64,000 bases of DNA, taken from IMG/VR virus record IMGVR_UViG_3300027850_000169, positions 1 to 64,000 of that record; one strand, written 5' to 3'. The translations under genes and the position numbers were made by a program. The notes beneath the pieces were generated by a model that saw nothing but the letters and a program-made list of their open reading frames with translations, had not been told where the DNA came from and searched no databases. Below, one piece after another: positions 1-64,000 of the stretch (its first letter is position 1; each line of letters starts with the position of its first letter). The DNA comes from a virus.

Positions 1-1186
1 TAGGTTCTAGTTCCCAAATGTTAGGAGCTTGCAATTTTGAAGCATTTAAAGTGCCACCTACCCCAGCACCTCCGGTAATCACAGAAGCTCCGGTTGTTGT
101 CGATGTTGATGCTGTGGTATTAGTAATAACTATTGGTGCAGCAAAAGTTTTGGCACCTCCAATTGTTTGAGCGGCGGTTAAGTCCACAAAATTCTGAGTA
201 GCGCTACCCGTTCCCCCATTGGCAATAGGCAAAACACCCACAACTCCACTCGTCAAAGGCAGTCCCGTCAGGTTTGTCAATATTCCACTACTAGGAGTCC
301 CCAGTGCTGGAGTTGTAAAACTTGGTGATATTAAATTAGCTTTTAATGCGATTGATGCCGTGATTGTTGTGGCAAAATTAGCGTCACCCCCCAGCGCCGC
401 CGCCAACTCTCCCAGTGTATCAAGAATAGCAGGCGAAGAGTTAACCAAAGCAGCAACTTCTAATCCTACAAACGCCGTAGTCGCAACCTGTGTGGTTCTT
501 GTTCCTAAAGTCGCGGTTGGAACCGTGGGAGTTCCAGTAAATGCCGGAGATATGAGGTTTGATTTTAAATTAAGTGCGGTTTGAGTAGCGCTCGAAATAG
601 GTTTACCAGCGTCGGAAGTATTGTCTACACTGCCAAGCCCTAAATTTGCAGCAGTCAGAGTAATGTTACTTGAACCGTTAAAAAGAACACCGTTGATGTT
701 TCTCCCAGGTGTTAAAGTTGCAGCGCTTGCAACACTTTTGGCAGTATCAGCCGTATTGTTTACGCTACCTAAGCCGAGCGTAGCTCTTCCCGCTGCGCTG
801 TCAGCGTCATCAATTAAGGTTCCTCCAAAGGCACTGAGAGTAGCCGTGCTCGCAATGTTCCCATCTTTTCTAATCAGGCCGTTGGTGCTTAAATTCGCAA
901 TAGAACCCAGAATGCCTACAATCTGAGATACGTCTAATTTAAGGCTTTGAATGCAGCGTCCCGGACTCCCCGGAATTACCGAATCCGGTCGCACGACAGA
1001 GATTTCGTCAGGTGCGACTACTGACGCTGGTTGCCAGACCCAAACTTCGATATTGTTTGTTGAAGCATTTGGAACTACAAACCACACACCTGCGGGGTCA
1101 GCGCTACCAAAGTTGATAGCCTTTAGAGCGGGTAAGCCTGTGAGAAAATTAGCAGTAGTAAAAGCCCTACCTGTGTCAGTGGGCAT
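1..1186 (-). CDS. Phage tail fibre protein (C-terminal end off the left edge)
   Basis: The minus strand is open without a stop from an ATG at 1186 to the window edge (395 codons). An in-frame TAA four codons upstream fixes the start. The product is rich in Ala, Thr, Ser and Gly and contains motifs typical of trimeric phage fibres: [14 protein letters not shown], a [11 protein letters not shown] block, [10 protein letters not shown] and an [10 protein letters not shown] turn. These recur in long side-tail fibres and tail-collar fibres of many phages and form the shaft that carries a host-binding tip; the tip itself would lie beyond the edge. It is the last visible gene of the left tail block, 41 bp downstream of the sulfotransferase gene. 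Short plus-strand frames across it are its shadows. Confidence 0.9.
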
Positions 1187-1227
1187 GAATATTAATTATG
1201 AATAGTTCATAGTTAATGTCACCAAAA

Positions 1228-2004
1228 CTACTCTTGAATACTGTCAAGGATATAATCAATTTCCTCTTGCTGCAATACTTTCTTGTATTTGGGAGTTGTA
1301 GGTGCTTCAATATCTCTGTCAATACCCTGATGCCACGGCAGTCCTCCCCCCAGGTTTAAAGCTTGAAATTTGTAATTAGTGAGCATAGCGGGGTTGTAGT
1401 CAATGCCAATAAAATTACAGCACTCGGTCAATACCTCGACTTTGTGAGAGATTAGTCGTTTGTATTCAACTATCAAATGATTCTTGTTCTCAGCGTATTT
1501 CTCGGTGATTTTCATAGAATCTTTCCATCTCTGTATACAATGATTCAACGTCCACAGTCCGCCCCATACTGGATTTTCGGTCGAGTGAGTAGCTTCCCAC
1601 AAAGATGCAATCGTATCTAACCCGTTTCTAGTGATATGAATGAATTTTGCGTCAGGAACATAGCGCTGAATTTCAGGAATAAAAAATATATGTTCGGGTG
1701 TCTTTTCTACCCAGATATTTTTCTCGTTCTCAATTGTCAATCCATCCAAAACACCGATAAACCATATTATCTTTTCTTTAGTTGTCTGACATCCTCTAAA
1801 AGGTTCTAGCAACTCTGGGCGCATTATTTCAAAATAAAAGAAACGCTCCAACCGCTCAGGCAGTGTGTGCCGAAATCCATCCCATAAGGTGTATTGAAAA
1901 ATCTTAGTTTCTGGAAATGTATTGATTTCTGGATGCGCGGCTAATAAGCTTTGAAAAATTGTCGTGCCACTGCGAGGACATCCGACTAAAAAGAATCGTT
2001 GCAT
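1228..2004 (-). CDS. P-loop sulfotransferase family protein
   Basis: A 258-residue protein with the sulfotransferase 5'-phosphosulfate loop CPRSGTT at residues 9-15 and the 3'-phosphate segment DAKFIHITRNGLDTIASLW near residue 120. Family members move sulfate from PAPS to a hydroxyl or amino group of a sugar, lipid or protein. The length is normal for the family. It lies directly upstream of the tail fibre gene on the same strand and is divergent from an AAA+ ATPase gene with a glycosyltransferase behind it. A role in decorating virion or host surface glycans is plausible but inferred. The acceptor substrate cannot be read from the sequence. Confidence 0.85.
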   Translation of the reverse strand: MQRFFLVGCPRSGTTIFQSLLAAHPEINTFPETKIFQYTLWDGFRHTLPERLERFFYFEIMRPELLEPFRGCQTTKEKIIWFIGVLDGLTIENEKNIWVEKTPEHIFFIPEIQRYVPDAKFIHITRNGLDTIASLWEATHSTENPVWGGLWTLNHCIQRWKDSMKITEKYAENKNHLIVEYKRLISHKVEVLTECCNFIGIDYNPAMLTNYKFQALNLGGGLPWHQGIDRDIEAPTTPKYKKVLQQEEIDYILDSIQE

Positions 2005-2011
2005 GATACAA

Positions 2012-2028
2012 TTTTAATAACATTAAAA
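2012..2028. promoter_or_regulatory. AT-rich palindrome between divergent genes
   Basis: TTTTAAT-AAC-ATTAAAA is a perfect 7-bp inverted repeat in the 34-bp gap between the divergent sulfotransferase and AAA+ ATPase genes. It overlaps where both promoters must lie, so it may be an operator. Confidence 0.4.
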
Positions 2029-2038
2029 CAATAATATC

Positions 2039-2890
2039 ATGCCTAGAACCGCTACTAAACAATCAATCCTTGAAAGAACGTTGATTCCATTACCATTGAA
2101 TCGAGACAGGCTATCAATGGCAACAATCGTAGAGCGAGAAAAACTACGGCACGACATGGTGCTACCCGATGCTGTTGAAGACCGATTCCGCCGCATTGAG
2201 TGTGAGTATGCAGCACGAGCTAGATTGGCTGTTCACAACCTGCACTACAGGCAAAAGATTCTGTTGTACGGAGTCCCTGGTTGTGGGAAAACCCTTGGAG
2301 CCGAGCGTCTAGCATGGAATACTGGCTTAACACTGGTTAAAGTGCAATTTGACTCAATTTTATCATCGTTTTTAGGAGATACAGCCAAGAATCTAAGAAA
2401 GGTTTTTGACGAGATTAGCGAAACTCCATGCGTTTTGTTTTTTGATGAGTGTGATTCTATCCTCAGAACAAGAGAAGACAATAAAGACGTTGGCGAGGTT
2501 AAGCGAATAGTTAATACTTTCTTGCAAGTTTTAGACGAATACAATCCCGACAATGGGTTGATTGTGATGGCAACCAACTTGACCAAATCTTTAGATTCGG
2601 CGGTTTGGCGACGATTTGACGACGTGATTGAGCTACCAAAACCGAGCAAGCGTGAAGTTCAATTGCTACTGGTGCATACGTTGCAAGTTTCTTTTCCCAA
2701 AACTCAAACGGAAGAGTTAGACTGGGATATTTTACTGCCAGAAATGGACGGATTCTCTGCCGCACAGGTCGTAAAAGTTGCTCAGAATGCTGCTAAATTT
2801 GCTATCTTGCAACATCAACTTAAAGCTGTAACTCAACCACTTTTGATGGATGCAATTCAAGAAATTAAGGAAATGCCAAGTCATGAATAA
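2039..2890 (+). CDS. AAA+ ATPase (FtsH/Vps4-like central domain)
   Basis: A 283-residue protein with Walker A GVPGCGKT at residues 78-85, Walker B VLFFDECD near 132-139, a sensor-1 segment (VMATNL) and the WRRFD arginine region. This is a classic AAA ATPase core of the type found in FtsH, Vps4 and spastin. No protease, membrane or extra substrate domain is visible, and the 70-residue N-terminal extension is not recognised. Its stop overlaps the start of the glycosyltransferase gene, so the two are probably translated together. The function in a phage is unknown; it could remodel a complex or act in DNA metabolism. Confidence 0.85.
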   Translation: MPRTATKQSILERTLIPLPLNRDRLSMATIVEREKLRHDMVLPDAVEDRFRRIECEYAARARLAVHNLHYRQKILLYGVPGCGKTLGAERLAWNTGLTLVKVQFDSILSSFLGDTAKNLRKVFDEISETPCVLFFDECDSILRTREDNKDVGEVKRIVNTFLQVLDEYNPDNGLIVMATNLTKSLDSAVWRRFDDVIELPKPSKREVQLLLVHTLQVSFPKTQTEELDWDILLPEMDGFSAAQVVKVAQNAAKFAILQHQLKAVTQPLLMDAIQEIKEMPSHE

Positions 2891-3665
2891 TCCTCCCAAA
2901 GTCTCAGTCGTCATCCCAGTTTACAACCGCGCGCGTTACCTTGAAACCGCCATCGAAAGCGTCATCTGGCAAACAGACAAAAACTGGGAACTGATAATTT
3001 CTGATGATGGTTCCACAGACGGGAGCTTAGAGATTGCTCAGAACTTCGCGGAGCATGACTCCAGAATTCGGGTATTGACTAACCCCAGCAGACCAGCAGA
3101 TGACGCGAACAGAGGCGCTGCAAATGCGCTGATTGCGGGGTTTAACGCGGCGCGTGGGGAATATATCGGACAACTCGACAGCGATGATTTACTGGAACAA
3201 CAGGCAATCGAGTTGACAGTCGCAGCGCTTGACAATAATCCCGACTGGGGGATGGTTTATAGCAATTATCTGGATATCAGTGAGAATGGGGAGAAGTTGC
3301 GACCGGGCTGGCGGTGTTCTATTCCGTACTCATTCACTGGACTATTGATGGCGTTTATGACTTTTCATTTTAGGATGATTCGTAAGACTGCCTATTTACA
3401 AGTTAATGGATTCGATGTAAATACAGATAGAATTGAGGATTATGACTTGTGTTTGAGATTATCCGAAGTTATTGAAATTGGGAAAGTTGAGGATTTTTTG
3501 TATCAGTATAGACGGCATCCTGCATCGTTGATGTATCTGAAAAACCTTGAGTTAATCTTGTTAGCAAGAGATGCAGTAGAGCGGGCAATGTCGCGACGAG
3601 GGATGCGCGATACTCACAGACTTAGAATTGAATTTAATCCTAAGTTTATCGTTGAATTAGTTTAG
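2883..3665 (+). CDS. Family 2 glycosyltransferase
   Basis: The protein begins KVSVVIPVYNRARYLETAIE, the nucleotide-sugar binding start of GT-A family 2 enzymes. It continues with ISDDGSTDGS and an LDSDDLL (DXD-type) metal site, and later an EDYDLCLRL acceptor or catalytic region. I start it at the ATG at 2883, which overlaps the end of the ATPase gene, because this gives the usual family N terminus (about 260 residues). It transfers a sugar from a nucleotide donor to an unknown acceptor. With the neighbouring sulfotransferase and tail fibre it suggests glycan work on virion or host envelope. The gene converges on the tail operon with a 4-bp overlap. Confidence 0.9.
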   Translation: MNNPPKVSVVIPVYNRARYLETAIESVIWQTDKNWELIISDDGSTDGSLEIAQNFAEHDSRIRVLTNPSRPADDANRGAANALIAGFNAARGEYIGQLDSDDLLEQQAIELTVAALDNNPDWGMVYSNYLDISENGEKLRPGWRCSIPYSFTGLLMAFMTFHFRMIRKTAYLQVNGFDVNTDRIEDYDLCLRLSEVIEIGKVEDFLYQYRRHPASLMYLKNLELILLARDAVERAMSRRGMRDTHRLRIEFNPKFIVELV

Positions 3666-4363
3666 TAGCCACCGTTGTCAACAAATGGCGTATAAGCAGG
3701 GTATGTGGGATTCTCTTGGTAGTCTTGAGAATTCGGTGATTTCTTTTTCTTTTTACTATTACTTGCGTCGTATTTAGCGGCAATCTCTTTTTCAACGTAG
3801 AAAGCCATTGACATTAGGCGACCAAGAGGCCCCCACAATGCACGCGAATTGGCAAAAGCGTCTGTCAATCCCAAGTTGTTTGTTATCACTGTTTCCGATT
3901 CTAGCGGTCTTTGTAAATCGGTTAGGATAGTCTGCCCAAAACCAGGTCGTAGGCATGGAGTGATGGAATCATGATAACTACTGTCATACCGGTTGTCGTA
4001 TCGAATTAACCCCTCCCGCCATCTAGTAGTTACAAGAGTTGGTGTATTAGAGGAACCTAACAAAGCTAAGTTTATGCCGTTTACCTTAGCAGGGTAAATT
4101 TTCTTATTCTGCAAGGTAACAAGAGGAATATTAAACGATACATCATTTGCCGATTTTGAAACAACGTCTCGTTGTTCAATGAACCACACAAAGCTCTTGC
4201 TAGTGGTCAAGAAGGTTTGACACTGACCGGGTAGGAGCATTGCCCAAAACCCAGTACCAGGAACATCTATCCTGACTCTATGCCAAAGCCCCGGAAGGAC
4301 AGACCCTACTATTCCAAGCGAACCAATGGATTGTATTAAATCAGCTTCTGCGAAATACAACAT
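3662..4363 (-). CDS. Hypothetical protein of the tail module
   Basis: A 233-residue protein with no family I recognise. It is mostly beta-like in composition, has a lysine run (KKKKK) near residue 205, and a Pro/Tyr-rich C terminus (YPAYTPFVDNGGY). It follows the 940-residue protein by 3 bp and precedes the sulfotransferase and fibre genes only after two plus-strand genes. A minor tail or baseplate component is likely from context alone. Confidence 0.65.
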   Translation of the reverse strand: MLYFAEADLIQSIGSLGIVGSVLPGLWHRVRIDVPGTGFWAMLLPGQCQTFLTTSKSFVWFIEQRDVVSKSANDVSFNIPLVTLQNKKIYPAKVNGINLALLGSSNTPTLVTTRWREGLIRYDNRYDSSYHDSITPCLRPGFGQTILTDLQRPLESETVITNNLGLTDAFANSRALWGPLGRLMSMAFYVEKEIAAKYDASNSKKKKKSPNSQDYQENPTYPAYTPFVDNGGY

Positions 4364-4366
4364 AGG

Positions 4367-7189
4367 TTACGAGTTGCGTAATAATTGACCAAAAACAGGA
4401 AAGCTTGAAGTAGTGACACGATACCACTTTGTTAGGACTCCATCTTCTTTCAATCCATTGCCTATCATTTGCTCTTTGTGAGATGTAAATAAAATTTCAG
4501 GCCCAACTCCCCCTCCTGAACCATAAGAAGGGCTCTGTCCACCAGTGAAAGAGCCGTTCCACCCGAAGGATGATGCTTCCATAATTCTTTCAGCCCTTCC
4601 TTGCCTACCAAACCTATTGTCCAAATCATAAATCATGTTAACTCTATGTACTCCACTCTGGCTAATAGATACTCCGACAGGAAGTACGGTAGTCAACGGA
4701 TTGAATTGCCGAGGCATTTCTTGCAGTTGATAATGTATCCAATCCATTGCCGTCCAGTCTTGTTTGTTCTTGTAAAGCAATCCGCCTATGGAAATATCAT
4801 TATTCGTAAAAAGAGTCGTAGGGTTGGTAGTGTACGGTAACCCAATAAACATTTGCTGGGTTAGGGCAGGAAGACCACCAAAGCTTGCGAATTCAGGATT
4901 AGTCGTTTTGAAAGTTAGATTTCTATCGTCTGTCCGATAGTCACGTATTAAAAATTTATTATTAAACTCACTGTCGGGATTGTTAGCAGTAAGTGTAATA
5001 CTCTCACCTCTATCATATATTTCATCACCAACTATAGTCAAGGTTTTATCTTCTTTGGTAGGCAATCTTACTTTAAAAGACCGGCAACGACTCCAGCAGT
5101 CTTTGACGATTCGTGGATGCTTTTCGTTTGTTTGTGCGGGAGTCTGGGGGAATCCCGATTCGTACATTCCACTGGACAAGGGAAATATACCGAGTGCTTG
5201 TTGTAGAGATATGTCATTGCCATAATTAGAACCAAATCCCGTTCTTGGGCTGCCAAATCCCTGAGAGGCTAGTCGTATTGGAAGTGGAAATGTTTTTGGT
5301 TCTTCATATATTCTTTCCCCTCCATAGAAAATATCAACATAAGCAAAATCCTTGTCGATAGATAGTGTTCCATGTGTTAAATCTAGACTAAACGGATCTA
5401 CAATGAAATGGCTGGTATACGTCTGAATGAAATTGCGAGATTTTCCAGATTCAAAATTAGTTCCAAAACTAAAACTACCTCCGCCCAATACTCTATGCTC
5501 TTCTATTACAGCGGCAAACTCAAAAGGCAATTCTATTTCTATCGGCTCATAATCTTGCTTATGACAAACAAGTAAAACTTTTGCTTTTCTACCATAAGCA
5601 TCAACTAAAAACCTACTAGCGTCGGATGGTGGTGCGGGCGGGTATCCACCCCCGCTATTTGGTATTTCACAACCGTAGGGATTCGCTGAACCAAGTCTGG
5701 TGACAGTGGAACCGCCGTCGATATTCCAGTAAGTTCCAAATGTTTGAAAAAAGCTTGTAGCTAATCCTATATTTTCCTTGTGCCCTTGCCAACAAACAAA
5801 CATTCCACTGGCAGATGAGTAGTGAGCATATCTATCTAGCGCTCCAGCGCTAGCGCCAATGCCTCTAGACCAAAACCATTGGTCGTTGGGGACGACATCT
5901 CCACATCCGACACCAGCAGCGTCTAGAGCTGAAACATTGACCCCAATCGCCCCCGCAGACATAGTTGCAATATATTGATTATCCCAACCGTAACGATACC
6001 AAGCGTTATGCTCTAGCGTCCCGGGCCAAGGACTGACGCCTGCAACGAACTCTGGAGGAAAGCTTGTTGGAACTGCGTTTATGTCTCCATCAAATGCCGC
6101 CCACAAGGATCTGTAAAAAAAGGTTCTATGTGAATTGTCGGAATAAAGGTCTTGTATTCCACGCCACTTCTTAATCCCTCCCCAGTAGCCTATTTTCCCA
6201 CCCAAGTCCGGGAAAGAATTTTTTAAAAAATAACTTAAAGGTTCAAGTCCGAAGCTTGCACTTGGATATAAACCCGCAGAAATACTACCTTGGCGATACA
6301 TTTCCATACAGAAACCAGGCCCTTGCTCAGTATTTTGGTTTTCTGGGTACATACTTGGGCCAGAAACTTGATATATTTTCCCACTACCACTGTCTACAAG
6401 TTCGGTTGCACTTTGATTTAAACTTCCAATGTAAAACCACACAATCACCGAACCTTCTGAACCCGAAGACACTGCGGCATTATCTCTTGCCGCGCCAGTG
6501 CTTCCGCCGCCAGTTGGTACAATTAAACACTCAGGTCTTAATTTATTATCTAAAGCGTCTTGAGCGGTTTTGTAGTTACCCAAATCATCAAGCCTTTCTG
6601 CGAATCCGTAAGCATAGCTATTAAAAGCAGTGTTAGAGTAAACTCCTCGTATTGAATCCCAACTGGTTTCCTCTACTCCTTGCGCCGCCCCGTTCCCCGT
6701 GAGTTTTTCTTTGTTTGGTTTAATCCTGGAGTATAAAAAACAGGATGTGACAGGCCAATACTCTTCATCAGCAGGTAGTTTTGGTACTGGCTTCGGAATA
6801 ACTATATCTCGTCCTTTTGGCTTAACATCAATCACAACCTGACCGTTAGGTGCGAAGAACGAACGCACCTTCTGACCATTGCGAACGTTGCCGTTACTCA
6901 AACTTTTGCCAAGTAATTTCTTGCCGTCGCTACCATCAACATTAAAAGCATCAGCTTCAGCGTTGAACTCACGAACTCTGTAGCTAGTGTCAGGTTTCAG
7001 TGTTTCCAATGGATTTGCTGGTTTGCGCTCACGACGTTCAGCCGCATCACACCGCAACCGCTCAACAGCAGCTTTTCGAGCATCTGCTTTGTCCCTTTGT
7101 TCTAAAGCCCACAGGTTCGCCTCTTGAATCGACATTGGTTCATCGGTTTCAATTGCGGGGCGGCCGTCAATGTCGTTAATATCTGGCAT
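4367..7189 (-). CDS. Large putative virion (tail) protein
   Basis: A 940-residue protein. The N-terminal 80 residues are charged and helical (QEANLWALEQRDKADARKAA); the rest is Gly/Ser/Asn/aromatic-rich, as in phage tail tip or baseplate proteins. Residues around 80-120 (a YRVREFNAEAD segment, then GKSLSNGNVRNGQKV) resemble a segment in the 97-residue protein just upstream (LSNGRLGKGQKVLL), so the two may share a small domain. It lies between the 873-residue tail protein and the fibre gene in one minus-strand operon. No enzymatic motif was seen. Function is inferred from size, composition and position. Confidence 0.7.
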   Translation of the reverse strand: MPDINDIDGRPAIETDEPMSIQEANLWALEQRDKADARKAAVERLRCDAAERRERKPANPLETLKPDTSYRVREFNAEADAFNVDGSDGKKLLGKSLSNGNVRNGQKVRSFFAPNGQVVIDVKPKGRDIVIPKPVPKLPADEEYWPVTSCFLYSRIKPNKEKLTGNGAAQGVEETSWDSIRGVYSNTAFNSYAYGFAERLDDLGNYKTAQDALDNKLRPECLIVPTGGGSTGAARDNAAVSSGSEGSVIVWFYIGSLNQSATELVDSGSGKIYQVSGPSMYPENQNTEQGPGFCMEMYRQGSISAGLYPSASFGLEPLSYFLKNSFPDLGGKIGYWGGIKKWRGIQDLYSDNSHRTFFYRSLWAAFDGDINAVPTSFPPEFVAGVSPWPGTLEHNAWYRYGWDNQYIATMSAGAIGVNVSALDAAGVGCGDVVPNDQWFWSRGIGASAGALDRYAHYSSASGMFVCWQGHKENIGLATSFFQTFGTYWNIDGGSTVTRLGSANPYGCEIPNSGGGYPPAPPSDASRFLVDAYGRKAKVLLVCHKQDYEPIEIELPFEFAAVIEEHRVLGGGSFSFGTNFESGKSRNFIQTYTSHFIVDPFSLDLTHGTLSIDKDFAYVDIFYGGERIYEEPKTFPLPIRLASQGFGSPRTGFGSNYGNDISLQQALGIFPLSSGMYESGFPQTPAQTNEKHPRIVKDCWSRCRSFKVRLPTKEDKTLTIVGDEIYDRGESITLTANNPDSEFNNKFLIRDYRTDDRNLTFKTTNPEFASFGGLPALTQQMFIGLPYTTNPTTLFTNNDISIGGLLYKNKQDWTAMDWIHYQLQEMPRQFNPLTTVLPVGVSISQSGVHRVNMIYDLDNRFGRQGRAERIMEASSFGWNGSFTGGQSPSYGSGGGVGPEILFTSHKEQMIGNGLKEDGVLTKWYRVTTSSFPVFGQLLRNS

Positions 7190-7191
7190 AA

Positions 7192-7485
7192 TTAAGCGGG
7201 TATAAAGTCGGCTGTACCTTGAGCTAACAAGACTTTCTGTCCTTTGCCTAAACGTCCGTTACTAAGCATCTGACTAGAAGGGACGGCGACTGATTGAGTG
7301 TTGCTGGTGAAGACATAGCGCCCCGCTTCAGCGTCAAATTGTTGAAACTTGCCAATTTCCGCTGCTGGAGGCGTTCTGTTTGCTTCAGCCGTAACGGGAG
7401 TTAGCGAGTTTTGAATATTAGAGGCTGATTGAGATTGGGAGTAGCGTCTCATTGCCGCTTGTAAGCTTAACTTATATGGTTTCAT
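7192..7485 (-). CDS. Small protein of the tail operon
   Basis: A 97-residue protein, Gln/Ser/Ala-rich at the start and ending with a beta-like unit (SNGRLGKGQKVLLAQG) that resembles the N-terminal region of the 940-residue protein 2 bp downstream. Its start overlaps the end of the preceding gene by 14 bp, which supports translational coupling. It may be a linker or assembly partner of the large tail protein. Confidence 0.65.
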   Translation of the reverse strand: MKPYKLSLQAAMRRYSQSQSASNIQNSLTPVTAEANRTPPAAEIGKFQQFDAEAGRYVFTSNTQSVAVPSSQMLSNGRLGKGQKVLLAQGTADFIPA

Positions 7486-7807
7486 TATATTTCTCCATCA
7501 TCCAATCATAAAAAGCTAGCCACATTTGTTTGTCACAATCCATCCCCAGCCTACCATCTTGAATTGCTTGAGCGACATCTTTGAGAATGGTAGCCCTATC
7601 CTGTGGGGTTAGTAGGCTCCAATTTGCTTTAGTTAATTCAACAATTAACGACGGCATATATGTCATCCGTCCAAAGCAATATCGAATGGCGCAGATTGTC
7701 AAATTTCCGAATTCTTGAACTCCTGCAATAGTTGAAACTTCCGCCACATCTTGACAGGAATTAGGAATAGTATTTTTATCTGCTTTGTAAGGTAGTTTTT
7801 GTTCCAT
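7472..7807 (-). CDS. Hypothetical protein of the tail operon
   Basis: A 111-residue acidic protein with Trp-containing helices near the C terminus (MWLAFYDWMMEKYNE). The beta-helix mix does not match a family I know. It sits between a 128-residue protein (17-bp gap upstream) and the 97-residue protein that overlaps its end. Tail assembly or structure is inferred from position only. Confidence 0.65.
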   Translation of the reverse strand: MEQKLPYKADKNTIPNSCQDVAEVSTIAGVQEFGNLTICAIRYCFGRMTYMPSLIVELTKANWSLLTPQDRATILKDVAQAIQDGRLGMDCDKQMWLAFYDWMMEKYNETI

Positions 7808-7823
7808 TTTGTTTAGATTTTTT

Positions 7824-8210
7824 TTAGGCTTTTCGTGTCAACTTACTTAGTATTTCGCTTAAATCAACTTCTGGAATCGGCTCTTGAGATGTAATAGTGA
7901 ATCCTCTTGTGGTATTATCTTCTTGACAACCCATAAATCCTTTTTTCATAGATTCTACTTCTTTTGTGACAGCGTTCACTTTGAAAATTCTGTATTCGCG
8001 CTTAAAAGTATTGTACTGTTCCTCTGTTTCTTCTCGTCTTACCGGAACAAACCCCAAGGTAATGAACCAGCAATTTAAAGGCTCTGCAAACTCAAACTCT
8101 TCTAAAGTTAACTGCGTCCCGCCAGCAAACGTAGTTTTGAATTGAATACTTTTGAAAAATTCAGTCGCAGCACAATAAGCTTCTTCTATTGTGATAATAT
8201 TGTCACTCAT
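7824..8210 (-). CDS. Hypothetical protein with NTF2/cystatin-like layout
   Basis: A 128-residue protein starting SDNIITIEEAYCAATEFFKS. An amphipathic helix is followed by alternating beta strands (WFITLGFVPV, YRIFKVNAVTKEVESM), the layout seen in small cystatin-like or immunity-type proteins. It begins 1 bp after the 873-residue tail protein ends and belongs to the same operon. I cannot assign a function. Confidence 0.6.
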   Translation of the reverse strand: MSDNIITIEEAYCAATEFFKSIQFKTTFAGGTQLTLEEFEFAEPLNCWFITLGFVPVRREETEEQYNTFKREYRIFKVNAVTKEVESMKKGFMGCQEDNTTRGFTITSQEPIPEVDLSEILSKLTRKA

Positions 8211-8211
8211 C

Positions 8212-10833
8212 TTAAGTCACCTCTAAAACTAACCAATTACCTAAACTCAATTCTAGCCAATCTTTGGCAGAAGTTTCTAACCACGGTTTGAGCTCCGCAA
8301 ACGCCAAAACAGGTTCTTTCGCTACAACTGTTGTGATTCTCGGTTGCCCAATGATAGCACCAGTTACAGGTACAGCCGCGCCACCTTCAGTCACCGAAAG
8401 CTGAATCTGCTGTTTACCTTCAACGACTTGTACTGCTGACACCCAATAGCGACTAGGCTCAACACCGGGGATAATTCCACCAGTCGAAGCAACTTCAACT
8501 CTGTCGCCAACTACGAACACAACGGCTTTATCAACAATATTAGCATTACTTGCAAGCCAATTTCCTTGTGCGCTGCTAATCAAAGAGTTTGCCGTTCCAC
8601 CAATCCACCACAAGTCACCCAGAATCAAGTTAGCGTCAGGTTCGCAAGAAAAGTTTAAACCTGTAAGCAAGTAGGTTATTGCGTTCTCATCTGGCTCAAC
8701 CACCTGCACTGTCAGCACCGGACGGTATAAGTTGGACAGCCACCAGTCGCTAAGGGCGATTGTCAACTCATAAGCCTTACTCTTTCCTTGCCTGTAAAAA
8801 TACAGAATTGCTGCGATTTGCTTGAGAATTGCTTCAGTCGGAACCTTGCCAATACTTGCAAACTCTTTGGGCGGTGTTTGACCCGAACATTCTAGGTCGA
8901 AGTTCCAATGTTTTTTAATCTTTTTCTCTTCATCTTCCCAATCATCCAAGCCTTCGCCATCTGTTCCAGCGGCTGAATATGCGGGTAAGTATTCAGTTGC
9001 CGGAGCATTGGCAAGTCCAGAGCGACTGAGTTCTATTTTGTCGCCATCTTTCTCAGTCATTAGCGACATTCGCGTTTGATGTTTGACTTGAAAAGTGTTG
9101 ATATTCCGAGTGCTGTAGCTTACTGTACTAGAAACCTCAACATCTCCCACACGAGTGTAAGTAGGAATAGCTGTAACTTCGGTAATATTCACTGAAACTT
9201 TATCCTTCCACAATTTTTCGTCCAGCGCTTCAATCTCAGCGGAGAATCTAGCTTGATAAGTTGTTTTAGCTGTAACACGGTGCATCTCATTTGAGCCCCA
9301 ACGCATCCACTGTTCAGTAGTTTGTCCGCTAGGTGCAAGTGTTCCGATAAACGGCCAATAATTAGTCAGGATTTTAGAAATATATTCTTCAGTTACTGAG
9401 GTTGTAGCGGTTTGCACTCCATTAGAATTGTAGGTATAATTTGTCCGAGTTTTGCTGCTTAGGATTTGAGTAGTATTTAACAGCCAGTTATCAGCAGGGA
9501 AAGTCTGTCCACCAACGCCCGTAACACTTGAAGGCATTGTAAAGTTTACGTCGGCATAAGCTCCAAAGAAGCCAGCAAAGACTTTGCAGACAGGCTCGTT
9601 GATGACTTCTTCTTCATAATCTAGTCTGCCATTATTACTGGGAATCTGGCTGAAATATTGAGTTTTGATACTTCTGTAACTTTCTACAAAGGTGCTGCGA
9701 TTAGTTTTAGCGCCGGGAACTGCTAGCCCGCGCCGCTCTACTTTTGTTGTTGTAACAGTTTTTTGACCAGGCTCTATTTTTTCTACCGTTGTTGTCGTTG
9801 ATAGCAGCACTTCCGTTGTGGGACTGCCGTTAATATTGATGATTGTCTCAGGCCCAAAATCTTGCGTTATCGTAGTCTTACTTTTAGTACCATCGGGGTT
9901 AATAACTTCATCAATGTTTGCAATCTTTTTGTCAATACTTCCCGATACAACTAACTCTTTAATTGCGTCTAGTCCGCTGTCCAAAGGTGCGTATTCAATT
10001 TCATCTTTGCCAATTACAACTACCAGCGCGGTCGGATTGTTTGTAATATTAATCTTAGTAATCCGGATGCCGTCTTTGTCTGCCCAAAGGTAGCTAGGGG
10101 GAGAAGCCTTAAAGCACAAATCTCCGGCTTGTTGAATCAGTGAACCGCTAAAGTTGATAGGGCCCCTAATTTTTCCAGTAACACTACCGTAAATCTTAGT
10201 TGCTCCAGCCCTACCCAGCAAAAAGGTAACAACTTTTTGAATGTCGTAAAACTTTGATTTCTGAAACTCTCGAAATATCTCAGGTAATGTCAAATCGCCT
10301 TTTGGTACGACAATGGGCGGAGGCGGAGAACCTGAACTACTGGATGACGTAAACGATACACCTGGTGAGGAGTACGAAATTACGATTACAGACGTTGACT
10401 CTGTGTAGCCGTCTTGCTGTTCCTGCTGCGTAGAAGGCGTTTCTTTAGGAATCTTATTGTCTTCCCTGAAATCGTCAATTGACCGATTTTTCAGCAGCGA
10501 CAGCAGGCAGCCAGTTTGAATTGTCAACTTACAATCGGCAAAGTTGTAGAACGACCGAATCAAGTATTGAGTACCGCGCGGGTGTAGCTTGTAGGTTCCG
10601 TTGCCATTCAATATTTGAATTTCTAACTTTTTCCCCCAGCACCACCAACGATTCAACCTGTCGTTGAGTTCTTGCGGGTTTAAGTGATGGTCGTGGATTT
10701 CAACCGTCCCCGTAGCGTAAATGAGGCCGCTGGTGTCCAACTCGTTCTCGTCGCACACGAATCGAGCGAAGCCGGGAAACTCTAATCCGGCAACGAGTAA
10801 TTTGTTAGGTCTAGCGGCTACATTAACTGTCAT
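8212..10833 (-). CDS. Putative tail hub/baseplate protein
   Basis: An 873-residue protein at the head of the left tail operon. Its first 130 residues read like a phage tail-hub domain: beta strands with a WWCWGKKLEIQI segment followed by LHPRGTQYLIRSF. A Ser/Pro-rich linker lies near residues 145-180 (SSSSSGSPPPP). The central 300 residues are Thr/Val-rich beta repeats and the C terminus has a compact domain with several Trp (KPWLETSAKDWLELSLGNWL). The order tape measure, distal tail, hub, fibre is usual in siphoviruses and fits. The exact role is inferred. Confidence 0.6.
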   Translation of the reverse strand: MTVNVAARPNKLLVAGLEFPGFARFVCDENELDTSGLIYATGTVEIHDHHLNPQELNDRLNRWWCWGKKLEIQILNGNGTYKLHPRGTQYLIRSFYNFADCKLTIQTGCLLSLLKNRSIDDFREDNKIPKETPSTQQEQQDGYTESTSVIVISYSSPGVSFTSSSSSGSPPPPIVVPKGDLTLPEIFREFQKSKFYDIQKVVTFLLGRAGATKIYGSVTGKIRGPINFSGSLIQQAGDLCFKASPPSYLWADKDGIRITKINITNNPTALVVVIGKDEIEYAPLDSGLDAIKELVVSGSIDKKIANIDEVINPDGTKSKTTITQDFGPETIININGSPTTEVLLSTTTTVEKIEPGQKTVTTTKVERRGLAVPGAKTNRSTFVESYRSIKTQYFSQIPSNNGRLDYEEEVINEPVCKVFAGFFGAYADVNFTMPSSVTGVGGQTFPADNWLLNTTQILSSKTRTNYTYNSNGVQTATTSVTEEYISKILTNYWPFIGTLAPSGQTTEQWMRWGSNEMHRVTAKTTYQARFSAEIEALDEKLWKDKVSVNITEVTAIPTYTRVGDVEVSSTVSYSTRNINTFQVKHQTRMSLMTEKDGDKIELSRSGLANAPATEYLPAYSAAGTDGEGLDDWEDEEKKIKKHWNFDLECSGQTPPKEFASIGKVPTEAILKQIAAILYFYRQGKSKAYELTIALSDWWLSNLYRPVLTVQVVEPDENAITYLLTGLNFSCEPDANLILGDLWWIGGTANSLISSAQGNWLASNANIVDKAVVFVVGDRVEVASTGGIIPGVEPSRYWVSAVQVVEGKQQIQLSVTEGGAAVPVTGAIIGQPRITTVVAKEPVLAFAELKPWLETSAKDWLELSLGNWLVLEVT

Positions 10834-10892
10834 AGGGGTAAGATAGGAGGTAAGCAGATTGAATTGCCGCCAATTACTAGATATTTTTAATT

Positions 10893-11606
10893 ATGACTGA
10901 TTTATTGACACTGAAGTATATCTCAATTTCACAGGTTGAACTTTTCGGCAAGAATGCTAAGCTGCACAACCTTGACCAAATTATTCAGTCAATTAAAAAG
11001 TACGGATTTAAATCTGCTTGCAAGTGGGAGGGGGTTCTCAATGACGGGCGCGGCGGGATAGTCGCTGGTAACGGGCGGGTTGAAGCCTTACGGGTAATGA
11101 AGCGACGCGGACACAACTTGCCAGTTGGAATTGCTCAAGATGAAACTGGAGAATGGTGCGTCCCGGTATTATTTGGTGCTGAGTCTGATTCGGAGGCAAC
11201 TGCACGAGCCTATGCACTAGATGATAACAACCTGACTGTAGTTGGCGGTGATTTTGATGTAGCAGATTTGCTGAAATTGTATAATCAAGATTTGTTAACT
11301 TCGGAGCTAGACCAGTTGTTACAGATAGGGGAAGAGCCTGTTACATTTAACGATAGCTTTATCGAAAACGTCATTCAACAACTTTTCACTGAAAGCGATT
11401 CAATCAACAAAGAGAAGAATTTAACCGATAGAGAACACCCTGAGATATCTAATAGTAATACCGCCCGAAACTACCCAGATGTAAACGATGACAATATTGA
11501 AAAAGCAGAACAAAAGCTAAAGTCTCAATTTACTCAAGCAAACAAGAAAAACTTAGAAAATCTGATAACTTGTCCACATTGCGGAGGCGACTTTGAGTAC
11601 AGATAA
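10893..11606 (+). CDS. ParB/Srx-fold nuclease-like protein
   Basis: A 237-residue protein. Residues 8-125 form a ParB N-terminal-like domain: SISQVELFGKNAKLHN, then IQSIKKYGF, the catalytic or nucleotide-binding box GNGRVEAL, and YALDDNNLTV. The C terminus ends in a zinc-like ITCPHCGGDFEY tail. Phage copies usually sit next to DNA methyltransferase or PAPS-reductase-like genes, as here. It starts the plus-strand modification cluster; the next gene begins inside its last codons. It could bind or nick DNA, or act as a CTP-using switch. It is unlikely to be a partition ParB because there is no ParA next to it. Confidence 0.8.
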   Translation: MTDLLTLKYISISQVELFGKNAKLHNLDQIIQSIKKYGFKSACKWEGVLNDGRGGIVAGNGRVEALRVMKRRGHNLPVGIAQDETGEWCVPVLFGAESDSEATARAYALDDNNLTVVGGDFDVADLLKLYNQDLLTSELDQLLQIGEEPVTFNDSFIENVIQQLFTESDSINKEKNLTDREHPEISNSNTARNYPDVNDDNIEKAEQKLKSQFTQANKKNLENLITCPHCGGDFEYR

Positions 11607-12426
11607 TAGATACGACGCTCTGAAAAGATTACATTATTTGTTCAGTGACAAGAGGTGGATATTTGCTAAAACTATGCCGCAAAACCCGCATGAGTACACA
11701 TTGAGAAAGCACTGGAAAAACGAAGATGATTTCGTTGAAGCGGTTCAACTGATTCGAGATTATGGATATGTTATCAAGTTTCAAGGAAGAAAATATACTC
11801 AGTTTAACGTTCTAGGACATTTCTATTGGTCTATGGGTGCGCCGCTTCCCGTGACAATACTAATCAATCGAGCTTGTATTGATAAAGACGCAAAAGCTCC
11901 CTATGATGATATTTCTAATTCTTATGACGATTGGTTTTTAAAGCCAGAATACGAACGAGAGAACGTCAATCTTACAAAACTGCTAAAACCTTATATTGGC
12001 GGTAAACTTTTAGATGTTGGCTGCGGCACTGGGCTATTGCTTGATTTGTTAAACGTTTCTTTTGACTTGTATACAGGCGTTGACCCCAGCAGGATGATGC
12101 TAGACAAATTTAAAAATAAACATCCATGCCACAAAATCATTCAGTCTAAATATGAAGACTTTCCCTATGAAGGATTTGATTCAATTGTTTCGCTATACGG
12201 GTCTTTCAACTATTGTGAGCCGTCATCCGCAATTCAGGTAATTAATCAGTTGTCGCCAGGGGGTAAATATTTTTTAATGCTGTTTAAAGAAGATTATAAT
12301 CCCGTAACTCATAAATTAGCTAATTGTTCAATCCCTTACTATAAGCTAAGTAATTACAGCTTTCCAGTAGGAAGTGTTTTTGCCGAATTTACTAACTATA
12401 TCGTGGTAACGGGAGTCAAAGAATAA
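11593..12426 (+). CDS. SAM-dependent class I methyltransferase
   Basis: A 277-residue protein with an unrecognised N-terminal region of about 130 residues, then the SAM-binding motif LLDVGCGTGLLLDLL (about residues 136-150), a GVDPS motif II and a SIVSLYGSFNY motif. I accept the TTG start at 11593 because a GGAGG lies 6-8 bp upstream inside the ParB-like gene; the genes overlap by 14 bp. The methyl acceptor is unknown. No DNA-methylase DPPY or NPPY motif was seen, so a small-molecule or modified-base substrate is as likely as DNA. Confidence 0.8.
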   Translation: MSTDNRYDALKRLHYLFSDKRWIFAKTMPQNPHEYTLRKHWKNEDDFVEAVQLIRDYGYVIKFQGRKYTQFNVLGHFYWSMGAPLPVTILINRACIDKDAKAPYDDISNSYDDWFLKPEYERENVNLTKLLKPYIGGKLLDVGCGTGLLLDLLNVSFDLYTGVDPSRMMLDKFKNKHPCHKIIQSKYEDFPYEGFDSIVSLYGSFNYCEPSSAIQVINQLSPGGKYFLMLFKEDYNPVTHKLANCSIPYYKLSNYSFPVGSVFAEFTNYIVVTGVKE

Positions 12427-13562
12427 TGCCTACCTATTACGGCAATAAGACCGTTTTTGAGATGGGCTTAGAGCGCATTGAATATTTGTTTGATGAGTTT
12501 GAAAATATTGCAGTTAATTTCTCAGGGGGGAAAGATTCAACAGTTACATTGAACTTAGCTTTAATGGTAGCGGAAAAAAAAGGAAGATTACCACTAAAAG
12601 TATTATTTATTGACCAAGAGGCTGAATGGGATTGCACTATTGATTACATGAAATCGGTAATGTACGACACTAGGATTGAGCCATACTGGTTCCAAATTCC
12701 CTTTAGAATTTTTAACGCTACTTGCAGCGAGGACCCCTGGCTAAATGCTTGGGACATCAACCCTGAAATTACATGGATTAGGGAAAAAGACCCTATTGCT
12801 ATTCACGAAAGCCCTGCAAAAACTGATAGATTTGAAAAGTTGTTTGATGATTTAGGGAACTGGATATTTAAAGGGAAGTCTTATGCCTATCTTTCTGGAG
12901 TCAGGTGTGAAGAATCACCCGCAAGGCGGGCGGGCTTGACGACCTTTGCGACCTATAAATGGATTACTTGGGGAAAAGTAGAGAATAAGAAGCGCAATCA
13001 ATTCGTTTTCTATCCGTTATACGACTGGTCTTATAAAGATATCTGGAAATCCATTCATGATAATAAATGGGAATATTGTGTTTTATATGATTATATGTAT
13101 CAGTACGGTATCTCACCTATAAAAATGAGATTGTCAAACGTCACCCATGAGACAGCCGTTGACAATTTATTCTTTCTTCAGGAAATTGAAGGGGATTTGT
13201 GGACAAGGTTAACACAAAGATTAAGGGGAATTAATACGGCTGGCATTCTAAAAGCTGACTGGAAATGTCCTAAAGAATTACCGTTTATGTTTGAAGATTG
13301 GCATGAGTATCGAGACTATTTATTAGAAAATTTAATAACAAATCAGAGTGTTAAAAAAATAATGCTCAAACAGGTAGAATCGGATAAAAGGCAATACATC
13401 CCAGAGATTCAAGATAAAGTCTGCAAGTATCATATTGATATGATTTTGAAAAATGATTATCATGGAACAAAAGCAACGACATTCGCAGCTTCTCATCTTA
13501 AAGAAAGAACAAATACAAACAGAGACCGTGAAAAAAGAGATAGAGAATTATTTAAAAAATAG
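12426..13562 (+). CDS. PAPS reductase-like ATP pyrophosphatase, IbrA-like
   Basis: A 378-residue protein with the PP-loop SGGKDSTV at residues 33-40, then FIDQEAEW, GVRCEESPARRAG and FYPLYDWSYKDIWK, all hallmarks of the adenosine-phosphosulfate reductase/N-type ATP pyrophosphatase superfamily. Length, context and the ParB-domain partner match the IbrA proteins of E. coli, which are paired with IbrB. It shares one base with the methyltransferase stop. The family activates a substrate as an adenylate; its real substrate here is unknown. It is distinct from the DndC-type member at 53.9-55.5 kb. Confidence 0.8.
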   Translation: MPTYYGNKTVFEMGLERIEYLFDEFENIAVNFSGGKDSTVTLNLALMVAEKKGRLPLKVLFIDQEAEWDCTIDYMKSVMYDTRIEPYWFQIPFRIFNATCSEDPWLNAWDINPEITWIREKDPIAIHESPAKTDRFEKLFDDLGNWIFKGKSYAYLSGVRCEESPARRAGLTTFATYKWITWGKVENKKRNQFVFYPLYDWSYKDIWKSIHDNKWEYCVLYDYMYQYGISPIKMRLSNVTHETAVDNLFFLQEIEGDLWTRLTQRLRGINTAGILKADWKCPKELPFMFEDWHEYRDYLLENLITNQSVKKIMLKQVESDKRQYIPEIQDKVCKYHIDMILKNDYHGTKATTFAASHLKERTNTNRDREKRDRELFKK

Positions 13563-14193
13563 CGCTAATCCTATTGCCGCTATTGAGGAAATCAAAGCAT
13601 TGCTGCATGAACTGTCACCACTAAAAAGTCAGCCCATTAATTTAGTTCAATGGGTTTCAATTGAAATGGTAGAGGCTAACGACTACAATCCAAACTCCGT
13701 AGCAACGATTGAAATGAAGCTGCTGTATACCTCTATCAGCCACGATGGGTACACATCGCCTATAGTTACCATTTGGGATGAGTCAATTCAAAAGTATGTC
13801 ATCGTTGATGGGTTTCACCGCTATTCAACGATGAGGCAAAACCAAGATATCTACGACAGAAATATGGGCTTGATTCCTATCGTTGTTATTGACAAGGAAA
13901 TTAACGACAGGATGGCAAGTACCGTCCGTCATAATCGCGCCAGGGGGAAGCACAGCATATCTGGAATGAGTTCAATGGTCTTTTCTATGTTAGAGAACGG
14001 ATGGAAAGATTCAGAGATTTGTAACGAGCTAGGGATGGAGCCGGAAGAGCTTTTAAGACTAAAACATCTAACGGGTTTTTCCAAGCTGTTTGAAAACGTT
14101 GAATACAAGAAAGCATGGGAGACTAAGGCTCAAATTAAGTACAGAGTCAACGCCGAGAGAGAGGGGATAAGAACGCTTAAAACGAACAATTGA
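13453..14193 (+). CDS. ParB-domain protein, IbrB-like
   Basis: A 246-residue protein. After a helical N-terminal region comes a ParB/Srx domain: EANDYNPNSVA, the catalytic-type box VIVDGFHRYSTM, and TVRHNRARGKHS, then a helix-turn-helix-like ending (DSEICNELGMEPEELLRLKH). The ParB domain plus the position directly after an IbrA-like protein matches IbrB. The start is uncertain: the longest form overlaps the upstream gene by 110 bp, and the ATG at about 13462 or a GTG near 13528 are alternatives. It ends 2 bp before a convergent gene. Confidence 0.8.
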   Translation: MIIMEQKQRHSQLLILKKEQIQTETVKKEIENYLKNSANPIAAIEEIKALLHELSPLKSQPINLVQWVSIEMVEANDYNPNSVATIEMKLLYTSISHDGYTSPIVTIWDESIQKYVIVDGFHRYSTMRQNQDIYDRNMGLIPIVVIDKEINDRMASTVRHNRARGKHSISGMSSMVFSMLENGWKDSEICNELGMEPEELLRLKHLTGFSKLFENVEYKKAWETKAQIKYRVNAEREGIRTLKTNN

Positions 14194-14195
14194 CG

Positions 14196-15674
14196 TCACC
14201 ACAGAATCGGCTCATCATCCTCAACTGGTTTCTCGACCACTACCTCAACAACTGGTTTAGGCTTCGTAAATGGCATTTCTTTCGCAAAAGCCGCCGCATC
14301 AGCCATATTTGCCGCTAACATCTGCTCTCGCTTGGTTCGTCCTCTTGGAAGTTTGGCTTGAACCATCTCAAAAGCCTTATTTCTGGCGGCTCGATTTTCA
14401 TCTGTTAGCGCATAAGGGTTTGTCGGGTCTGTTGCTGCTGTCTCTGGCATTTCAACTGTCTCACTTGCGGCAATTTGTGGTATTGAATTCTCGGTACAGT
14501 TGGTTGCGTAAGTTGGTAAATTATTCAAGAGTGCTTGCTCCTTTGGGACTCCTAACTCTACTTGTCGTTTTGCACCCTCTAAACAGCGTTCTAGCTGCAA
14601 TTTTACCGCATTGGCGACCGCTGCAACCACTGGCAATCGGCGTAACTGTCCAGCGGCACTCTTGGCCGCCTCTGTCGCCGTTGTACCTACCTTGCCGATA
14701 CAGTCCTGCGATATAGCCTCCACAACGACTTGCTCAGGTACACCGCGCAATCTGAAGCCGGGGGGAACCATGCGACCGCCTAACTCCTCACCCGCGTTAA
14801 ACTCGTCCCACAGCATCGCTACGCTGGCCTCTGGCGTTCTGGACTTAGATTCGCGCATCACCCAGTTAGCATAGCCTTCAGGAGAGTCGATATCTACCCG
14901 CTGGTAGCAGTACGCCAGCAATGCCTCGAAAAACTCCTTTCTCGCAACCGGACTCGACGGCGCGGAACATTTATCAACTTGCAAGGTTATCGGTTCTGTT
15001 GTTGAGTCTACTTCTTTGGCAACTTGGAAATTGACATTGCTTTGGTTGCTTTGGTTGCTTTCTTCATTTTCTTCAATCTCTAAATTTACTAAAACAGTCG
15101 CGCTCGCTCTTTCTGTGAGAGGTTCTTTTTGAATAACTTTCTTTGAAAATGTATCTTGATTTGATTTGCAGTCAGTCGTCAAATCGATTTGCTGAGACTC
15201 GACATATCGATTTGACGGATTTTGACAAATGGGTAGTGATGCGGGTTCCAGCAGTTCAGCTAGCTTTTCTGTGTCAATGGTGTAATACTTGCAGGCATCC
15301 CATTTTCCGGCTCGAAGCTTCTGACTGATGACTAAGCCGAGTTCTTCAAGTTTGGCGAATCCAGACTTGATTTGATAAAAACTCAAGAATGGAAAATTGC
15401 CGCGCCAGTCAATAAGCTTGCCGTGTTCTTGCACTCGCTCTTTCTTTTTAGGGTCTGTGCACTTGATAGGGTTGCGAATCCACTTTTGCCCATCTACGAC
15501 TGTTCCAGCCATTGAAGGACTCTCAACACACCACTGAAGCTTGTTGAAGATGGTGGCTCCAATTACGCCGATGATAATAGCTAAATCTTCATCAAAGTAT
15601 CCTAGTCTTGATGTGTCCAATCGATTCACCTTGTGTAGGGTTGTGGTGAATACAACGGAAGAAAATCTTGGCAA
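14196..15674 (-). CDS. Helix-turn-helix replication-like protein
   Basis: A 492-residue protein. Residues 20-140 look like a winged-helix module found in cyanobacterial plasmid and phage replication or regulatory proteins (YFDEDLAIIIGVIGATIFNK, then FPFLSFYQIKSGFAKLEELG and a Tyr-rich wing). Two Ala-rich helical regions follow, and a low-complexity C terminus with a predicted unstructured tail (VVEVVVEKPVEDDEPILW). No primase, helicase or nuclease motif is visible. It is a lone minus-strand gene in a plus-strand region with a small RNA candidate transcribed away from it. Replication initiation or transcription control are both possible. Confidence 0.6.
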   Translation of the reverse strand: MPRFSSVVFTTTLHKVNRLDTSRLGYFDEDLAIIIGVIGATIFNKLQWCVESPSMAGTVVDGQKWIRNPIKCTDPKKKERVQEHGKLIDWRGNFPFLSFYQIKSGFAKLEELGLVISQKLRAGKWDACKYYTIDTEKLAELLEPASLPICQNPSNRYVESQQIDLTTDCKSNQDTFSKKVIQKEPLTERASATVLVNLEIEENEESNQSNQSNVNFQVAKEVDSTTEPITLQVDKCSAPSSPVARKEFFEALLAYCYQRVDIDSPEGYANWVMRESKSRTPEASVAMLWDEFNAGEELGGRMVPPGFRLRGVPEQVVVEAISQDCIGKVGTTATEAAKSAAGQLRRLPVVAAVANAVKLQLERCLEGAKRQVELGVPKEQALLNNLPTYATNCTENSIPQIAASETVEMPETAATDPTNPYALTDENRAARNKAFEMVQAKLPRGRTKREQMLAANMADAAAFAKEMPFTKPKPVVEVVVEKPVEDDEPILW

Positions 15675-15691
15675 GAATTAATCTGAAGCAC

Positions 15692-15722
15692 TTGACAGCA
15701 TCGGTTGGATATGTGCTATGAT
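15692..15722 (+). promoter_or_regulatory. Sigma70-like promoter of a small RNA candidate
   Basis: TTGACA at 15692 and TATGAT at 15717, spaced 19 bp, so weaker than consensus. It points away from the helix-turn-helix gene and leads to a strong terminator at 15785-15821. Confidence 0.5.
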
Positions 15723-15728
15723 TGATTC

Positions 15729-15821
15729 AGATTGAGTTCACCTGCAATCTATGATTTCTTTCCGTTGTATTCGTTGATTTGATTGAAGCCACTCGCTTAT
15801 AACGGGTGGCTTCCTGTTTTT
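15729..15821 (+). ncRNA. Small RNA candidate upstream of the rep-like gene
   Basis: A roughly 90-nt transcript is expected between the promoter at 15692 and the terminator. No open frame with a ribosome site is inside it. A similar promoter-terminator unit lies upstream of the other helix-turn-helix gene (44952-45085), which suggests a shared control design. Not confirmed. Confidence 0.4.
15785..15821 (+). terminator. Rho-independent terminator
   Basis: GAAGCCAC and GTGGCTTC form an 8-bp stem with a 13-nt loop, followed by CTGTTTTTA. Confidence 0.75.
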
Positions 15822-15858
15822 ATTATAGCATCAGACTAGCCCAGCACGTCAACATCCC

Positions 15859-15958
15859 TACACCGACGCTACCAACACCTTGCGAACACAACCGCTAAGC
15901 ACTATACATAGCAACACTTTCGATACCGTTTAAAAATACTTTCCCAAAACGCTTGACA
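15859..15958 (+). repeat. 100-bp direct repeat, copy 1 (promoter region)
   Basis: About 100 bp starting CTACACCGACGCTACCAACA and running into the promoter -35 is almost identical to 16777-16877, with only a few substitutions and one extra A. It carries the conserved early-promoter upstream sequence. Confidence 0.85.
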
Positions 15959-15981
15959 AGCTACCGAGTAGCCTATATAGT
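15953..15981 (+). promoter_or_regulatory. Early promoter module, copy 1
   Basis: TTGACA (15953) and TATAGT (15976) are 17 bp apart. The motif AAAATACTTTCCCAAAACGC stands directly before the -35. This is one of seven copies in the window. It drives the 77-residue gene at 16010. Confidence 0.85.
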
Positions 15982-16009
15982 GATAACAGATGAAAAAACT
16001 ACTAAAACT

Positions 16010-16243
16010 ATGACAAGAATAGCAGTACCAAGAATCGAAGTTCGCCTTTATTACAACTCAGAAGAAATTTGTATTGGTGCGTTAGCGCTAGACGAAGACT
16101 CAGAAAGGTTTAATTATGATGGTGACCACTCCAATCATGAAGACGTTTTTATCTACCCAGACCAAGACATCGTTGGTAAAAGATTTGTAGGGATTGCAAG
16201 AGATGCAGTCCAGATTCGGTATATGCCCAAAACCGAGCAGTAA
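16010..16243 (+). CDS. Hypothetical early protein
   Basis: A 77-residue acidic protein starting MTRIAVPRIEVRLYYNS, with alternating beta strands and a DHSNHEDVFIYPDQD loop. I start it at the ATG at 16010 because any longer form would read through the promoter. No known family. It is the first gene behind early promoter copy 1. Confidence 0.65.
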   Translation: MTRIAVPRIEVRLYYNSEEICIGALALDEDSERFNYDGDHSNHEDVFIYPDQDIVGKRFVGIARDAVQIRYMPKTEQ

Positions 16244-16285
16244 ATCACCATGAAGCTAAATGAGATTTTTTCTAGGCTATAGGTT

Positions 16286-16312
16286 TGGAAAACTTGGGTG
16301 CGACTCCTAAGT
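16286..16312 (+). repeat. Intercistronic hairpin with T-arm-like loop
   Basis: ACTTGG-GTGCGACT-CCTAAGT folds into a short stem with one bulge in the gap between two early genes. The loop GTGCGACT recalls a tRNA T-loop, but no other tRNA arm is present. Confidence 0.35.
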
Positions 16313-16356
16313 TAGTTTTTACCCTAGCTCTTATGGGTATTTTAAGGAAAACTCAA

Positions 16357-16698
16357 ATGTCTTACAACTATATCTCTGTGGCTACTGATTCAGAATTAAT
16401 GAGTGCTTTTACATCAGTGATGAAGGAAGTAGATAGTTCATTAGCAGTGAAAATGTCGTTTTGTGACCAAGTTCCTTATAAGGATTTGCCTAATGCTATG
16501 AGGTCAATTTGTTTAGCCGAGGAAGAAGTATGGAGTCGAGTTAATAACAAAATCGAGGAAGTGAGAACTGTTGAAAGTTTACAAAGACAAAAAATAAGAA
16601 ATGAAGAAAGCAGAGTAATTAATCTCATAGCAGATAAAGAAACGCTCTTTTTCTTAAAGTCTCTAGTTGAAAAAGAAGTAAAAGCAAAAGAAAGCTAA
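16357..16698 (+). CDS. Hypothetical early protein, helical
   Basis: A 113-residue protein (MSYNYISVATDSELMSAF...) with a long charged coiled-coil-like C-terminal half (ESLQRQKIRNEESRVINLIA, ending KEVKAKES). I use the ATG at 16357, preceded by AAGGAAA at about 8 bp; a 24-residue longer form has no clear ribosome site. Unknown function. Confidence 0.65.
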   Translation: MSYNYISVATDSELMSAFTSVMKEVDSSLAVKMSFCDQVPYKDLPNAMRSICLAEEEVWSRVNNKIEEVRTVESLQRQKIRNEESRVINLIADKETLFFLKSLVEKEVKAKES

Positions 16699-16776
16699 CA
16701 CTATAACTTCTACTTACCTCTTAGTTCTAAGCTATCAACTAAGTGCAAGTCTTAGTGAGGGCTTTCTAGTTTTTAC

Positions 16777-16877
16777 TACACCGACGCTACCAACACCTTG
16801 CGAACACAACCGCTAAGCGCTATACATAGCAACACTTTCGATACCGTTTAAAAAATACTTTCCCAAAGCGCTTGACA
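16777..16877 (+). repeat. 100-bp direct repeat, copy 2 (promoter region)
   Basis: Second copy of the block at 15859-15958, placing the same upstream sequence and promoter in front of the 139-residue gene at 16940. Confidence 0.85.
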
Positions 16878-16900
16878 AATCCTAGTGAGTAGCCTATAGT
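16872..16900 (+). promoter_or_regulatory. Early promoter module, copy 2
   Basis: TTGACA (16872), 17-bp spacer, TATAGT (16895), followed by GATAACAG. The upstream motif AAAATACTTTCCCAAAGCGC is conserved. Confidence 0.9.
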
Positions 16901-16939
16901 GATAACAGATAGAAAAAACCACTCCAAGCGAGCCTAAAA

Positions 16940-17359
16940 ATGAAAATTGCAAAAGCTAAAAAGTACGCCCAAATTAAAGACAAAGATTTTCCAGCACTTC
17001 TCTTGTTAATAAAACGAGCAAGAAAAGTAATTCCGGGAGCTTGGGGGAAAGTTGAGCGTATTGACGCAGATTGGGGAATAGATGGACTTCTAGATATTCA
17101 TGTGGCGCTTTTGCAGGATGCTCCAACTAAAGGATTGAGAAATCTTACCCCAGGACGTTACCACATATATTTCACTTGGAAGCCTTATGAAGAAGGGCGT
17201 TATGGGTCGAGAGGTTGGAACGTGACCGATTACGAAAAAGGAGAATGGTGGCTACCATTTGAACCATCTGACGCTTATCTCAAGCTTCGTCAACCCCCGT
17301 GGGATGTTCTAAATAGTCGGAAGTGGGACGGTACAACATTGTTTACAAAAACAAGCTAG
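16940..17359 (+). CDS. Hypothetical early protein
   Basis: A 139-residue protein (MKIAKAKKYAQIKDKDFPAL) with a basic helical start and a Trp/Tyr-rich second half containing TPGRYHIYFTWKPYEEG and GEWWLPFEPSDAYL. Composition suggests a compact alpha/beta fold. No family recognised. It is the first gene after early promoter copy 2, so probably strongly expressed early. Confidence 0.7.
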   Translation: MKIAKAKKYAQIKDKDFPALLLLIKRARKVIPGAWGKVERIDADWGIDGLLDIHVALLQDAPTKGLRNLTPGRYHIYFTWKPYEEGRYGSRGWNVTDYEKGEWWLPFEPSDAYLKLRQPPWDVLNSRKWDGTTLFTKTS

Positions 17360-17419
17360 AACACTCACTTTATAACCTCTAAATTCAAAAATCTATTAAT
17401 CGCCGAAACACCTTCTCAG

Positions 17420-17689
17420 GTGTCTGGTAAAGCTTACTACTTTGCCACTGACGAGGCTAGTAAAATCACAGAGTTAGAAATTATGCGTCACTTTAAAATC
17501 ATCGACAATGACTTAGTAGCAAACTCTCGGTTTGGGGTCGAGGTTATGAACGGGCCCCGCCCAATCGTCTTACAACTTTCAAAAGATATAGATTGGGACG
17601 AGATTGAAGTCGATTTAGAACTGGAATTCGCTAAGGGGAACATAACAGGGGCTGAAAAACAGTATTTAGAGTTCATGCACAGACTGTAA
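17420..17689 (+). CDS. Hypothetical small acidic protein
   Basis: An 89-residue acidic protein starting at GTG (MSGKAYYFATDEASKITELE); an ATG at 17481 (MRHFKIIDND) is an alternative because neither has a strong ribosome site. It contains a DIDWDEIEVDLELEFAKG stretch. Unknown function, in the second early operon. Confidence 0.55.
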   Translation: MSGKAYYFATDEASKITELEIMRHFKIIDNDLVANSRFGVEVMNGPRPIVLQLSKDIDWDEIEVDLELEFAKGNITGAEKQYLEFMHRL

Positions 17690-17701
17690 ATATTAATGCC
17701 T

Positions 17702-17741
17702 AGCAGGTTGCTCCGATGAGGGTTCGACTCCCTCTTATGCT
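17702..17741 (+). other. tRNA 3'-end-like sequence (T-arm plus acceptor strand)
   Basis: GAGGG-TTCGACT-CCCTC is a perfect 5-bp, 7-nt T stem-loop and is followed by TTATGCT, the length of an acceptor 3' strand. A GACTGTAAAT stretch upstream looks like a Tyr anticodon loop but belongs to the end of the preceding gene. No D-arm or matching acceptor 5' strand is present, so it is at best a tRNA remnant or an attachment-site-like fragment. Confidence 0.4.
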
Positions 17742-17784
17742 TTTTCCTATCTAATTCTTTCCCCGGTAGGGATTCTATAGACTC

Positions 17785-18135
17785 ATGCCCAAAATCAATT
17801 TTTCTCATCCTAATTCAGAGCTAGATGCTTTAGGGTTTGAAGACCATCAACTCCATGTTAGATTGGAAGACCCGGAGCTTTCAGATAAGCTCATTGCCTA
17901 CTTGTCCCCTCTCGTGGGAAACGGGACTGAGCTTGTGACGATTGTGTCTCCAGGGCTAGCTCATCTAGCGGTGCTAGTGCTAACTACTATCCACGGGCTA
18001 ACGGGGAGCTTCCCGTTAGTTGTTTCAATGGTAAGAGGAGAAGACGGCGGCTTTTCGCCACTACCTGCCGTTAACTTACAAAAATACCGGAATTCTTGCG
18101 CCCGGAAATCTAGAGAAGGGCTCAAAGTTCTCTAG
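17785..18135 (+). CDS. csx15: Csx15-like CRISPR-associated protein
   Basis: A 116-residue protein. It begins with INFSHP, has a central PGLAHLAVLVLTTIHGLTG segment followed by SFPLVVSMVR, and ends NLQKYRNSCARKSR. Cyanobacterial Csx15 proteins, as I recall them, share this order: NFSHP start, a helix ending ...LHGR.GYFP..LR, and a terminal NLQ..R..AR..R. Csx15 is a small accessory protein of type III CRISPR loci, related to proteins that bind or degrade cyclic oligoadenylate messengers. A phage copy with no type III genes around it could act as a messenger sponge or ring nuclease, that is, an anti-CRISPR. The family call is from memory of the pattern; the function is inference. Confidence 0.65.
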   Translation: MPKINFSHPNSELDALGFEDHQLHVRLEDPELSDKLIAYLSPLVGNGTELVTIVSPGLAHLAVLVLTTIHGLTGSFPLVVSMVRGEDGGFSPLPAVNLQKYRNSCARKSREGLKVL

Positions 18136-18223
18136 CAAACAACTCATCATCAGATGCAATGAAGTGAGTAATTAAAATGAGGTCACTTCCTCACCACCGC
18201 CCAAAACTAATTAAGGAGAAATA

Positions 18224-18421
18224 ATGGATTTCTTTAAAATCATAAGCAGTAAGGTTAAACTGCCACTTTCATCACAGGAAACCGAATCTTACGTTGAAGG
18301 GAAAGAGATTGACGGCAAACTATTTGTTCGGGGTCGAAAAATAGACTGCGAATACTTGCAAATTTCCCAAGATGAAGCTGTTGAGGCTCTCGATAAATGG
18401 ATTATCGAAGAGTATGGTTAG
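18224..18421 (+). CDS. Hypothetical small protein
   Basis: A 65-residue acidic protein (MDFFKIISSKVKLPLSSQET) preceded by a good AAGGAG ribosome site. It has a beta hairpin (EIDGKLFVRGRKIDC) followed by a helix (SQDEAVEALDKWIIEEYG). It is the last gene before a terminator at 18445, so it closes the second early operon. Confidence 0.65.
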   Translation: MDFFKIISSKVKLPLSSQETESYVEGKEIDGKLFVRGRKIDCEYLQISQDEAVEALDKWIIEEYG

Positions 18422-18444
18422 AAATTAAACTAAAGCGTTTTTTC

Positions 18445-18478
18445 AAAAATAGCAGTCATAAATTGATTGCTATTTTTT
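18445..18478 (+). terminator. Rho-independent terminator
   Basis: AAAAATAGCA and TGCTATTTTT pair over 10 bp with the T-run in the second arm. The 18422-18728 gap holds this terminator, the next early promoter and a leader. Confidence 0.8.
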
Positions 18479-18574
18479 AATATTATTTTACCCAAGCCAC
18501 GATTACACCCTCAGTCCCAGAGTCCAGACATAGCAACACTTTCGACACCGTTTAAAAATACTTTTCTAAAACGC

Positions 18575-18603
18575 TTGACAAGTCTTAGCGAGTAGCCTAT
18601 AGT
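18575..18603 (+). promoter_or_regulatory. Early promoter module, copy 3
   Basis: TTGACA (18575), 17 bp, TATAGT (18598), preceded by ACATAGCAACACTTTCGACA and AAAATACTTTTCTAAAACGC. A leader of about 120 nt separates it from the 57-residue gene at 18729. Confidence 0.9.
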
Positions 18604-18728
18604 GATAACAGATAGAAAAAACAAGAGAAAAACCAATCTCTTCGCGGATGGGAGGTGACGTTAAAACTTATTAGTTCCTACCGCTCTACAGGTTCTTAGC
18701 AACGTAGCAATCAAAACTAAAAAACCCC

Positions 18729-18902
18729 ATGAAAGGAAACTATCGCAAACTATTAAACGGGCGGAATTATAGCGTGTGGGACGCTAAAATATCGACCACA
18801 AAACCGCGCACAATGCGGTGGGTAAAGCGAGATGCCTCTCGCACCGGCCGCCGACAACTCAAGCAGATTACCCATGAGATGGTAATCGAATCAACTAACT
18901 AG
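18729..18902 (+). CDS. Small basic protein (57 residues)
   Basis: An ATG at 18729 opens a 57-codon frame ending TAG at 18902. The product is strongly basic (many Arg and Lys, e.g. TTKPRTMRWVKRDASRTGRR) with a C-terminal helix. It is the first frame behind early promoter copy 3. Charge and position suggest a nucleic-acid-binding early protein, which is inference. Confidence 0.6.
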   Translation: MKGNYRKLLNGRNYSVWDAKISTTKPRTMRWVKRDASRTGRRQLKQITHEMVIESTN

Positions 18903-19023
18903 GATGGACAACCGCCAGCTTTATAACCTCTAAATTTGGCGACAATTCACGGTTTGCTCATTACCAGCGGGAGCATTAAAAGGGCTGGGGCAACTAATCA
19001 TTAACAACGAGGAGTCAAAATAA

Positions 19024-19299
19024 TTGAAAACAATTTTATATCACTGGTACGAACCCGATGGGTATCACAAATTTACCTTTGAGAATACCAAACTTTGGGA
19101 TGATTCCCCAGAAAATCAATTCAATATATGTGTGTATTTTGAGGGTGAATTGTTGGCATCTACCACTGTTGATGCTCCACAAACCTGCCACCCGCGGTCA
19201 AGTGTGGAAAAACTAAGTATCAAATGGTTTGAGAAATTAATGCAATCGGAAACACAAGAAAAAACTTTGCCTTACTCACTAAAAATCAAACCAAAATAG
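19024..19299 (+). CDS. Hypothetical early protein
   Basis: A 91-residue protein with a TTG start; GAGGAG lies about 9 bp upstream, which decides it. Beta-rich first half (TILYHWYEPDGYHKFTFEN, FNICVYFEGELLAST) and a helical C terminus. No family recognised. The following gap holds a GC-rich hairpin. Confidence 0.6.
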   Translation: MKTILYHWYEPDGYHKFTFENTKLWDDSPENQFNICVYFEGELLASTTVDAPQTCHPRSSVEKLSIKWFEKLMQSETQEKTLPYSLKIKPK

Positions 19300-19320
19300 T
19301 CGAGCCAATAAATCCACAGG

Positions 19321-19347
19321 AGTCGCGCGTTGTGAGGATGCGCGACT
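19321..19347 (+). repeat. Intercistronic hairpin
   Basis: AGTCGCGC-GTTGTGAGGAT-GCGCGACT forms an 8-bp perfect stem directly after a gene. The GTCGCGC core recurs in gaps at about 38830 and 39113. The rest of 19300-19589 holds no open frame and leads to early promoter copy 4. Confidence 0.6.
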
Positions 19348-19526
19348 AACCGTCCCTGAGTATCCTACCCGTTTGGGAGCGGCCGCAGACTGAACGCTCT
19401 AGCCCGCCTCAAACGTCGCAAAATCTACCACCAGCGCTGCAACGTTGCCACGCCAGCAACCCCAACCGCTAGACTCTGTACACAGTCATCCTTTCACCGT
19501 ATCTACAAAATACTTTCCCAAAACGC

Positions 19527-19555
19527 TTGACAATCTCCGCACCGTGTATTATATT
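19527..19555 (+). promoter_or_regulatory. Early promoter module, copy 4
   Basis: TTGACA (19527), 17 bp, TATATT (19550), preceded by AAAATACTTTCCCAAAACGC. The spacer differs from the other copies but the upstream motif is intact. Confidence 0.85.
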
Positions 19556-19589
19556 AAAAGAGTCACGGAATTCAACAACAGCAAAAATA

Positions 19590-19964
19590 ATGAATATCGC
19601 AGCAGTCCCACAATCTCAATCTGATTTTGATGTCAAAGCGCTTGAAGGACAGCGGGTCACGTTAATGCTTGTTAATACGATTGGCTGTCCCGTATCACGG
19701 TGCGTCAAAATAGTGGAAGCTAACATCGTCTCTGCTGAACGGTATCAAGGCCACATAACTAACAAAAAGTGTCTTGAATTGAAGTACATTGCAAAGGGCT
19801 GTCGGAAAACTATAGGTACTCGATTTGCTGAAGCTGATTTAGCTATCGCTATGGGTTGGCAACATATCGAAACACCCAACTCCTTTGTCGGATTTAATAA
19901 CGGATTGCTTGATGGAATGATACGCCAAGCGAAAGACGTTGTTTACACTCAGCAAGGGCTATAG
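19590..19964 (+). CDS. Hypothetical early protein
   Basis: A 124-residue protein starting MNIAAVPQSQSDFDVKALEG at the ATG at 19590; a longer frame would begin inside the promoter. It has a small beta-barrel-like start (LEGQRVTLMLVNTIGC) and Lys-rich loops. No recognised family. A 9-bp GC-rich hairpin follows it. Confidence 0.65.
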   Translation: MNIAAVPQSQSDFDVKALEGQRVTLMLVNTIGCPVSRCVKIVEANIVSAERYQGHITNKKCLELKYIAKGCRKTIGTRFAEADLAIAMGWQHIETPNSFVGFNNGLLDGMIRQAKDVVYTQQGL

Positions 19965-20010
19965 CAAACCGCTAAGATAAGTCAAGTAGCGTCGCGAAAT
20001 CGCTTAACAA

Positions 20011-20034
20011 AGAAGCCCCTCTCTAGGGGCTTCT
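20011..20034 (+). terminator. GC-rich hairpin, possible terminator
   Basis: AGAAGCCCC-TCTCTA-GGGGCTTCT is a perfect 9-bp stem with no T-run, so it may be a processing or pause hairpin instead of a full terminator. Confidence 0.5.
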
Positions 20035-20077
20035 AGCTGCAACTTGTCACGGAAACAACTCATCTAAGTATAGCAGT

Positions 20078-20287
20078 ATGCCAACGCCAGAACCACAAAG
20101 AAAATACAATCAATCAGAGCGAGGTCGCAAAGTTCGCGCTGAGTGGAACCGAGAAAACAGGCAATACCTCGAACAAAAAAGAGAAAGTCGAGAAGGGGAG
20201 TGCGTTATTTGCGGGCAGATAAAATGGTTGGTTCGCAAGCATCCACCAACTTGTAGGAAATGCAATAAAAGTATTGACAGGCGATAA
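20078..20287 (+). CDS. Small zinc-ribbon-like protein
   Basis: A 69-residue basic protein. A helical Arg/Glu-rich first half (QSERGRKVRAEWNRENRQYL) is followed by a four-cysteine CVICGQIK...CRKC knuckle. Phage proteins of this layout often bind DNA and resemble the zinc part of HNH endonucleases, but no HNH core is present. Last plus-strand gene before the convergent tape-measure operon. Confidence 0.65.
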   Translation: MPTPEPQRKYNQSERGRKVRAEWNRENRQYLEQKRESREGECVICGQIKWLVRKHPPTCRKCNKSIDRR

Positions 20288-20303
20288 AAAAGTTTGCTAC
20301 AAT
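20274..20303 (+). promoter_or_regulatory. Sigma70-like promoter
   Basis: TTGACA (20274), 18 bp, TACAAT (20298). Downstream is a short stretch with a 7-bp hairpin (TGCTAAG-ATT-CTTAGCA at 20359-20375) and TTTTTC, so a short untranslated RNA of about 85 nt is possible. Confidence 0.45.
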
Positions 20304-20376
20304 TCCTGCGTTGCCCATACCGGGGGGATAATAGTAGTCTACACACGTTGAACGGCGTGCTAAGATTCTTAGCAGT

Positions 20377-20868
20377 TCACACGGCTAGTTTTTCTAATTC
20401 GCTCATTACAAAACTCAATTCCATCAACTCTCCTATCGCCTTCTCTTCAATAGTAGACAGGTCAATCCCGACTAAAAACTTAGCAAAATATTCGACATAT
20501 CCGCTCTGACTATTGATGAATGGGTCTGCTAGTAGACGGGTAGTAACAGGCTCTGTCAAACTGAGAAATACATCACTCAATATAATTTTATATCCGTCAA
20601 AAGGTGGAACAAATATTTTACTGTCTGCGCGTCTGACTACCGACCAAAACTGATTCCTCTCTTCCCAAGAAGCCAATACAGTCACATTCCACAGGTGTTT
20701 TGCTTCATGCGGCGTTCGCCTTATGAATGCGTTGCCACTAAAAGCGTAATCTATCTTAGCCCCGTGCAATAACTTTCTAGAGTAGCTTGGCAAGTTTCTT
20801 AGAGTTACCGCAAGAGTGTCGATTTCAAGTCTTAGGTATGGATAATCTTCTATTGTTGGATATGGCAT
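20377..20868 (-). CDS. Putative distal tail or tail-completion protein
   Basis: A 163-residue protein overlapping the tape-measure stop by one base. It is alpha/beta with a Pro/Tyr start (MPYPTIEDYPYLRLEIDTLA) and an FVPPFDGYKIILSDVFLSL middle. The gene after the tape measure usually encodes the distal tail protein or a tail tip component; I infer this from position only. Confidence 0.6.
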   Translation of the reverse strand: MPYPTIEDYPYLRLEIDTLAVTLRNLPSYSRKLLHGAKIDYAFSGNAFIRRTPHEAKHLWNVTVLASWEERNQFWSVVRRADSKIFVPPFDGYKIILSDVFLSLTEPVTTRLLADPFINSQSGYVEYFAKFLVGIDLSTIEEKAIGELMELSFVMSELEKLAV

Positions 20869-23800
20869 TATTTTCTCCTACCTAGGGCGCTTAAGATTTC
20901 AGCACATTCGGCTGCTGGATTCTGGGAAACGACAGTAAGGTTTCCCACACCGCCTTTACCCATTCCAGTTAACTTGTTCGAGATAGTTTCGAGTAAGTTG
21001 TAAATATTGCCTGCTGTTTCTTCTAGGGACATTGTAATTTGTTTGGCCTCGGTATCAATCTTTGGAGCAATTGGGGGCTGATTAGATGGAGCTACATCAC
21101 CTAATCTTTTTGCTAATATCTCATAAATCCTAGTAACGGTAGCCTCCAATCCTTTAGGTTTGTTTGCCTCTCCTTCAGCCTTGACTTGATTCCCTCTTGC
21201 CTCGTCTAATTGTTGTTGCAAACGTTCAAGTTCAGTTATAGGAGTCTGTCCACCTTCAAATGTTTTCAAAGCTCCATTAACGGGTTTCCCAAACTGCTCC
21301 ATTGCTGCTTTCGCTTCGCGCAAACCTCCCAAGGTGGATTCCTCGGCTGCTCCAATTGCAGCATTGACTTTACCTTCCTCGGTATTGAAATTAATACCTT
21401 TTCTTTTTGCGAAATCACGAGCCGCTAATTCATTTTCGGCTCTAGCTTCGGCATTCCATTTCTTAGTATAATCCTCCATCGCCTTCTGAGCGGCTACAAG
21501 GGATTTGTTCGCTGTTTCAACATCGGGAACCGCTGAAACGGTGTCAACAGGAACGTCAAAAATTGGCAGTGACTTAGCGATTTCTAAAGGTTTGCCAATT
21601 TCAGCACTGATGCCTTTGAGCCAGTCGGGAGTCATTTCAGCAACAGGTGCAGCCTTGGGGGTTTCAAACCCTAAACCTTTTAACCCTTCAGTTTGTACGG
21701 CTCCCAAAGCTTGAATAATCGCAGTTTGAGCGGTGACAGTTAAGGTTTGCTGCTGTTTCTTGTCCTCTACCTCTTTGGCAATTGTAACTTGATTAAGAGC
21801 GGGTTTTGCGTTGCCAAACGCATCAAAAACATTTGACGACTGTACAGAGCTTGTCGAACTAAGACTGCCAGCAGAGTCTTTTTTGGCTTGCGCTGCTTTG
21901 CGAACTTCCTCAAGTTGTTGTTGCTGTGTTAGGCGTTCTCGTCCCCCCTGTTGTTCGATGTTTAGCCGCTGCTGCTCAAGTTGGTTGATTTCACTTTGAG
22001 CTTTTTCAGATTCTCCAACTTGAACGAGTGCTTGTTCTCGAAAACCTTGAACCTGTTTTAACGCTGCAATTTCGCGAGGCGCTGCACCCGTTGCCTTAGC
22101 TTTCTCAACCGCCGCCTGAGACTCAAACAAGGCAATCTGAGCTTGAATTTTTTGGCGCTGTAGTTCTATTGCCTGCTGCTTCTGACTAATAGCTAGTGAC
22201 TGCTGTTGAGCTTGTTGTTGAACCGCAAGTGATGCTACTTGCTGGTCATAAATCTGTTTTTTGATTCCCTCAGCCTTGGTGGCGTCGCCGGACGCATCTG
22301 CAAGAGCAAGCTGGAATTCCAACCGTTGCTTGTCAAGGTCGGATACCGCAGAAGTAAGACCACCCGCTGCTGCCTGTTTGCGCGACTGTTGGTCTAGTCC
22401 AAACTTCTGACTGTCAAGAGTGTTTAGCTCGTTCTCAAGACTTTGTTTTTGTGCGGCTAATTGAATTTCAATTGCTAGGGTGGCTGCTTTGCGCTTGGCT
22501 TCTAACTGCTTCTCAATCAGCCCAAGGTTTGCACCCGCTAATTCTTGCTGGATTTGCCCTTCTCTGTCTGCGGCTTCTTTGGCAGTAATCACGCCCTGAG
22601 CACGTAACTGACGGGTTGCAACTAACTTGTTTTGCAGGATGATAATCTCGCGCCCTGCTGTTTTGAGTTGGACGGCTTCAATCTGTTTAGCGGCATCTTC
22701 TGCTGATAATCCCCCAGCAAGTTCGGCTTTACGGATTGCCAAGGTATCGGTTGTAGTCGTTAGCTTACTGATACGCTCTTGAGCTTTGAGAGCTTCTTCA
22801 ATTTTTTCAACAATCTTTTGCTTGGCTTCTTTCTGTTTTTCAATAGCGCGAGTTTGTTCTAGGTTTTCACGAGTTGCCTTCTGCTCAATTGCCAGTTTCT
22901 TGTCTTCAAGACTATTAATTTCAGATTGTGCAGAACGGACTTTACTGATTTGTCCGAGTGCCTGATTCCGTAGTCCTAGAGCCTGACTGAGGGCTGCAAT
23001 CTCTCCACTAGATGCACCAGTTGCTTTAGCTTTGGCTAACGATGCTTCGGCTTCCAGAATGCCAATTTTTGCGGTAATTTCCTGGCGCTGTAACTCGATG
23101 GATTGCTGCTGACGAGCTAGTCCAACATTTGCTTTTTGTTGTTCTTGTGACTGAGCAAGGGACTTTAACTGCTGTTGATAAATCGCTTCTTTCAGTTGCT
23201 CTTGCTGAACAGTATTACTAGCGAGGTCTGCCAATTGTAACTGAAAACCTAATCGTTGCTGGTCTAGTTTGGATTGAGCCTCTAGTACCCCAGTTATTGC
23301 ACCTTGTTTTTTCGCAACTAATTCTAAGCCTTGACCCTTGACCCCCAAATCGGCTGCTTGCTTCTCAAGAGGTAGCTTCTGCTCAGACAGCCGTGCTTCA
23401 ATTGCGTCGGTTGCCGCCTTTTTCTTGGCTGCGAGTTCTTTTTCGATTAGGTTGAGATTTGCTTGTGTTAAATCTTGCTGAATCTGTGCTTCGCGGTCTG
23501 CGGATTCCTTAACAGAGATTAAGCCCTGTGCTCGCATTTGGCGCGTGGTTGTCAACTTACTTTCTAAAATTCCGCGTTCGCGTTCAGCAGTTTTAACGCC
23601 AATTGCTTCAATTTGCTTGGCGGCTTCTTGTGCTGAAATACTGCCAGAAAGTTCAGCCTTGCGAACGCCAAGGGTTTCATTTGTGGTTGCCAGTTTACTG
23701 GTACGCTCTTGAACTTTGGCGGCTTGTTCAATCTGCTCTAGAGCTTTCTGCCTAGCTTCTTTTTGTTTCTCAATCGCTCGACCTTGCTCTGAGTTTTCCT

Positions 23801-26800
23801 TGGTCGTCCGCTGCTCAATAGACAGCTTTTTATCTTCAAGTGCATTGACTTGAGCTTGGCTTGCTCTGCCTTTGCCAATTTGAGCGGCTGCCTGACCTCG
23901 CAATCCTAGCGCTTGCTTTAATCCAGCAACTTCCTCTGCTGAGGCTCCTGTCGCTACAGCTTTAGCTAAAGCTGCCTGAGCTTCAATGATTGCAATCTTG
24001 GCTGAAATCTCTTGACGTTGTAGCTCGATTTCCTGCTGTTTGCGTGCGAGTCCTACGCTAGCCCGTTGCTGTGCCTGAGAGGCTACAAGATGACTAACCT
24101 GTTTCTGATAAATTGCCTCTTTCAACTCCTCCTGTTTTGCGGTGTTTCCAGCGAGGTCTGCTAATTGTAACTGAAAACCTAATCGTTGCTGGTCTAGTTT
24201 GGATTGAGCATCGTTAACCCCTCCAGCCACCGAAGCTTGTTTAGCAGACAAATCTAAGTCTTGAGATTTAACTCCTAAATCTGCCGCTTGCTGTTCTAAA
24301 GGTAACTTCTGCTCAGATAGTCGCGCTTCAATCGCATCAACAGCAGCTTTTTTCTTAGCCGCTGCACGAGTTTCGTTAGCTTCTTGTTGAGCTTTTAGCA
24401 GTTCCTCTTGAGCTTTTTTCTGAGTTTCTTTGAGCTTCTCCAAATCTTCAGGTTTCTCTTTCTTTGCATCGCCTAAACTTTTAACAGACTTATTGGCAAA
24501 GTTTGCTTTGTCTGTTGCCGCTTGTAACTCGATTGCCGCCCGCCTTTTAGCGGCTTCTTTTTCATTGATTTTACCAGCAGTCAAATCACTTTCAATCGCA
24601 AATTTTTGCTTTAGGACTTTTCCCTCAAGCGCTGTTGATTGTTTCTTAATTGCCTCTGTAACTGAGTCAACTGTAGGTTTTGCTTTTTCCTGCTGTACAG
24701 CTTTTTTTTTGTCAAGTTCAATTGATTCTTGAATTGACTTTTTCTGCCGATTAACTTGGTCAATCTGCATTTTAATTTGACCAATTGCAGCGTTTCGTGC
24801 ATTGTTTTGAGCTTCGGCTTCGTTTCCGCCTATGCCAAATAATCCTGCCTTGGCTTCGGGGACGGCGTTGGCTTCTGCTAATTGTTTATCTAGCAGGGGC
24901 AAAGTATTATCTGCGCGTTTTAAAGCTTTTTTCTCGGCTTCTTTCTCAACCGCAGTCAGCCCTCTCTTTTCTGTTGTGGCTTTGGCACGGGTGCTTTGAA
25001 CATTGCCTAAGTCTTGAGCGCTACCCACTCCAGCCTTGCCCACAATGTCAGTGTTGGCTCGTAGGTCATCAAGCGCAACGTTAAGCTCCTTCATTTCCTG
25101 AGTTTTTTGGACAATAGCAATCAATCCAATGGCTGCACCCAACGCTGCAAGAGGTGCTAATGCCAAGGCGGCGCTAGTTGCTATACCACCAAGACCAACA
25201 GCAGCAAAGTAAGAGGATGTCCCAAATAAGTTAGTTACAATGGTTGCGCGAAGGTAGTTCGCCGTCATTGCTACTAACCGAAGTTGGGTAACTACCATCG
25301 CCGCATTATTTGCAACCATAACAACTGTGACTTGGGTAGTAGCTAAAGCGTAAACCGTTTTAGCAGCAGCGGCAGCTTTTGTAACGACAATTCCGGCAGT
25401 AGTTGCAGCGGCTCCGGCGATTTCTTGTGCAGTTTTGATAATCTGCAATTTCTCAAGAATGGTATAGCCAACAATCAACCCAGATGTGGCCGTAACAAGG
25501 GCGATTGTTCCACCAATTAATGTTTGAACTGGTGCGGGTGCGTTCAAAAAAACACCTAAAAGCGAATTGGCGGCTGTTGCTGCTGCGGCTAGTGAGGGAG
25601 CAAGAGATTTTCCTAATTGTAATTTTAGAGCGTCTATACTTCCACTTAACTCTTCCGTAGCATTCCCCAAACCTTGTTGTAACTGTGCTTGTTGTTCAAT
25701 AGCTGAGCCTGCGCCAGTATCTCCTTTTTGAGCGTTTTTAATTTTTGTATAAGTTTTGTCTATTTTGTCTTGAGTTTGACCTAGTAAACCAAGAAAGGCT
25801 GGCCCGCCTTCATCTCCAAAGATTATTCTTGTCAAACTGGCCTTTTCGTCCGGTTGCATTTTATTAAGGGCGGAACGAAACTCTGGAACTAATTCAACCA
25901 GATTTCGCATTTCTCCGGTTGTAGAATCTCGGATATCTACCCCTAGTTTTTTCATGGCTTCAGACGCTTCTTTTGTAGAAGGTGCTGAAAGTCTGCTAAT
26001 AACTGTTTTTACCGCTGTGGCGGCAGTTGAGGCACTAAATCCGGCATCTCTAACTAAACTAAAAGTTGTTGCTAAGGTTTCTAAGTCTTGATTGTTTGCT
26101 TTTGCAACTGCACCAGCTTGAGACAATATTTGCAGAAAGTCAGGCGCATCAATCGCACCAGCCGCCGCCGTGGCTGAAACTACGTTTGCAATTTCGTTGG
26201 CACTTCTGCCGTAAATAGTGGTAGCAGCACCAACAACTGAAGCAGATACTTTAACACTAGCGCCAGAGGCTTCTGCCATTGCGACTAAGCCGCGTAAGTT
26301 TTTAGCGGTATCTTTAGCGCTGAAACCCAGCTTTGCCAACTCAACAGCAGCCTCTGCCGACTCGTTGCTTGTTTTACTTGTCGCGATTCCAATAGCAATC
26401 GCTTCTCTTTCAAGTGCTGCTACTTCTTCGGCACTCGCACCTGCTGCCGCGCGGAATGAGTTGAGGGAACTTTCAAAGCCCTTGTAAGTATTAATTCCTT
26501 CTTCTGCGAACCCTTTTATAGCCCCAAAGGTAAATTTTGCTGCATCCGCCAACGCCTGGAAACCTACAATTGCTGGAGCTGGGTTGACGGGTGGGATTTC
26601 TATCGGGGGAACTACTATTGGAGGAATGGTAATACCCGCCATAGTATTGTTCAATGCTTGAACCGCAAGGGTAAGCTCTCTTAACGCTGTTACAGCTTGA
26701 CTATTATCCAGTCCAGCACGCAGGCTTATTCCTTGCGAACCAACAGAAGAACGAAGCTGCGAGATATCTTGGACTACTCTAGATGTGTCCAGTGCTACTT

Positions 26801-26870
26801 GAAAAGAAACTGACCCTACTGATGTAACCACAAGATAGTAATTATAAATAACTATCTTTAAAGTCAACAA
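20868..26870 (-). CDS. Tail length tape measure protein
   Basis: About 2000 residues, by far the longest gene. Residues 100-440 match the tape-measure core of TP901-type phages (SFRAAAGASAEEVAALEREA, AASISAAAGA-type helices, GDEGGPAFLGLLG). A hydrophobic, Ala-rich stretch follows near 440-620. Three tandem coiled-coil repeats of about 310 residues (930 bp) cover 21.9-24.4 kb. Tape measure length sets tail length, so this predicts a long tail. The longest frame starts at TTG 26870; a GTG at 26831 (VTSVGSVSFQVALDTS) is more like typical starts and lies just after an AAGATAGT inverted repeat and a TATAAT. Confidence 0.95.
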   Translation of the reverse strand: MLTLKIVIYNYYLVVTSVGSVSFQVALDTSRVVQDISQLRSSVGSQGISLRAGLDNSQAVTALRELTLAVQALNNTMAGITIPPIVVPPIEIPPVNPAPAIVGFQALADAAKFTFGAIKGFAEEGINTYKGFESSLNSFRAAAGASAEEVAALEREAIAIGIATSKTSNESAEAAVELAKLGFSAKDTAKNLRGLVAMAEASGASVKVSASVVGAATTIYGRSANEIANVVSATAAAGAIDAPDFLQILSQAGAVAKANNQDLETLATTFSLVRDAGFSASTAATAVKTVISRLSAPSTKEASEAMKKLGVDIRDSTTGEMRNLVELVPEFRSALNKMQPDEKASLTRIIFGDEGGPAFLGLLGQTQDKIDKTYTKIKNAQKGDTGAGSAIEQQAQLQQGLGNATEELSGSIDALKLQLGKSLAPSLAAAATAANSLLGVFLNAPAPVQTLIGGTIALVTATSGLIVGYTILEKLQIIKTAQEIAGAAATTAGIVVTKAAAAAKTVYALATTQVTVVMVANNAAMVVTQLRLVAMTANYLRATIVTNLFGTSSYFAAVGLGGIATSAALALAPLAALGAAIGLIAIVQKTQEMKELNVALDDLRANTDIVGKAGVGSAQDLGNVQSTRAKATTEKRGLTAVEKEAEKKALKRADNTLPLLDKQLAEANAVPEAKAGLFGIGGNEAEAQNNARNAAIGQIKMQIDQVNRQKKSIQESIELDKKKAVQQEKAKPTVDSVTEAIKKQSTALEGKVLKQKFAIESDLTAGKINEKEAAKRRAAIELQAATDKANFANKSVKSLGDAKKEKPEDLEKLKETQKKAQEELLKAQQEANETRAAAKKKAAVDAIEARLSEQKLPLEQQAADLGVKSQDLDLSAKQASVAGGVNDAQSKLDQQRLGFQLQLADLAGNTAKQEELKEAIYQKQVSHLVASQAQQRASVGLARKQQEIELQRQEISAKIAIIEAQAALAKAVATGASAEEVAGLKQALGLRGQAAAQIGKGRASQAQVNALEDKKLSIEQRTTKENSEQGRAIEKQKEARQKALEQIEQAAKVQERTSKLATTNETLGVRKAELSGSISAQEAAKQIEAIGVKTAERERGILESKLTTTRQMRAQGLISVKESADREAQIQQDLTQANLNLIEKELAAKKKAATDAIEARLSEQKLPLEKQAADLGVKGQGLELVAKKQGAITGVLEAQSKLDQQRLGFQLQLADLASNTVQQEQLKEAIYQQQLKSLAQSQEQQKANVGLARQQQSIELQRQEITAKIGILEAEASLAKAKATGASSGEIAALSQALGLRNQALGQISKVRSAQSEINSLEDKKLAIEQKATRENLEQTRAIEKQKEAKQKIVEKIEEALKAQERISKLTTTTDTLAIRKAELAGGLSAEDAAKQIEAVQLKTAGREIIILQNKLVATRQLRAQGVITAKEAADREGQIQQELAGANLGLIEKQLEAKRKAATLAIEIQLAAQKQSLENELNTLDSQKFGLDQQSRKQAAAGGLTSAVSDLDKQRLEFQLALADASGDATKAEGIKKQIYDQQVASLAVQQQAQQQSLAISQKQQAIELQRQKIQAQIALFESQAAVEKAKATGAAPREIAALKQVQGFREQALVQVGESEKAQSEINQLEQQRLNIEQQGGRERLTQQQQLEEVRKAAQAKKDSAGSLSSTSSVQSSNVFDAFGNAKPALNQVTIAKEVEDKKQQQTLTVTAQTAIIQALGAVQTEGLKGLGFETPKAAPVAEMTPDWLKGISAEIGKPLEIAKSLPIFDVPVDTVSAVPDVETANKSLVAAQKAMEDYTKKWNAEARAENELAARDFAKRKGINFNTEEGKVNAAIGAAEESTLGGLREAKAAMEQFGKPVNGALKTFEGGQTPITELERLQQQLDEARGNQVKAEGEANKPKGLEATVTRIYEILAKRLGDVAPSNQPPIAPKIDTEAKQITMSLEETAGNIYNLLETISNKLTGMGKGGVGNLTVVSQNPAAECAEILSALGRRK
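21900..24380 (-). repeat. Tandem 930-bp coiled-coil repeats inside the tape measure gene
   Basis: Each unit opens with L..QK..LE..., then SKLDQQRLGFQLQLADLA, QQQSIELQRQEI-type and ATRENLEQ...EKQKEA blocks. Equivalent positions are at about 24301, 23371 and 22438, so the period is 930-933 bp (310 codons). The third unit is truncated and more diverged. Confidence 0.85.
26832..26858. promoter_or_regulatory. Inverted repeat at the tape-measure start
   Basis: AAGATAGT and ACTATCTT are perfect 8-bp arms around an 11-nt AT loop. On the minus strand a TATAAT lies inside the loop. It could be an operator or leader hairpin that hides the start. Confidence 0.5.
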
Positions 26871-26873
26871 AAT
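26852..26873 (-). promoter_or_regulatory. Late-gene motif upstream of the tape measure
   Basis: On the minus strand this reads TTTTGTTGACTTTAAAGATAG. Close relatives lie upstream of the coat gene (63276-63297) and of the tail tube gene (59495-59517). The gap 26874-27016 holds no gene. Confidence 0.5.
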
Positions 26874-27016
26874 AAGGCAATTTTATTGTTGCAAACTGCA
26901 CAGTAATTGCTGGGTGACTTGTTTTTTTTCTGCATACAAGAAACCCCAAGATTTCTCTCAGGGATGTGTCTCTGCAATATTGTTTACAGTATTGATTGTA
27001 TCGTCTTTCTCATGTG

Positions 27017-27448
27017 TCAATCGTTAATAGTTTGTTCCGAGAATTTGAACCCAGGATGCTCTGAGGGCGCACCCCAAGACGAGCCTATTACTTTAGCTTG
27101 ATAGCCAGCAACAAATATTTCAAGCGTTCCAGTAACACAGGTTGGTTCGTCTAAAATTGAATAGCTCCAGCCACCTTGTCCGTCATAGTCGCATTGCTCT
27201 TGTTCTACCAACTCTCTGAGTTCTTTGTCGGTAGGGGTCTCCCAATCTTTCAATTCTGGAAATCTAGTTAGAAGTTCAGCGCGTTTTTTGGGGTCTTGCA
27301 AATCTTTGACAAGTTCGTCGTAACTGGCTCGCAATTGGTTGAAAAGACAAGTCTCGATTAAGTCTCGAACTTCTCTAGCCAAAACGGGAAGCAGCTTTGG
27401 TTTGACACTATCTTTGGCAATGTAAACTCGACAGATTTTCTTAGCCAT
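27017..27448 (-). CDS. Hypothetical protein upstream of the tape measure
   Basis: A 143-residue acidic protein (MAKKICRVYIAKDSVKPKLL) with helices to residue 80 (ARAEVRDLIE-type) and a beta second half with a WGAP turn. Unknown family. It lies between the 307-residue gene and the tape measure on the same strand. Confidence 0.6.
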   Translation of the reverse strand: MAKKICRVYIAKDSVKPKLLPVLAREVRDLIETCLFNQLRASYDELVKDLQDPKKRAELLTRFPELKDWETPTDKELRELVEQEQCDYDGQGGWSYSILDEPTCVTGTLEIFVAGYQAKVIGSSWGAPSEHPGFKFSEQTIND

Positions 27449-27552
27449 GATTTTAGTGGGTAGTTTTTACTAAATTGCTGAATTGACTCGCTAGGTTGGG
27501 ATAGAAGCAGCCATTTTTGACGGTATATAAAAGGCCGCTAATCCGTTTTAAT

Positions 27553-28476
27553 TCAATTACACCAGTTGGAGTAAGCCTGAACTGGGATACCAATCTTCTC
27601 CGGCAACTCAGAAGGAAATTCAAAAGGGTCGGGGGATGGAGACAGCAATTGCTGCTTAATCTGGGCAACTTGTTTTGCTTGGTTTGCTTGCTGTGATTGA
27701 TTCTGAGAGCTGAAACCCGTTTTGATATGCAGGTTTCGCCACTCCTGATAGTTGGGCTGACGCGGAGATTGACCACCGTAACGCTTAATTTTCTCCACTG
27801 CGTTTGCGTAGTCAACACTCAAAGTCTCCAATTGGAGCAAGGCTTGTTCGGCTGCTTCCATGCAACGCCTTTCTTGAGTGGCGTACTCTTGTTTTAGAGC
27901 CATCCATTCTTCAGTTATTTGAGCCTCCCTTGCTTTGATAAACTCTACAGCTTTTAAAGCAGTTGCCGTTAATAGCTTAGGGTCTTTTCGCGCAATTCCT
28001 GCCTGTTTTGACTGAGGGTAGAAATTGACCCCTAGGGTTTTCCCGGTTGGGTCATAGTAGTCGAAACTTCCAAGTATTGTCGGACTTTCAGCTTGGTACA
28101 CCGCTACCGGAACCTTAAAGGCATCCGCCCAATTTCCTTGAGCCGGAGTGACAAAATCCAGTCTAGGGGCTTTCACTTTGGCTTCCCGTGCTGTTACACA
28201 ACGATTACAACATTCATCGAAATACCCCTCTTCCGGTTCAATTTCGTTGCTAATCCAAAGTGCTTTAACTTTATCCCAGTCAAACGAGTCGGTGTCCAAA
28301 ATGAGCATACTTCGACAGAATCTACCGCCCGTATTAGGTTCTTCTGTTACCGTGCCATCTGTTTTGAAAAGTCCTCCCCGCTCTCGGTATACATCACCGG
28401 AGTGGACAATTTTTATCATCTTCTCGATTTCGTCTCTTGAGATTTCTAATTTCCCAAGATTTTTTTTATTGAACAT
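27553..28476 (-). CDS. Hypothetical protein
   Basis: A 307-residue protein. The first 110 residues are alpha/beta with an YFDECCNRCVTAREAKV Cys cluster; residues 190-250 are a long coiled coil (EEWMALKQEYATQERRCMEA); the Gln-rich C terminus (QNQSQQANQAKQVAQIKQQL) looks unstructured. No family recognised. Position upstream of the tape measure suggests a virion or assembly role, as inference. Confidence 0.65.
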   Translation of the reverse strand: MFNKKNLGKLEISRDEIEKMIKIVHSGDVYRERGGLFKTDGTVTEEPNTGGRFCRSMLILDTDSFDWDKVKALWISNEIEPEEGYFDECCNRCVTAREAKVKAPRLDFVTPAQGNWADAFKVPVAVYQAESPTILGSFDYYDPTGKTLGVNFYPQSKQAGIARKDPKLLTATALKAVEFIKAREAQITEEWMALKQEYATQERRCMEAAEQALLQLETLSVDYANAVEKIKRYGGQSPRQPNYQEWRNLHIKTGFSSQNQSQQANQAKQVAQIKQQLLSPSPDPFEFPSELPEKIGIPVQAYSNWCN

Positions 28477-28481
28477 TGCTG

Positions 28482-29003
28482 TTACGCTCCAAATATTTGA
28501 GTTGCAAAATAATTGATTCTTCCATCATCACCCTGGAGTCGTGAGACGGAAATACCAATTCCGGTATGCGTGAAATAAGGTTGAATCATTACTGTGTGAT
28601 GTCCTGGACTTTTTATCCAGCCAGGGACAATCAATGTGCGTTGCTCGGAAAATTGATAATCGTAACACTCTCCACCCGCTAAGTTTTCTCCGGCTCTCGC
28701 AAAAGATTTCATAACTTGCGGGCCCCTTTCCTCATTCCAACCATCATGAGTTAGGCGACTGCTTTTATTCATCCACCTACTATGATTAGTAGCAATCTCG
28801 TTAAGCCTTGAATCCATTGTCAAAGGATTGAGTTTTCTACTCTTTCTGTAGTCATTGACCTCAATCAAGATTTGATTTTCAAGGCTCGAACCTGAGTCTA
28901 TCCTTTGTCTGCTAGCGGTTTCAGTAGGTACTGATTCAGTGGTATTACCTTTTTTAACGATTGGCGGTGTCCAGACATCGACAATCCTTTGAAATAAATC
29001 CAT
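28482..29003 (-). CDS. CAP-domain (SCP/PR-1-like) protein
   Basis: A 173-residue protein. After 45 residues without a clear signal peptide comes a CAP domain: LIEVNDYRKSRKLNPL, ATNHSRWM, then GENLAGG, WIKSPGHHTVMIQP and HTGIGISVS, matching the conserved His/Glu cavity and CAP signatures. Bacterial CAP proteins are usually secreted and their activities are poorly known; phage copies might bind or cleave envelope components. It is followed by small membrane proteins. Confidence 0.85.
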   Translation of the reverse strand: MDLFQRIVDVWTPPIVKKGNTTESVPTETASRQRIDSGSSLENQILIEVNDYRKSRKLNPLTMDSRLNEIATNHSRWMNKSSRLTHDGWNEERGPQVMKSFARAGENLAGGECYDYQFSEQRTLIVPGWIKSPGHHTVMIQPYFTHTGIGISVSRLQGDDGRINYFATQIFGA

Positions 29004-29014
29004 TTGCTCTCCTG

Positions 29015-29380
29015 CTATTTAGAATTTGGCTTGACATCTTGCTTCAAGCACTCTTCTAGGTGCTTTGTTGTTAGCTCTGCGTTTAACCCAGTGAGAACAC
29101 CTGTCTTTTGCAGGAAGTCGTTATTTTCCACTTGCGTCATTACGGCTTTTTTCCGTACTAACTTCTGTCTTTTGAGCGCTAACGAGCTTGCCAAAACTCC
29201 TATGGCAATAGCAAGCAACAGACTTGCCGTTTTAAGATTTGATGGCTTACCACCAAGGAATAGACTTCCTAACCACGCACCACCAGATATCGATATTGCT
29301 ACGGTTGTTTTGGTGGTTAGAGCGTTGAAATCTTTTTCGTTAAAAAGATTTCCCAAAAAATGTTCAGTTGTGTTTGACAT
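29015..29380 (-). CDS. Small membrane protein
   Basis: A 121-residue protein starting MSNTTEHFLGNLFNEKDF. Two hydrophobic spans lie near residues 37-80 (ISISGGAWLGSLFLGG and ASLLLAIAIGVLASSLAL). The start codon overlaps the stop of the preceding gene as TAATG, so translation is coupled. With the next gene upstream it could form a holin-like or membrane-scaffold pair; this is not certain. Confidence 0.65.
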   Translation of the reverse strand: MSNTTEHFLGNLFNEKDFNALTTKTTVAISISGGAWLGSLFLGGKPSNLKTASLLLAIAIGVLASSLALKRQKLVRKKAVMTQVENNDFLQKTGVLTGLNAELTTKHLEECLKQDVKPNSK

Positions 29381-29634
29381 TAGGTTGCAATCCCTACGAT
29401 AAGTCCACAAGTGATACAAAACCAGAATCCGATAGAGTAGGCGATAACTTTATTGGCCGGAAAGCTCCACAACTCTGAGAACAGTGTAGGCATCAAGGTT
29501 GCCAAAAGATTTGAACAGATAACTAACCCTAGAATGATAATCCCTATATTGGCGGCTAGTAACTGAGATTTGATTGCATAAATTAGAAAGTTGGTCGAAA
29601 CTAAAACGGTCAATCCTAATGCGAGTGGAAACAT
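29380..29634 (-). CDS. Small membrane protein, three spans
   Basis: An 84-residue, very hydrophobic protein (MFPLALGLTVLVSTNFLIYA...). Three transmembrane spans are likely. The ATG at 29634 has an AGGAAA site 6-8 bp upstream, which decides this start over a longer frame. Size and topology fit a holin or channel, but no lysin lies next to it. Confidence 0.65.
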   Translation of the reverse strand: MFPLALGLTVLVSTNFLIYAIKSQLLAANIGIIILGLVICSNLLATLMPTLFSELWSFPANKVIAYSIGFWFCITCGLIVGIAT

Positions 29635-29635
29635 T

Positions 29636-30070
29636 TTATTTCCTGTAAGGTAGTTGTAGAAAATTGCGAGATTGCTCAACTTGTTCGGGACGGCTAGATG
29701 GGCTATCCCCAGAGAGTAAAGCCGCATAATCAGGGAGAACTTGTGCTGCAACAGATTTGACTCGCTGCTCGGCTTCGTAATATCTTTGCGACTCGGTAAC
29801 GACAACTTCTATGGTGTCTGCCGCTGCTACGGCTACATCAGTTGTTGCCCTAGCTTTTTCTGATACACCTTGAAGTTGGGCAATGGTAATGTCTGCTTTG
29901 GCTCGGAGAACCTGACTTTGTAGTCTCAGGTTCTCCACTGTTGGGTTCACGGCTTCCTGTAGTCTCTTTGTTTCACCCGCGAGTTCGTTTGTCTCTTCTT
30001 GAGTGTAGAGACGTATTTCGCCCAAACCGCCCAAGAGTTTATTGATTGCTACTGAGATGATGTTGCTCAT
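29636..30070 (-). CDS. Coiled-coil protein
   Basis: A 144-residue, mostly helical protein (EETNELAGETKRLQEAVNPT; LRAKADITIAQLQGVSEKAR) with an unstructured Ser/Pro tail (LLSGDSPSSRPEQVEQS). It starts where the upstream gene ends (29636-30070 and 30070-30396 share a base). It may be a partner of the two small membrane proteins after it. Confidence 0.65.
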   Translation of the reverse strand: MSNIISVAINKLLGGLGEIRLYTQEETNELAGETKRLQEAVNPTVENLRLQSQVLRAKADITIAQLQGVSEKARATTDVAVAAADTIEVVVTESQRYYEAEQRVKSVAAQVLPDYAALLSGDSPSSRPEQVEQSRNFLQLPYRK

Positions 30071-30396
30071 TAGTTTACTCCTGTCGGTTTGGCGAGTCTT
30101 GGTAAACAGTGAAAATCAATCCAGCTAATAGCAGAAGTTTCTGCTTCGCCGACTGAAGAATAGAACTCATCTTCGCCCTCGCAGATTAAGTCGCTTTGAT
30201 AGATACTCCATGTTGTTGTGTAGCTTTGGTCAATCTCCGTTCTGAGTTTGATTGAATAACCCTTGTACAAGGTTTCAATACATGAATCGTCATCGGGAAA
30301 CTGGATATCACCTCGATTGACCAATTCACCAAAAACAGCATCGTACAAAGCGTTAAGAGGCTTACTTGGAATTAATTTGACAAGCTTGTTTAGCAT
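30070..30396 (-). CDS. Hypothetical small protein
   Basis: A 108-residue acidic protein (MLNKLVKLIPSKPLNALYDA) with beta segments (KLRTEIDQSYTTTWSIYQSD). Unknown family. It is one-base coupled to the coiled-coil gene. The 79-bp gap before it contains two small hairpins (TGCACAC/GTGTGCA and TGCCG/CGGCA). Confidence 0.6.
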   Translation of the reverse strand: MLNKLVKLIPSKPLNALYDAVFGELVNRGDIQFPDDDSCIETLYKGYSIKLRTEIDQSYTTTWSIYQSDLICEGEDEFYSSVGEAETSAISWIDFHCLPRLAKPTGVN

Positions 30397-30474
30397 TTGT
30401 TAGTTGTGTTAATTGACCGTTGCCGATATCCGGCAGACCTGCACACTCCGACTCCGAGGTGGTGTGCAAGAAGT

Positions 30475-30909
30475 TTATTTCTTTTTCCTTGCAATCTTCC
30501 ATATCTGTGTGAAAGCGTATTTAATCCAACCGCCAACAAGGTAGAAGTAGAACCACAAAGGCTTATTACTTTCACTCCAACAATGAAGTAGATATCGAGC
30601 TTTCCAATGTTCTGAGTAAGGTAGTCGAAAGAACTCTGTACCCCCTGACTTCCGACCCATGTAAACATTAAACCTGTCGAAATGATTGTGCATCTTAACT
30701 TCTAACGCTCTCATGCTTGAGGTATGTACCAACTCTACCAACTCTAGCTTGCCCCAATCTTCCTCTAATTCGCGTTTTCGTAGGTGAATTGCGCGACCAG
30801 TAAATCCGATTTTGTAGAAGCCTTTTGTGTCTTTAAAGATGTAGACACTGCCTGGCACATAATCATTGCGAACGCCATTGATATAGCGATTGCTAAGCTT
30901 CCTCACCAT
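30475..30909 (-). CDS. GIY-YIG-like (T5orf172-type) protein
   Basis: A 144-residue protein. GSVYIFKDTKGFYKIGFTGR holds the GIY-YIG-type YIF...YKIG core, followed by RKRELEEDWG and an EFFRLPYSEHWKARY segment with a Glu candidate. The arrangement resembles T5orf172 or MUG113 proteins of phages and plasmids, which are predicted small nucleases. The C terminus ends in a hydrophobic span plus KKK, so it may be membrane-tethered, which is odd for a nuclease. It overlaps the ATPase gene's end by 7 bp. Confidence 0.7.
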   Translation of the reverse strand: MVRKLSNRYINGVRNDYVPGSVYIFKDTKGFYKIGFTGRAIHLRKRELEEDWGKLELVELVHTSSMRALEVKMHNHFDRFNVYMGRKSGGTEFFRLPYSEHWKARYLLHCWSESNKPLWFYFYLVGGWIKYAFTQIWKIARKKK

Positions 30910-32711
30910 GTCAACTCCTTATATTCTGCAAGTGCTGATTCGTAAGCTTTAGTCTTGCCTGGTCGTGCGTTCCATAACATCCAAATAATTTCGGTTTGAT
31001 TGTGTTTCATTTCCTGTTTCAGTTTTTGAATTAGCTCAATTGCTTGATTTCTGCCGAGTTTCAAGGGCGTGAAATAAACAATATCCGAATTGGTGAAACC
31101 ATTGTCAGATGGTTGTTTCATGCCTTGAGCGGTATCTGAAATCATTTCAGATTCGCCTAACTCCGGCTTAAGACCGAAAATCCGTTCCAGCCTCTCAATC
31201 TCACTCTCTTTGTCTGTCTTGATTTCAGTTTGCGACTCAATCAATTTCATTTCTTTAGGTTGTTCTAATTCAATTACAGCAGTATTTTGATGCTGCTGTT
31301 GATAGTACCTGACATCAGCTTGAAGGCAAACACTCGCTGGTTCCAATGTCGAAAAAATAATAGGACGTTCGCTGTGTTGCGAGATTGGTCTAAGCTTCTC
31401 GAATTCAGCAATCAATCTAACTCGAATATCCTTGTCACTGATGATGTGCTGACTTTGAATCATGTAGGACAAGACACCATAAGAATCATTCACTCCTTCA
31501 TCAGTTGTATAGTAATTTCCTAGCCCAATTAGGTTGAAGTTTTGACGCGAGTTGTTGTCGGCTTTCATGCCAATTGCTTTTAGATTGAAACTTTGTAAAT
31601 CTGCCCACAAGCAAACATTGAAGTCACGCCCATTGAGAACAATATCTACCAATTCAACTAAGTAGTTAGAGTCTTTAACGTCGGGATGAGCGGTTAACTT
31701 CTCTAACGCTAAGCTGATGCTGAACCAGTCAGCCAGTAGTAGACGAACAGGTGATAGATTCTTCCTCTTTTCCTCGTCTAAGTGTCTGCGCTTGTCATAG
31801 ATACTCCATACATGGTGAATAGTATCGAGTGTTTTTTTGACTTGGTTGATGTCAAAGATTGTGACTCTTCCCTTCTCTTTCAACCCACAGAAACTATCAT
31901 TTTTCTGACTAACTACCCAGAACTCTGCGGACGGCTGTTTCTCTTTGAGTATTGAAATCAAAGCCGCTTGAGTAACGCTTTTACCGCCGCCTGTACCTGC
32001 AATCAATAGCAGGGATTTTCTCGATAACGCTAGCTGATTAAGAATAGCTTTCGCTTTAGTTTCGGACGGATGCAACAAACCCGGTTCAAGCACTGGTTGG
32101 CTAGCAATTTCAGTCACCCCAAACGTGTCAACGATACCGTCAGTCAAGATACTTTTTTTTTCAGCCTCGTTTTCACTTACTGACGGCAAGGAAGCTTGTT
32201 GATTGACTGATTGAGTGTCAACGGCGGGTAATTGCTGTTGCTGGCGTGTTTCCGGCTCACTAGCGTACCAATTGCTAGCTTCTGCAAGTTCAATAAACGC
32301 GCTTTCGAGGTCTTTCTGGTGTGCTGTAACAGTTGTTGTTTTGTTTGCCTCGCACAACTCCCGCTCTGTCTGAAGTTCGGACTCAGTGCGAATCTTGCGA
32401 ACGCGCGTTGCTTTCTGGTATTCTTCTGCCTCTAGCTCGACTTCTGGGAGTCGATTAGAGACTATCAGGAATGCCATCACCGACAGAGGAACCGAACCCA
32501 TTAACAACAGAATGGCTAGAATTGTGTAGTTTGATGCAACTTTGGTGGCGGGCTTCTTGAGCGCTTTGTATTCGCGCTCTGTGACGATTTGCTCGGTACT
32601 GGTTAATTGATAGCGGGTTTGTTTGGGAACCATTGCACCGAGTATCATCAGCGCGTAAGCAGCCGTCACACAGCCAGAAAACATTGCTACTGCTTTGAGG
32701 TTCTTTTTCAT
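30903..32711 (-). CDS. Membrane-anchored P-loop ATPase (FtsK/VirD4-like)
   Basis: A 602-residue protein. Two transmembrane spans lie at about residues 10-27 and 63-85, then a charged linker and an ATPase core with Walker A GTGGGKS at 239-245 and LLLADWF as a Walker-B-like strand. This layout is that of DNA-translocating ATPases: FtsK/HerA and the conjugative coupling protein group. No relaxase or T4SS gene is in the window. It heads the set 32711-35397 of membrane and helical proteins, so a DNA-segregation, packaging or transfer role is possible. Confidence 0.65.
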   Translation of the reverse strand: MKKNLKAVAMFSGCVTAAYALMILGAMVPKQTRYQLTSTEQIVTEREYKALKKPATKVASNYTILAILLLMGSVPLSVMAFLIVSNRLPEVELEAEEYQKATRVRKIRTESELQTERELCEANKTTTVTAHQKDLESAFIELAEASNWYASEPETRQQQQLPAVDTQSVNQQASLPSVSENEAEKKSILTDGIVDTFGVTEIASQPVLEPGLLHPSETKAKAILNQLALSRKSLLLIAGTGGGKSVTQAALISILKEKQPSAEFWVVSQKNDSFCGLKEKGRVTIFDINQVKKTLDTIHHVWSIYDKRRHLDEEKRKNLSPVRLLLADWFSISLALEKLTAHPDVKDSNYLVELVDIVLNGRDFNVCLWADLQSFNLKAIGMKADNNSRQNFNLIGLGNYYTTDEGVNDSYGVLSYMIQSQHIISDKDIRVRLIAEFEKLRPISQHSERPIIFSTLEPASVCLQADVRYYQQQHQNTAVIELEQPKEMKLIESQTEIKTDKESEIERLERIFGLKPELGESEMISDTAQGMKQPSDNGFTNSDIVYFTPLKLGRNQAIELIQKLKQEMKHNQTEIIWMLWNARPGKTKAYESALAEYKELTW

Positions 32712-33229
32712 CAGTAGCCCCTCTTTCTTTTGGGCAGGAAGCTACTAGCGAACTTAACGGCTGTAAGTAAACAAACAGCCAGGAAGCCGATAAGCACTGT
32801 AACAGCCAACTGCTGATTCTTGGCGAGCCAATCCAACATTAGGTCGGAATTACTGATAGCAGCAGCGAAACCAGTTCCGACGCCACCAGCAAACAATCGA
32901 AATTTGTCAAGTGTCTTGAGTTGCCCCCAAGCAAAGGCGAATATCAGCCCGACTCCGACTAACACTAATCCAAACAACGCCATGACGACAACAAACCAGT
33001 TGATTGAGCGAAAGATTAGGAAAAGTAGTGATGCGCCGCTGATAAAGATGGTCAAACCCGCTAATTCCTGAGCGAGTAGCCATTGCTTTGTCACCCTTTT
33101 ATAAAGGTCGTTTTCAATTGGAATAACATCGTTTTCTGCGTAATCTTCAGATACTACATCAATCACCTCGGCTGATTTGTAGGGGGTAATCGGAGTGTTT
33201 CCTTCCTCCCCCATTGGGTACATAAACAT
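32711..33229 (-). CDS. Multi-span membrane protein
   Basis: A 172-residue protein with a Pro/Gly-rich N terminus (YPMGEEGNTPITPYKSAEVI) and four hydrophobic spans (GLTIFISGASLLFLIF; NWFVVVMALFGLVLVGVGL; VGTGFAAAIS; LAVTVLIGFLAVCLL). It abuts the P-loop ATPase gene, whose start shares a base with its stop, so the two probably form a membrane complex. Confidence 0.65.
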   Translation of the reverse strand: MFMYPMGEEGNTPITPYKSAEVIDVVSEDYAENDVIPIENDLYKRVTKQWLLAQELAGLTIFISGASLLFLIFRSINWFVVVMALFGLVLVGVGLIFAFAWGQLKTLDKFRLFAGGVGTGFAAAISNSDLMLDWLAKNQQLAVTVLIGFLAVCLLTAVKFASSFLPKRKRGY

Positions 33230-33234
33230 TCCGA

Positions 33235-33864
33235 TTACCTCTTACTAAAAAGCTTTTCAAGCTTGGTTCTGGCTGCCGCTATCTTTTGGTCGTCTTCCGT
33301 TTCTTCTTTTACCTTGTCGGAAACTTGACTTTTGGTTTTCTCGACCTGACCGTCTGACTTCTCTCTCTTCCTTTTTGTAGCGTCAGCAGCTATTAAAAGA
33401 CGGTTTTTGAAGTCTTGTGTTAGGTAATCCCTTTCTATATCTCCTTTTCCTTGAATAAACCCTTGTTCTTCTGTTAGTTGATGTTGCCAGGTGCGGTAAT
33501 GTTCTTCATACTCTGTGCCTGCCAATAAGGAAGACATAATAAAGGCGTCTTCCTTTTTTTTGGTGGCGTACATGAGTTTAACCGCCTCGGCTCTTAAGCT
33601 TTCGATTTCTTCGTGTGACTCGCAGATAGTCGCAAGGTACTCAAAGAATTTATTAGCCATTTCAACTTGCAGCAAAGCTCCTTCTGACAGGGCTTTTGTT
33701 TGTGCCAGATTTTCGAGATTTAAAGCACCAATTAAACCAGGATTGATGCCAAACAATCGAACTAATGCTGGCGGAATCTTAACACCTGAAAGCCATTGCG
33801 GGACATTAGCTAACGCAAGGTCTACGTCGTGAGCTTTTGCCAACTTCTTTTCAGCCTTAGCCAT
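33235..33864 (-). CDS. Helical protein of the ATPase operon
   Basis: A 209-residue protein, helical throughout, with charged C-terminal segments (KRKREKSDGQVEKTKSQ). No recognised family. Operon position between membrane protein genes suggests a cytoplasmic partner of the ATPase complex. Confidence 0.6.
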   Translation of the reverse strand: MAKAEKKLAKAHDVDLALANVPQWLSGVKIPPALVRLFGINPGLIGALNLENLAQTKALSEGALLQVEMANKFFEYLATICESHEEIESLRAEAVKLMYATKKKEDAFIMSSLLAGTEYEEHYRTWQHQLTEEQGFIQGKGDIERDYLTQDFKNRLLIAADATKRKREKSDGQVEKTKSQVSDKVKEETEDDQKIAAARTKLEKLFSKR

Positions 33865-34184
33865 TACTTGTTTCCAAACGATGAATTAGTTTTGCAAAAC
33901 TCGTCAATCTTGGCTTGATTTTGCCGTAGGTTGAAACTAGCAACTATTCTTTCTTTTTCGGCTTCAGAAAGCGCTTTTTGATTGATAGCGTTCGTCGCTA
34001 AGTAGCCAGCAATTGCACCCGCAGCCAGCAAGCTTAACGCGCCTCCAAACACCAAGAATTGTTTACTGTTCGACGGTTCTGGGTGTTGATTGAAATCCGA
34101 TTGAGAACTGCTAACGACTACCGCTCCACCTGCGTTTAGATGCAGATTGGCTAGTTGTTGACGTTCTTTCGTAACTGTGTTCAT
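33864..34184 (-). CDS. Single-span membrane protein
   Basis: A 106-residue protein with a Ser/Asn-rich N terminus and one span at about residues 47-68 (FLVFGGALSLLAAGAIAGYL), then a charged helix. It shares one base with the next gene downstream and overlaps its upstream neighbour by 4 bp. Likely part of the membrane complex of this operon. Confidence 0.6.
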   Translation of the reverse strand: MNTVTKERQQLANLHLNAGGAVVVSSSQSDFNQHPEPSNSKQFLVFGGALSLLAAGAIAGYLATNAINQKALSEAEKERIVASFNLRQNQAKIDEFCKTNSSFGNK

Positions 34185-34510
34185 GAATTAACCTCTTTAA
34201 GTGTTGGCTCTCGGTCGTTGATTAACAATACTTGGCTTATGGCAATGTCGGTAATCCACCAATGGCTTTCTCTCTTGTCTGAAGGGTTGGAACCTTTTTC
34301 AATAATCCCCATACTCTTCAATTCGCTCAAAGTTACTGAAATGCTGTTTTCCGTGCGAAAACACCTCCTCGCTATTTCTTTGTTCGTACTAATACCGATT
34401 TCGTGAATCGCTATTAAAACCTTTTTCTCTCCTTGACTTAGGCGGTTTATTCGTCTCTTTGTTGCTAAATACTCTGCATGAGTCAATGTGATAGCCATGT
34501 TTTTTAACAA
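34181..34510 (-). CDS. Winged-helix (MarR-like) protein
   Basis: A 109-residue protein with a winged-helix core: GEKKVLIAIHEIGISTNKEI, RRCFRTENSISVTLSELKSM, a GIIEKGSNPSDKRESH wing. This is the MarR-type layout used for DNA binding. The ATG 12 bp inside (34498) is an alternative start. It may regulate the operon or load the ATPase. Confidence 0.65.
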   Translation of the reverse strand: MLKNMAITLTHAEYLATKRRINRLSQGEKKVLIAIHEIGISTNKEIARRCFRTENSISVTLSELKSMGIIEKGSNPSDKRESHWWITDIAISQVLLINDREPTLKEVNS

Positions 34511-34591
34511 TGTAAAAGTTCAAGAGAAAGAATGCGGTCATTTGCTAGAATACTATTAGAAACAATCCGAGAAAACAGTCGAATAATCTTG

Positions 34592-34632
34592 GTAAACATT
34601 GGTTGATTTTCCGTGGTTAAACATTGATTGAT
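34592..34632 (-). repeat. Short direct repeats and an inverted repeat upstream of the operon
   Basis: On the plus strand GTAAACATTGGTTGATT and GTTAAACATTGATTGATT are spaced about 23 bp. GGAGAATCA and TGATTCTCC (34640-34673) then form a 9-bp stem. The direct repeats look like operator or iteron sites in the 172-bp gap between two minus-strand genes. Confidence 0.5.
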
Positions 34633-34682
34633 TAGTATTAGGAGAATCAACCGAAACAGCAACTGATTCTCCCACCGATTGA

Positions 34683-35048
34683 CTACGCTACGTCTATGAC
34701 ATCCGCAGCCGCAAGCATTTTTTTTGGGTCTGTCGAAGGCAGTTGGAAACGCGATTCATCTTCTAGTTCTGCAAGAGAGGTAGAAAATCCTTCAAGATGT
34801 CCAAAAATTTCGTCTCCAATGTCGCCAAAATCTCCTCTTGAAATGTCGCCGATAGCGTCAGTAATTCCGCCTAAAACGTATGCCTTAGTGCTCCGCCGAA
34901 CGTCGTTTCTAGCCTTGTCTAGTTGTGCCTGAATGTTGCCGACTCCGGCATTAGTATCAAGCGGTTTAGCTGCTTTACCCTTCCGACCGCCGCTACGATT
35001 TGCAGATTTGGCTTGATTGATTGCTTCTTGTTCAGATTGAGTAGTCAT
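34683..35048 (-). CDS. Hypothetical protein
   Basis: A 121-residue protein with a basic N terminus (AINQAKSANRSGGRKGKAAK) and a Gly/Asp-rich helical middle (AIGDISRGDFGDIGDEIFGH). Unknown family; overlaps the next gene upstream by 17 bp. Possibly a regulator of the operon. Confidence 0.55.
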   Translation of the reverse strand: MTTQSEQEAINQAKSANRSGGRKGKAAKPLDTNAGVGNIQAQLDKARNDVRRSTKAYVLGGITDAIGDISRGDFGDIGDEIFGHLEGFSTSLAELEDESRFQLPSTDPKKMLAAADVIDVA

Positions 35049-35397
35049 TGAAGTAGTCCTCTATGGTTTGGATGATTGACTTGATTGCAGGTATTCGTCC
35101 GCGTTGCCTAACAGCTTGTCGGAATAGCCAGATAACCTGCGCTTCTTCCCGTGTAAACCCTTTTCGGCGACATCGAAAGGGCTTCTTTCTGTCTGGGAAC
35201 ATCTCAGTAAGTTGAGTTTCCCTTGTTACTTCTTCCAACTGAATCAACTCCAGCTTTCGGAGTGTCACCACATCCCGACGCAATTGCCCTAAAGAGATAC
35301 CCATCGTTGCAGCCATCAGATCAGTATTTAACCAGTCAATCTCGTCTGGAACTATTGCCGATAACGGTTTGAACTGGCTATGAACCTGGGCGTACAT
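35032..35397 (-). CDS. Helix-turn-helix-like regulator
   Basis: A 121-residue protein with a DNA-binding-like helical pair (DLMAATMGISLGQLRRDVVT) and an Arg-rich segment (RKKPFRCRRKGFTREEAQVI). It is divergent from the RHH gene across a 229-bp region full of GTTC/GAAC half-sites, so it probably controls that region. The start at 35397 has no strong ribosome site. Confidence 0.55.
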   Translation of the reverse strand: MYAQVHSQFKPLSAIVPDEIDWLNTDLMAATMGISLGQLRRDVVTLRKLELIQLEEVTRETQLTEMFPDRKKPFRCRRKGFTREEAQVIWLFRQAVRQRGRIPAIKSIIQTIEDYFNDYSI

Positions 35398-35418
35398 GGT
35401 AGATTTCTAAGGTTGCTA

Positions 35419-35495
35419 AATGTTCATTATGTGCACGTTATTAGTTCGACAAATTTCTAATGAACTTGCAACGAACTTTTAACGAACATGAACAC
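35419..35495. promoter_or_regulatory. Cluster of GTTC/GAAC half-sites
   Basis: Six half-sites occur in about 77 bp: GTTCATT, GTTCGAC, AATGAAC, two AACGAAC and ATGAAC. They lie between the divergent helix-turn-helix and RHH genes and look like an operator array for one of those products. The rest of 35398-35626 holds no gene I can support. Confidence 0.5.
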
Positions 35496-35626
35496 ACTGT
35501 AAAGGATACTGCGCGAAGTTGTCAAGGGGCAACGCAAACTATTTTTGTACTTTTGCTGAAACCCGCTAGACGACTAGGTTTTTCTGTGAGACACTTAAAG
35601 AAGTCGCGAAGTAGTAGAGCATTTCC

Positions 35627-35857
35627 ATGTCAAAAAAAGAAGACCCCACTTATTCACCACTGCGGGGTCACGTCCCGAAAGAACTGTATAAACGTTTCAA
35701 GGCGTATTGTGTTGAAGAAGAGATGAACAACTCCGAAGCACTGGAAAACGTACTCAAGTTTTATTTTGACTACCGAGAGAAGGTAGCACCTAAAAGCGAG
35801 ATAGCGACAGAGTTTGAGAAGATTCAGAAAAAACGAACTAAGGGGAAAAGTGCATGA
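35627..35857 (+). CDS. Ribbon-helix-helix-like small protein
   Basis: A 76-residue basic protein with the layout of a CopG/RHH repressor: GHVPKELYKRFKAYCVEEEM, then NNSEALENVLKFYFDYREK, with a Lys-rich tail. It overlaps the lipoprotein gene by 4 bp. Likely a regulator of the operator array just upstream. Confidence 0.7.
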   Translation: MSKKEDPTYSPLRGHVPKELYKRFKAYCVEEEMNNSEALENVLKFYFDYREKVAPKSEIATEFEKIQKKRTKGKSA

Positions 35858-36204
35858 TTGCCAAAAAATCAATTTCTATTAATACGGTTTTATTGACATT
35901 ACTGGCTTTATCGCTGGTCGGTTGTGGCGGCGAGAAAGGTAAAGCGATTCGGCAGAACGAGTATGGAGTAGATTGGCCGTTTACAGTGGAGGAAGGGAGG
36001 CTGTCTTGTGTCTGGTTTTCCGAACGTCGGCAAGTTGTGACGTTCATCGCACCAAACGGAACTGAATATGCGCTGAATGGTATTGCCCGTAGCTCAGGCT
36101 TTTTCCGACCTGTCGAACCAATCCACAAACCTGATCCAAGTAGCCCACGATTGTACAAAAGCTTGAACCCGGTGATTGCGAACGGGTTGAAGCTTTGTCC
36201 TTAA
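35854..36204 (+). CDS. Putative lipoprotein
   Basis: A 116-residue protein with a signal peptide (MIAKKSISINTVLLTLLALS) ending in the lipobox LVGC, the Cys being the lipid attachment site. A mature Gly-rich, aromatic domain follows (WFSERRQVVTF...). Phage lipoproteins on plus-strand early blocks often block superinfection; here this is inference. Confidence 0.75.
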   Translation: MIAKKSISINTVLLTLLALSLVGCGGEKGKAIRQNEYGVDWPFTVEEGRLSCVWFSERRQVVTFIAPNGTEYALNGIARSSGFFRPVEPIHKPDPSSPRLYKSLNPVIANGLKLCP

Positions 36205-36213
36205 GGTGTAGAA

Positions 36214-36468
36214 ATGGAAAAAATAAAGACAGACCTAAAAAAGCTGATTCTATCCCATCAAAGCCTCAGTCAACTCCAAAGACAGCGACAAGAGTACATT
36301 GCCAATCAATTAGTTACAAGGAAACTAGCGGAATGCGGAAAGCTCAGCGACTTTAGTCCTGAGATGAAAGCGAGCGGGGACTTCAGTCCCCTTCAATCTT
36401 TCTTAAATTTATTCCTCAAACTACGGAAAATTTCATTAATTGTGTTATACTGCAATAGTCAAGGTTAA
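36214..36468 (+). CDS. Hypothetical protein, possibly decayed
   Basis: An 84-residue frame. The first half is a normal helical protein (MEKIKTDLKKLILSHQSLSQ), but the second half encodes a palindromic DNA (GGGGACTTCAGTCCCC at 36376-36391) and a hydrophobic tail, so it may be a remnant with an IS200/IS605-like hairpin joined on. An AAGG ribosome site precedes the ATG. Confidence 0.4.
   Translation: MEKIKTDLKKLILSHQSLSQLQRQRQEYIANQLVTRKLAECGKLSDFSPEMKASGDFSPLQSFLNLFLKLRKISLIVLYCNSQG
36376..36391. repeat. Perfect palindromic hairpin
   Basis: GGGGACT-TC-AGTCCCC. Hairpins of this kind occur at ends of IS200/IS605-type elements, but no other part of such an element is visible here. Confidence 0.45.
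36446..36451 (+). promoter_or_regulatory. Extended -10 promoter of the large ncRNA
   Basis: TGTTATACT is an extended -10 (TG-n-TATACT). No convincing -35 lies 17 bp upstream. The predicted start is near 36457. Confidence 0.45.
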
Positions 36469-37023
36469 ACTCCTTTGCCATCGTGGAAAACAGGGACTAA
36501 GACACACTTTTAGGCACAAACCGGGGGACAAAGAGCGACGATAACTCTATAAACAGTCAGGGGCTAAACAAAACAGTCCTAAATCCAGTAAACAAAATAA
36601 TTCTTTTTGTTAAGTAGGGTAGGGCATACCCGAACTCTAGGTCAATATCCTAGTACGCTTTTGGAGATAGACCCTCTGGAGTGACTGCGAATCAGGCTCG
36701 TTAATTGGTAGGTTTCTACGGTTAAAAAGTTTGAGTATTGCCGAAAGGACGCAACATTTAAAGGTCAGTCGCTGAATTAAGAATCTCAGTGGTTTTAACC
36801 CTGAGAGTGTCAACGTATTCTGTAAAGGCAAAAACCTAAAAACTGCACTTAGAGAAATTCATCAAACTTGCGGAGAGCGAAGCAAGCTTATCGCAGTTAA
36901 GGTGACGGAAGACTTGGCATTGCATCTCGCCAAGGTTGCGGCAATGCCTGACGAACCTTAGCTTGAACAAACAGGAAATCAACAAAAACCACTCACAGTC
37001 CCAACCGCTGTGGGTGGTTTTTG
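36457..37023 (+). ncRNA. Large structured non-coding RNA candidate (~560 nt)
   Basis: No credible gene lies in this stretch. It starts at an extended -10 and ends in a clean terminator. Paired elements that I can see: CTAGG/CCTAG around 36640, a TCTCAG-GGTT/AACC-CTGAGA hairpin at 36784-36806, AACTGC/GCAGTT (36841/36893) enclosing CTTGC/GCAAG, and AAGGT/ACCTT (36899/36955) enclosing CTTGGC/GCCAAG plus an ATTGC/GCAAT pseudoknot (36919 with 36941). Such length and density recall ornate large phage RNAs (GOLLD, ROOL), but I could not match any known family. It does not carry tmRNA or RNase P signatures. Confidence 0.6.
36987..37023 (+). terminator. Rho-independent terminator
   Basis: AACCACTCACAG and CTGTGGGTGGTT pair over 12 bp with one wobble, followed by TTTTTGTTTT. 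Confidence 0.9.
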
Positions 37024-37177
37024 TTTTGCCAGCCTTGTTATAGCAGAATCGAGCGCACCCGCTCGCGCGCGTATTATATGCAGCCAGCGCAAGCGTTAGC
37101 TACCTTGTCGCCACAGCAGCCGAAACGCTTACACCATATACGTTTCAAACACGCCAAAAAATACTTTTCCAAAACAC

Positions 37178-37206
37178 TTGACAAACCTTTGCGGGTAGCC
37201 TATATT
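37178..37206 (+). promoter_or_regulatory. Early promoter module, copy 5
   Basis: TTGACA (37178), 17 bp, TATATT (37201). Preceded by a block (ACAGCAGCCGAAACGCTTAC, then AAAATACTTTTCCAAAACAC) that is repeated before copy 6. Confidence 0.9.
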
Positions 37207-37238
37207 AGTTTACATAGCCACTAAATCAAAGCAAGCAA

Positions 37239-37910
37239 ATGACTACACTCGCAGCAGCACTCAAAAAAGACCTCAAGCAAAATTTCAAAGATATTAAATT
37301 TTCAGTAACAACAAAGCGCAATGATGTCGGTGTCGCATGGGAGATGACTCTCGGCACAGCCGCAACCAAGCAAGCCGTTAAAGAGATTTGCAAAAAGCAT
37401 GAAACGGTTCAATATCACGGCTCTTTGATAGACGATACCGCTTGGTCGTCTGGGACGGGTGTTTACTACCACCCCAGCTACACCCAAGAAATGAAAGATT
37501 CGGCAGTTGCCGGAGTTATTGACTACAACAAGTTCGCTGACGCTACTTGGGACGACAGATATGAACGATTTGTGCAGGCTGACGGCAAGGAACATCTTCG
37601 CGCAACCAAACTATTCTACTACTATGTAGAGAATGGCGTAGCGTCACAATTAATTGACGAATACGGTAACGAACCGTCAGACAAACGCTGGTATTATGAA
37701 AAACTCAATACACCCGCACCGATTGAATTAGAGCCCGTTTTGCAACCCGAACCCGACTCCGCGCCCGATTGTATAAGCCTGGAAGAATGGGTTGCAACAA
37801 AAAGTAAACGGAATCAGCTAGAAGAAGAATCGGCACTAAAATCTGAGATTTGGGAGCTTCAGCAACGACTGATAGCACTACAGTTGAAGCGCTCGAAGAC
37901 TAACAGATAG
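37239..37910 (+). CDS. Hypothetical early protein, LPD29-like N terminus
   Basis: A 223-residue protein. Residues 5-110 (LAAALKKDLKQNFKDIKFSV, DVGVAWEMTLGT, then a YHGSLIDD beta region) resemble the large-polyvalent-protein-associated domain 29 found in phage and plasmid proteins. The C terminus is a coiled coil (KRNQLEEESALKSEIWELQQ). Function unknown. It is the first gene behind early promoter copy 5 and is followed by a GGGAGG/CCTCCC hairpin. Confidence 0.6.
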   Translation: MTTLAAALKKDLKQNFKDIKFSVTTKRNDVGVAWEMTLGTAATKQAVKEICKKHETVQYHGSLIDDTAWSSGTGVYYHPSYTQEMKDSAVAGVIDYNKFADATWDDRYERFVQADGKEHLRATKLFYYYVENGVASQLIDEYGNEPSDKRWYYEKLNTPAPIELEPVLQPEPDSAPDCISLEEWVATKSKRNQLEEESALKSEIWELQQRLIALQLKRSKTNR

Positions 37911-37919
37911 CACACAACT

Positions 37920-37938
37920 GGGAGGAACAATCCTCCCG
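37920..37938 (+). repeat. Intercistronic hairpin GGGAGG/CCTCCC
   Basis: GGGAGG-AACAAT-CCTCCC, followed by GTTATTTCGCCAC. The same hairpin and tail occur at 38485-38503. Confidence 0.7.
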
Positions 37939-38014
37939 TTATTTCGCCACAACAGCCGAAACGCTTACACCGCATACGTCTTTGACCACGCCAAAAAATA
38001 CTTTTAGAAAACAC

Positions 38015-38043
38015 TTGACAAACCTTTGCGGGTAGCCTATAGT
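38015..38043 (+). promoter_or_regulatory. Early promoter module, copy 6
   Basis: TTGACA (38015), 17 bp, TATAGT (38038); the preceding 90 bp repeat those before copy 5. Confidence 0.9.
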
Positions 38044-38071
38044 AGTTTACATAGCCACTAAATTGAAGCAA

Positions 38072-38476
38072 ATGAAAAAACGCAGCCCCGTTGACATCGA
38101 CTTATTCCAGCATGAAAGCTTGATTCATAAGCTCAGTGAAAGTAATAGCGCATTTATCAAGTCCTCGGCTCCTTTCATCACAATCCCCGGTTTCTCTAGA
38201 GGTAACGATAAAATCGAGTTTGCAGTTGGCGACCTAGTGAAAGACGAAAAGCGGTCTTTCTATAAAACACCGATGACGTGGAAAGTTTTGGAAGTTTTCA
38301 GACAAAATGGATTTGTACACTATCAGTGCGAACTGGTGCTGACTCCTGCCGATTTAGCGGGAGGTGTTTGGAAGAAGAATGACCCACGAACCAAAACGCG
38401 GCATTCTCAAAAAGACCTTGAATTGACAGAAAGAGTGACTCAAGCCAATTTTAACAAGTCTAAACCTCGCGCATAA
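38072..38476 (+). CDS. Hypothetical early protein
   Basis: A 134-residue basic protein (MKKRSPVDIDLFQHESLIHK) with a small beta domain (IEFAVGDLVKDEKRSFYKTP, MTWKVLEVFRQNGFVHYQCE) like a chromo/SH3-type barrel, and a Lys-rich tail. I start it at the ATG at 38072. No family recognised. Confidence 0.6.
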   Translation: MKKRSPVDIDLFQHESLIHKLSESNSAFIKSSAPFITIPGFSRGNDKIEFAVGDLVKDEKRSFYKTPMTWKVLEVFRQNGFVHYQCELVLTPADLAGGVWKKNDPRTKTRHSQKDLELTERVTQANFNKSKPRA

Positions 38477-38484
38477 CGCACCAC

Positions 38485-38503
38485 AGGGAGGATTACTCCT
38501 CCC
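38485..38503 (+). repeat. Intercistronic hairpin, second copy
   Basis: GGGAGG-ATTACT-CCTCCC, then the same GTTATTTCGCCAC tail as at 37920. Confidence 0.7.
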
Positions 38504-38516
38504 GTTATTTCGCCAC

Positions 38517-38822
38517 ATGAAAAAACACGAAATCCCTCTCCTTTTTTTTGAAACCAAAAGCGAATCAATCAGCGAAACTTGCAAATGTGAATTTTGCGGC
38601 AAAAAGATTCAATTCTATTTGCACAAGCGCTGGATTAGCGGAGTAAATTCAGACTACCACGTACAAGACGAGAGCGGACCACACCGCAATTGTTACAGAC
38701 CTACGGGATGGTCAAAGCTTGGAGTTAAAGCTATTCCCGACGGTTGGGAATACCGAGACTCAGACAATGATGACGATAGGGCCTGCTTTACTCAAAAGAA
38801 ATACACCCAATTTTACAAGTAA
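38517..38822 (+). CDS. Small zinc-finger-like protein
   Basis: A 101-residue protein with a CKCEFCGKKIQFYL knuckle near residue 22 and an HRNCYRPTGW segment that could complete a zinc site. Trp/Asp-rich C terminus. Early position suggests a host-takeover or nucleic-acid-binding factor, as inference. Confidence 0.6.
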   Translation: MKKHEIPLLFFETKSESISETCKCEFCGKKIQFYLHKRWISGVNSDYHVQDESGPHRNCYRPTGWSKLGVKAIPDGWEYRDSDNDDDRACFTQKKYTQFYK

Positions 38823-38875
38823 TACAACCGGGTCGCGCATGGTACACGCGAAACAGCAACTAACTGAGAAAAACA

Positions 38876-39103
38876 ATGAATAACGCCGAGCTAAAAACTC
38901 TTATCGAACATTTCAAAGCTTACTGCCTCGAAAAAAGGGAAATTTTGCAATCAGTTCCAAACGAAAAATACCACCACTCAGTCATCTTAGACAAGATGAT
39001 TATGAACGAAGAAAAGAAGTTGAAAGGAGACGAACAGCTTACATACACAAGAAATCAAGCTTACTTTGAGGCGAAAATCCCTCAATATTTCTTGAATAAG
39101 TAA
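38876..39103 (+). CDS. Hypothetical small helical protein
   Basis: A 75-residue helical protein (MNNAELKTLIEHFKAYCLEK). No family. Both flanking gaps carry a GGGTCGCGCAT...ACACGCGA hairpin, so the gene is set off by matching intercistronic elements. Confidence 0.6.
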   Translation: MNNAELKTLIEHFKAYCLEKREILQSVPNEKYHHSVILDKMIMNEEKKLKGDEQLTYTRNQAYFEAKIPQYFLNK

Positions 39104-39109
39104 ATTCAC

Positions 39110-39135
39110 AGGGGTCGCGCATCCTACACGCGAAA
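39110..39135 (+). repeat. Intercistronic GGTCGCGC hairpin pair (38829 and 39113)
   Basis: GGGTCGCGCAT...TACACGCGAAAC at about 38829-38853 and GGGGTCGCGCATCC...TACACGCGA at about 39110-39135 share the TCGCG/CGCGA stem. Confidence 0.55.
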
Positions 39136-39165
39136 CGGCAAACCACTCAACACCAATAGAAAACA

Positions 39166-39498
39166 ATGATTTTCAAAGCAAAAGCAGAAATAGTTAAAGT
39201 GACCGAAGTTGAAGTAGCAGAAGTTGAAGCATCTGAAACAGCGAAGATATATAAACTTGGTCAAACCATGTTCTCGGAAGAATATTTTACACTGCCGTGT
39301 GCAGGTCATTGGCCATTAGTTTTTAAAAATAAAAAGGAATTCTTGAAAGCTACGGAATGCTATAAAGGCATCGGCCACATTCTTCAAGGTCAAGGTGGAA
39401 ACTATTGGGCGTGGCCAGCATACTCAATCATCGGAAACTTATTCTCGACTAAGGCTGAGGCAATGAGCTACCTTGATGCTGTAAATTCTAGGCGCTAA
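39166..39498 (+). CDS. Hypothetical early protein
   Basis: A 110-residue protein with a Val/Glu-rich start (KAEIVKVTEVEVAEVEASET), a WPLVFKNKKEFLKATE segment and a Trp-rich middle (GNYWAWPAYS). Unknown family. Confidence 0.6.
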   Translation: MIFKAKAEIVKVTEVEVAEVEASETAKIYKLGQTMFSEEYFTLPCAGHWPLVFKNKKEFLKATECYKGIGHILQGQGGNYWAWPAYSIIGNLFSTKAEAMSYLDAVNSRR

Positions 39499-39503
39499 CC
39501 TTT

Positions 39504-39540
39504 TTCGCCAATCTGCGGTACGGCTGAATAAAACCGCAAG
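39504..39540 (+). repeat. Intercistronic TGCGGT/ACCGCA hairpin pair
   Basis: TGCGGTACGGCTGA...AACCGCA at about 39514-39540 is repeated at 40023-40051 (TGCGGT...ACCGCA) after the micropeptide gene. Confidence 0.6.
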
Positions 39541-39565
39541 AAAACCATATCAAAACCAAAATCAA

Positions 39566-39880
39566 ATGTCTATCTTCACAGATTTTATTGGAATATATTG
39601 CCTCATCCGCTCTAAGGATGCAGGTGTCTTTGCTGGCACTTTAATAGAGGTGGAGGGGGGCAATGCGCGAATTCAAAATGCTCGTCGGCTCTGGAAATGG
39701 AAGGGGGCGTCGTCCCTTTCTGAATTGTCACAGAAAGGAGTGTTACATCCCGAGTCGTGTATGTTTCCTTGTGAAGTCCCAGAGATTCTAGTTTTGGGAA
39801 TTATCGAGGTAATTCCCTGCTCTACAAAAGCAATAGATTCGATTGCCTCTGTACCAGAATGGTCGTCACATTGTCCTTAA
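39566..39880 (+). CDS. Hypothetical small protein
   Basis: A 104-residue protein (MSIFTDFIGIYCLIRSKDAG) with beta strands and a WKWKGASSLSELS segment, compact and Ser/Val-rich. It could be a beta-barrel of an SH3-type. Unknown function. Confidence 0.6.
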   Translation: MSIFTDFIGIYCLIRSKDAGVFAGTLIEVEGGNARIQNARRLWKWKGASSLSELSQKGVLHPESCMFPCEVPEILVLGIIEVIPCSTKAIDSIASVPEWSSHCP

Positions 39881-39929
39881 ATGGTATCAAATCAGATTAG
39901 GTCAGATTAAGAGGAAAAGGACAAGGACA

Positions 39930-40007
39930 ATGAAAAACGACGGCTACGGCTACGGCTACAGCGACGGCTCCGGCTCCGGCGACGGCGACGGCTCCGGCTA
40001 CGGCTAA
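39930..40007 (+). CDS. Gly-X repeat micropeptide (25 residues)
   Basis: An ATG with AGGA upstream opens a 25-codon frame ending at TAA. After MKND the product alternates Gly with Tyr, Asp or Ser (GYGYGYSDGSGSGDGDGSGY), the DNA being a near-tandem of GGC-TCC, GGC-GAC and GGC-TAC. Similar short acidic Gly-rich peptides occur in other phages. Its function is unknown; a role as a translated leader is also possible. Confidence 0.6.
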   Translation: MKNDGYGYGYSDGSGSGDGDGSGYG

Positions 40008-40070
40008 CACAAAACGCCAATCTGCGGTACGGCTGAAAAGAACCGCAAGAACCATGACAAATAAAACCCC

Positions 40071-40230
40071 ATGAACAAACCAGTTGTAGTTTATCACCAA
40101 GTCAAGCCTGGTACTGACTGTCCTGACGGCATCTGTGCTGCGTGGGTAGTTTTAAAAGCAATTCAAGAGCAAGGCTGCAACAAATTTGAATTAGTTGGCG
40201 ACAGCTATTTGAACGACAAAGACTTTGACA
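40071..40230 (+). pseudogene. DHH-family phosphoesterase, N-terminal fragment
   Basis: MNKPVVVYHQVKPGTDCPDG, then ICAAWVVLKAI, is the start of DHH phosphoesterases (nanoRNase/RecJ-like family), with the D-x-x-D-G metal region. The frame runs into the right end of the tnpB element at about 40230 and stops in it at 40256. The C-terminal fragment is on the other side of the element; the middle with the DHH motif is missing. Confidence 0.75.
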
Positions 40231-41524
40231 TCCTCACCGACCTGAAGGCACGGTGATTCCTAAGACTCACAACTTAGGTTTCTGCTTCATAGCACCAGCC
40301 TTAACAGATTTACTCTGTTCAGGTCTTACAGTCGCTCCACAGACTGACACGGCAAGCCCTGCCGCCAAAATATTCTTTGCTGCATTGATATCTCGGTCAT
40401 GGTTTGTCCCACACTTAGGACACTCCCACTCTCGAATATTCAAAGGCAGCTTTTCCACAACGTGACCACAATGCCCACACATCTTAGAACTAGGAAACCA
40501 TCGGTCAATCTTGACAAAAGTACGACCATACCAGCCGCACTTGTATTGGAGTTGCCTGACCAGTTCCCCCCAGCTAGCATCACTGATAGCAAGGGCAAGT
40601 TTGTGGTTCTTGACCATATTCTTCACAACCAAATCCTCAACGGCGATGGTTTGGTTTTCACGCACCAGTCGAGTTGTCAGTTTGTGAAGAAAATCCTTTC
40701 TAGAGTCGCTAATTTCTTGGTGAACTCTAGCAACTTTAAGTCTAGCTTTGTGTCGATTGTTGCTACCTTTGACCTTGCGGGACAAACGCTTCTGGGCTTT
40801 CTTGAGCTTGCGACGTTTAGTTTTGAAGCATTTAGGGTTTGCAACTTTCTCGCCATTGCTCAGGGTAATCAAGCTAGTGATACCCAAATCCAAACCAATC
40901 TGATTAGTAGATTCTTGCCATGTTTCAATTTCAGTGTCAACCAACAAAGAAACAGTCCATCTTCCAGAGGGTGCAAGTTTTACTGTAATAGTAGATGGCT
41001 CAGTATCAGGTGGAATCTCCCGACTCCATCTGATATCCAACGGCTCAATACACTTTGCTAAGTAAACTTGTCCATCTTTCCACTTGAAAGCGGACTTGGT
41101 AAATTCTGCATTGCCACCATTATGCTTTTTCTTGAAGTTAGGGTATTTTGCCCGACCCGCAAAGAAGTTAGTAAAGGCGGATTGCAGATGCCTCAAGCCC
41201 TGCTGTACTGGCACACAGCTAACTTCGTTGAGAAATTGCAAGTCTTCTTGCTTTTTCCACTCGGTCAACATCGCAGAAGTTTCAGTGTATCCGACTCGCT
41301 CTTGCCTTTCATACCAAGCCTCCGTTCTAAGAGCAAGGGCTTTGTTGTAGACTAAACGAGCGCAACCCATCGTTCTTCTCAGCAAGTTTTCTTGCTCAGG
41401 AGTTGGATAGAATCGGTACTTGAATGCTTTCTGTGTCATACTTCACAGTATAGCATCTATTTCGTGAAAGTGTAAACTTTAATATAAAGCCGTCCTAGAA
41501 GGACGGGGTTTCAGACCTATTTTT
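40230..41524 (-). mobile_element. IS200/IS605-type element carrying only tnpB
   Basis: The element reads on the minus strand. Its left end follows a TTAC target-adjacent motif (plus strand GTAA at 41525-41528) and has a CCGTCC-TTCTA-GGACGG hairpin; its right end just after tnpB has a CACCG/CGGTG hairpin (40235-40255) and GAGGATGTC, as in RE/omega-RNA regions. No tnpA is present, so it would need a helper. It interrupts the DHH gene. Confidence 0.75.
40267..41439 (-). CDS. tnpB: TnpB RNA-guided endonuclease
   Basis: A 390-residue protein with all RuvC acids: D184 in IGLDLG, E269 in IAVEDL and D350 in NHDRDINAA. The zinc finger CGHC...CPKC sits at residues 321-343 and the N terminus is the usual TnpB start (KAFKYRFYPTPEQE). 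TnpB proteins cut DNA next to a short target-adjacent motif guided by an RNA made from the element's right end, which helps the element persist. Intact, so likely active if the RNA is made. Confidence 0.95.
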   Translation of the reverse strand: MTQKAFKYRFYPTPEQENLLRRTMGCARLVYNKALALRTEAWYERQERVGYTETSAMLTEWKKQEDLQFLNEVSCVPVQQGLRHLQSAFTNFFAGRAKYPNFKKKHNGGNAEFTKSAFKWKDGQVYLAKCIEPLDIRWSREIPPDTEPSTITVKLAPSGRWTVSLLVDTEIETWQESTNQIGLDLGITSLITLSNGEKVANPKCFKTKRRKLKKAQKRLSRKVKGSNNRHKARLKVARVHQEISDSRKDFLHKLTTRLVRENQTIAVEDLVVKNMVKNHKLALAISDASWGELVRQLQYKCGWYGRTFVKIDRWFPSSKMCGHCGHVVEKLPLNIREWECPKCGTNHDRDINAAKNILAAGLAVSVCGATVRPEQSKSVKAGAMKQKPKL

Positions 41525-41526
41525 GT

Positions 41527-41793
41527 AATGAATGGGATTGTGACTCAAGATACATAGAGATTGCTGGGGTCAAGGTTCCTTATTTCCCCTTGCCGCCTCA
41601 CCTGTTTCGCTACTATTCGATGCTCGGAGCGATGGGTGCTACTCGTTATCACGAATACCCATTTGTGGTTGTCGTGACCGATGACCCACAGAAAGTTTCA
41701 TTACGTTCGCGTCCTGACGGTGCTGATGTTTCCGAAATCGCGAAAAAGTTAGGAGGCGGTGGACATAAACACGCTGCTGGATTCTCTCTTTAG
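41527..41793 (+). pseudogene. DHH-family phosphoesterase, C-terminal fragment
   Basis: In frame from the element border the sequence reads NEWDCDSRYIEIAGVKVPYF through RYYSMLGAMGATRYHEYP to the DHHA1 signature GGGGHKHAAGF. This is the C-terminal substrate-binding domain of a DHH protein, about 89 residues. Together with the N-terminal part it makes only half of a normal protein, so the gene is dead. Confidence 0.75.
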
Positions 41794-41898
41794 GTTGAGT
41801 TCTTTCTGAAGCTTAAAATGCCCGACATCAACGCGCGAGAAGCATTTCAAACTTCAGGAATTCCCCATCATAGCCGATAATTTATCAACCAAAGTACC

Positions 41899-42543
41899 AT
41901 GAATTTGTATCAAATAAAGAAACAGTCAGCATGGCAAAAAGATTGCGAAAAAATCGCAACCTGGGCGGATTCGATTGGATTAGCTATTTTAAAAATTACA
42001 GACCGGGAAATTTCCAATATTATGAAGAAAGATATTTCCGAAATCTATAATCTTTCTTTTCTCCCGAACCTATGGATAATAAAAGGAATTGCCGTAATAA
42101 ACAATCAGACGCACCCTGGGAGCTTACTGCACGATTTAGGACATCTTGCAGTAACTCCTAGTTGGCTGCGTCCGCACCTCAGTGAAAATCTTGACTGGGA
42201 GCAATCTCCTAAACTGGTTGAACTTGTAGAAAGTAAATGTGATGCTACGGCAGGGAAGGGGCTGAAGTTGCAGAACTGGAATGCCTTAATACATGGAGAC
42301 GAGCAAGCTGCAATTGCATGGAGTTTTGTGGCGGCACAAGCCGCTGGGGTCGATAACTTCCTACCATTTGAAATAGGGTTTGACAATCCAGATAGTTCGA
42401 CAGGTGAAGAATTGCACGATAGTTTATTAATGAGTGCGGCAACTGGTAATTGTTACCATGCTGGAATAGCTTCGTTGTATCACGGTGGAATGCTCAAAAA
42501 TAAAGCTGATTTCCCCAGCCTGAGTAAGTGGATACAAGATTAA
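41899..42543 (+). CDS. Hypothetical protein with HD-like LHDLGH motif
   Basis: A 214-residue protein. LLHDLGHLAV (about residue 76) resembles the HD-type metal site His-Asp, and a second His-rich part (NCYHAGIASLYHGG) is near the end. No HD domain as a whole could be traced. Last gene of its plus-strand block; it converges with a minus-strand gene by 4 bp. Confidence 0.6.
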   Translation: MNLYQIKKQSAWQKDCEKIATWADSIGLAILKITDREISNIMKKDISEIYNLSFLPNLWIIKGIAVINNQTHPGSLLHDLGHLAVTPSWLRPHLSENLDWEQSPKLVELVESKCDATAGKGLKLQNWNALIHGDEQAAIAWSFVAAQAAGVDNFLPFEIGFDNPDSSTGEELHDSLLMSAATGNCYHAGIASLYHGGMLKNKADFPSLSKWIQD

Positions 42544-42905
42544 TTGTACTTCAAAAACTCGCTAGCTACAGGTAGTAATTCATCAGTCAAAGCAAAACAA
42601 CTCAACATCTTCGCACTTGAAACTCTACTTTTATCGGTTCTAACATCGTAAACAAATCCACTTGTCGCCTGCGTAAATGCGCTTCTAATGTCAATCGTTC
42701 CCTGTTTCAGCCACTTCAACTTGGTCGGTGAAATAGCTGTGTAAAGCCACCTGTTGCCATCGTCTATTTCATCTACCCAAAGTCCAAGATAGTTTTGTTC
42801 GTCCTGATTTCGACAAGAGAAAAAGACGGGCTGATTATCGTATTGATTGAAAATATCTACATACTCAAGTTTACCAAGTCGAGTATTTTCGGGAAGGTAA
42901 CTCAT
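42540..42905 (-). CDS. Hypothetical protein
   Basis: A 121-residue protein with strand-rich, aromatic composition (VFFSCRNQDEQNYLGLWVDE; DDGNRWLYTAISPTK). Unknown family. It follows a paralogous pair of small genes with a 2-bp gap. Confidence 0.6.
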   Translation of the reverse strand: MSYLPENTRLGKLEYVDIFNQYDNQPVFFSCRNQDEQNYLGLWVDEIDDGNRWLYTAISPTKLKWLKQGTIDIRSAFTQATSGFVYDVRTDKSRVSSAKMLSCFALTDELLPVASEFLKYN

Positions 42906-42907
42906 AA

Positions 42908-43171
42908 TTAATTGTACTTCAAAATCTCGTCAATAGTCTCTTGTGCCTTAATCACTGCCTCGGATTCAGTAGGATAATCTACAACGGGCAAGTCTCGTAT
43001 TCGGCAAAATCCCTTAAAACCCTGTTCAGGATTACAACGATGCCAAACATAGAAATAATGCCCAATAACTACTGGCTCAGTTGAACCCCTAGCAATTCTG
43101 TCTCGCGCCTCTTCAAAGGTCTTATTCGTTGTTATCTTGAAGCCCCTGTAATCGTGCCAAGTGTTAGTCAT
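42908..43171 (-). CDS. Hypothetical small protein, MTNTWHDYRG family
   Basis: An 87-residue protein starting MTNTWHDYRGFKITTNKTFE and ending EAVIKAQETIDEILKYN. A decayed copy (start MSNLWQEYRG) lies just upstream, so the family was duplicated here. Unknown function. Confidence 0.65.
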   Translation of the reverse strand: MTNTWHDYRGFKITTNKTFEEARDRIARGSTEPVVIGHYFYVWHRCNPEQGFKGFCRIRDLPVVDYPTESEAVIKAQETIDEILKYN

Positions 43172-43174
43172 AAT

Positions 43175-43341
43175 TCAGTCCAAATTATCCACAATTGCAT
43201 CAATTATACCCTGCGCCGTATCAAAAGCAATGCCCACATTCGGATACTCCTCTGATTCGTTTTTCAATCGTCGTTTGCGTCCCTTTTCCACGGGTAACCA
43301 AAGTTGATACAGCCTCGATACTCTTGCCAAAGATTGCTCAA
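43175..43341 (-). pseudogene. Frameshifted paralogue of the preceding small gene
   Basis: A TTG with an AGAGGA site starts MSNLWQEYRGCINFGYPWKR..., matching the start of the gene at 42908-43171, but the frame ends early. Another frame then reads YPNVGIAFDTAQGIIDAIVD, which matches that gene's C terminus (YPTESEAVIKAQETIDEI). One frameshift and a deletion of the middle explain it. Confidence 0.55.
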
Positions 43342-43366
43342 GCTTGTTTCCTCTTATTCGAGGTTA

Positions 43367-43939
43367 TCAATTGCCCGAAGGTAGATTATTCTGAGCATTT
43401 CTTGTTGCCATCTCGCGAACTATGTCAGTAGCGCGTCGGTATCCGGTACGCTGCTTAATCTTTTCGCTAGGTACTTGAACACCCATCATTTCTGCCTTTT
43501 CCCAATCCCGTGACCGCATATAAGCCAATTCCTGCTCTGTGGGCATGGTGACGGGAAGTTCGGTTAGAGTTAAAACGGATTGCTGAGCGACAGACTGCTT
43601 TGCTATTTTCTCGCACTCAAGAAAATACTTTCGGATTAGCTTACCTTGTTCTGTTTTGGCTATCATCCCAAACTCTCTTAAGCAGGTAGCCGTTAAGCAG
43701 TAAAAATGGCTAGAACGTCCAACAGGAGCCTTTTTAACCTGTTGGTTAATTTCATTCTGGCTGTTAGGGTCGCTTATCTTAAAGATGTAATCCACGCCCT
43801 CTTGAAAGTAAGATTCCAGTGTACTTAACGCCTTTTGCTTGGTTGAGTAACCGAGCCAAACCCACGCCTGATCCAAACCTACCGGAAACTCTTCAGCAGA
43901 TTCTAGGAATGACTTTGCCAATTCAATGTTAAAATCCAT
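43367..43939 (-). CDS. Phage antirepressor-like protein
   Basis: A 190-residue protein. The first 110 residues are of the AntA/MSV199 type: EFPVGLDQAWVWLGYSTKQK, EGVDYIFKISDP, a FYCLTATCLREFGMIAKTEQ segment and GKLIRKYFLECEK. The C-terminal part is a helical DNA-binding-like KilA-type extension. Such proteins bind and inactivate prophage repressors or control lytic switching. Its presence supports a temperate lifestyle. Confidence 0.75.
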   Translation of the reverse strand: MDFNIELAKSFLESAEEFPVGLDQAWVWLGYSTKQKALSTLESYFQEGVDYIFKISDPNSQNEINQQVKKAPVGRSSHFYCLTATCLREFGMIAKTEQGKLIRKYFLECEKIAKQSVAQQSVLTLTELPVTMPTEQELAYMRSRDWEKAEMMGVQVPSEKIKQRTGYRRATDIVREMATRNAQNNLPSGN

Positions 43940-44028
43940 GAGTGACCTCTGTTTTAGGCTACAGTCTCTGGAGTTTCGGTGCTATAACACCAGCTCGCGA
44001 GGGACATTTTAATTATACCATATTAGAC

Positions 44029-44086
44029 AGCGCTCAAACTACCTATCCTGTTGCTGGCAGTAACTTGAGCGCGAGTCTGTCGCTAC
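44029..44086. repeat. Inverted repeat near the gene ends
   Basis: GACAGCGCTCAA (44029) and TTGAGCGCGAGTCTGTC (44066-44082) pair with a bulge. The 143-bp gap between the antirepressor and the helix-turn-helix gene holds this hairpin and no gene. Confidence 0.4.
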
Positions 44087-44853
44087 CAGTCTACGACTTG
44101 CTCTTTTTCTACCGTTGGAGAATTCGCGGAACATTTCCCCGAACTAGAATTTACTTCGTAGTCGAATTCATCTTTTAGGATTATTTTCCGGTCTAAGACT
44201 CTCAACTTGTATTCTGCCGCCAGAGTTTGAGCGTTCTTCTCAATCCACAGGGAAACCAAGATTGGTTGTGTTGGCATTCTAGAAGCTGCTTCCAAGCAAA
44301 AATTTTCAAAAGTCTCTCTCTCTCGTTCTGAAGAGAGAGATGAAAGAAAAGTTGAAAGGAAATTTGAAGAAAAAGATGAAGAAGAATATGAAGAGTTCTC
44401 CAAACCCTTGCCCTGATTAGCTTCTGTTTTTTCTCCTGTCACGATGAAAGACGTGCTGTCTACAATCGTGGACTGGTCGTCTTGAATCGTGGATTCGGTG
44501 TCTACAATCGTGGACTGGTCGTCTTGAATCGTGGATTCGGTGTCTACAATCGTGGACTGGTCGTCTTCATCTGTAGACAAACTGGAATTGAGACTAATGG
44601 AGAACTTTGTATTGGCGGGTGTTGACCAATTTATACTTCCTTCTGCTTTTAACTTGCTTAACGCTGAGTAGAAGGCAGCTCTACTAATCCCTAGCTTATC
44701 GGTAATCTCTTTTTGTGTTTCTTTGAGTACCCAGCCTTGCTTGAGTCGAATTTTCAGATAGAAGAGTAGAAGTCCTTTTGCCGTTAAATCGCCCTTTTGG
44801 TAGTGAGCGATTGCGCTAGTCAAAGTCACTTCGTAATGTTGTTGTCCTTTCAT
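44083..44853 (-). CDS. Helix-turn-helix protein with 14-residue tandem repeats
   Basis: A 256-residue protein. An N-terminal winged-helix-like domain (GLLLFYLKIRLKQGWVLKET, KEITDKLGISRAAFYSALSK) is followed by about three copies of DDQSTIVDTESTIQ, a Ser-rich region and a final Trp-containing domain. It resembles cyanobacterial plasmid and phage replication or regulatory HTH proteins. A small RNA candidate lies upstream. The repeats are 42 bp in the DNA. Confidence 0.65.
   Translation of the reverse strand: MKGQQHYEVTLTSAIAHYQKGDLTAKGLLLFYLKIRLKQGWVLKETQKEITDKLGISRAAFYSALSKLKAEGSINWSTPANTKFSISLNSSLSTDEDDQSTIVDTESTIQDDQSTIVDTESTIQDDQSTIVDSTSFIVTGEKTEANQGKGLENSSYSSSSFSSNFLSTFLSSLSSERERETFENFCLEAASRMPTQPILVSLWIEKNAQTLAAEYKLRVLDRKIILKDEFDYEVNSSSGKCSANSPTVEKEQVVDW
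44458..44569 (-). repeat. 42-bp tandem repeat within the helix-turn-helix gene
   Basis: Units 44458-44499 and 44500-44541 are identical in register, with a partial third unit to 44569. Each encodes 14 residues (DDQSTIVDTESTIQ). Confidence 0.9.
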
Positions 44854-44916
44854 GGTTTTAAACCTTTATAAAGTTTGTAATGTTCAGAAACGGTGAGTAT
44901 TTCAACGACAAAGTAT

Positions 44917-44945
44917 TTGACAACAACAAAGTTATCTGTTAAGAT
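44917..44945 (+). promoter_or_regulatory. Sigma70 promoter of a small RNA candidate
   Basis: TTGACA (44917), 17 bp, TAAGAT (44940). It points away from the helix-turn-helix gene at 44853 and leads into the terminator at 45050. Confidence 0.65.
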
Positions 44946-44951
44946 GAACTT

Positions 44952-45085
44952 TGTTGTGTTATATCACAGTTGACCCAACCCGCTTGACAGCAGTTAAGGT
45001 TCTTGATTGACTCACACACTAGAAATAGTCAAAACAGCAATTAAACTCAAAAAGCAATTCGTTTGGTCGCGGGTTGCTTTTTGTA
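44952..45085 (+). ncRNA. Small RNA candidate (~135 nt)
   Basis: Between a good promoter and a strong terminator, with no open frame longer than a few codons. It parallels the unit at 15729-15821 next to the other helix-turn-helix gene. In the 44854-45243 gap it is followed by a long perfect inverted repeat. Confidence 0.5.
45050..45083 (+). terminator. Rho-independent terminator
   Basis: AAAAAGCAA and TTGCTTTTT, 9-bp stem with the T-run in the second arm. Confidence 0.8.
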
Positions 45086-45159
45086 TGTGAGCAGTCTCAA
45101 AGCGCTAGCTACGGGCAAAGACACGGTTCAACTGCTCAACACAAATTAAGTATATCACG

Positions 45160-45211
45160 ACTGAATCCCTGACTCAAGACATCGTGCAATGTCTTGAGTC
45201 AGGGATTCAGT
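45160..45211. repeat. Perfect 23-bp inverted repeat, 6-nt loop
   Basis: Arms at 45160-45182 and 45189-45211, starting ACTGAATCCCTGACTCAAGA. No T-run follows. The size and perfection are not explained by a terminator. It lies between a small RNA and a minus-strand gene. Confidence 0.9.
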
Positions 45212-45243
45212 ATATAGCTTGCTTAAGCTAGACAATACACCAA

Positions 45244-45465
45244 CTACTTTATGTTATTCTTGGCGGCATATTGTTTCAATGTTTTGGCGCTAGCGTTTAG
45301 CACCAACCACTGTAACTCAGCCGCTTGTTCGTAGCTCATTAGTTCAGGATTCTTGCTTGCTGTCTCTGAAGGCTCTGTCGCTTTGCTTGCGTCAGAGATG
45401 CCAGCTCTAAAAGGAAAGCTTTTTGCTTTGGCTGGGTCTGGTTGTGATTGATTGGAGTTATTCAT
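45244..45465 (-). CDS. Small acidic/basic mixed protein
   Basis: A 73-residue protein, Ser/Asn-rich at the N terminus with a helical end (LQWLVLNASAKTLKQYAAKN). Unknown family. The upstream 45466-45676 gap contains a plus-strand promoter but no other gene. Confidence 0.5.
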   Translation of the reverse strand: MNNSNQSQPDPAKAKSFPFRAGISDASKATEPSETASKNPELMSYEQAAELQWLVLNASAKTLKQYAAKNNIK

Positions 45466-45536
45466 TGTTTGATTGTTTACACTATCAATAATTTTATCAC
45501 GATTGGGTCAGTTTGGAAATAGTTTGCACAAGACTC

Positions 45537-45565
45537 TTGACTTAGGTTAATCGTATTGCTAAGAT
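45537..45565 (+). promoter_or_regulatory. Sigma70-like promoter
   Basis: TTGACT (45537), 17 bp, TAAGAT (45560), upstream of the gene at 45677. Confidence 0.6.
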
Positions 45566-45676
45566 TATTTAATAGTGCCGATGTCAACAACAATGCGCCA
45601 GTAGCGTTAGATTACTGGATAGCACAAAACCGCAGATTCAAAGACATTAACTTCTAGTGAAGGTCAATTTAAATCT

Positions 45677-46021
45677 ATGTTATCTGAAATGTTTCGGTTA
45701 TTACCAACAGTTATACTTGCGGCTGTGAATAACGCTGCAATTGAAAACCTCAAGAGAAGAGGTCGCCTGTCTCTTTGTAACGCAACAAACGAAGTTTCTG
45801 TGTCTCAATACAAACTGTGTACTATTAAGGTTAATGCAATGAGAAACGAATACTACACGTGTAGTTACTCAATATATTTCGGTGACATCTTGTTATCTGA
45901 GGGTGATTACTGTTTTAATACGGAAGAGTCAAGAATCGAGGCGCGGGGATGGATTGACAACCAAGAAGCCTTGGTTGACGGTAAATTGGAGAGGTTGAAA
46001 CACAAGTTAAATTTAAAGTAA
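45677..46021 (+). CDS. Hypothetical protein
   Basis: A 114-residue protein (MLSEMFRLLPTVILAAVNNA) with a helical start and beta strands (YTCSYSIYFGDILLSEGDYC). No family. A 16-bp perfect inverted repeat follows it. Confidence 0.6.
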   Translation: MLSEMFRLLPTVILAAVNNAAIENLKRRGRLSLCNATNEVSVSQYKLCTIKVNAMRNEYYTCSYSIYFGDILLSEGDYCFNTEESRIEARGWIDNQEALVDGKLERLKHKLNLK

Positions 46022-46041
46022 AACGTAGAACTCTATTTTTA

Positions 46042-46077
46042 CTTTTAATAGCTTTCGGAGGCGAAAGCTATTAAAAG
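46042..46077. repeat. Perfect 16-bp inverted repeat
   Basis: CTTTTAATAGCTTTCG-GAGG-CGAAAGCTATTAAAAG. No T-run on the plus strand. Its right-arm sequence GCGAAAGCTATT recurs at about 46235, at the end of the next small frame. Confidence 0.75.
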
Positions 46078-46091
46078 ACTAAACAAAACTG

Positions 46092-46256
46092 TTGAGCAGT
46101 CGGGACGTTTCTACGATTTCTTGTCGATTAAAAGGTGTTGAATTGATTCGGACAAAAGAGGCTGAACTCATTACACCCGGCGGGTTACAACGTGTTGCAC
46201 TAATTTCAGAAGACATTATCACAGACTCTATAAAGCGAAAGCTATTCAATGGTTAA
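46092..46256 (+). CDS. Possible small protein (54 residues, TTG start)
   Basis: A frame from TTG 46092 to TAA 46256 encodes MSSRDVSTISCRLKGVELIR then TKEAELITPGGLQRVALISE. The PGGLQRVALISED stretch looks like a conserved segment of a larger phage or plasmid protein, so this may be a remnant. No strong ribosome site. Confidence 0.4.
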   Translation: MSSRDVSTISCRLKGVELIRTKEAELITPGGLQRVALISEDIITDSIKRKLFNG

Positions 46257-46296
46257 GCAAGCTACCAACAACTTTAAAACAAAAATAGGAAAAATT

Positions 46297-46686
46297 ATGA
46301 CTGTTACAAATGAGAGAAAAGAAGTTTTGTTTAAATATCTAGTAGAAGGTATTGATGCGGCTAATATTGTCCATAACCCTGTGAAGATAGTTACTCCTCA
46401 ACAATTACATAACAACGTACTACTAAAACGTTATTATGAGAGGGGGACAAGTGAACTACTTTATTCTGATGATATCCATTTTCGTTCGATAGCTTGTAAA
46501 AAAAAGAAGAAAACAGAAACAGACGAAAAATTGTTTGCTAAAATTGTATCTGCTTATATCAAATGTCTAAAAGATGCTATACCTACTGGAGTAGAATTAT
46601 ACTTAGTAAAAGAAGTACAATATCTTATGATACTTTCCCCTGATAGCAAGTTCTATCTATCAACTATCTTAGTGGCTCTTGATTAA
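46297..46686 (+). CDS. Hypothetical protein
   Basis: A 129-residue protein starting MTVTNERKEVLFKYLVEGID at an ATG with AGGAAAA upstream. Lys-rich loop (ACKKKKKTETDEK) and a beta/alpha end. It may be an antirepressor-module gene by neighbourhood, as a Bro-N gene follows it. Confidence 0.6.
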   Translation: MTVTNERKEVLFKYLVEGIDAANIVHNPVKIVTPQQLHNNVLLKRYYERGTSELLYSDDIHFRSIACKKKKKTETDEKLFAKIVSAYIKCLKDAIPTGVELYLVKEVQYLMILSPDSKFYLSTILVALD

Positions 46687-46718
46687 TTAAAAGTAAAAAT
46701 TTGTAATTGAGATTGTTT

Positions 46719-47057
46719 ATGACTAATCTAACAGAGTTTGACTTTAACACTCAACAAGTTCGAGTAATTACTATTGAAGGACTGCCTTGGTTTGTGGCTA
46801 ATGACGTTTGCGTCATTTTAGGTCTTGAAAATGTTGGTCAAGCATTGAGCCGCTTAGATGAAGACAAGAAAAGTATTGCTTCTGTATACACCCTTGAAGG
46901 TAATCAAGATATGTCGGTAATTTCAGAGTCTGGAATGCTTGCCCTAGTTTCCTCAAATGGCAAACCAGATGCTAAAGAGTTCCGTAGATGGGCGGTAGAT
47001 GTAGTCTTTCCGGTTGTATTCAGAACTGACAGTTATTCCCTTGAGTGGCTTGAGTGA
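46719..47057 (+). CDS. Bro-N family antirepressor
   Basis: A 112-residue protein (MTNLTEFDFNTQQVRVITIE). WFVANDVCVILGLENVGQAL and MSVISESGMLALVSS plus EFRRWAVDVVFPVV are the Bro-N domain signatures. There is no C-terminal KilAC or other domain, so it is a short form. Bro-N proteins bind DNA and act in phage and viral regulation. A terminator follows. Confidence 0.9.
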   Translation: MTNLTEFDFNTQQVRVITIEGLPWFVANDVCVILGLENVGQALSRLDEDKKSIASVYTLEGNQDMSVISESGMLALVSSNGKPDAKEFRRWAVDVVFPVVFRTDSYSLEWLE

Positions 47058-47084
47058 ATGCAATTAATACGCTCAAATCTTACC

Positions 47085-47119
47085 TACTAAGAACCCGGCA
47101 GTCACACCGGGTTTTTTTT
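47085..47119 (+). terminator. Rho-independent terminator
   Basis: AACCCGG-CAGTCACA-CCGGGTT with a run of eight or more T, closing the Bro-N transcript. Confidence 0.9.
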
Positions 47120-47124
47120 AATAC

Positions 47125-47153
47125 TTGACGCATTCTAATTAACCTGCTATAAT
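47125..47153 (+). promoter_or_regulatory. Consensus -10 promoter of a small RNA
   Basis: TTGACG (47125), 17 bp, TATAAT (47148). Drives a roughly 100-nt stretch that ends in a GAAA-capped terminator before the CRISPR promoter. Confidence 0.75.
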
Positions 47154-47159
47154 TAAATC

Positions 47160-47262
47160 AATCGATACATTTACAGCAATTGCGGTGAGTAGCGGTTTTA
47201 GTGTGTTGTTTTCATGTGAAGTGGTTTTTATCCCAAGCCTGCGAAAGCGGGTTTTTTTATCA
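47160..47262 (+). ncRNA. Small RNA candidate next to the CRISPR leader
   Basis: The stretch from a consensus promoter to CCTGC-GAAA-GCGGG-TTTTTTT has no gene and sits directly ahead of the CRISPR promoter. Its role in the array is unknown; it has no anti-repeat that I could find. Confidence 0.5.
47245..47262 (+). terminator. Rho-independent terminator
   Basis: CCTGC-GAAA-GCGGG then TTTTTTT. Confidence 0.7.
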
Positions 47263-47272
47263 GAAAATTGGG

Positions 47273-47301
47273 TTGACAGGATTCGTATCTTCGATTAGAA
47301 T
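47273..47301 (+). promoter_or_regulatory. CRISPR array promoter in the leader
   Basis: TTGACA (47273), 17 bp, TAGAAT (47296), about 130 bp before the first repeat. It transcribes the array left to right, towards the effector gene. Confidence 0.7.
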
Positions 47302-47428
47302 AGACTTAACCGAACCACGAAAACTAAATAATATTCAATCTTTCCATAACACTTTTGCAATTGCGGGAGTCGATTTGCCGCAACCCAGCCTTGAAAACTA
47401 GACGCACCAACGATTTCACACGTCGGCG

Positions 47429-48571
47429 GTCGCAATCAACGCCACTCCCTACTAGGGATTGAAACTTGTAGCGTTGCTGGGTAACAGCCATCTGGTAAGG
47501 TCGCAATCAACGCCACTCCCTACTAGGGATTGAAACTCGCTCAAGCCCTCAATTTTCCCAGCCGTTCCTCGTCACAATCAACGCCACTCCCTACTAGGGA
47601 TTGAAACTACGATTTAGCTTTCACGGCTGGCAACAATTTGTGTCACAATCAACGCCACTCCCTACTAGGGATTGAAACCTCGGATTTAAAGCAATTAATT
47701 CCTGTATCAATGGTCACAATCAACGCCACTCCCTACTAGGGATTGAAACCTCAAACATCGTTTTCATGACCAACAGCAATTTGTGTCGCAATCAAGCTCC
47801 ACTCCCTACTAGGGATTGAAACGCCGATTTTGTATTCAATTCTGTCGTTAAATTGAGTCGCAATCAAGCTCCACTCCCTACTAGGGATTGAAACTCTTGC
47901 CAAACAGCAGATTCTCAAACTGCATCCCGGTCGCAATCAAGCTCCACTCCCTACTAGGGATTGAAACGCCCGATTCAGCAACTGCTGGCGCTTCTCCCTC
48001 GTCACAATCAAGCTCCACTCCCTACTAGGGATTGAAACCGCTGGGATGAAAGCGCTAGCCCCCTACTAGGGATTGAAACACAATCGAGCTAAGCCCCTAC
48101 TAGGGATTGAAACCATGAGTGCAGAATAATCACAACCGACCGCTACTGCCGCAATCAAGCTAAACCTCTACTAGAGATTGAAACTGAGAAATTAAAAATG
48201 GCACAAAATACAACAATATCGCAATCAAACCAAACCCCTACTAGGGATTGAAACGCAATAAACCTAAACCCCTACTAGGGATTGAAACTTGCTCCTGTAG
48301 TCGGTGGCGGTGGAAGAAAGGCAGTCGCAATTGAGCTAAGCCCCTACTAGGGATTGAAACCTGATGTCAACTGTTCTTCACTAGCAGATACCGAGTCGCA
48401 ATTGAGCTAAGCCCCTACTAGGGATTGAAACGCAATCAAAGTAAACCCTACTAGGGATTGAAACAAACGAGAGTGCGACTTTAAGATTTACCACAATCTT
48501 GTCATAATCAAAGCAAACCCCTACTAGGGATTGAAGCGCAATAAACTCCACTCCCTACTAGGAATTAAAAC
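47429..48571 (+). CRISPR. CRISPR array with tandem truncated repeats at its distal end
   Basis: Nine near-identical repeats of 37-38 bp occupy 47429-48038, separated by 33-35-bp unique spacers; each ends in CCCTACTAGGGATTGAAAC with a CCCTA/TAGGG hairpin, and two subtypes differ in the middle (AACGCC or AAGCTCC). From 48039 the array changes: truncated repeats of 33-34 bp (48080-48113, 48255-48288, 48432-48464, 48538-48571) follow preceding repeats directly without a spacer, and the 5' part of repeats drifts (TAAGCCCC, CTAAACCCC). The best repeats are next to the promoter, so the left end is the leader. No cas1 or cas2 is present. Confidence 0.95.
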
Positions 48572-48579
48572 GAAAGATT

Positions 48580-50415
48580 TCACCGGGATAATAAATCTAT
48601 CCTTTTTGTTTTTGCCTGTAACGCCCACTTAGACAAACCAATTGAAACTTCCTTCTGTAGAAGTTCAAGGCTTAATTCGCCCCATTTTTTCGCTTTCTTT
48701 GTTGCTACCAATCCTGCGAACAGTGCTAGTTCATCGTTGACCGCCGCATTGATATCACGGTGACACTTCCAGCCGCAGGTACATTCATACAATTTAATTT
48801 TAGGGTCACTCATTGATGCCATCTTGTTTAGGCAGACTGGGCAAGTTTGCGAAGTGTAGGCAGCCGGATTTCTCAAAAAAGTACGTCCGTCACGTGCAGA
48901 TTTCTGTTCTAGTTGTGCAATGAAATCGCCGTGTCCCGCGTCAGATAACGACTTTGCCAACCCAGTTTTTTGAGCTTTCCGGTTTTTCTTGTAGCCACCT
49001 TTCTCTGTATCTTCTTGTGGCTTAGCTTGTGCTCGAAGATTTTGTGATTGCAGCCCGTTTTCACAGGAAATAAATTGATAGTTGGTTACAATCTCAGAGC
49101 TAAGCTTTTGGTTGAATCCCTTGCGTTGACGTTTAATCTTCTCGTGTAGTTTACTAATCCGATTCTGAATCTTTTTCTGTTCACTGGAAAGTGCTTGACA
49201 GTTCCACTTTAACTTTTGCCAGTACATCCCTCCGATTAGGGCAATACCTTCAGCTTCACTTTTGATTTCACAAAGCTTTTTGGCTTTGTCAGGCGAGCAA
49301 TTAATAAGAGCTTTGATGTCTTTGTGTCGCCGTTCAGGATGATTTAACCAGAGAATCAGTCGGTGAGTCATTTTGTTAGCTAGTTCTTTCTGAAGCTCCG
49401 CTAATTTAATTTGAGCGTTCCGGTAGTAACGCGGATTTCCGTACTGCTTGCCGTTGCTTAAACTGATAAAGCTGTCTAGTCCAGGGTCGATTCCTATCGA
49501 CTTAGTTGTTTGTTTAATGCGTCGCCCCCGAACCAATTCGCCCGTTAGTTGGACATAGAAGCCTGAAGCGTATTGACATATTTTGAAGGCGGCAATTTCT
49601 GGAATTGTGCCGTCTGGATTTTTCCACCGACGTGCTAGTCCTTTTAGCCGCAATTCACGAAGACCTGGTATACCTATTAGAGATTGAGAGTTTGCCTTGG
49701 GAACGATGACACCTTTTGGGTTGTTGTGAACCAGGGTTGCAACCTTGTCACGTCTGCGTTTAAACCGAGGCCGCCCCTTTTTTGCACCATTCTGAACCCC
49801 GGCTCTTGACTTTGTGTACTCTTGCCAGCTAGTATCCAATCCAGCAAGAACTCCAGAGCGAAACTTGTACGGCATTTCTGTCATGAATTCGCGGTGTGCT
49901 GTTAGGTTGTTTCCTTTGATGACTTGACCTAACCCGCCCGCCTGTTGCAAACCCGGCTTAGAAATCAACGTTTCGCTGAAATCAACCGACAAAGGGCAAC
50001 TGTAACCAGTAACCGACCCATGTTCTGAGTTCTGCCAGCCCCAAGATTCTTTCTTCTCTGCTGGCTGCGGAACTTTTACCCGCTTCAACTCTCGGATATA
50101 CCAATGAGACTTATCATCGTAAATGACACTGTAGGGCGCTTGGATTATTGACTTACCTTTGTCTTTTGAAACGATTGCACCTTCCTCATCTACAAAGTGA
50201 CTCCAATACTTCCAAGGTAATCGACAGCATGGAGCGTACCCGCCACTCTCTTTACCATCTAAACCGTTCGTAGCTTTGTAGTAGTAATAATTTGTTTCAA
50301 AATCTTCTAAGGCTGACAATCCACAATTCCACACAGACTTAGAAATTTGCAACCACTTTTCTATTTTTTCTTTCTGTTCAAGAGATGGAAAACATTTAAA
50401 TTCTAGTGTGAGCAT
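48580..50415 (-). CDS. Compact Cas12-type effector (type V-U, TnpB-like)
   Basis: A 611-residue protein (start at ATG 50415, MLTLEFKCFPSLEQKEKIEK, the usual TnpB-like start; a 15-residue longer form is possible). RuvC-I SIGIDPGLDSFI has D310, RuvC-II ISCENGLQSQ has E452 and RuvC-III KCHRDINAA has D554; a CPVC...CTCGWKC zinc ribbon lies between. All three catalytic acids are kept, so it is not the inactivated Cas12k of CAST elements, and no Tn7-like genes are here. It is adjacent and convergent to the CRISPR array. Size, host group and lone effector fit subtype V-U2 (C2c8-like); the subtype is inferred. Confidence 0.85.
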   Translation of the reverse strand: MLTLEFKCFPSLEQKEKIEKWLQISKSVWNCGLSALEDFETNYYYYKATNGLDGKESGGYAPCCRLPWKYWSHFVDEEGAIVSKDKGKSIIQAPYSVIYDDKSHWYIRELKRVKVPQPAEKKESWGWQNSEHGSVTGYSCPLSVDFSETLISKPGLQQAGGLGQVIKGNNLTAHREFMTEMPYKFRSGVLAGLDTSWQEYTKSRAGVQNGAKKGRPRFKRRRDKVATLVHNNPKGVIVPKANSQSLIGIPGLRELRLKGLARRWKNPDGTIPEIAAFKICQYASGFYVQLTGELVRGRRIKQTTKSIGIDPGLDSFISLSNGKQYGNPRYYRNAQIKLAELQKELANKMTHRLILWLNHPERRHKDIKALINCSPDKAKKLCEIKSEAEGIALIGGMYWQKLKWNCQALSSEQKKIQNRISKLHEKIKRQRKGFNQKLSSEIVTNYQFISCENGLQSQNLRAQAKPQEDTEKGGYKKNRKAQKTGLAKSLSDAGHGDFIAQLEQKSARDGRTFLRNPAAYTSQTCPVCLNKMASMSDPKIKLYECTCGWKCHRDINAAVNDELALFAGLVATKKAKKWGELSLELLQKEVSIGLSKWALQAKTKRIDLLSR

Positions 50416-50474
50416 AATTGAAAATCTTTTGCAAAGGGCTTTACAAACCCAGTATATCATGTTATCTTAGTAAT

Positions 50475-50658
50475 ATAAAGGTAGGGAGCTTTCACCCCAT
50501 TACCTGTGAGCTTTGACTCAAGAAAGCGAGTGTAGCGAAAGCAGCTTGAAGCTAGTCGTAAGACAGCAATCCTGAAAAATCGAAAGATGCGGGGAAACCC
50601 AAACAGGATAATTATCTAGTAGGGCAAAAGAGTGGGAGTAATCTCGCTCTTTTGTTTT
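50475..50658 (+). ncRNA. tracrRNA candidate of the Cas12 locus
   Basis: Between the effector and the next gene lies a region with no frame but many small hairpins, several with GNRA loops: GC-GAAA-GC (50535), GTC-GTAA-GAC (50555), ATC-GAAA-GAT (50579) and GGG-GAAA-CCC (50591), the last two enclosed by ATCCTG/CAGGAT (50569/50604). It then has CTAGTAGGG (50616-50624), the exact complement of CCCTACTAG in the CRISPR repeat, and ends in a CAAAAGAG/CTCTTTTG terminator with TTTT (50625-50658). The next 10 bases (GGATTGAAAC, 50659-50668) equal the repeat's 3' end. Confidence 0.7.
50625..50658 (+). terminator. Rho-independent terminator of the tracrRNA candidate
   Basis: CAAAAGAG pairs with CTCTTTTG over 8 bp, loop of 14 nt, followed by TTTT. 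Confidence 0.75.
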
Positions 50659-50694
50659 GGATTGAAACTGAAATTGAAATTGAAATTGAATATC

Positions 50695-50723
50695 TTGACA
50701 AGATTAACAGTATCGTTTATAAT
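50695..50723 (+). promoter_or_regulatory. Consensus sigma70 promoter
   Basis: TTGACA, 17 bp, TATAAT: a perfect match to consensus, upstream of the gene at 50752. An AAATTG triple repeat (GAAATTGAAATTGAAATTG) precedes it. Confidence 0.9.
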
Positions 50724-50751
50724 AGTAATATTTACCACTTCCTTCAATATC

Positions 50752-51348
50752 ATGCAATTACTCCTTAATAGCGACTCACCGCAATCCGAAATTGAGATTA
50801 GCCAGCAGTTGCAACTATCTAATAGCGACTCACCGCAATCCGAAGGCATTGAAGAAATTAACTGGCAGTTGCAGCTAGCCAGCAAGGTACAAATCAAACG
50901 GTGTAGCAAATGTGGAGTTTTCTCCAAGCTGTATCAAAGTATCCCGCCAAAACGACTTGACGCTTGGTGCGATGACTGTTTTGTCAATACTCCAGCAATA
51001 GAACGCACTCGAAAAACCTCAGTCGGTGAACATTGGAAGTTGATACAGAAACAAGAAAAAGAAGCTCAAGAAAGAGCGGAATTGGTAGCACAGTTACAGG
51101 CACAAAAGGAATTGCTAGCCGAAAAACGTGCTAAGGAGAGGAAGAATGCACCTAAAAAGTCAAAAAAGAAGACCGTAGAAGGCGCTTATTTGTTAGCCCT
51201 GGACTTTGGGGAGTTGAGCGTTGATGTAGAGGAAGACGAAGCACGGGACGCGATACTGGCACATGATGCACGACGGGCGTACATTGCACGAGCGCAAGAT
51301 AGGACAATTTTTGATGAAGACTATTATGGCGAACGGAATGATGATTAG
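50752..51348 (+). CDS. Hypothetical protein with CxxC and coiled coil
   Basis: A 198-residue protein starting MQLLLNSDSPQSEIEISQQL. Two copies of an 18-residue unit (NSDSPQSE...) at the start come from a 54-bp direct repeat (25-bp identical cores at 50766 and 50820). A four-cysteine RCSKCGVFSK...WCDDC finger follows, then a charged coiled coil (KEAQERAELVAQLQAQKELL) and an acidic end. Unknown function, strong promoter. Confidence 0.7.
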   Translation: MQLLLNSDSPQSEIEISQQLQLSNSDSPQSEGIEEINWQLQLASKVQIKRCSKCGVFSKLYQSIPPKRLDAWCDDCFVNTPAIERTRKTSVGEHWKLIQKQEKEAQERAELVAQLQAQKELLAEKRAKERKNAPKKSKKKTVEGAYLLALDFGELSVDVEEDEARDAILAHDARRAYIARAQDRTIFDEDYYGERNDD

Positions 51349-51566
51349 CCGTTCATCCACTGCGCCAATTTAACTAAATTGACTGGGCTCGGTGGCGTTC
51401 CTTGCGCCATCCGAACTCTAGTCCCGTGACTGAAAAGCGATAAACAGATAAAGCTCACTCGCTCCCGACAAGCGACCTAGAGCGCTGTCACCAGTTAAGC
51501 CCATCCACCGAAACCGTTACCCTGCATACGTTCCGAGCTTGTCGGAAAAATACTTTTACAAAACGC

Positions 51567-51595
51567 TTGACAATCCTAGTCGGGTAGCCTATAGT
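51567..51595 (+). promoter_or_regulatory. Early promoter module, copy 7
   Basis: TTGACA (51567), 17 bp, TATAGT (51590), with AAAATACTTTTACAAAACGC upstream. The rest of 51349-51653 shows no gene. Confidence 0.9.
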
Positions 51596-51653
51596 GATAA
51601 CAGTTGGGAAGCAAATCACTACCCGACACACCAAACTGAACCATGAAAATTAA

Positions 51654-52274
51654 ATGAACACTCAAACTAAACTTGCTCAAGTTGACGCAGAGATTGCCGA
51701 GTTGCAACCCAAGCTAGCGGAAGCGCAAGAGCGTCGGGAACTGCTAGCGTCAGTTAAGCCCGTCTGTGACGCTGCACTAACGGTAATTGATAAGGCTCTT
51801 GACAGGTTGTGTCTAGTCAGTTTATTTAATGAATTTGGATCAAAAGACATTGCCGCCTTCAAGGCAGCAATTGACACTAAATTCAAGTTTATGGAAGACG
51901 AAATTACCTTTCCTGAAATCAAAGCTCTGCAAGTTGTGAAAGTCAAATACATAAGTCTTTCCGACTCCACTAACAAAGCTGTTATCGGTGCATATTTTTC
52001 AGATAGACCCGTCCAACATAAACAACTACAGGTGATAATTCAAGAGTTACAGGCGATTGGAATAAAAGTTGGCAAACCTATTGCTAACCGTTCCGACGTT
52101 AAAGGGTGGCCTCTCCGCTGGGGTCAAGACGAAGCTAGACTCTTCTGGACAGTTGGAGACGGTTGGGCAGTCGAAGCCCTAAAGTCAGGTGACAAGCTAA
52201 AAGGACAATGGGAAGGCTTCGACCTTGACCAGCAACTTGAGTGCAACGGCATTGACATCGACAACATTGACTAA
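51654..52274 (+). CDS. Hypothetical early protein with coiled-coil start
   Basis: A 206-residue protein. A coiled coil at residues 1-40 (QVDAEIAELQPKLAEAQERR) is followed by a mixed domain with WPLRWGQDEARLFWTVG. No family recognised. First gene of the early operon that ends with dndC. A GGGGC-TTAATTA-GCCCC hairpin follows. Confidence 0.65.
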   Translation: MNTQTKLAQVDAEIAELQPKLAEAQERRELLASVKPVCDAALTVIDKALDRLCLVSLFNEFGSKDIAAFKAAIDTKFKFMEDEITFPEIKALQVVKVKYISLSDSTNKAVIGAYFSDRPVQHKQLQVIIQELQAIGIKVGKPIANRSDVKGWPLRWGQDEARLFWTVGDGWAVEALKSGDKLKGQWEGFDLDQQLECNGIDIDNID

Positions 52275-52284
52275 CTAATAGCAA

Positions 52285-52301
52285 TCGGGGCTTAATTAGC
52301 C
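52285..52301 (+). repeat. Intercistronic hairpins of the dndC operon
   Basis: GGGGC-TTAATTA-GCCCC at 52285-52301. The next gaps hold similar stems: GGGGA-GCAA-TCCCC near 53101 and AGCTGGGGG...CCTCCAGCT near 53854. Confidence 0.65.
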
Positions 52302-52344
52302 CCGTTCAATTCTAACCACTTTCAAATTACCACACACTAAAACC

Positions 52345-53094
52345 ATGCAAGCTACGAAAACCACAACAAAGACCGAGCAATTCACAGGTACGGTTACAGA
52401 AGCTAAGTTAGTAGAAGCGACCGTTTACGGTATTGACTACAGCGCCAATGAAAAATATGCCAAAGCGCTCAAAGTTACGTTGCAAGCCAATGACGGTCGG
52501 ATGGTGCAGTTTTACTCCCCTAGCGTTACAGCTACTGTTAGTTGCCCCGCACGCTGTCCGATAGCGGTTGTAATCTGTGAAGAAAATGATTGGATTGAAA
52601 AAGTGCAGAGGCAGGGTGAACATAAGGTTGTCGGCGACACCCTTCAACCGAGATTGAAACTAGGCGACCTGGTGACAGTTACGGGCCGGGTAAAAGCGGC
52701 TTATAACAATAGCAAATCAGTCACAATTAACTACACTAAGCTTGTCGAACTGGTATCGTTTGGTGGACGACTACCCCAAAAAGAGTATCTCGCAAATTCG
52801 GGTGATTTTCTTATAACTTACAACGCAAAAGGTGAGCGCGTCCGAGATGAACATAAAACCAACAACGGCGAGATTTGGAGTTACAAGCGCGTAATAAATG
52901 AAGCGCTAGAGAACGGTCACTCTTTTTCTATCCCCTTAGCGGAAATAGACTCCCTCAAGGATAACGCCGCCGACCCAGACGGTTATTGGCTCTATCAGTT
53001 GTTAGCCAGCCAAGAGACGTATTGCCTAGCCTGTTGGCTTGACAGTCGGAGGGAGAAGCCATTCATCAAGAAGCAAGCAACTGACATTCATTAA
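52345..53094 (+). CDS. OB-fold-like protein
   Basis: A 249-residue protein. FTGTVTEAKLVEATVYGIDY starts a beta-barrel, and LKLGDLVTVTGRVKAAYNNS, SVTINYTKLVEL is typical of the last strands of an OB fold as in ssDNA-binding proteins. A second domain (YKRVINEALENGHSFSIPLA, WLYQLLASQE) follows. Single-stranded DNA or tRNA binding is plausible. Position before a zinc protein and dndC suggests DNA processing. Confidence 0.6.
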   Translation: MQATKTTTKTEQFTGTVTEAKLVEATVYGIDYSANEKYAKALKVTLQANDGRMVQFYSPSVTATVSCPARCPIAVVICEENDWIEKVQRQGEHKVVGDTLQPRLKLGDLVTVTGRVKAAYNNSKSVTINYTKLVELVSFGGRLPQKEYLANSGDFLITYNAKGERVRDEHKTNNGEIWSYKRVINEALENGHSFSIPLAEIDSLKDNAADPDGYWLYQLLASQETYCLACWLDSRREKPFIKKQATDIH

Positions 53095-53138
53095 TCCAAT
53101 GGGGAGCAATCCCCTTTGTTCACTTACGCAACACCAGA

Positions 53139-53822
53139 ATGACGAAAGAATCAGAATCAGTAAAAATGAAATTACACTTAATACTATCAGGCAAGGAGTG
53201 TAATAAATCAGACTTCAAAAACCTCAAAGATTTAGCTCATCGTCGGTTTAGTGACGAGTTCAACGAAGCTATTTGCGATACGACTCTGTGCAATCTTAAC
53301 CCTCCTTATTGGGCGTACTTAGAGTCTTGCGCTAAAAAACTAGAAAATAAGAAATTCAACAAAACTGAGAACAGTCAAGTTTTAGAAGTTCTTCGTTTGT
53401 GGGCGAAAATTATTCCTTTGTTTGAAGAAGTCGCCACACACATAGAAAATGTTCGCAAGGTAAGCGCAGTAAAAGCCCCGTCTCGAACGCTAGAGAATAC
53501 GGGAACTTGCGCGATATGCGCGCAGAACACCAAGCTGTCAACGGGAGGGAAAATAGTCAATCACGGGTACGAGGTTAAATGCCATCAGCACGTAGGAGGA
53601 AGCTGCTTTGGTGTGAATTACGCACCATTAGAAGTGTCATCAGAAGCACGTATTGAATATGTGAAGCATCTCAAAAAGCTTAAGATTGACTTAGAAAGTC
53701 GGGGCAAACTTGTCACGCCATTGTCCGTGGGAGAAAAATTAGTAACAGGAAATCTGAAAGGTGTAAATCGAGAGCTAGCGTTTTTTGAAAAACTTATCAC
53801 TAAAACTATGCAAGCGACCTAG
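53139..53822 (+). CDS. Zinc-binding phage/plasmid protein
   Basis: A 227-residue protein with a zinc module GTCAICAQNTKL, NHGYEVKCHQHVGGSCFG, seen in phage and plasmid proteins of unknown function. Helical regions flank it. It lies between the OB-fold-like gene and dndC in one operon. Confidence 0.65.
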   Translation: MTKESESVKMKLHLILSGKECNKSDFKNLKDLAHRRFSDEFNEAICDTTLCNLNPPYWAYLESCAKKLENKKFNKTENSQVLEVLRLWAKIIPLFEEVATHIENVRKVSAVKAPSRTLENTGTCAICAQNTKLSTGGKIVNHGYEVKCHQHVGGSCFGVNYAPLEVSSEARIEYVKHLKKLKIDLESRGKLVTPLSVGEKLVTGNLKGVNRELAFFEKLITKTMQAT

Positions 53823-53906
53823 AGTACCGTCGTCAACCGATTCAATCCACACAAGCTGGGGGAATTCAGTCCTCCAGCTTGTTAACACCTACTCAACGCA
53901 ACCAAG

Positions 53907-55523
53907 ATGACATTAACACCTCGAACAGTTCCAGAATTAATTGCAGAAATTGATATCCTTACCTCTGAAATTCAAGAATTGTATTTGCAGGGAAATCCAT
54001 TCGTTGTTGGATGGAGTGGAGGCAAAGATAGCACAACCGTGCTTCAACTTATATGGAATGCTATTAAGCGACTACCAAAAGAACAGCGCAAATACCCTCT
54101 TTATGTGATTACTAATGACACTTTAGTTGAAAATCCAATTATTTCCGCCCATGTTAGGAATGCTTTGAAGTTGATAGATGCGGCAGCAAAAGAGCAAAAT
54201 ATACCTGTTATGACTAAAATGACAACCCCTGAAATAAAGAATTCTTTTTGGGTTTGTTTAATTGGGAAAGGTTATGCCGCACCACGACAAGGGTTTCGTT
54301 GGTGTACTGACAAGCTTAAAATTAGACCCGCTGAAAAATTTATCAACGAAGTGGTTACAATCGAAGGTCAAATGATACTTGCTCTTGGTGTTCGAGAGGC
54401 TGAAAGTGCGACGCGAGCTGCGAGTATGGAAAAACAACGTGAATTTAAAGTAAGTGAAAGATTAAATAAGAATCAACTACACGTTGGTTCACTTACTTAC
54501 AGTCCAATTCGGAGTTGGCGCACGGATGAAGTCTGGCTTTATTTAATGCAGTACGAAAATCCTTGGGGATGCGACAACAAGGATTTGTTTGCAATATATC
54601 GAGGCGCAACAGCGGATAACGAATGCCCTCTAGTTGTTGATGCTTCCACTCCTAGTTGCGGAAGTTCTCGTTTTGGTTGCTGGACGTGTACTCTTGTATC
54701 TAAAGACAAGTCTACAGAAGCAATGATTCAAAACGATGAAGACAAAGAATGGATGCAGGTTCTACTTGATATTCGCAATGAGTTAGATGTTCGTGATGAC
54801 GAAGGAAAACACGCTGACCATGACAAAAGAGACTGGAAAGGCAACTCAGGAAAAGTAAGGTTTTACACTAAATTTTACAATGCGAGGGAAGAAGATAATT
54901 CTACTATGCTTAAGCCTGTTCCAGGGCCCTACATCAAATTTTGGCGAGAACACTGGCTGAGGCGAGTCTTGGAAGCACAAACTCAAATACGCAAAACCGC
55001 ACCAGAAGAAATGCGCGACATCACCTTAATCACCCCAGAAGAACTTAGCGAAATCCGCCGCATTTGGAGAGAAGAGAAACACGAATTTGACGATAGTTTG
55101 CCCCGGATTTACGAACAGGCTACAGGAGAGTCGTTTGCAGACATTTCTTGTACAGATGAACGAAACGCTTTGGGTAAAGAAGAATGGGATATCTTGTCTG
55201 AAATATGCGAAGAAGATGAAACGCATTTTCACTTGATAGCAAGCCTCCTCAACGAAACAAATAAAACACATTTAAAGACGCGCCGCAAAGATGTATTCAA
55301 AGCATTGGAAAAATGCTTTGACGCTAATTCCCGCTCTATGGAGGAAGCGGTTGCAAGCAGTCATGAAAAAAACAAGTTGACCAAGACTGTTGAATCCGTA
55401 AAAAAAGAAGGTCTTGGCGAACTCAATAAAGTTAAACAAATGTTAAACAAAGATACTCCCAATAGCAAACAGCTTTCTTGGGCTGACGTTAAATTCGCAC
55501 CGTCTGTCGAACAATTACAATAA
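53907..55523 (+). CDS. dndC: DndC-type DNA phosphorothioation sulfurtransferase
   Basis: A 538-residue protein. The PP-loop PFVVGWSGGKDSTTVLQL has SGGKDS at 37-42. GFRWCTDKLKIRP, AESATRAASMEKQR and the Cys cluster TPSCGSSRFGCWTCTLVSKD (about 250-261, with NECPL before it) match DndC, which activates the DNA backbone phosphate with ATP and hands over sulfur via an iron-sulfur cluster. The other Dnd proteins (DndA/IscS, DndD, DndE, DndB) are absent from the window. The C-terminal 130 residues are charged and helical. Ends at a strong terminator. Confidence 0.9.
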   Translation: MTLTPRTVPELIAEIDILTSEIQELYLQGNPFVVGWSGGKDSTTVLQLIWNAIKRLPKEQRKYPLYVITNDTLVENPIISAHVRNALKLIDAAAKEQNIPVMTKMTTPEIKNSFWVCLIGKGYAAPRQGFRWCTDKLKIRPAEKFINEVVTIEGQMILALGVREAESATRAASMEKQREFKVSERLNKNQLHVGSLTYSPIRSWRTDEVWLYLMQYENPWGCDNKDLFAIYRGATADNECPLVVDASTPSCGSSRFGCWTCTLVSKDKSTEAMIQNDEDKEWMQVLLDIRNELDVRDDEGKHADHDKRDWKGNSGKVRFYTKFYNAREEDNSTMLKPVPGPYIKFWREHWLRRVLEAQTQIRKTAPEEMRDITLITPEELSEIRRIWREEKHEFDDSLPRIYEQATGESFADISCTDERNALGKEEWDILSEICEEDETHFHLIASLLNETNKTHLKTRRKDVFKALEKCFDANSRSMEEAVASSHEKNKLTKTVESVKKEGLGELNKVKQMLNKDTPNSKQLSWADVKFAPSVEQLQ

Positions 55524-55540
55524 AACACCTTGAAGACAAA

Positions 55541-55577
55541 ACAAACCCCGCAACTAGCTAGCTAGTTGCGGGGTTTT
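55541..55577 (+). terminator. Strong bidirectional terminator
   Basis: AACCCCGCAACTAGC and GCTAGTTGCGGGGTT pair over 15 bp, followed by TTTTTG. It separates the plus-strand dndC operon from the convergent minus-strand lysis genes. Confidence 0.95.
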
Positions 55578-55588
55578 TGCGTACAGAT

Positions 55589-56185
55589 TTAAAGTCCTGT
55601 AGGCTTGCCGTTGACGCGAGTAAACACCCGTCCCCAGCCATCGCTCGGATTAGCCCAAAGTTCACGCATCAAGTCAAAGCTGTAGCGGTCATTCTTGCCA
55701 GTATAACCCCCAATGCTCCGATAGAAGTTCTGAGCGCCTTCGCGGACACCGTATGGGTCATTTATAATGATTTGCTTGGTGTTTTTATCGTATCCAACTA
55801 TGCAAACAATATGTCCTGAACTCTTGTAAATAAGCCCTGCTGGCATAGGCATATCTGCGTCAATGGAGGCGATTACATGGTCAATATTTAGCGACGTGCT
55901 GAAGTATGATTCCAGTTCTAGTTCTGCGAGTGCACGAGTGTTTGCGGTATGGTCTGTCGTATCCCCGAAAGTGTTCAATATGCGGCCATAATAAGACTCT
56001 CCCTCGCTGTAACCTAAACGTTTCGCCGCATCAGTCAACGACTCTAATCCGTGACGCTTCAAAATGTAATTTGCAGCCATCGCATTCGATGTCATGCAGC
56101 ACTGTCTCGAACCCGACCCAAACAAGTTAGAATCGTTATCATTTTGGTCAAAGTGGTCAACATTTAACAGCTTTTTAGTAGTCAT
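55589..56185 (-). CDS. C39-like cysteine peptidase, possible endolysin
   Basis: A 198-residue protein. SRQCCMTSNAMAANYIL has the nucleophile Cys (about residue 29/30), SSGHIVCIVGYD has the His and IINDPYG the Asp of the papain-fold C39-like family. Phage members act as lysins. Genes for membrane proteins lie directly upstream, which suits a lysis cassette. No signal peptide or SAR segment, so export would need a holin. The target bond is not known from sequence. Confidence 0.8.
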   Translation of the reverse strand: MTTKKLLNVDHFDQNDNDSNLFGSGSRQCCMTSNAMAANYILKRHGLESLTDAAKRLGYSEGESYYGRILNTFGDTTDHTANTRALAELELESYFSTSLNIDHVIASIDADMPMPAGLIYKSSGHIVCIVGYDKNTKQIIINDPYGVREGAQNFYRSIGGYTGKNDRYSFDLMRELWANPSDGWGRVFTRVNGKPTGL

Positions 56186-56191
56186 AAATTC

Positions 56192-56407
56192 TCACGGTAA
56201 TTGAACTTTTTTATGAATTCGTAGTTTAATTATTTTAATGATACAGAGAGTTCTTACTAGGTCAGCTTCAGCATTTTCCCTTAATCCATGTGCCGCCATT
56301 CCCGATATGTAACCATATTGAATCGACATATCTTCTAAAGCATACAGCAATTCTTGCAAGGTAGAATCTGGATTTTCCAATACTTGAGAAACTTGATATT
56401 CTGGCAC
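56192..56407 (-). CDS. Hypothetical small protein of the lysis cassette
   Basis: A 71-residue protein (MPEYQVSQVLENPDSTLQEL), helical and acidic at the start with a basic helical end (ADLVRTLCIIKIIKLRIHKK). It could be a small membrane-active or regulatory partner; unknown. Confidence 0.5.
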   Translation of the reverse strand: MPEYQVSQVLENPDSTLQELLYALEDMSIQYGYISGMAAHGLRENAEADLVRTLCIIKIIKLRIHKKVQLP

Positions 56408-56442
56408 GTTCTTCAGAATTAAATCTGTAAAATTTTACGATT

Positions 56443-56862
56443 CTAATTATTGTTGTCAATGTCTTCTAATGAGCCATCTTTTACGGTGTTAGAATTTCTG
56501 AAAGTTGTTCCAGATACTACTATTGTCACCATAGTATTGATTGCAACTATCATCTGAGAGGGGATTTCGCGGTCTGCCCATATTAGAAAGTTGTAGTTGA
56601 TAACCGCAGTTACCATAGCAAGGGCTAAGCCCATCAAAGCATAATCAATGGTTGATAGTTTTACTTTTGATTCTTGTTTAAGACCTGTCGCTTTGAATAC
56701 ACTAGACATAACGCTTCCTCCGCCAAAACTACCAAGCAATGCGATTAAGTCTGTTGGGATTGTTTTATTTGTCCAGGTCAAAAGCATATAACTAATTATT
56801 ATCAATATAGCGCTTGTCGCCATAGTGACAATTACATAATCCGCTAAAAATAACTGCTTCAT
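56443..56862 (-). CDS. Multi-span membrane protein, holin-like
   Basis: A 139-residue protein with four hydrophobic spans (VIVTMATSAILIIISYMLLT; LIALLGSFGGGSVMSSVF; YALMGLALAMVTAVINYNFL; MIVAINTMVTIVVSG). Holins have two to four spans and lie beside the lysin. The C-terminal tail is charged. Confidence 0.65.
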   Translation of the reverse strand: MKQLFLADYVIVTMATSAILIIISYMLLTWTNKTIPTDLIALLGSFGGGSVMSSVFKATGLKQESKVKLSTIDYALMGLALAMVTAVINYNFLIWADREIPSQMIVAINTMVTIVVSGTTFRNSNTVKDGSLEDIDNNN

Positions 56863-56867
56863 TTATC

Positions 56868-57317
56868 TCAACCCTCATAAAAATCGGACTCGTTAACTTG
56901 ATTTAGTCGTCGTCTTTCTCTCTCCCATTTAAGCTTTTCTCTTAGTCCCTCTACTCGGTCTGCGGGTGAATCATATCCACCCGCGATGAAGTCACTAGCA
57001 CCCATGACCGTTCCTAATAGTTCATGGACTAGAGCCATTTGCTGTTGAAGCGTTTCAATATTGTTGGCATTTGGTTCGACTCTGCGAAGAAGTTTGTTTA
57101 CATTGTTCTGGTTTTCTTGAGTCTTCGTTTTCGCCACATAAACCAATTTGAAAAGTATTGCATAAGCACCTTCAAGTTTCCTAATTTTTTTCGACAGGAA
57201 AAGAAAAGCAACAATATTGATTGCACTTAATATGATAGACACATATAGCAATAGCTGTAAATAATTGCTATATAAATCAAGGTCAACGTTAGTCGCGTTC
57301 CAGCCAATAATTTCCAC
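56868..57317 (-). CDS. Membrane-anchored coiled-coil protein
   Basis: A 149-residue protein with an N-terminal span (YLQLLLYVSIILSAINIVAF, then LFLSKKIRKL) and a coiled coil (KLLRRVEPNANNIETLQQQM), ending in a charged tail (LREKLKWERERRRLNQVNES). This is the layout of spanin-like or holin-partner proteins, though no lipobox is present. Confidence 0.6.
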   Translation of the reverse strand: MEIIGWNATNVDLDLYSNYLQLLLYVSIILSAINIVAFLFLSKKIRKLEGAYAILFKLVYVAKTKTQENQNNVNKLLRRVEPNANNIETLQQQMALVHELLGTVMGASDFIAGGYDSPADRVEGLREKLKWERERRRLNQVNESDFYEG

Positions 57318-57379
57318 TGTAGTAATAGAGGTTTCAATGTAGTGAATCTAGATCAATTGTTTATGTATTTCACAAACCT

Positions 57380-57721
57380 TTATAACAACCTCCGTAAGTT
57401 TTCTGCAAACTTCCTTTCCCAATCAAACCGTCTCAACGCTTCCCAAGTCCAAGGTCTGCCCGGTCTACTGCTTCCATTCCGGTAAGTTACTCCTTCGTGG
57501 AGGTAGATTGCATAGTTAACACCCCATATATAATTAGCGAGAAACCTAGTAGGGAAAAGTGGTAGTTGACTAGCTCTGAATGCTCCTGTGTCCACGATAT
57601 CACCACTGTAATCTGGAAAAGCGCCAGGTTCAGAAATAACTTGCGTCATCTCCGCCCCAAACTGAAAAGAGGTTTGTTTAAAAGCTTGCTCGATTTTGTT
57701 TTCCAATTCTTGCAGTGACAT
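57380..57721 (-). CDS. HK97 gp10-like tail completion protein
   Basis: A 113-residue protein. SLQELENKIEQAFKQTSFQF and GVNYAIYLHEGVTYRNGSSR match the HK97-gp10 family of head-tail connector or tail-completion proteins. It follows the chaperone pair, sharing a base with the gpT-like frame. Confidence 0.75.
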   Translation of the reverse strand: MSLQELENKIEQAFKQTSFQFGAEMTQVISEPGAFPDYSGDIVDTGAFRASQLPLFPTRFLANYIWGVNYAIYLHEGVTYRNGSSRPGRPWTWEALRRFDWERKFAENLRRLL

Positions 57722-58086
57722 TAATCAATCTCCAAATAGCTGGTTGCCCAGCTTGGGACTTTTCCTTCTTTCGATAACTGAGAGAAGGTGTCAGATACAT
57801 AGCCTGGAATTCCGGCATTCATTTCATCAAAACTTTCAAGCATTTTAGCGTAAGGGTTAAACCATTCAATCTTTGGGTTTTTAACTCCCTGAGAGGACAA
57901 GGTTGCGACTCCTAGACCTGCGATTGGGATAGCACTTTGATTGGCATTCTCTAGTAAATGTTTATCAATCGCCCTCAAGGCTTGAAAGACTAAAGTTAAT
58001 GGTTGATATGCAAAATTATCAGCATTAAATCGAGCATCATTGGGGAAATAGAATTGCAACTTCCACCAATATCCAGCCCAATCTAT
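57721..58086 (-). CDS. Tail assembly chaperone frameshift product (gpT-like)
   Basis: This frame has no convincing start of its own. In the -1 frame it is open from an A-rich slip site at the end of the upstream gene: GAAAAAAAATAG gives GAA-AAA-AAA-TAG in frame 0 or, after slipping back one base, ATA-GAT-TGG (IDWAGYWWKLQFYFPNDARF...). This is the gpG/gpGT arrangement of tail assembly chaperones. The fusion would span 58541 to 57721, about 270 residues. Confidence 0.8.
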   Translation of the reverse strand: MDWAGYWWKLQFYFPNDARFNADNFAYQPLTLVFQALRAIDKHLLENANQSAIPIAGLGVATLSSQGVKNPKIEWFNPYAKMLESFDEMNAGIPGYVSDTFSQLSKEGKVPSWATSYLEID

Positions 58087-58541
58087 TTTTTTTCAGGCTT
58101 GGCCACAGCATCTATTTCAGCTTGCTGCTCTGGCGATGGAGGAACTTCTAGCTTGCGTTCTTTCCATCCACTTTTTTCATCAATCGTGAAATATTCATAG
58201 ATGGCATGAACTAACAACGATGACATCGGACGCTTGGCTTTACTACTTTTGGACGGCATAACCAAAACTTCTTCTTTCGACAAAAACTCGTTTGGCTTCT
58301 TGCCAGCCCGAAACTGCAAAAGTTGAGAAACAATTTCTGATTCAGCCGCGCTCATAGGTAGCTTTTGACCGTCCTTATCTTTTTCTGCGTTGAGGATGTA
58401 AGTGTTAAGTAAATCTTCCTCAATCCAGGTTAAACTACCGTATTTTGGTAATATAATTTCATTGCCAATACCATCGGATACCGCGTGAGTGCCGGGGTCT
58501 TCTTGATAAGATTTGAACGGGAATAAGTTATCTTCTGGCAT
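58083..58541 (-). CDS. Tail assembly chaperone (gpG-like)
   Basis: A 152-residue protein (MPEDNLFPFKSYQEDPGTHA) with an acidic N terminus and a helical C terminus, ending LEVPPSPEQQAEIDAVAKPE-KK next to the slip site at 58086-58093. Position between the tail tube and the neck genes, and the frameshift, support the chaperone role. In most phages the tape measure gene follows directly; here it is 30 kb away. Confidence 0.8.
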   Translation of the reverse strand: MPEDNLFPFKSYQEDPGTHAVSDGIGNEIILPKYGSLTWIEEDLLNTYILNAEKDKDGQKLPMSAAESEIVSQLLQFRAGKKPNEFLSKEEVLVMPSKSSKAKRPMSSLLVHAIYEYFTIDEKSGWKERKLEVPPSPEQQAEIDAVAKPEKK

Positions 58542-58544
58542 AAT

Positions 58545-58769
58545 TTAGTGATTGATTGGTAGCTCAATATTCAGATTCACAAGATTTAAACTGTCAGGTA
58601 ATCGAACCGTTATTCGCTTGACAGAATCACCATCCTTCAAAATGCAAACGGTTCCTTGGATTTTGGTTTTTCTTACTAACAGAATTCCGACCTGTACATT
58701 GCCCTCGGTAGCCCAACAATGACAAGCAAATACATCCAAGGAACGCAAGCACCTAAAAAATTGCCGCAT
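58545..58769 (-). CDS. Hypothetical small protein
   Basis: A 74-residue basic beta-rich protein (LDVFACHCWATEGNVQVGIL, KRITVRLPDSLNLV). Unknown family. It lies between the tail tube and the chaperone with 3-4 bp gaps. Confidence 0.55.
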   Translation of the reverse strand: MRQFFRCLRSLDVFACHCWATEGNVQVGILLVRKTKIQGTVCILKDGDSVKRITVRLPDSLNLVNLNIELPINH

Positions 58770-58773
58770 AAGC

Positions 58774-59472
58774 TTAAACAGCTACGGGAACTGGGTCTGT
58801 TTCAACTATCTTCCCAAGTAGGGTTATATCCATGTCTGCGTTGATGAACCCATCGTCCGGCGCGCCTTCCTTGATACCAGTACAAACGGCAGGGCCTTCA
58901 ATACGGTCGCCTGCCGTATAGGCATCAGTAGGCGCGGGCATTTCGCGAATCAAATGAAATTCGCGGTCATTCTCAGCACACCATTTGATTGTTTTATAGC
59001 CTGCATTCTTGAAATAATACAGACCAGGTAACGAGATTTTTTTCTCAACGCCTGTGATGATACCGTCTTGAGCGCCACCAGTATTAAACGTGGTCACGCC
59101 AGAGAAGTTGTAACTCCGGTCAAGGTCGGCACTTTTTCTATCCCAAATATAGGTAGGGAATTCGGCAATTGCGCCAGTAGGAATTGCTTCAGGTAAAACT
59201 ACAACAGTTAGGGAGGTTGCATTGGCCGCAGTAGTTGTATCAACTTGACAGAGAAATTCTTCGCCATCAGTTCCCACAAACATTAAGTATTGGCCTTTCT
59301 GGATAATCCCAGTCAATCCGGCGACTGTGATTGAAGTTGCACCCTTCGCGGCTGCCGTTGCCGTTAGCGTAGACTTTATGGGTTTTGTTCGTTTACCTTT
59401 GGGAAGGACGGCAACATATATCTCGGTTGCCTTTCCTTCTACCGGAGCGTGAGAAGCCAGTCTTACAGCCAT
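58774..59472 (-). CDS. Major tail tube protein
   Basis: A 232-residue protein with tail-tube composition: Ala/Thr/Gly-rich strands (MAVRLASHAPVEGKATEIYV, IKSTLTATAAAKGATSITVA, AGLTGIIQKGQYLMFVG), an RSYNFSGVTTFNTGGAQDG centre and acidic end. It is preceded by a late-type motif at 59495 and followed by the chaperone pair, the usual order. A sheath is absent, so the tail is probably non-contractile. Confidence 0.75.
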   Translation of the reverse strand: MAVRLASHAPVEGKATEIYVAVLPKGKRTKPIKSTLTATAAAKGATSITVAGLTGIIQKGQYLMFVGTDGEEFLCQVDTTTAANATSLTVVVLPEAIPTGAIAEFPTYIWDRKSADLDRSYNFSGVTTFNTGGAQDGIITGVEKKISLPGLYYFKNAGYKTIKWCAENDREFHLIREMPAPTDAYTAGDRIEGPAVCTGIKEGAPDDGFINADMDITLLGKIVETDPVPVAV

Positions 59473-59494
59473 TTACTTTAAGAATATTAACCGT

Positions 59495-59517
59495 ACTATT
59501 ATTAGTATCAACAAAAT
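59495..59517 (-). promoter_or_regulatory. Late-gene motif upstream of the tail tube
   Basis: Minus strand TTTTGTTGATACTAATAATAG, 25 bp before the tail tube start; related to the motifs at 26852 and 63276. Confidence 0.45.
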
Positions 59518-59927
59518 TACCTTTGCCAATTGATGACAGCAGATTCTTTCAAGTAAAACGATTGACTCTCAACTGTTTGCATAGACCCGTCAGCCAAGAT
59601 TCGAGGCCCTATTCTTTGTACCAAGTCCCAAAGATTCGCAACTAATAAATCGTGAGCAAAGGTTGTATCTTTTGTCAAATTCCACTGATTCACAACCAAC
59701 CTACTTTCATGCTCAAGCAATGTTCCGCCCAACAAAAATCTAATATTGGTTGAAATGCGAGGGTAAATAACCACTTCCAATCCCGTGATATTTGTTCCGG
59801 GCTGTGGATAAGGCCTGTTTGAAGCGATAGCAATCGCGGGAACAGAAGTATTGTTAGCAAAAGTATAGACCCCTAATTCGCTTGCCAACACTTTGATAAT
59901 TCGTTCTCGCAATTTGCTATAATCCAT
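59517..59927 (-). CDS. Putative tail terminator protein
   Basis: A 136-residue protein (MDYSKLRERIIKVLASELGV). It has the size and position (between neck and tail tube genes) of gpU-like tail terminators, with YPRISTNIRFLLGG and LVVNQWNLTKDTTFAHDL beta/helix segments. Family assignment is by position. Confidence 0.6.
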   Translation of the reverse strand: MDYSKLRERIIKVLASELGVYTFANNTSVPAIAIASNRPYPQPGTNITGLEVVIYPRISTNIRFLLGGTLLEHESRLVVNQWNLTKDTTFAHDLLVANLWDLVQRIGPRILADGSMQTVESQSFYLKESAVINWQR

Positions 59928-60298
59928 TATTCAATGACCGAGGCTTCTATTTTAAGTTTACCTTCTTCTACTACAACGTCTTGAGTTCCAATTGAGCGCT
60001 GAATTCCGTAAATTAAGCTCAAGCCGCTTTCAAGGCTTTCGGTATCAGAACCAGCTATAACAAAAGTTGCACTTAACGAGTTTGTTCCGATTGTAGTTGT
60101 CATTGCAGCACCCGCAACCGTAAGAACTGCCGCAGAGTCAGGGTCTGTTATCAATTGTTTGGCCAAGAATTTTAACGTTGCACCTGTTTGGTTTGCGCCT
60201 TGGATGACAATTTGACAAAAATAATCTTTCCCCATTTTTAGCGATTGACCGTCAGCGTCTTCATCGTCAATTGTGAATCGAGAATAATTTTTAAGCAT
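59927..60298 (-). CDS. Hypothetical head-tail connector region protein
   Basis: A 123-residue beta-rich protein (SLKMGKDYFCQIVIQGANQT, KFLAKQLITDPDSAAVLTVA), sharing a base with the next gene upstream. Could be a minor capsid or decoration protein. Confidence 0.55.
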   Translation of the reverse strand: MLKNYSRFTIDDEDADGQSLKMGKDYFCQIVIQGANQTGATLKFLAKQLITDPDSAAVLTVAGAAMTTTIGTNSLSATFVIAGSDTESLESGLSLIYGIQRSIGTQDVVVEEGKLKIEASVIE

Positions 60299-60300
60299 CG

Positions 60301-60990
60301 TTAATCCTTGGCTAAAATAAGGGTTCCACTTGCAACATTAGCCCTTTGACTGATTGTGCTATTTTCAACTATTACCACAAAATCAAACTCTGACTCTGTA
60401 CCAGAAAAAATAACTTGATTAGGGCGTAACTGCAAGGCTGCCAAAAGTAATATTTTCCCATCTCCCAAATCTTGAACAAAGTCAGTTATTATTCCACCTG
60501 GCGCCCCGAACCTGGTTTTAGTCAAAATAACGACATCTGTTCCAGGTTGGTTGATTTTAAAAATTACTTGCAGTAATTCAACGGCTAAAACGGTTGTTTC
60601 TGTAAAGTTAATTGCTAAGCTGATTTGATGGGAATTACCCTGTCTTAGACTCTGCCGGTGCAAGTTTTTCCCAACACAAGAAATTGCCGCTGTGGGCGCT
60701 GGCGATTCGGGCCAAATAGCTAGACTACTGCAAACAGTTTCGGTTTCAGTATCAATCAAGCTTGCCGGAAAGTGTTTGATAAGCGCGGTAGCTTTACCAT
60801 TTGACTCCGTTCCTACCTCTCCTAACCATTGACTTGATAGAAACCATTTAAGACCTAGCTCGGTCGCCATAGATTCGGTCTCTGAAACTGTTGCAGCGTC
60901 AGGATAAATACGTTTCCTTAGTCCCGATGCTAATATTTCAACAGTTTCAGTTTCGGTTAGCGCTGGTGCAGCGGGGAAAAACTGGGGCAT
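60301..60990 (-). CDS. Hypothetical virion protein
   Basis: A 229-residue protein. The N terminus has several Thr/Glu-rich ETETV motifs (TETETVEILASGLRKRIYPD); the C-terminal half is strand-rich (FKINQPGTDVVILTKTRFGA). No family recognised. Same operon as the coat. Confidence 0.6.
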   Translation of the reverse strand: MPQFFPAAPALTETETVEILASGLRKRIYPDAATVSETESMATELGLKWFLSSQWLGEVGTESNGKATALIKHFPASLIDTETETVCSSLAIWPESPAPTAAISCVGKNLHRQSLRQGNSHQISLAINFTETTVLAVELLQVIFKINQPGTDVVILTKTRFGAPGGIITDFVQDLGDGKILLLAALQLRPNQVIFSGTESEFDFVVIVENSTISQRANVASGTLILAKD

Positions 60991-61038
60991 GATAATAAAC
61001 CAAGAATTTAAAAAGGCATTTCAACAATACCCTTTCGA

Positions 61039-61839
61039 TTATTTAAGTTGGAAAGTGAACGAACCCGCCTGTAGAATCATTTGCGCGTTAGTAGCCATGT
61101 TTACGTTTGGAACAAGAGGGGCGCTAGCAAGATATGGCCCACCATCCTCTGAACCAAATAAAGCGACATGAGAAATATTACCTTGAGCGCTTGCACTTAT
61201 TGGAAATTGTAAGTTTAGAGCGGTTCCCAAACTACCATTTACGGCTGAGGTAAATGAAGTCTTATTATTGTTAAGTGCTTGCCTAACGTATTCAGCAGCG
61301 GCGGGTTCGATTCCGCTGGCGGTCGCCGTTGGCGCTGAACTCGTGTATCCCGCCCACAGAATTGGCTCAAGCGGCAAAGGTGTACCCAAGTAAAGGTAGT
61401 TCATAATCGCAGTTCGCCAGTATTGACTGTAGTGCGAAGTAGCTTTAAATCTATGGGTGATAACACCAGCAGGGATTATTAAACTATTTCGATTCTGAAT
61501 AGTTAAAGACCCGTCTATCGGGATGAAAAGCAACGGGTTTCCGCCCACACTGGAATCGTAAATAGTCAAAGCGACTGGAGTTCCTTGGGCCCCGGATGCT
61601 CTTGGCATTTCCAGGTCTGCAATATTAGTGACCGTGCCATCTACAGCTACGCTCCAAACGGTTGGAATAGCGCTAATTCGAGCGTAGTTAGCGCCAACAG
61701 GTTCGGTTCCAAAACCGTTTGGAGCCGATGCTGTCATCGTGTACCCGATATGCTTGCTCGGTGGTGGAAAATTAATCCCACCGAGCAATGCGTCTTGGAT
61801 TTTGTTAGCAAGCCAGCCTGATATCGTTCCGTTAGCCAT
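61039..61839 (-). CDS. Putative head decoration/fibre protein with duplicated domain
   Basis: A 266-residue protein. Two halves share a fold pattern: GYTMTASAPNGFGTEPVGAN...DSSVGGNPLLF and GYTSSAPTATASGIEPAAAE...ALFGSEDGGPYLAS, both of the G-Y-t-s-a-P...E-p...Y...hhALF type seen in many short virion structural proteins. The duplication is visible from the sequence. Likely virion surface. Confidence 0.6.
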   Translation of the reverse strand: MANGTISGWLANKIQDALLGGINFPPPSKHIGYTMTASAPNGFGTEPVGANYARISAIPTVWSVAVDGTVTNIADLEMPRASGAQGTPVALTIYDSSVGGNPLLFIPIDGSLTIQNRNSLIIPAGVITHRFKATSHYSQYWRTAIMNYLYLGTPLPLEPILWAGYTSSAPTATASGIEPAAAEYVRQALNNNKTSFTSAVNGSLGTALNLQFPISASAQGNISHVALFGSEDGGPYLASAPLVPNVNMATNAQMILQAGSFTFQLK

Positions 61840-62044
61840 TGCCTTCTACCTCTTTTGGTGGCTTATTCTTTGCCTTGGATTCAAGCAAAAGTTGTTGCTG
61901 AGGTTCGGTGGGTAGATTGGGAGATATCGGGATTGCTTTTTCTTCAATCTTTGTGTGGAAAGCTTCGTCAAAATCCGTAGTTTCAATTAGTACAAAATCT
62001 AACTCAGGACGGCGATTGTCTTTAACTTTGATTAGTTCAACCAT
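61832..62044 (-). CDS. Hypothetical small protein
   Basis: A 70-residue acidic protein (VELIKVKDNRRPELDFVLIE) with a Lys/Pro-rich tail. Overlaps the next gene by 8 bp and lies 11 bp after the coat gene. Unknown. Confidence 0.55.
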   Translation of the reverse strand: MVELIKVKDNRRPELDFVLIETTDFDEAFHTKIEEKAIPISPNLPTEPQQQLLLESKAKNKPPKEVEGNG

Positions 62045-62055
62045 GATTTTGACCT

Positions 62056-63198
62056 TTACCCTAAGATTCTACAGGCACATTCGGGCCTGATAACAGCACA
62101 TCCGTAGAGAACGTCGAAACAGAATTTTGTCTGTTTGTATTCGCGAGAAATCTCCAACCGCATTGTCATTCCCGACAGGTCATCGGTAAAAGATTCAATC
62201 CGATTTCCGATTGGGTCAATGTCTAACAATGGGCGAACAGCAAGCGCAAAGGAGTCTCGGTGGAAAGCCATGTTGACGACGTGACTAGCTACAACCGTGA
62301 TAGCTGTACTCGCAGCGGGAGCAGTTTTTAGTGCTGGAGAAATTGGCCAACTTGTTAAGGTAGCGTCCTTTCCTACAACGTAGCCGTTCGGGTCGCCTGC
62401 AATCTTGAACAAATCACCTTCGGCAGGTGCGACTGTTGCACCAGAAACAGTTAAAGTTTTCACCCCAATCGTGTTGGCTGCGCCCGTCGTAACAATCGTA
62501 CCCGCAGCTTGGGTTACGTGAGTAAGGGAGTTTTGGGTCATGTACCAGTCAAAGCCAAGTTTTCGACCAATCATCCCCTCTTGAATTGTTGCAACAGAAC
62601 CAGAGTCGGATGCAGAAATAAATTGAGGGAGTGAGGTTGCGTTTGCCTCAGCATCAACATCTAAGATAATTCGGCGGTCAGCCATTGGAGCAAGTTGTCG
62701 GTTCAGAACTTTTCTTGCTTCTTGTGCTGCACCCAACCCACGATGTGAGGCATAAGTTCCAGCTACTTCCGGTTGAAAAGGTGTTTGTCCAGCGGTTCCG
62801 GCGATACCTGGAATCTGTTTGTACAAACCCATAATTGACTTGTCAATCGAGTTCGCCAAACTACGAGCGGCTTCGAGAACTTGCAAATTTTGAAATCCAT
62901 CCATTACTTGAAGAAGGTCTTTGTCTGTCATCGCAAATTCAACCTTCTTCCACTGGTCAAGCTTTACTTGCACCATGCTCGGCGAAATTGCTGGAGCGGG
63001 GTAGGGGATGTGATTGGGAATTACATCTACGGCATCGCCCATGCTGGAAGGAATTGGAACATCGACAGTTGAACCGCGTTGCCTTGCGTCGGTGTCAAAG
63101 TTTCGATTAACGAGCGCACCCATGATTGAGTTTTCGCGCAACGCCACAATACCTTGGGCGAGAATTTTAGGGATTACTGCTTCTAAATTATTAGCCAC
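62056..63198 (-). CDS. Major capsid protein, P22 coat-like
   Basis: A 380-residue protein. GSTVDVPIPSSMGDAVDVIP, VKLDQWKKVEFAMTDKDLLQ, AARSLANSIDKSIMGLYKQI and the later LGFDWYMTQN and HVVNMAFHRDSFALAVRPL segments match the P22 coat protein family. It forms the icosahedral shell after scaffold-directed assembly. The next gene upstream is the scaffold, as usual. A terminator and a late-type motif lie just before it. Confidence 0.9.
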   Translation of the reverse strand: MANNLEAVIPKILAQGIVALRENSIMGALVNRNFDTDARQRGSTVDVPIPSSMGDAVDVIPNHIPYPAPAISPSMVQVKLDQWKKVEFAMTDKDLLQVMDGFQNLQVLEAARSLANSIDKSIMGLYKQIPGIAGTAGQTPFQPEVAGTYASHRGLGAAQEARKVLNRQLAPMADRRIILDVDAEANATSLPQFISASDSGSVATIQEGMIGRKLGFDWYMTQNSLTHVTQAAGTIVTTGAANTIGVKTLTVSGATVAPAEGDLFKIAGDPNGYVVGKDATLTSWPISPALKTAPAASTAITVVASHVVNMAFHRDSFALAVRPLLDIDPIGNRIESFTDDLSGMTMRLEISREYKQTKFCFDVLYGCAVIRPECACRILG

Positions 63199-63275
63199 TT
63201 TTTTGTAAATGAAGAGGGGAGTATTCAGCCGCGCTCCGAATCACTCGTAGAAGAAAGGCATCACGCCAACCTTGG

Positions 63276-63297
63276 GCTAACTTTATAGTCAACAAAA
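63276..63297 (-). promoter_or_regulatory. Late-gene motif upstream of the coat gene
   Basis: Minus strand TTTTGTTGACTATAAAGTTAG, matching the tape-measure motif at 26852 at 18 of 21 positions by eye. It follows directly after the scaffold terminator. Confidence 0.5.
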
Positions 63298-63325
63298 AAG
63301 CCGGAGACCGTCCGGCTTGTAAGAT
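63295..63325 (-). terminator. Terminator after the scaffold gene
   Basis: On the minus strand AGCCGGA-CGG-TCTCCGGCT then TTTTTTG. Coat and scaffold are therefore partly separate transcripts. Confidence 0.8.
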
Positions 63326-63344
63326 ATTCAGCAAAAAGTTTTGA

Positions 63345-64000
63345 TTATCGGGTAATAATTGCCTTGCCAGAGGCAATATCATCCATACTGGCACGACCAT
63401 TTCGAGCTTGCTCTACTGAATAAACTTTAACCTGTTTTCCGTTTGAGCTAACCGTTGGAGTTGCACCCGTGCCAGAGTTGGTATTTTCAGGTTCAAACAG
63501 CACGCCCGTCGAACCCTTTTTCAGTTCAATCATTTTTTCACCGATTGACTTCGGCCGTCCATCGCTATTCATCTCAGTATTTCCGACCGAATTGAGGAAG
63601 ACAATTTTGCCGTCTTCTTCTAGCTTGATGCGTTTTTGAAGTACAGATAAAATCGTTTCAACAGGTGTAATGTCTTCCATGCCTTGTGCTGTCAAGTCAA
63701 AACTTGACTTTCTGCCACCAGCCTCAAAAAAAGCTTTTTCAATTGCTGTCGTTGTACGCAGATTGTTGATTTCATTTTTTAGCTCGGAAGCTTGTTTCCG
63801 AGCCATCTCTGTCTCTGTTAAGTATTGCTTTTTCGCTTTTTCGTACTCCCTTCGCATTAGCAAGTCTTGCTCTTCTCTTTCTTCATTAGCTAGTTTTAGC
63901 TTTTGGTATTTGTCTGGGTCAATAGCTTTGACTCTCTCCAACTGAGCCAAAAGCTCTTGTTCTTTGGCGGATTTTTCGTTAAGTAACTTTTGTATCGCTG
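63345..64000 (-). CDS. Scaffolding protein, N-terminal end off the right edge
   Basis: The frame stays open to the right edge (reading IQKLLNEKSAKEQELLAQLE before the LERVKAIDPDKYQKLKLANE region). It is a highly charged coiled coil with an ordered C-terminal part (EKAFFEAGGRKSSFDLTAQG) and a Gly/Thr-rich tail, the layout of internal scaffolds. It precedes the coat gene. A TTG at 63950 is not the true start. Portal and terminase should lie beyond the edge. Confidence 0.8.
   Translation of the reverse strand, partial: AIQKLLNEKSAKEQELLAQLERVKAIDPDKYQKLKLANEEREEQDLLMRREYEKAKKQYLTETEMARKQASELKNEINNLRTTTAIEKAFFEAGGRKSSFDLTAQGMEDITPVETILSVLQKRIKLEEDGKIVFLNSVGNTEMNSDGRPKSIGEKMIELKKGSTGVLFEPENTNSGTGATPTVSSNGKQVKVYSVEQARNGRASMDDIASGKAIITR

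Follow-up and report, generated by a model that had tools for sequence, protein, structure and literature searches.

A short open reading frame reminiscent of the CRISPR-associated protein Csx15 in the genome of a virus raises two questions: does it belong to that family, and what use would a phage make of it? The window analysed here is a stretch of 64,000 nucleotides, positions 1 to 64,000 of the IMG/VR record IMGVR_UViG_3300027850_000169 (G000), which is 91,696 bases long. An initial annotation had read the frame as a phage-encoded Csx15-like protein and a possible type III anti-CRISPR. The alarm molecule concerned is cyclic tetra-adenylate (cA4), a signal of type III CRISPR immunity. Csx15 belongs to the CARF superfamily and forms dimers, which pile up head-to-tail and hold cA4 between one dimer and the next (Chi et al. 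2026, PMC13148439). The gene usually lies in a type III CRISPR locus, about 25% of the copies being orphans (PMC12409355). A search of 28,114 phage genomes reported Crn2, Csx20 and Csx16, Csx15 not being among them (Hoikkala et al. 2025, PMC12409355), and Chi et al. (2026, PMC13148439) took this absence to suggest a cellular dampener, perhaps of no value as an anti-CRISPR.

Assignment of the open reading frame to the Csx15 family

The gene is defined as follows.

17785..18135, + strand: phage csx15, intact ORF with an ATG start, 116-aa divergent Csx15 of the CARF superfamily (NCBIfam, PADLOC, PDB 9tet, G001)

The motifs on which the initial annotation had relied are present in this ORF, NFSHP at residues 5-9, HGLTGSFP at residues 70-77 and NLQKYRNSCARKSR at residues 97-110. 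The profile search it had proposed as a check placed the protein above the curated NCBIfam cut-off, with 39.5 bits (E 5.5e-10) against the equivalog profile NF040560 (CAS_Csx15), for which the cut-off is 35; a six-frame search with the same profile gave 35.5 bits for the window gene, and the csx15 copies of two related contigs, G001 and G002, also exceed the cut-off. The hmmscan alignment spans only positions 62-125 of the profile, which is about 125 aa long (the curated cut-off does not demand a match along all of it), and the N-terminal part of the phage protein is about 9 residues shorter and aligns poorly. The family identity claimed at the outset is further borne out by PADLOC (Csx15, 1.6e-6) and by a phmmer search of PDB sequences, which retrieved 9tet, "CRISPR-associated Csx15" (PfCsx15), with an E-value of 3.6e-6 and 39% identity over 51 aa. 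In pairwise BLASTP the protein matched PfCsx15 at 3e-10 versus 0.001 for CliCsx15, the homolog from Chlorobaculum limnaeum. A custom Csx15 HMM from which the phage rows had been left out gave it 30.4 bits, and the top score among 2000 residue-shuffled copies was 8.0; profile-profile comparison with canonical Csx15 (hhalign) gave a probability of 95 across residues 1-106, and tblastn against L016 revealed full-length similarity over residues 1-110 (6e-7). Neither PHROGs nor Pfam yielded a family for the protein. Judged from these profile and pairwise matches, the window gene is almost certainly a divergent, phage-borne Csx15.

The affinity to cyanobacterial Csx15 suggested in the initial annotation did not find confirmation for the protein, the closest characterised relative being PfCsx15 of Pseudomonas fluorescens; Csx15 identity and phage location are both supported.

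The csx15 gene resides in a tailed phage

The record encodes a P22-type major head protein, about 42% identical to its counterparts in Vibrio phages of about 75 kb. Its large terminase subunit matches phrog_979 (2.9e-139) and its portal protein phrog_145 (2.3e-82), and minor head proteins are encoded as well. The source of the window is a metagenomic tailed phage. The 2000-aa ORF at 20868-26870 looks like a tape measure gene, judged by its length and repeats; it contains an internal direct duplication of about 730 bases (22675-23402 and 23605-24332, 71% identical). G002 corresponds to the same phage as G000 along its full 36.6 kb, and G001 is a distinct relative that aligns to G000 in blocks, at about 81-97% DNA identity. 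In G001, csx15 occupies the same neighbourhood and its protein is 95% identical to that of the window. We weighed the possibility of a contaminating host contig and rejected it, the contig being phage in both G000 and G001 with synteny kept.

The two csx15 genes of G000 and G001 differ by a dN of 0.033 and a dS of 0.171, amino-acid differences being concentrated in the first 14 codons; the resulting dN/dS of about 0.2, a rough figure from a single pair, therefore indicates purifying selection on csx15 in this one comparison. The statement in the initial annotation that type III CRISPR genes are missing nearby holds for the signature gene, since no Cas10 palm domain was detected in the whole 91.7 kb record.

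As for the host, an IS605-type TnpB gene at 40267-41439 encodes a protein 68-77% identical to TnpB of Calothrix, Trichormus, Microcystis, Nostoc and other cyanobacterial plasmids, and part of this gene shares 78% DNA identity with an Aulosira plasmid. These similarities suggest that the phage has been in contact with cyanobacteria, which are a candidate host only. A spacer search of plasmids with positions 1-50000 of the window returned only transposon-like matches and no spacer-like match. A second IS605/TnpB-type gene (48580-50460) is long (626 aa) and divergent. The window also carries a sulfotransferase, a methyltransferase (weakly Mad2-like) and two PAPS-reductase proteins, one of them weakly DndC-like (1228-2004, 11593-13562 and 53907-55523), a set that could represent sulfur chemistry or DNA/nucleotide modification genes of the phage.

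Residues of the cA4 site have counterparts in the phage protein

Two members of the family have been characterised (Chi et al. 2026, PMC13148439). PfCsx15 is a sponge, for which H11 and R123 were mutated; its interface has S9, H82, R116 and R120 as further conserved residues. CliCsx15 cleaves cA4 slowly, needs both H13 and H90 to do so, and neutralises cA4/Csx1 immunity in vivo in E. coli, the one case in the family for which such an effect has been reported. PfCsx15 retains both histidines, yet is essentially non-enzymatic. The residue numbers of that study fit the chains of 9tet (PfCsx15) and 9teu (CliCsx15), each with an offset of 7, and allowed the following correspondence.

17803..17808, + strand: codons S7 and H8, at the positions of PfCsx15 S9/H11 and CliCsx15 H13 (motif I, cA4 contact/catalysis; alignments A4 and A5)
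17992..17994, + strand: codon H70, equivalent to PfCsx15 H82 and CliCsx15 H90 in HG..G.FP, invariant in A4
18052..18054, + strand: codon F90, matched through its spacing to PfCsx15 F106 and CliCsx15 Y113, proposed to flank an adenine
18088..18114, + strand: C-terminal helix segment with R102, R107 and R110, equivalent to PfCsx15 R116/R120/R123, invariant A4 columns

By our own reading of the sequences, F90 sits 12 residues ahead of R102, like the F/Y of canonical Csx15, MAFFT having placed the gap elsewhere. The arginines are spaced R102-x4-R107-x2-R110 versus R-x3-R-x2-R, that is with one extra residue that puts R102 one out of register. Residues N5, H8, P9, P56, H70, G71, G74, F76, R102, A106, R107 and R110 are invariant against the 12 canonical Csx15 rows of A4. 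Thus, by alignment or, for F90, by spacing, each residue shown or proposed to be important for cA4 binding has a counterpart in the phage protein (S7, H8, H70, F90, R102, R107 and R110), and we consider it quite probable that phage Csx15 binds cA4.

A fold prediction had also been proposed as a check. The AlphaFold2 model computed on A4 is of moderate confidence (pLDDT 69, pTM 0.57), and a second run with a re-registered alignment brought no gain (pLDDT 67). The order of elements fits a CARF domain and is as expected minus one unresolved strand: b1, a1, a2, b, a helix with H70 near its end, a b-b hairpin and a helix bearing the arginines. The beta4-beta5 hairpin, which makes dimer-dimer contacts in Csx15, looks shortened. 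Foldseek searches of the PDB and BFVD with this model gave nothing significant (no PDB match with E <= 0.001), the Crn1-type CARF ring nucleases Sis0811 and SSO1393 being among the top non-significant PDB matches; 9tet and 9teu were absent among the matches listed, perhaps because the PDB copy ends on 8 April 2026. With pLDDT values of 67-69 and no significant Foldseek match, the model is consistent with a CARF-like fold without proving it independently.

The predicted csx15 transcription unit

In the window, csx15 takes third place in a predicted four-gene unit that runs from a promoter at 16872 to a hairpin at 18477.

16872..16900, + strand: near-consensus sigma-70 promoter TTGACA-17-TATAGT (11/12), one of four near-identical copies
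16940..17359, + strand: first ORF of the unit, 139 aa, no family match
17420..17689, + strand: second ORF (89 aa), without significant family match
18224..18421, + strand: fourth ORF (65 aa), with an AAGGAG Shine-Dalgarno and without significant family match
18445..18477, + strand: intrinsic-terminator-like hairpin (14 bp) ending the unit, from sequence

The three neighbours of csx15 in the unit were searched against NCBIfam, PADLOC, PHROGs and Pfam. The promoter copies (TTGACA-17-TATAGT or TATATT, 11/12 consensus positions) are located at 15953, 16872, 18575 and 19527; direct repeats occupy 15929-16000, 16848-16919, 18551-18622 and 19507-19536, and the first three promoter copies lie inside longer repeats. 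These repeated blocks precede clusters of small ORFs on the + strand, between about 15.9 and 20 kb. In phages, early takeover and counter-defence regions are commonly built as strings of small unknown genes behind strong host-type promoters. By analogy, the csx15 unit is a probable early operon, and the small ORFs between 15953 and 20000 are a candidate counter-defence region.

A piece resembling the 3' half of a tRNA (GAGGGTTCGACTCCCTCTTATGCT) lies directly upstream of csx15, at 17695-17742 of the window, and is present in G001 too, where a full tRNA-Met(CAT) adjoins csx15 (L005, 695-769); a tRNA search of the window found none.

Csx15 in other viruses and in cells

No Csx15 was found among 50,697 GenBank phage records, and no real Csx15 came up when the window protein, a PfCsx15 fragment and canonical Csx15 served as queries against GenBank phages and PLSDB plasmids; the matches to a Streptomyces phage "Cas4 exonuclease" were rejected as noise (32% identity, E 0.04). 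Alignment-guided pattern scans of IMG/VR identified nine further contigs with Csx15, and a repeat scan of IMG/VR with another alignment gave zero additional ones. Two of the search alignments contained seed sequences from outside the collections; one of them, A2, which served for the genome scan, included a Csx15-like sequence on which no conclusion depends. Eight of the nine further proteins score 132-169 bits against NF040560. The ninth (L068, 8001-8372) is a degenerate viral relative that has lost HG..G.FP (LYSRCGLLP) and is truncated at the C-terminus, and is possibly decaying or re-purposed. Phage hallmarks were present in five of the nine.

G407: terminase
G409 (135 kb): terminase; baseplate wedge gene near csx15
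G412 and G413: terminase and portal
G414: tape measure near csx15

Csx15 is thus carried by the window and by no fewer than five further phage contigs, which makes at least six phage lineages. This count leaves out G408 (L057), in which a search for hallmark genes found none, and the short fragments G410, G411 and G415; in G410 and G411, csx15 is flanked by helicase and primase genes.

Cas10 was absent from all 11 viral records tested, among them G000 and the eight intact further contigs. Among 400 Chloroflexota genomes, 67 encode Csx15, and in 20 of these, all that were tested, a Cas10-palm match was obtained, in 14 cases within 15 kb of a csx15 copy. Hence csx15 accompanies type III systems in cells, as sampled in Chloroflexota, and stands alone in viruses. 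Its frequency in Chloroflexota far exceeds the published tally for complete genomes, which stands at 18 loci (PMC12409355).

In a Csx15 tree, most viral rows fall on separate branches among Chloroflexota clades, with modest supports, and the window lineage forms a very long branch beside PfCsx15. The scattering of viral copies among bacterial Csx15 clades suggests several captures of csx15 by viruses; the supports are modest because the protein is short.

Proposed role of phage Csx15 in counter-defence

An anti-CRISPR role, drawn from the biochemistry of PfCsx15 and CliCsx15 (PMC13148439) and from the genomic context, is in our opinion the best explanation and a fairly probable one. Since the family soaks up or slowly cuts cA4 and phages carry Csx15, the phage protein probably mutes the type III alarm. 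We thus propose, with about the same confidence, that a virus-captured, divergent, cA4-specific Csx15 sequesters, and perhaps slowly cleaves, cA4, and thereby blunts type III CRISPR signalling. The gene, closest to stand-alone PfCsx15, would have been captured by the virus and would be expressed early from its host-type sigma-70 promoter, beside other small takeover or counter-defence proteins. Csx15 dimers would then stack head-to-tail around sandwiched cA4, S7 and H8 of one dimer meeting H70, R107 and R110 (and R102) of the next, so that cA4 made by the host type III (Cas10) complex would be removed before Csx1/Can-type effectors are switched on. Viral capture has precedents in AcrIII-1 and AcrIII-2 (PMC12751052), the native anti-CRISPR activity of AcrIII-1 being disputed in work cited there. 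Against the sponge reading stands the argument that sponging could be fruitless in view of the large amounts of cOA that type III systems make (Chi et al. 2026, PMC13148439).

Sequestration is more likely than cleavage, because the nearest characterised relative, PfCsx15, is a sponge. The phage protein has retained both catalytic-type histidines and might therefore cut cA4 slowly in the manner of CliCsx15; PfCsx15 keeping them too, sequence cannot decide between the two. A true catalytic anti-CRISPR ring nuclease of the CliCsx15 type, turning cA4 over instead of binding it stoichiometrically, seems unlikely to us. H8 and H70 do match H13 and H90 of CliCsx15, both required for cleavage, and a type III system makes so much cOA that an enzyme would suit a phage better. 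However, the same two histidines in PfCsx15 come with essentially no enzymatic activity (PMC13148439), CliCsx15 itself is very slow, and the phage protein matches PfCsx15 far better than CliCsx15 in pairwise BLASTP.

That the fold was kept to bind another nucleotide, either a CBASS-type cyclic tri- or dinucleotide or a phage or host nucleotide, which would make the protein an anti-defence sponge unrelated to type III, appears improbable: the very long branch and the altered loop and hairpin lengths would fit such a change, and viruses are known to have sponges against CBASS and other kinds of nucleotide signalling (PMC11722364), but the conserved residues are precisely those contacting cA4 (A4). 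We give still less credence, indeed very little, to csx15 being a passenger or decaying bacterial gene with no present function in the phage. By our own reading, an IS607-type recombinase-like frame adjoins csx15 in G001 (L005), TnpB copies occur elsewhere in the phage genome and one viral csx15 (L068) looks degenerate; against this, the ORF is intact in three contigs with its changes mostly in the first 14 codons and a low dN/dS, a strong promoter and a terminator surround the unit, and csx15 recurs in unrelated phages.

Comparison with known systems

PfCsx15 resembles the phage protein in residues S9, H11, H82, F106, R116, R120 and R123, all matched, and in being likewise a stand-alone gene away from CRISPR loci. 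It differs in being bacterial and about 30% identical over the whole length, the phage protein being shorter at the N-terminus, with NFSHP for NFSGH and one residue more between R102 and R107. CliCsx15 and canonical Csx15 (NF040560) share motif I (NFs.H), HG..G.FP and NLQ..R...AR..R, but are CRISPR-associated, match the phage protein less well and, for CliCsx15, cut cA4 slowly; where canonical members have the FEVAE motif, the phage protein has lost it and reads FSPLPAV.

Among viral proteins, AcrIII-1 (viral Crn2) is likewise virus-encoded, aimed at cA4 and endowed with a cellular counterpart in type III loci, whereas it is described as a fast ring nuclease of unrelated fold. AcrIII-2/Crn5, the viral SAVED protein of Thermocrinis Great Boiling Spring virus, is also a virally captured CARF/SAVED-superfamily domain that sandwiches cA4 in head-to-tail stacks, and is the DALI top match of Csx15 (PMC13148439); it differs as a catalytic 230-aa SAVED domain related to CalpL. 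Sponges of the Acb2/Acb4 type are small phage proteins that sequester a defence nucleotide stoichiometrically, but are described as having other ligands and targets (CBASS).

The occurrence of Csx15 in phages is new with respect to the 2025-26 literature, which reports none, and a Cas10-free phage Csx15 with conserved cA4-site residues reverses the premise of the cellular dampener view. We see about an even chance that unrelated tailed phages have acquired csx15 on several occasions and that it acts there as a filament-forming cA4 sponge, which would make it a third structural class of AcrIII after AcrIII-1 and AcrIII-2. If true, multiple capture and sponge action would overturn the published inference of no anti-CRISPR use for Csx15, and "orphan" bacterial Csx15 such as PfCsx15 may derive from mobile elements. 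Whether such a stoichiometric cA4 sponge could overcome type III immunity in the course of an infection can now be tested with the published family assays.

A Csx15-like domain was also seen at the end of CbCash, a solved protein of 297 aa (PDB 9ylu, residues 168-290), in which the HG histidine is replaced (MQGRM); CbCash may thus combine a sensor of the Csx15 type with a further domain.
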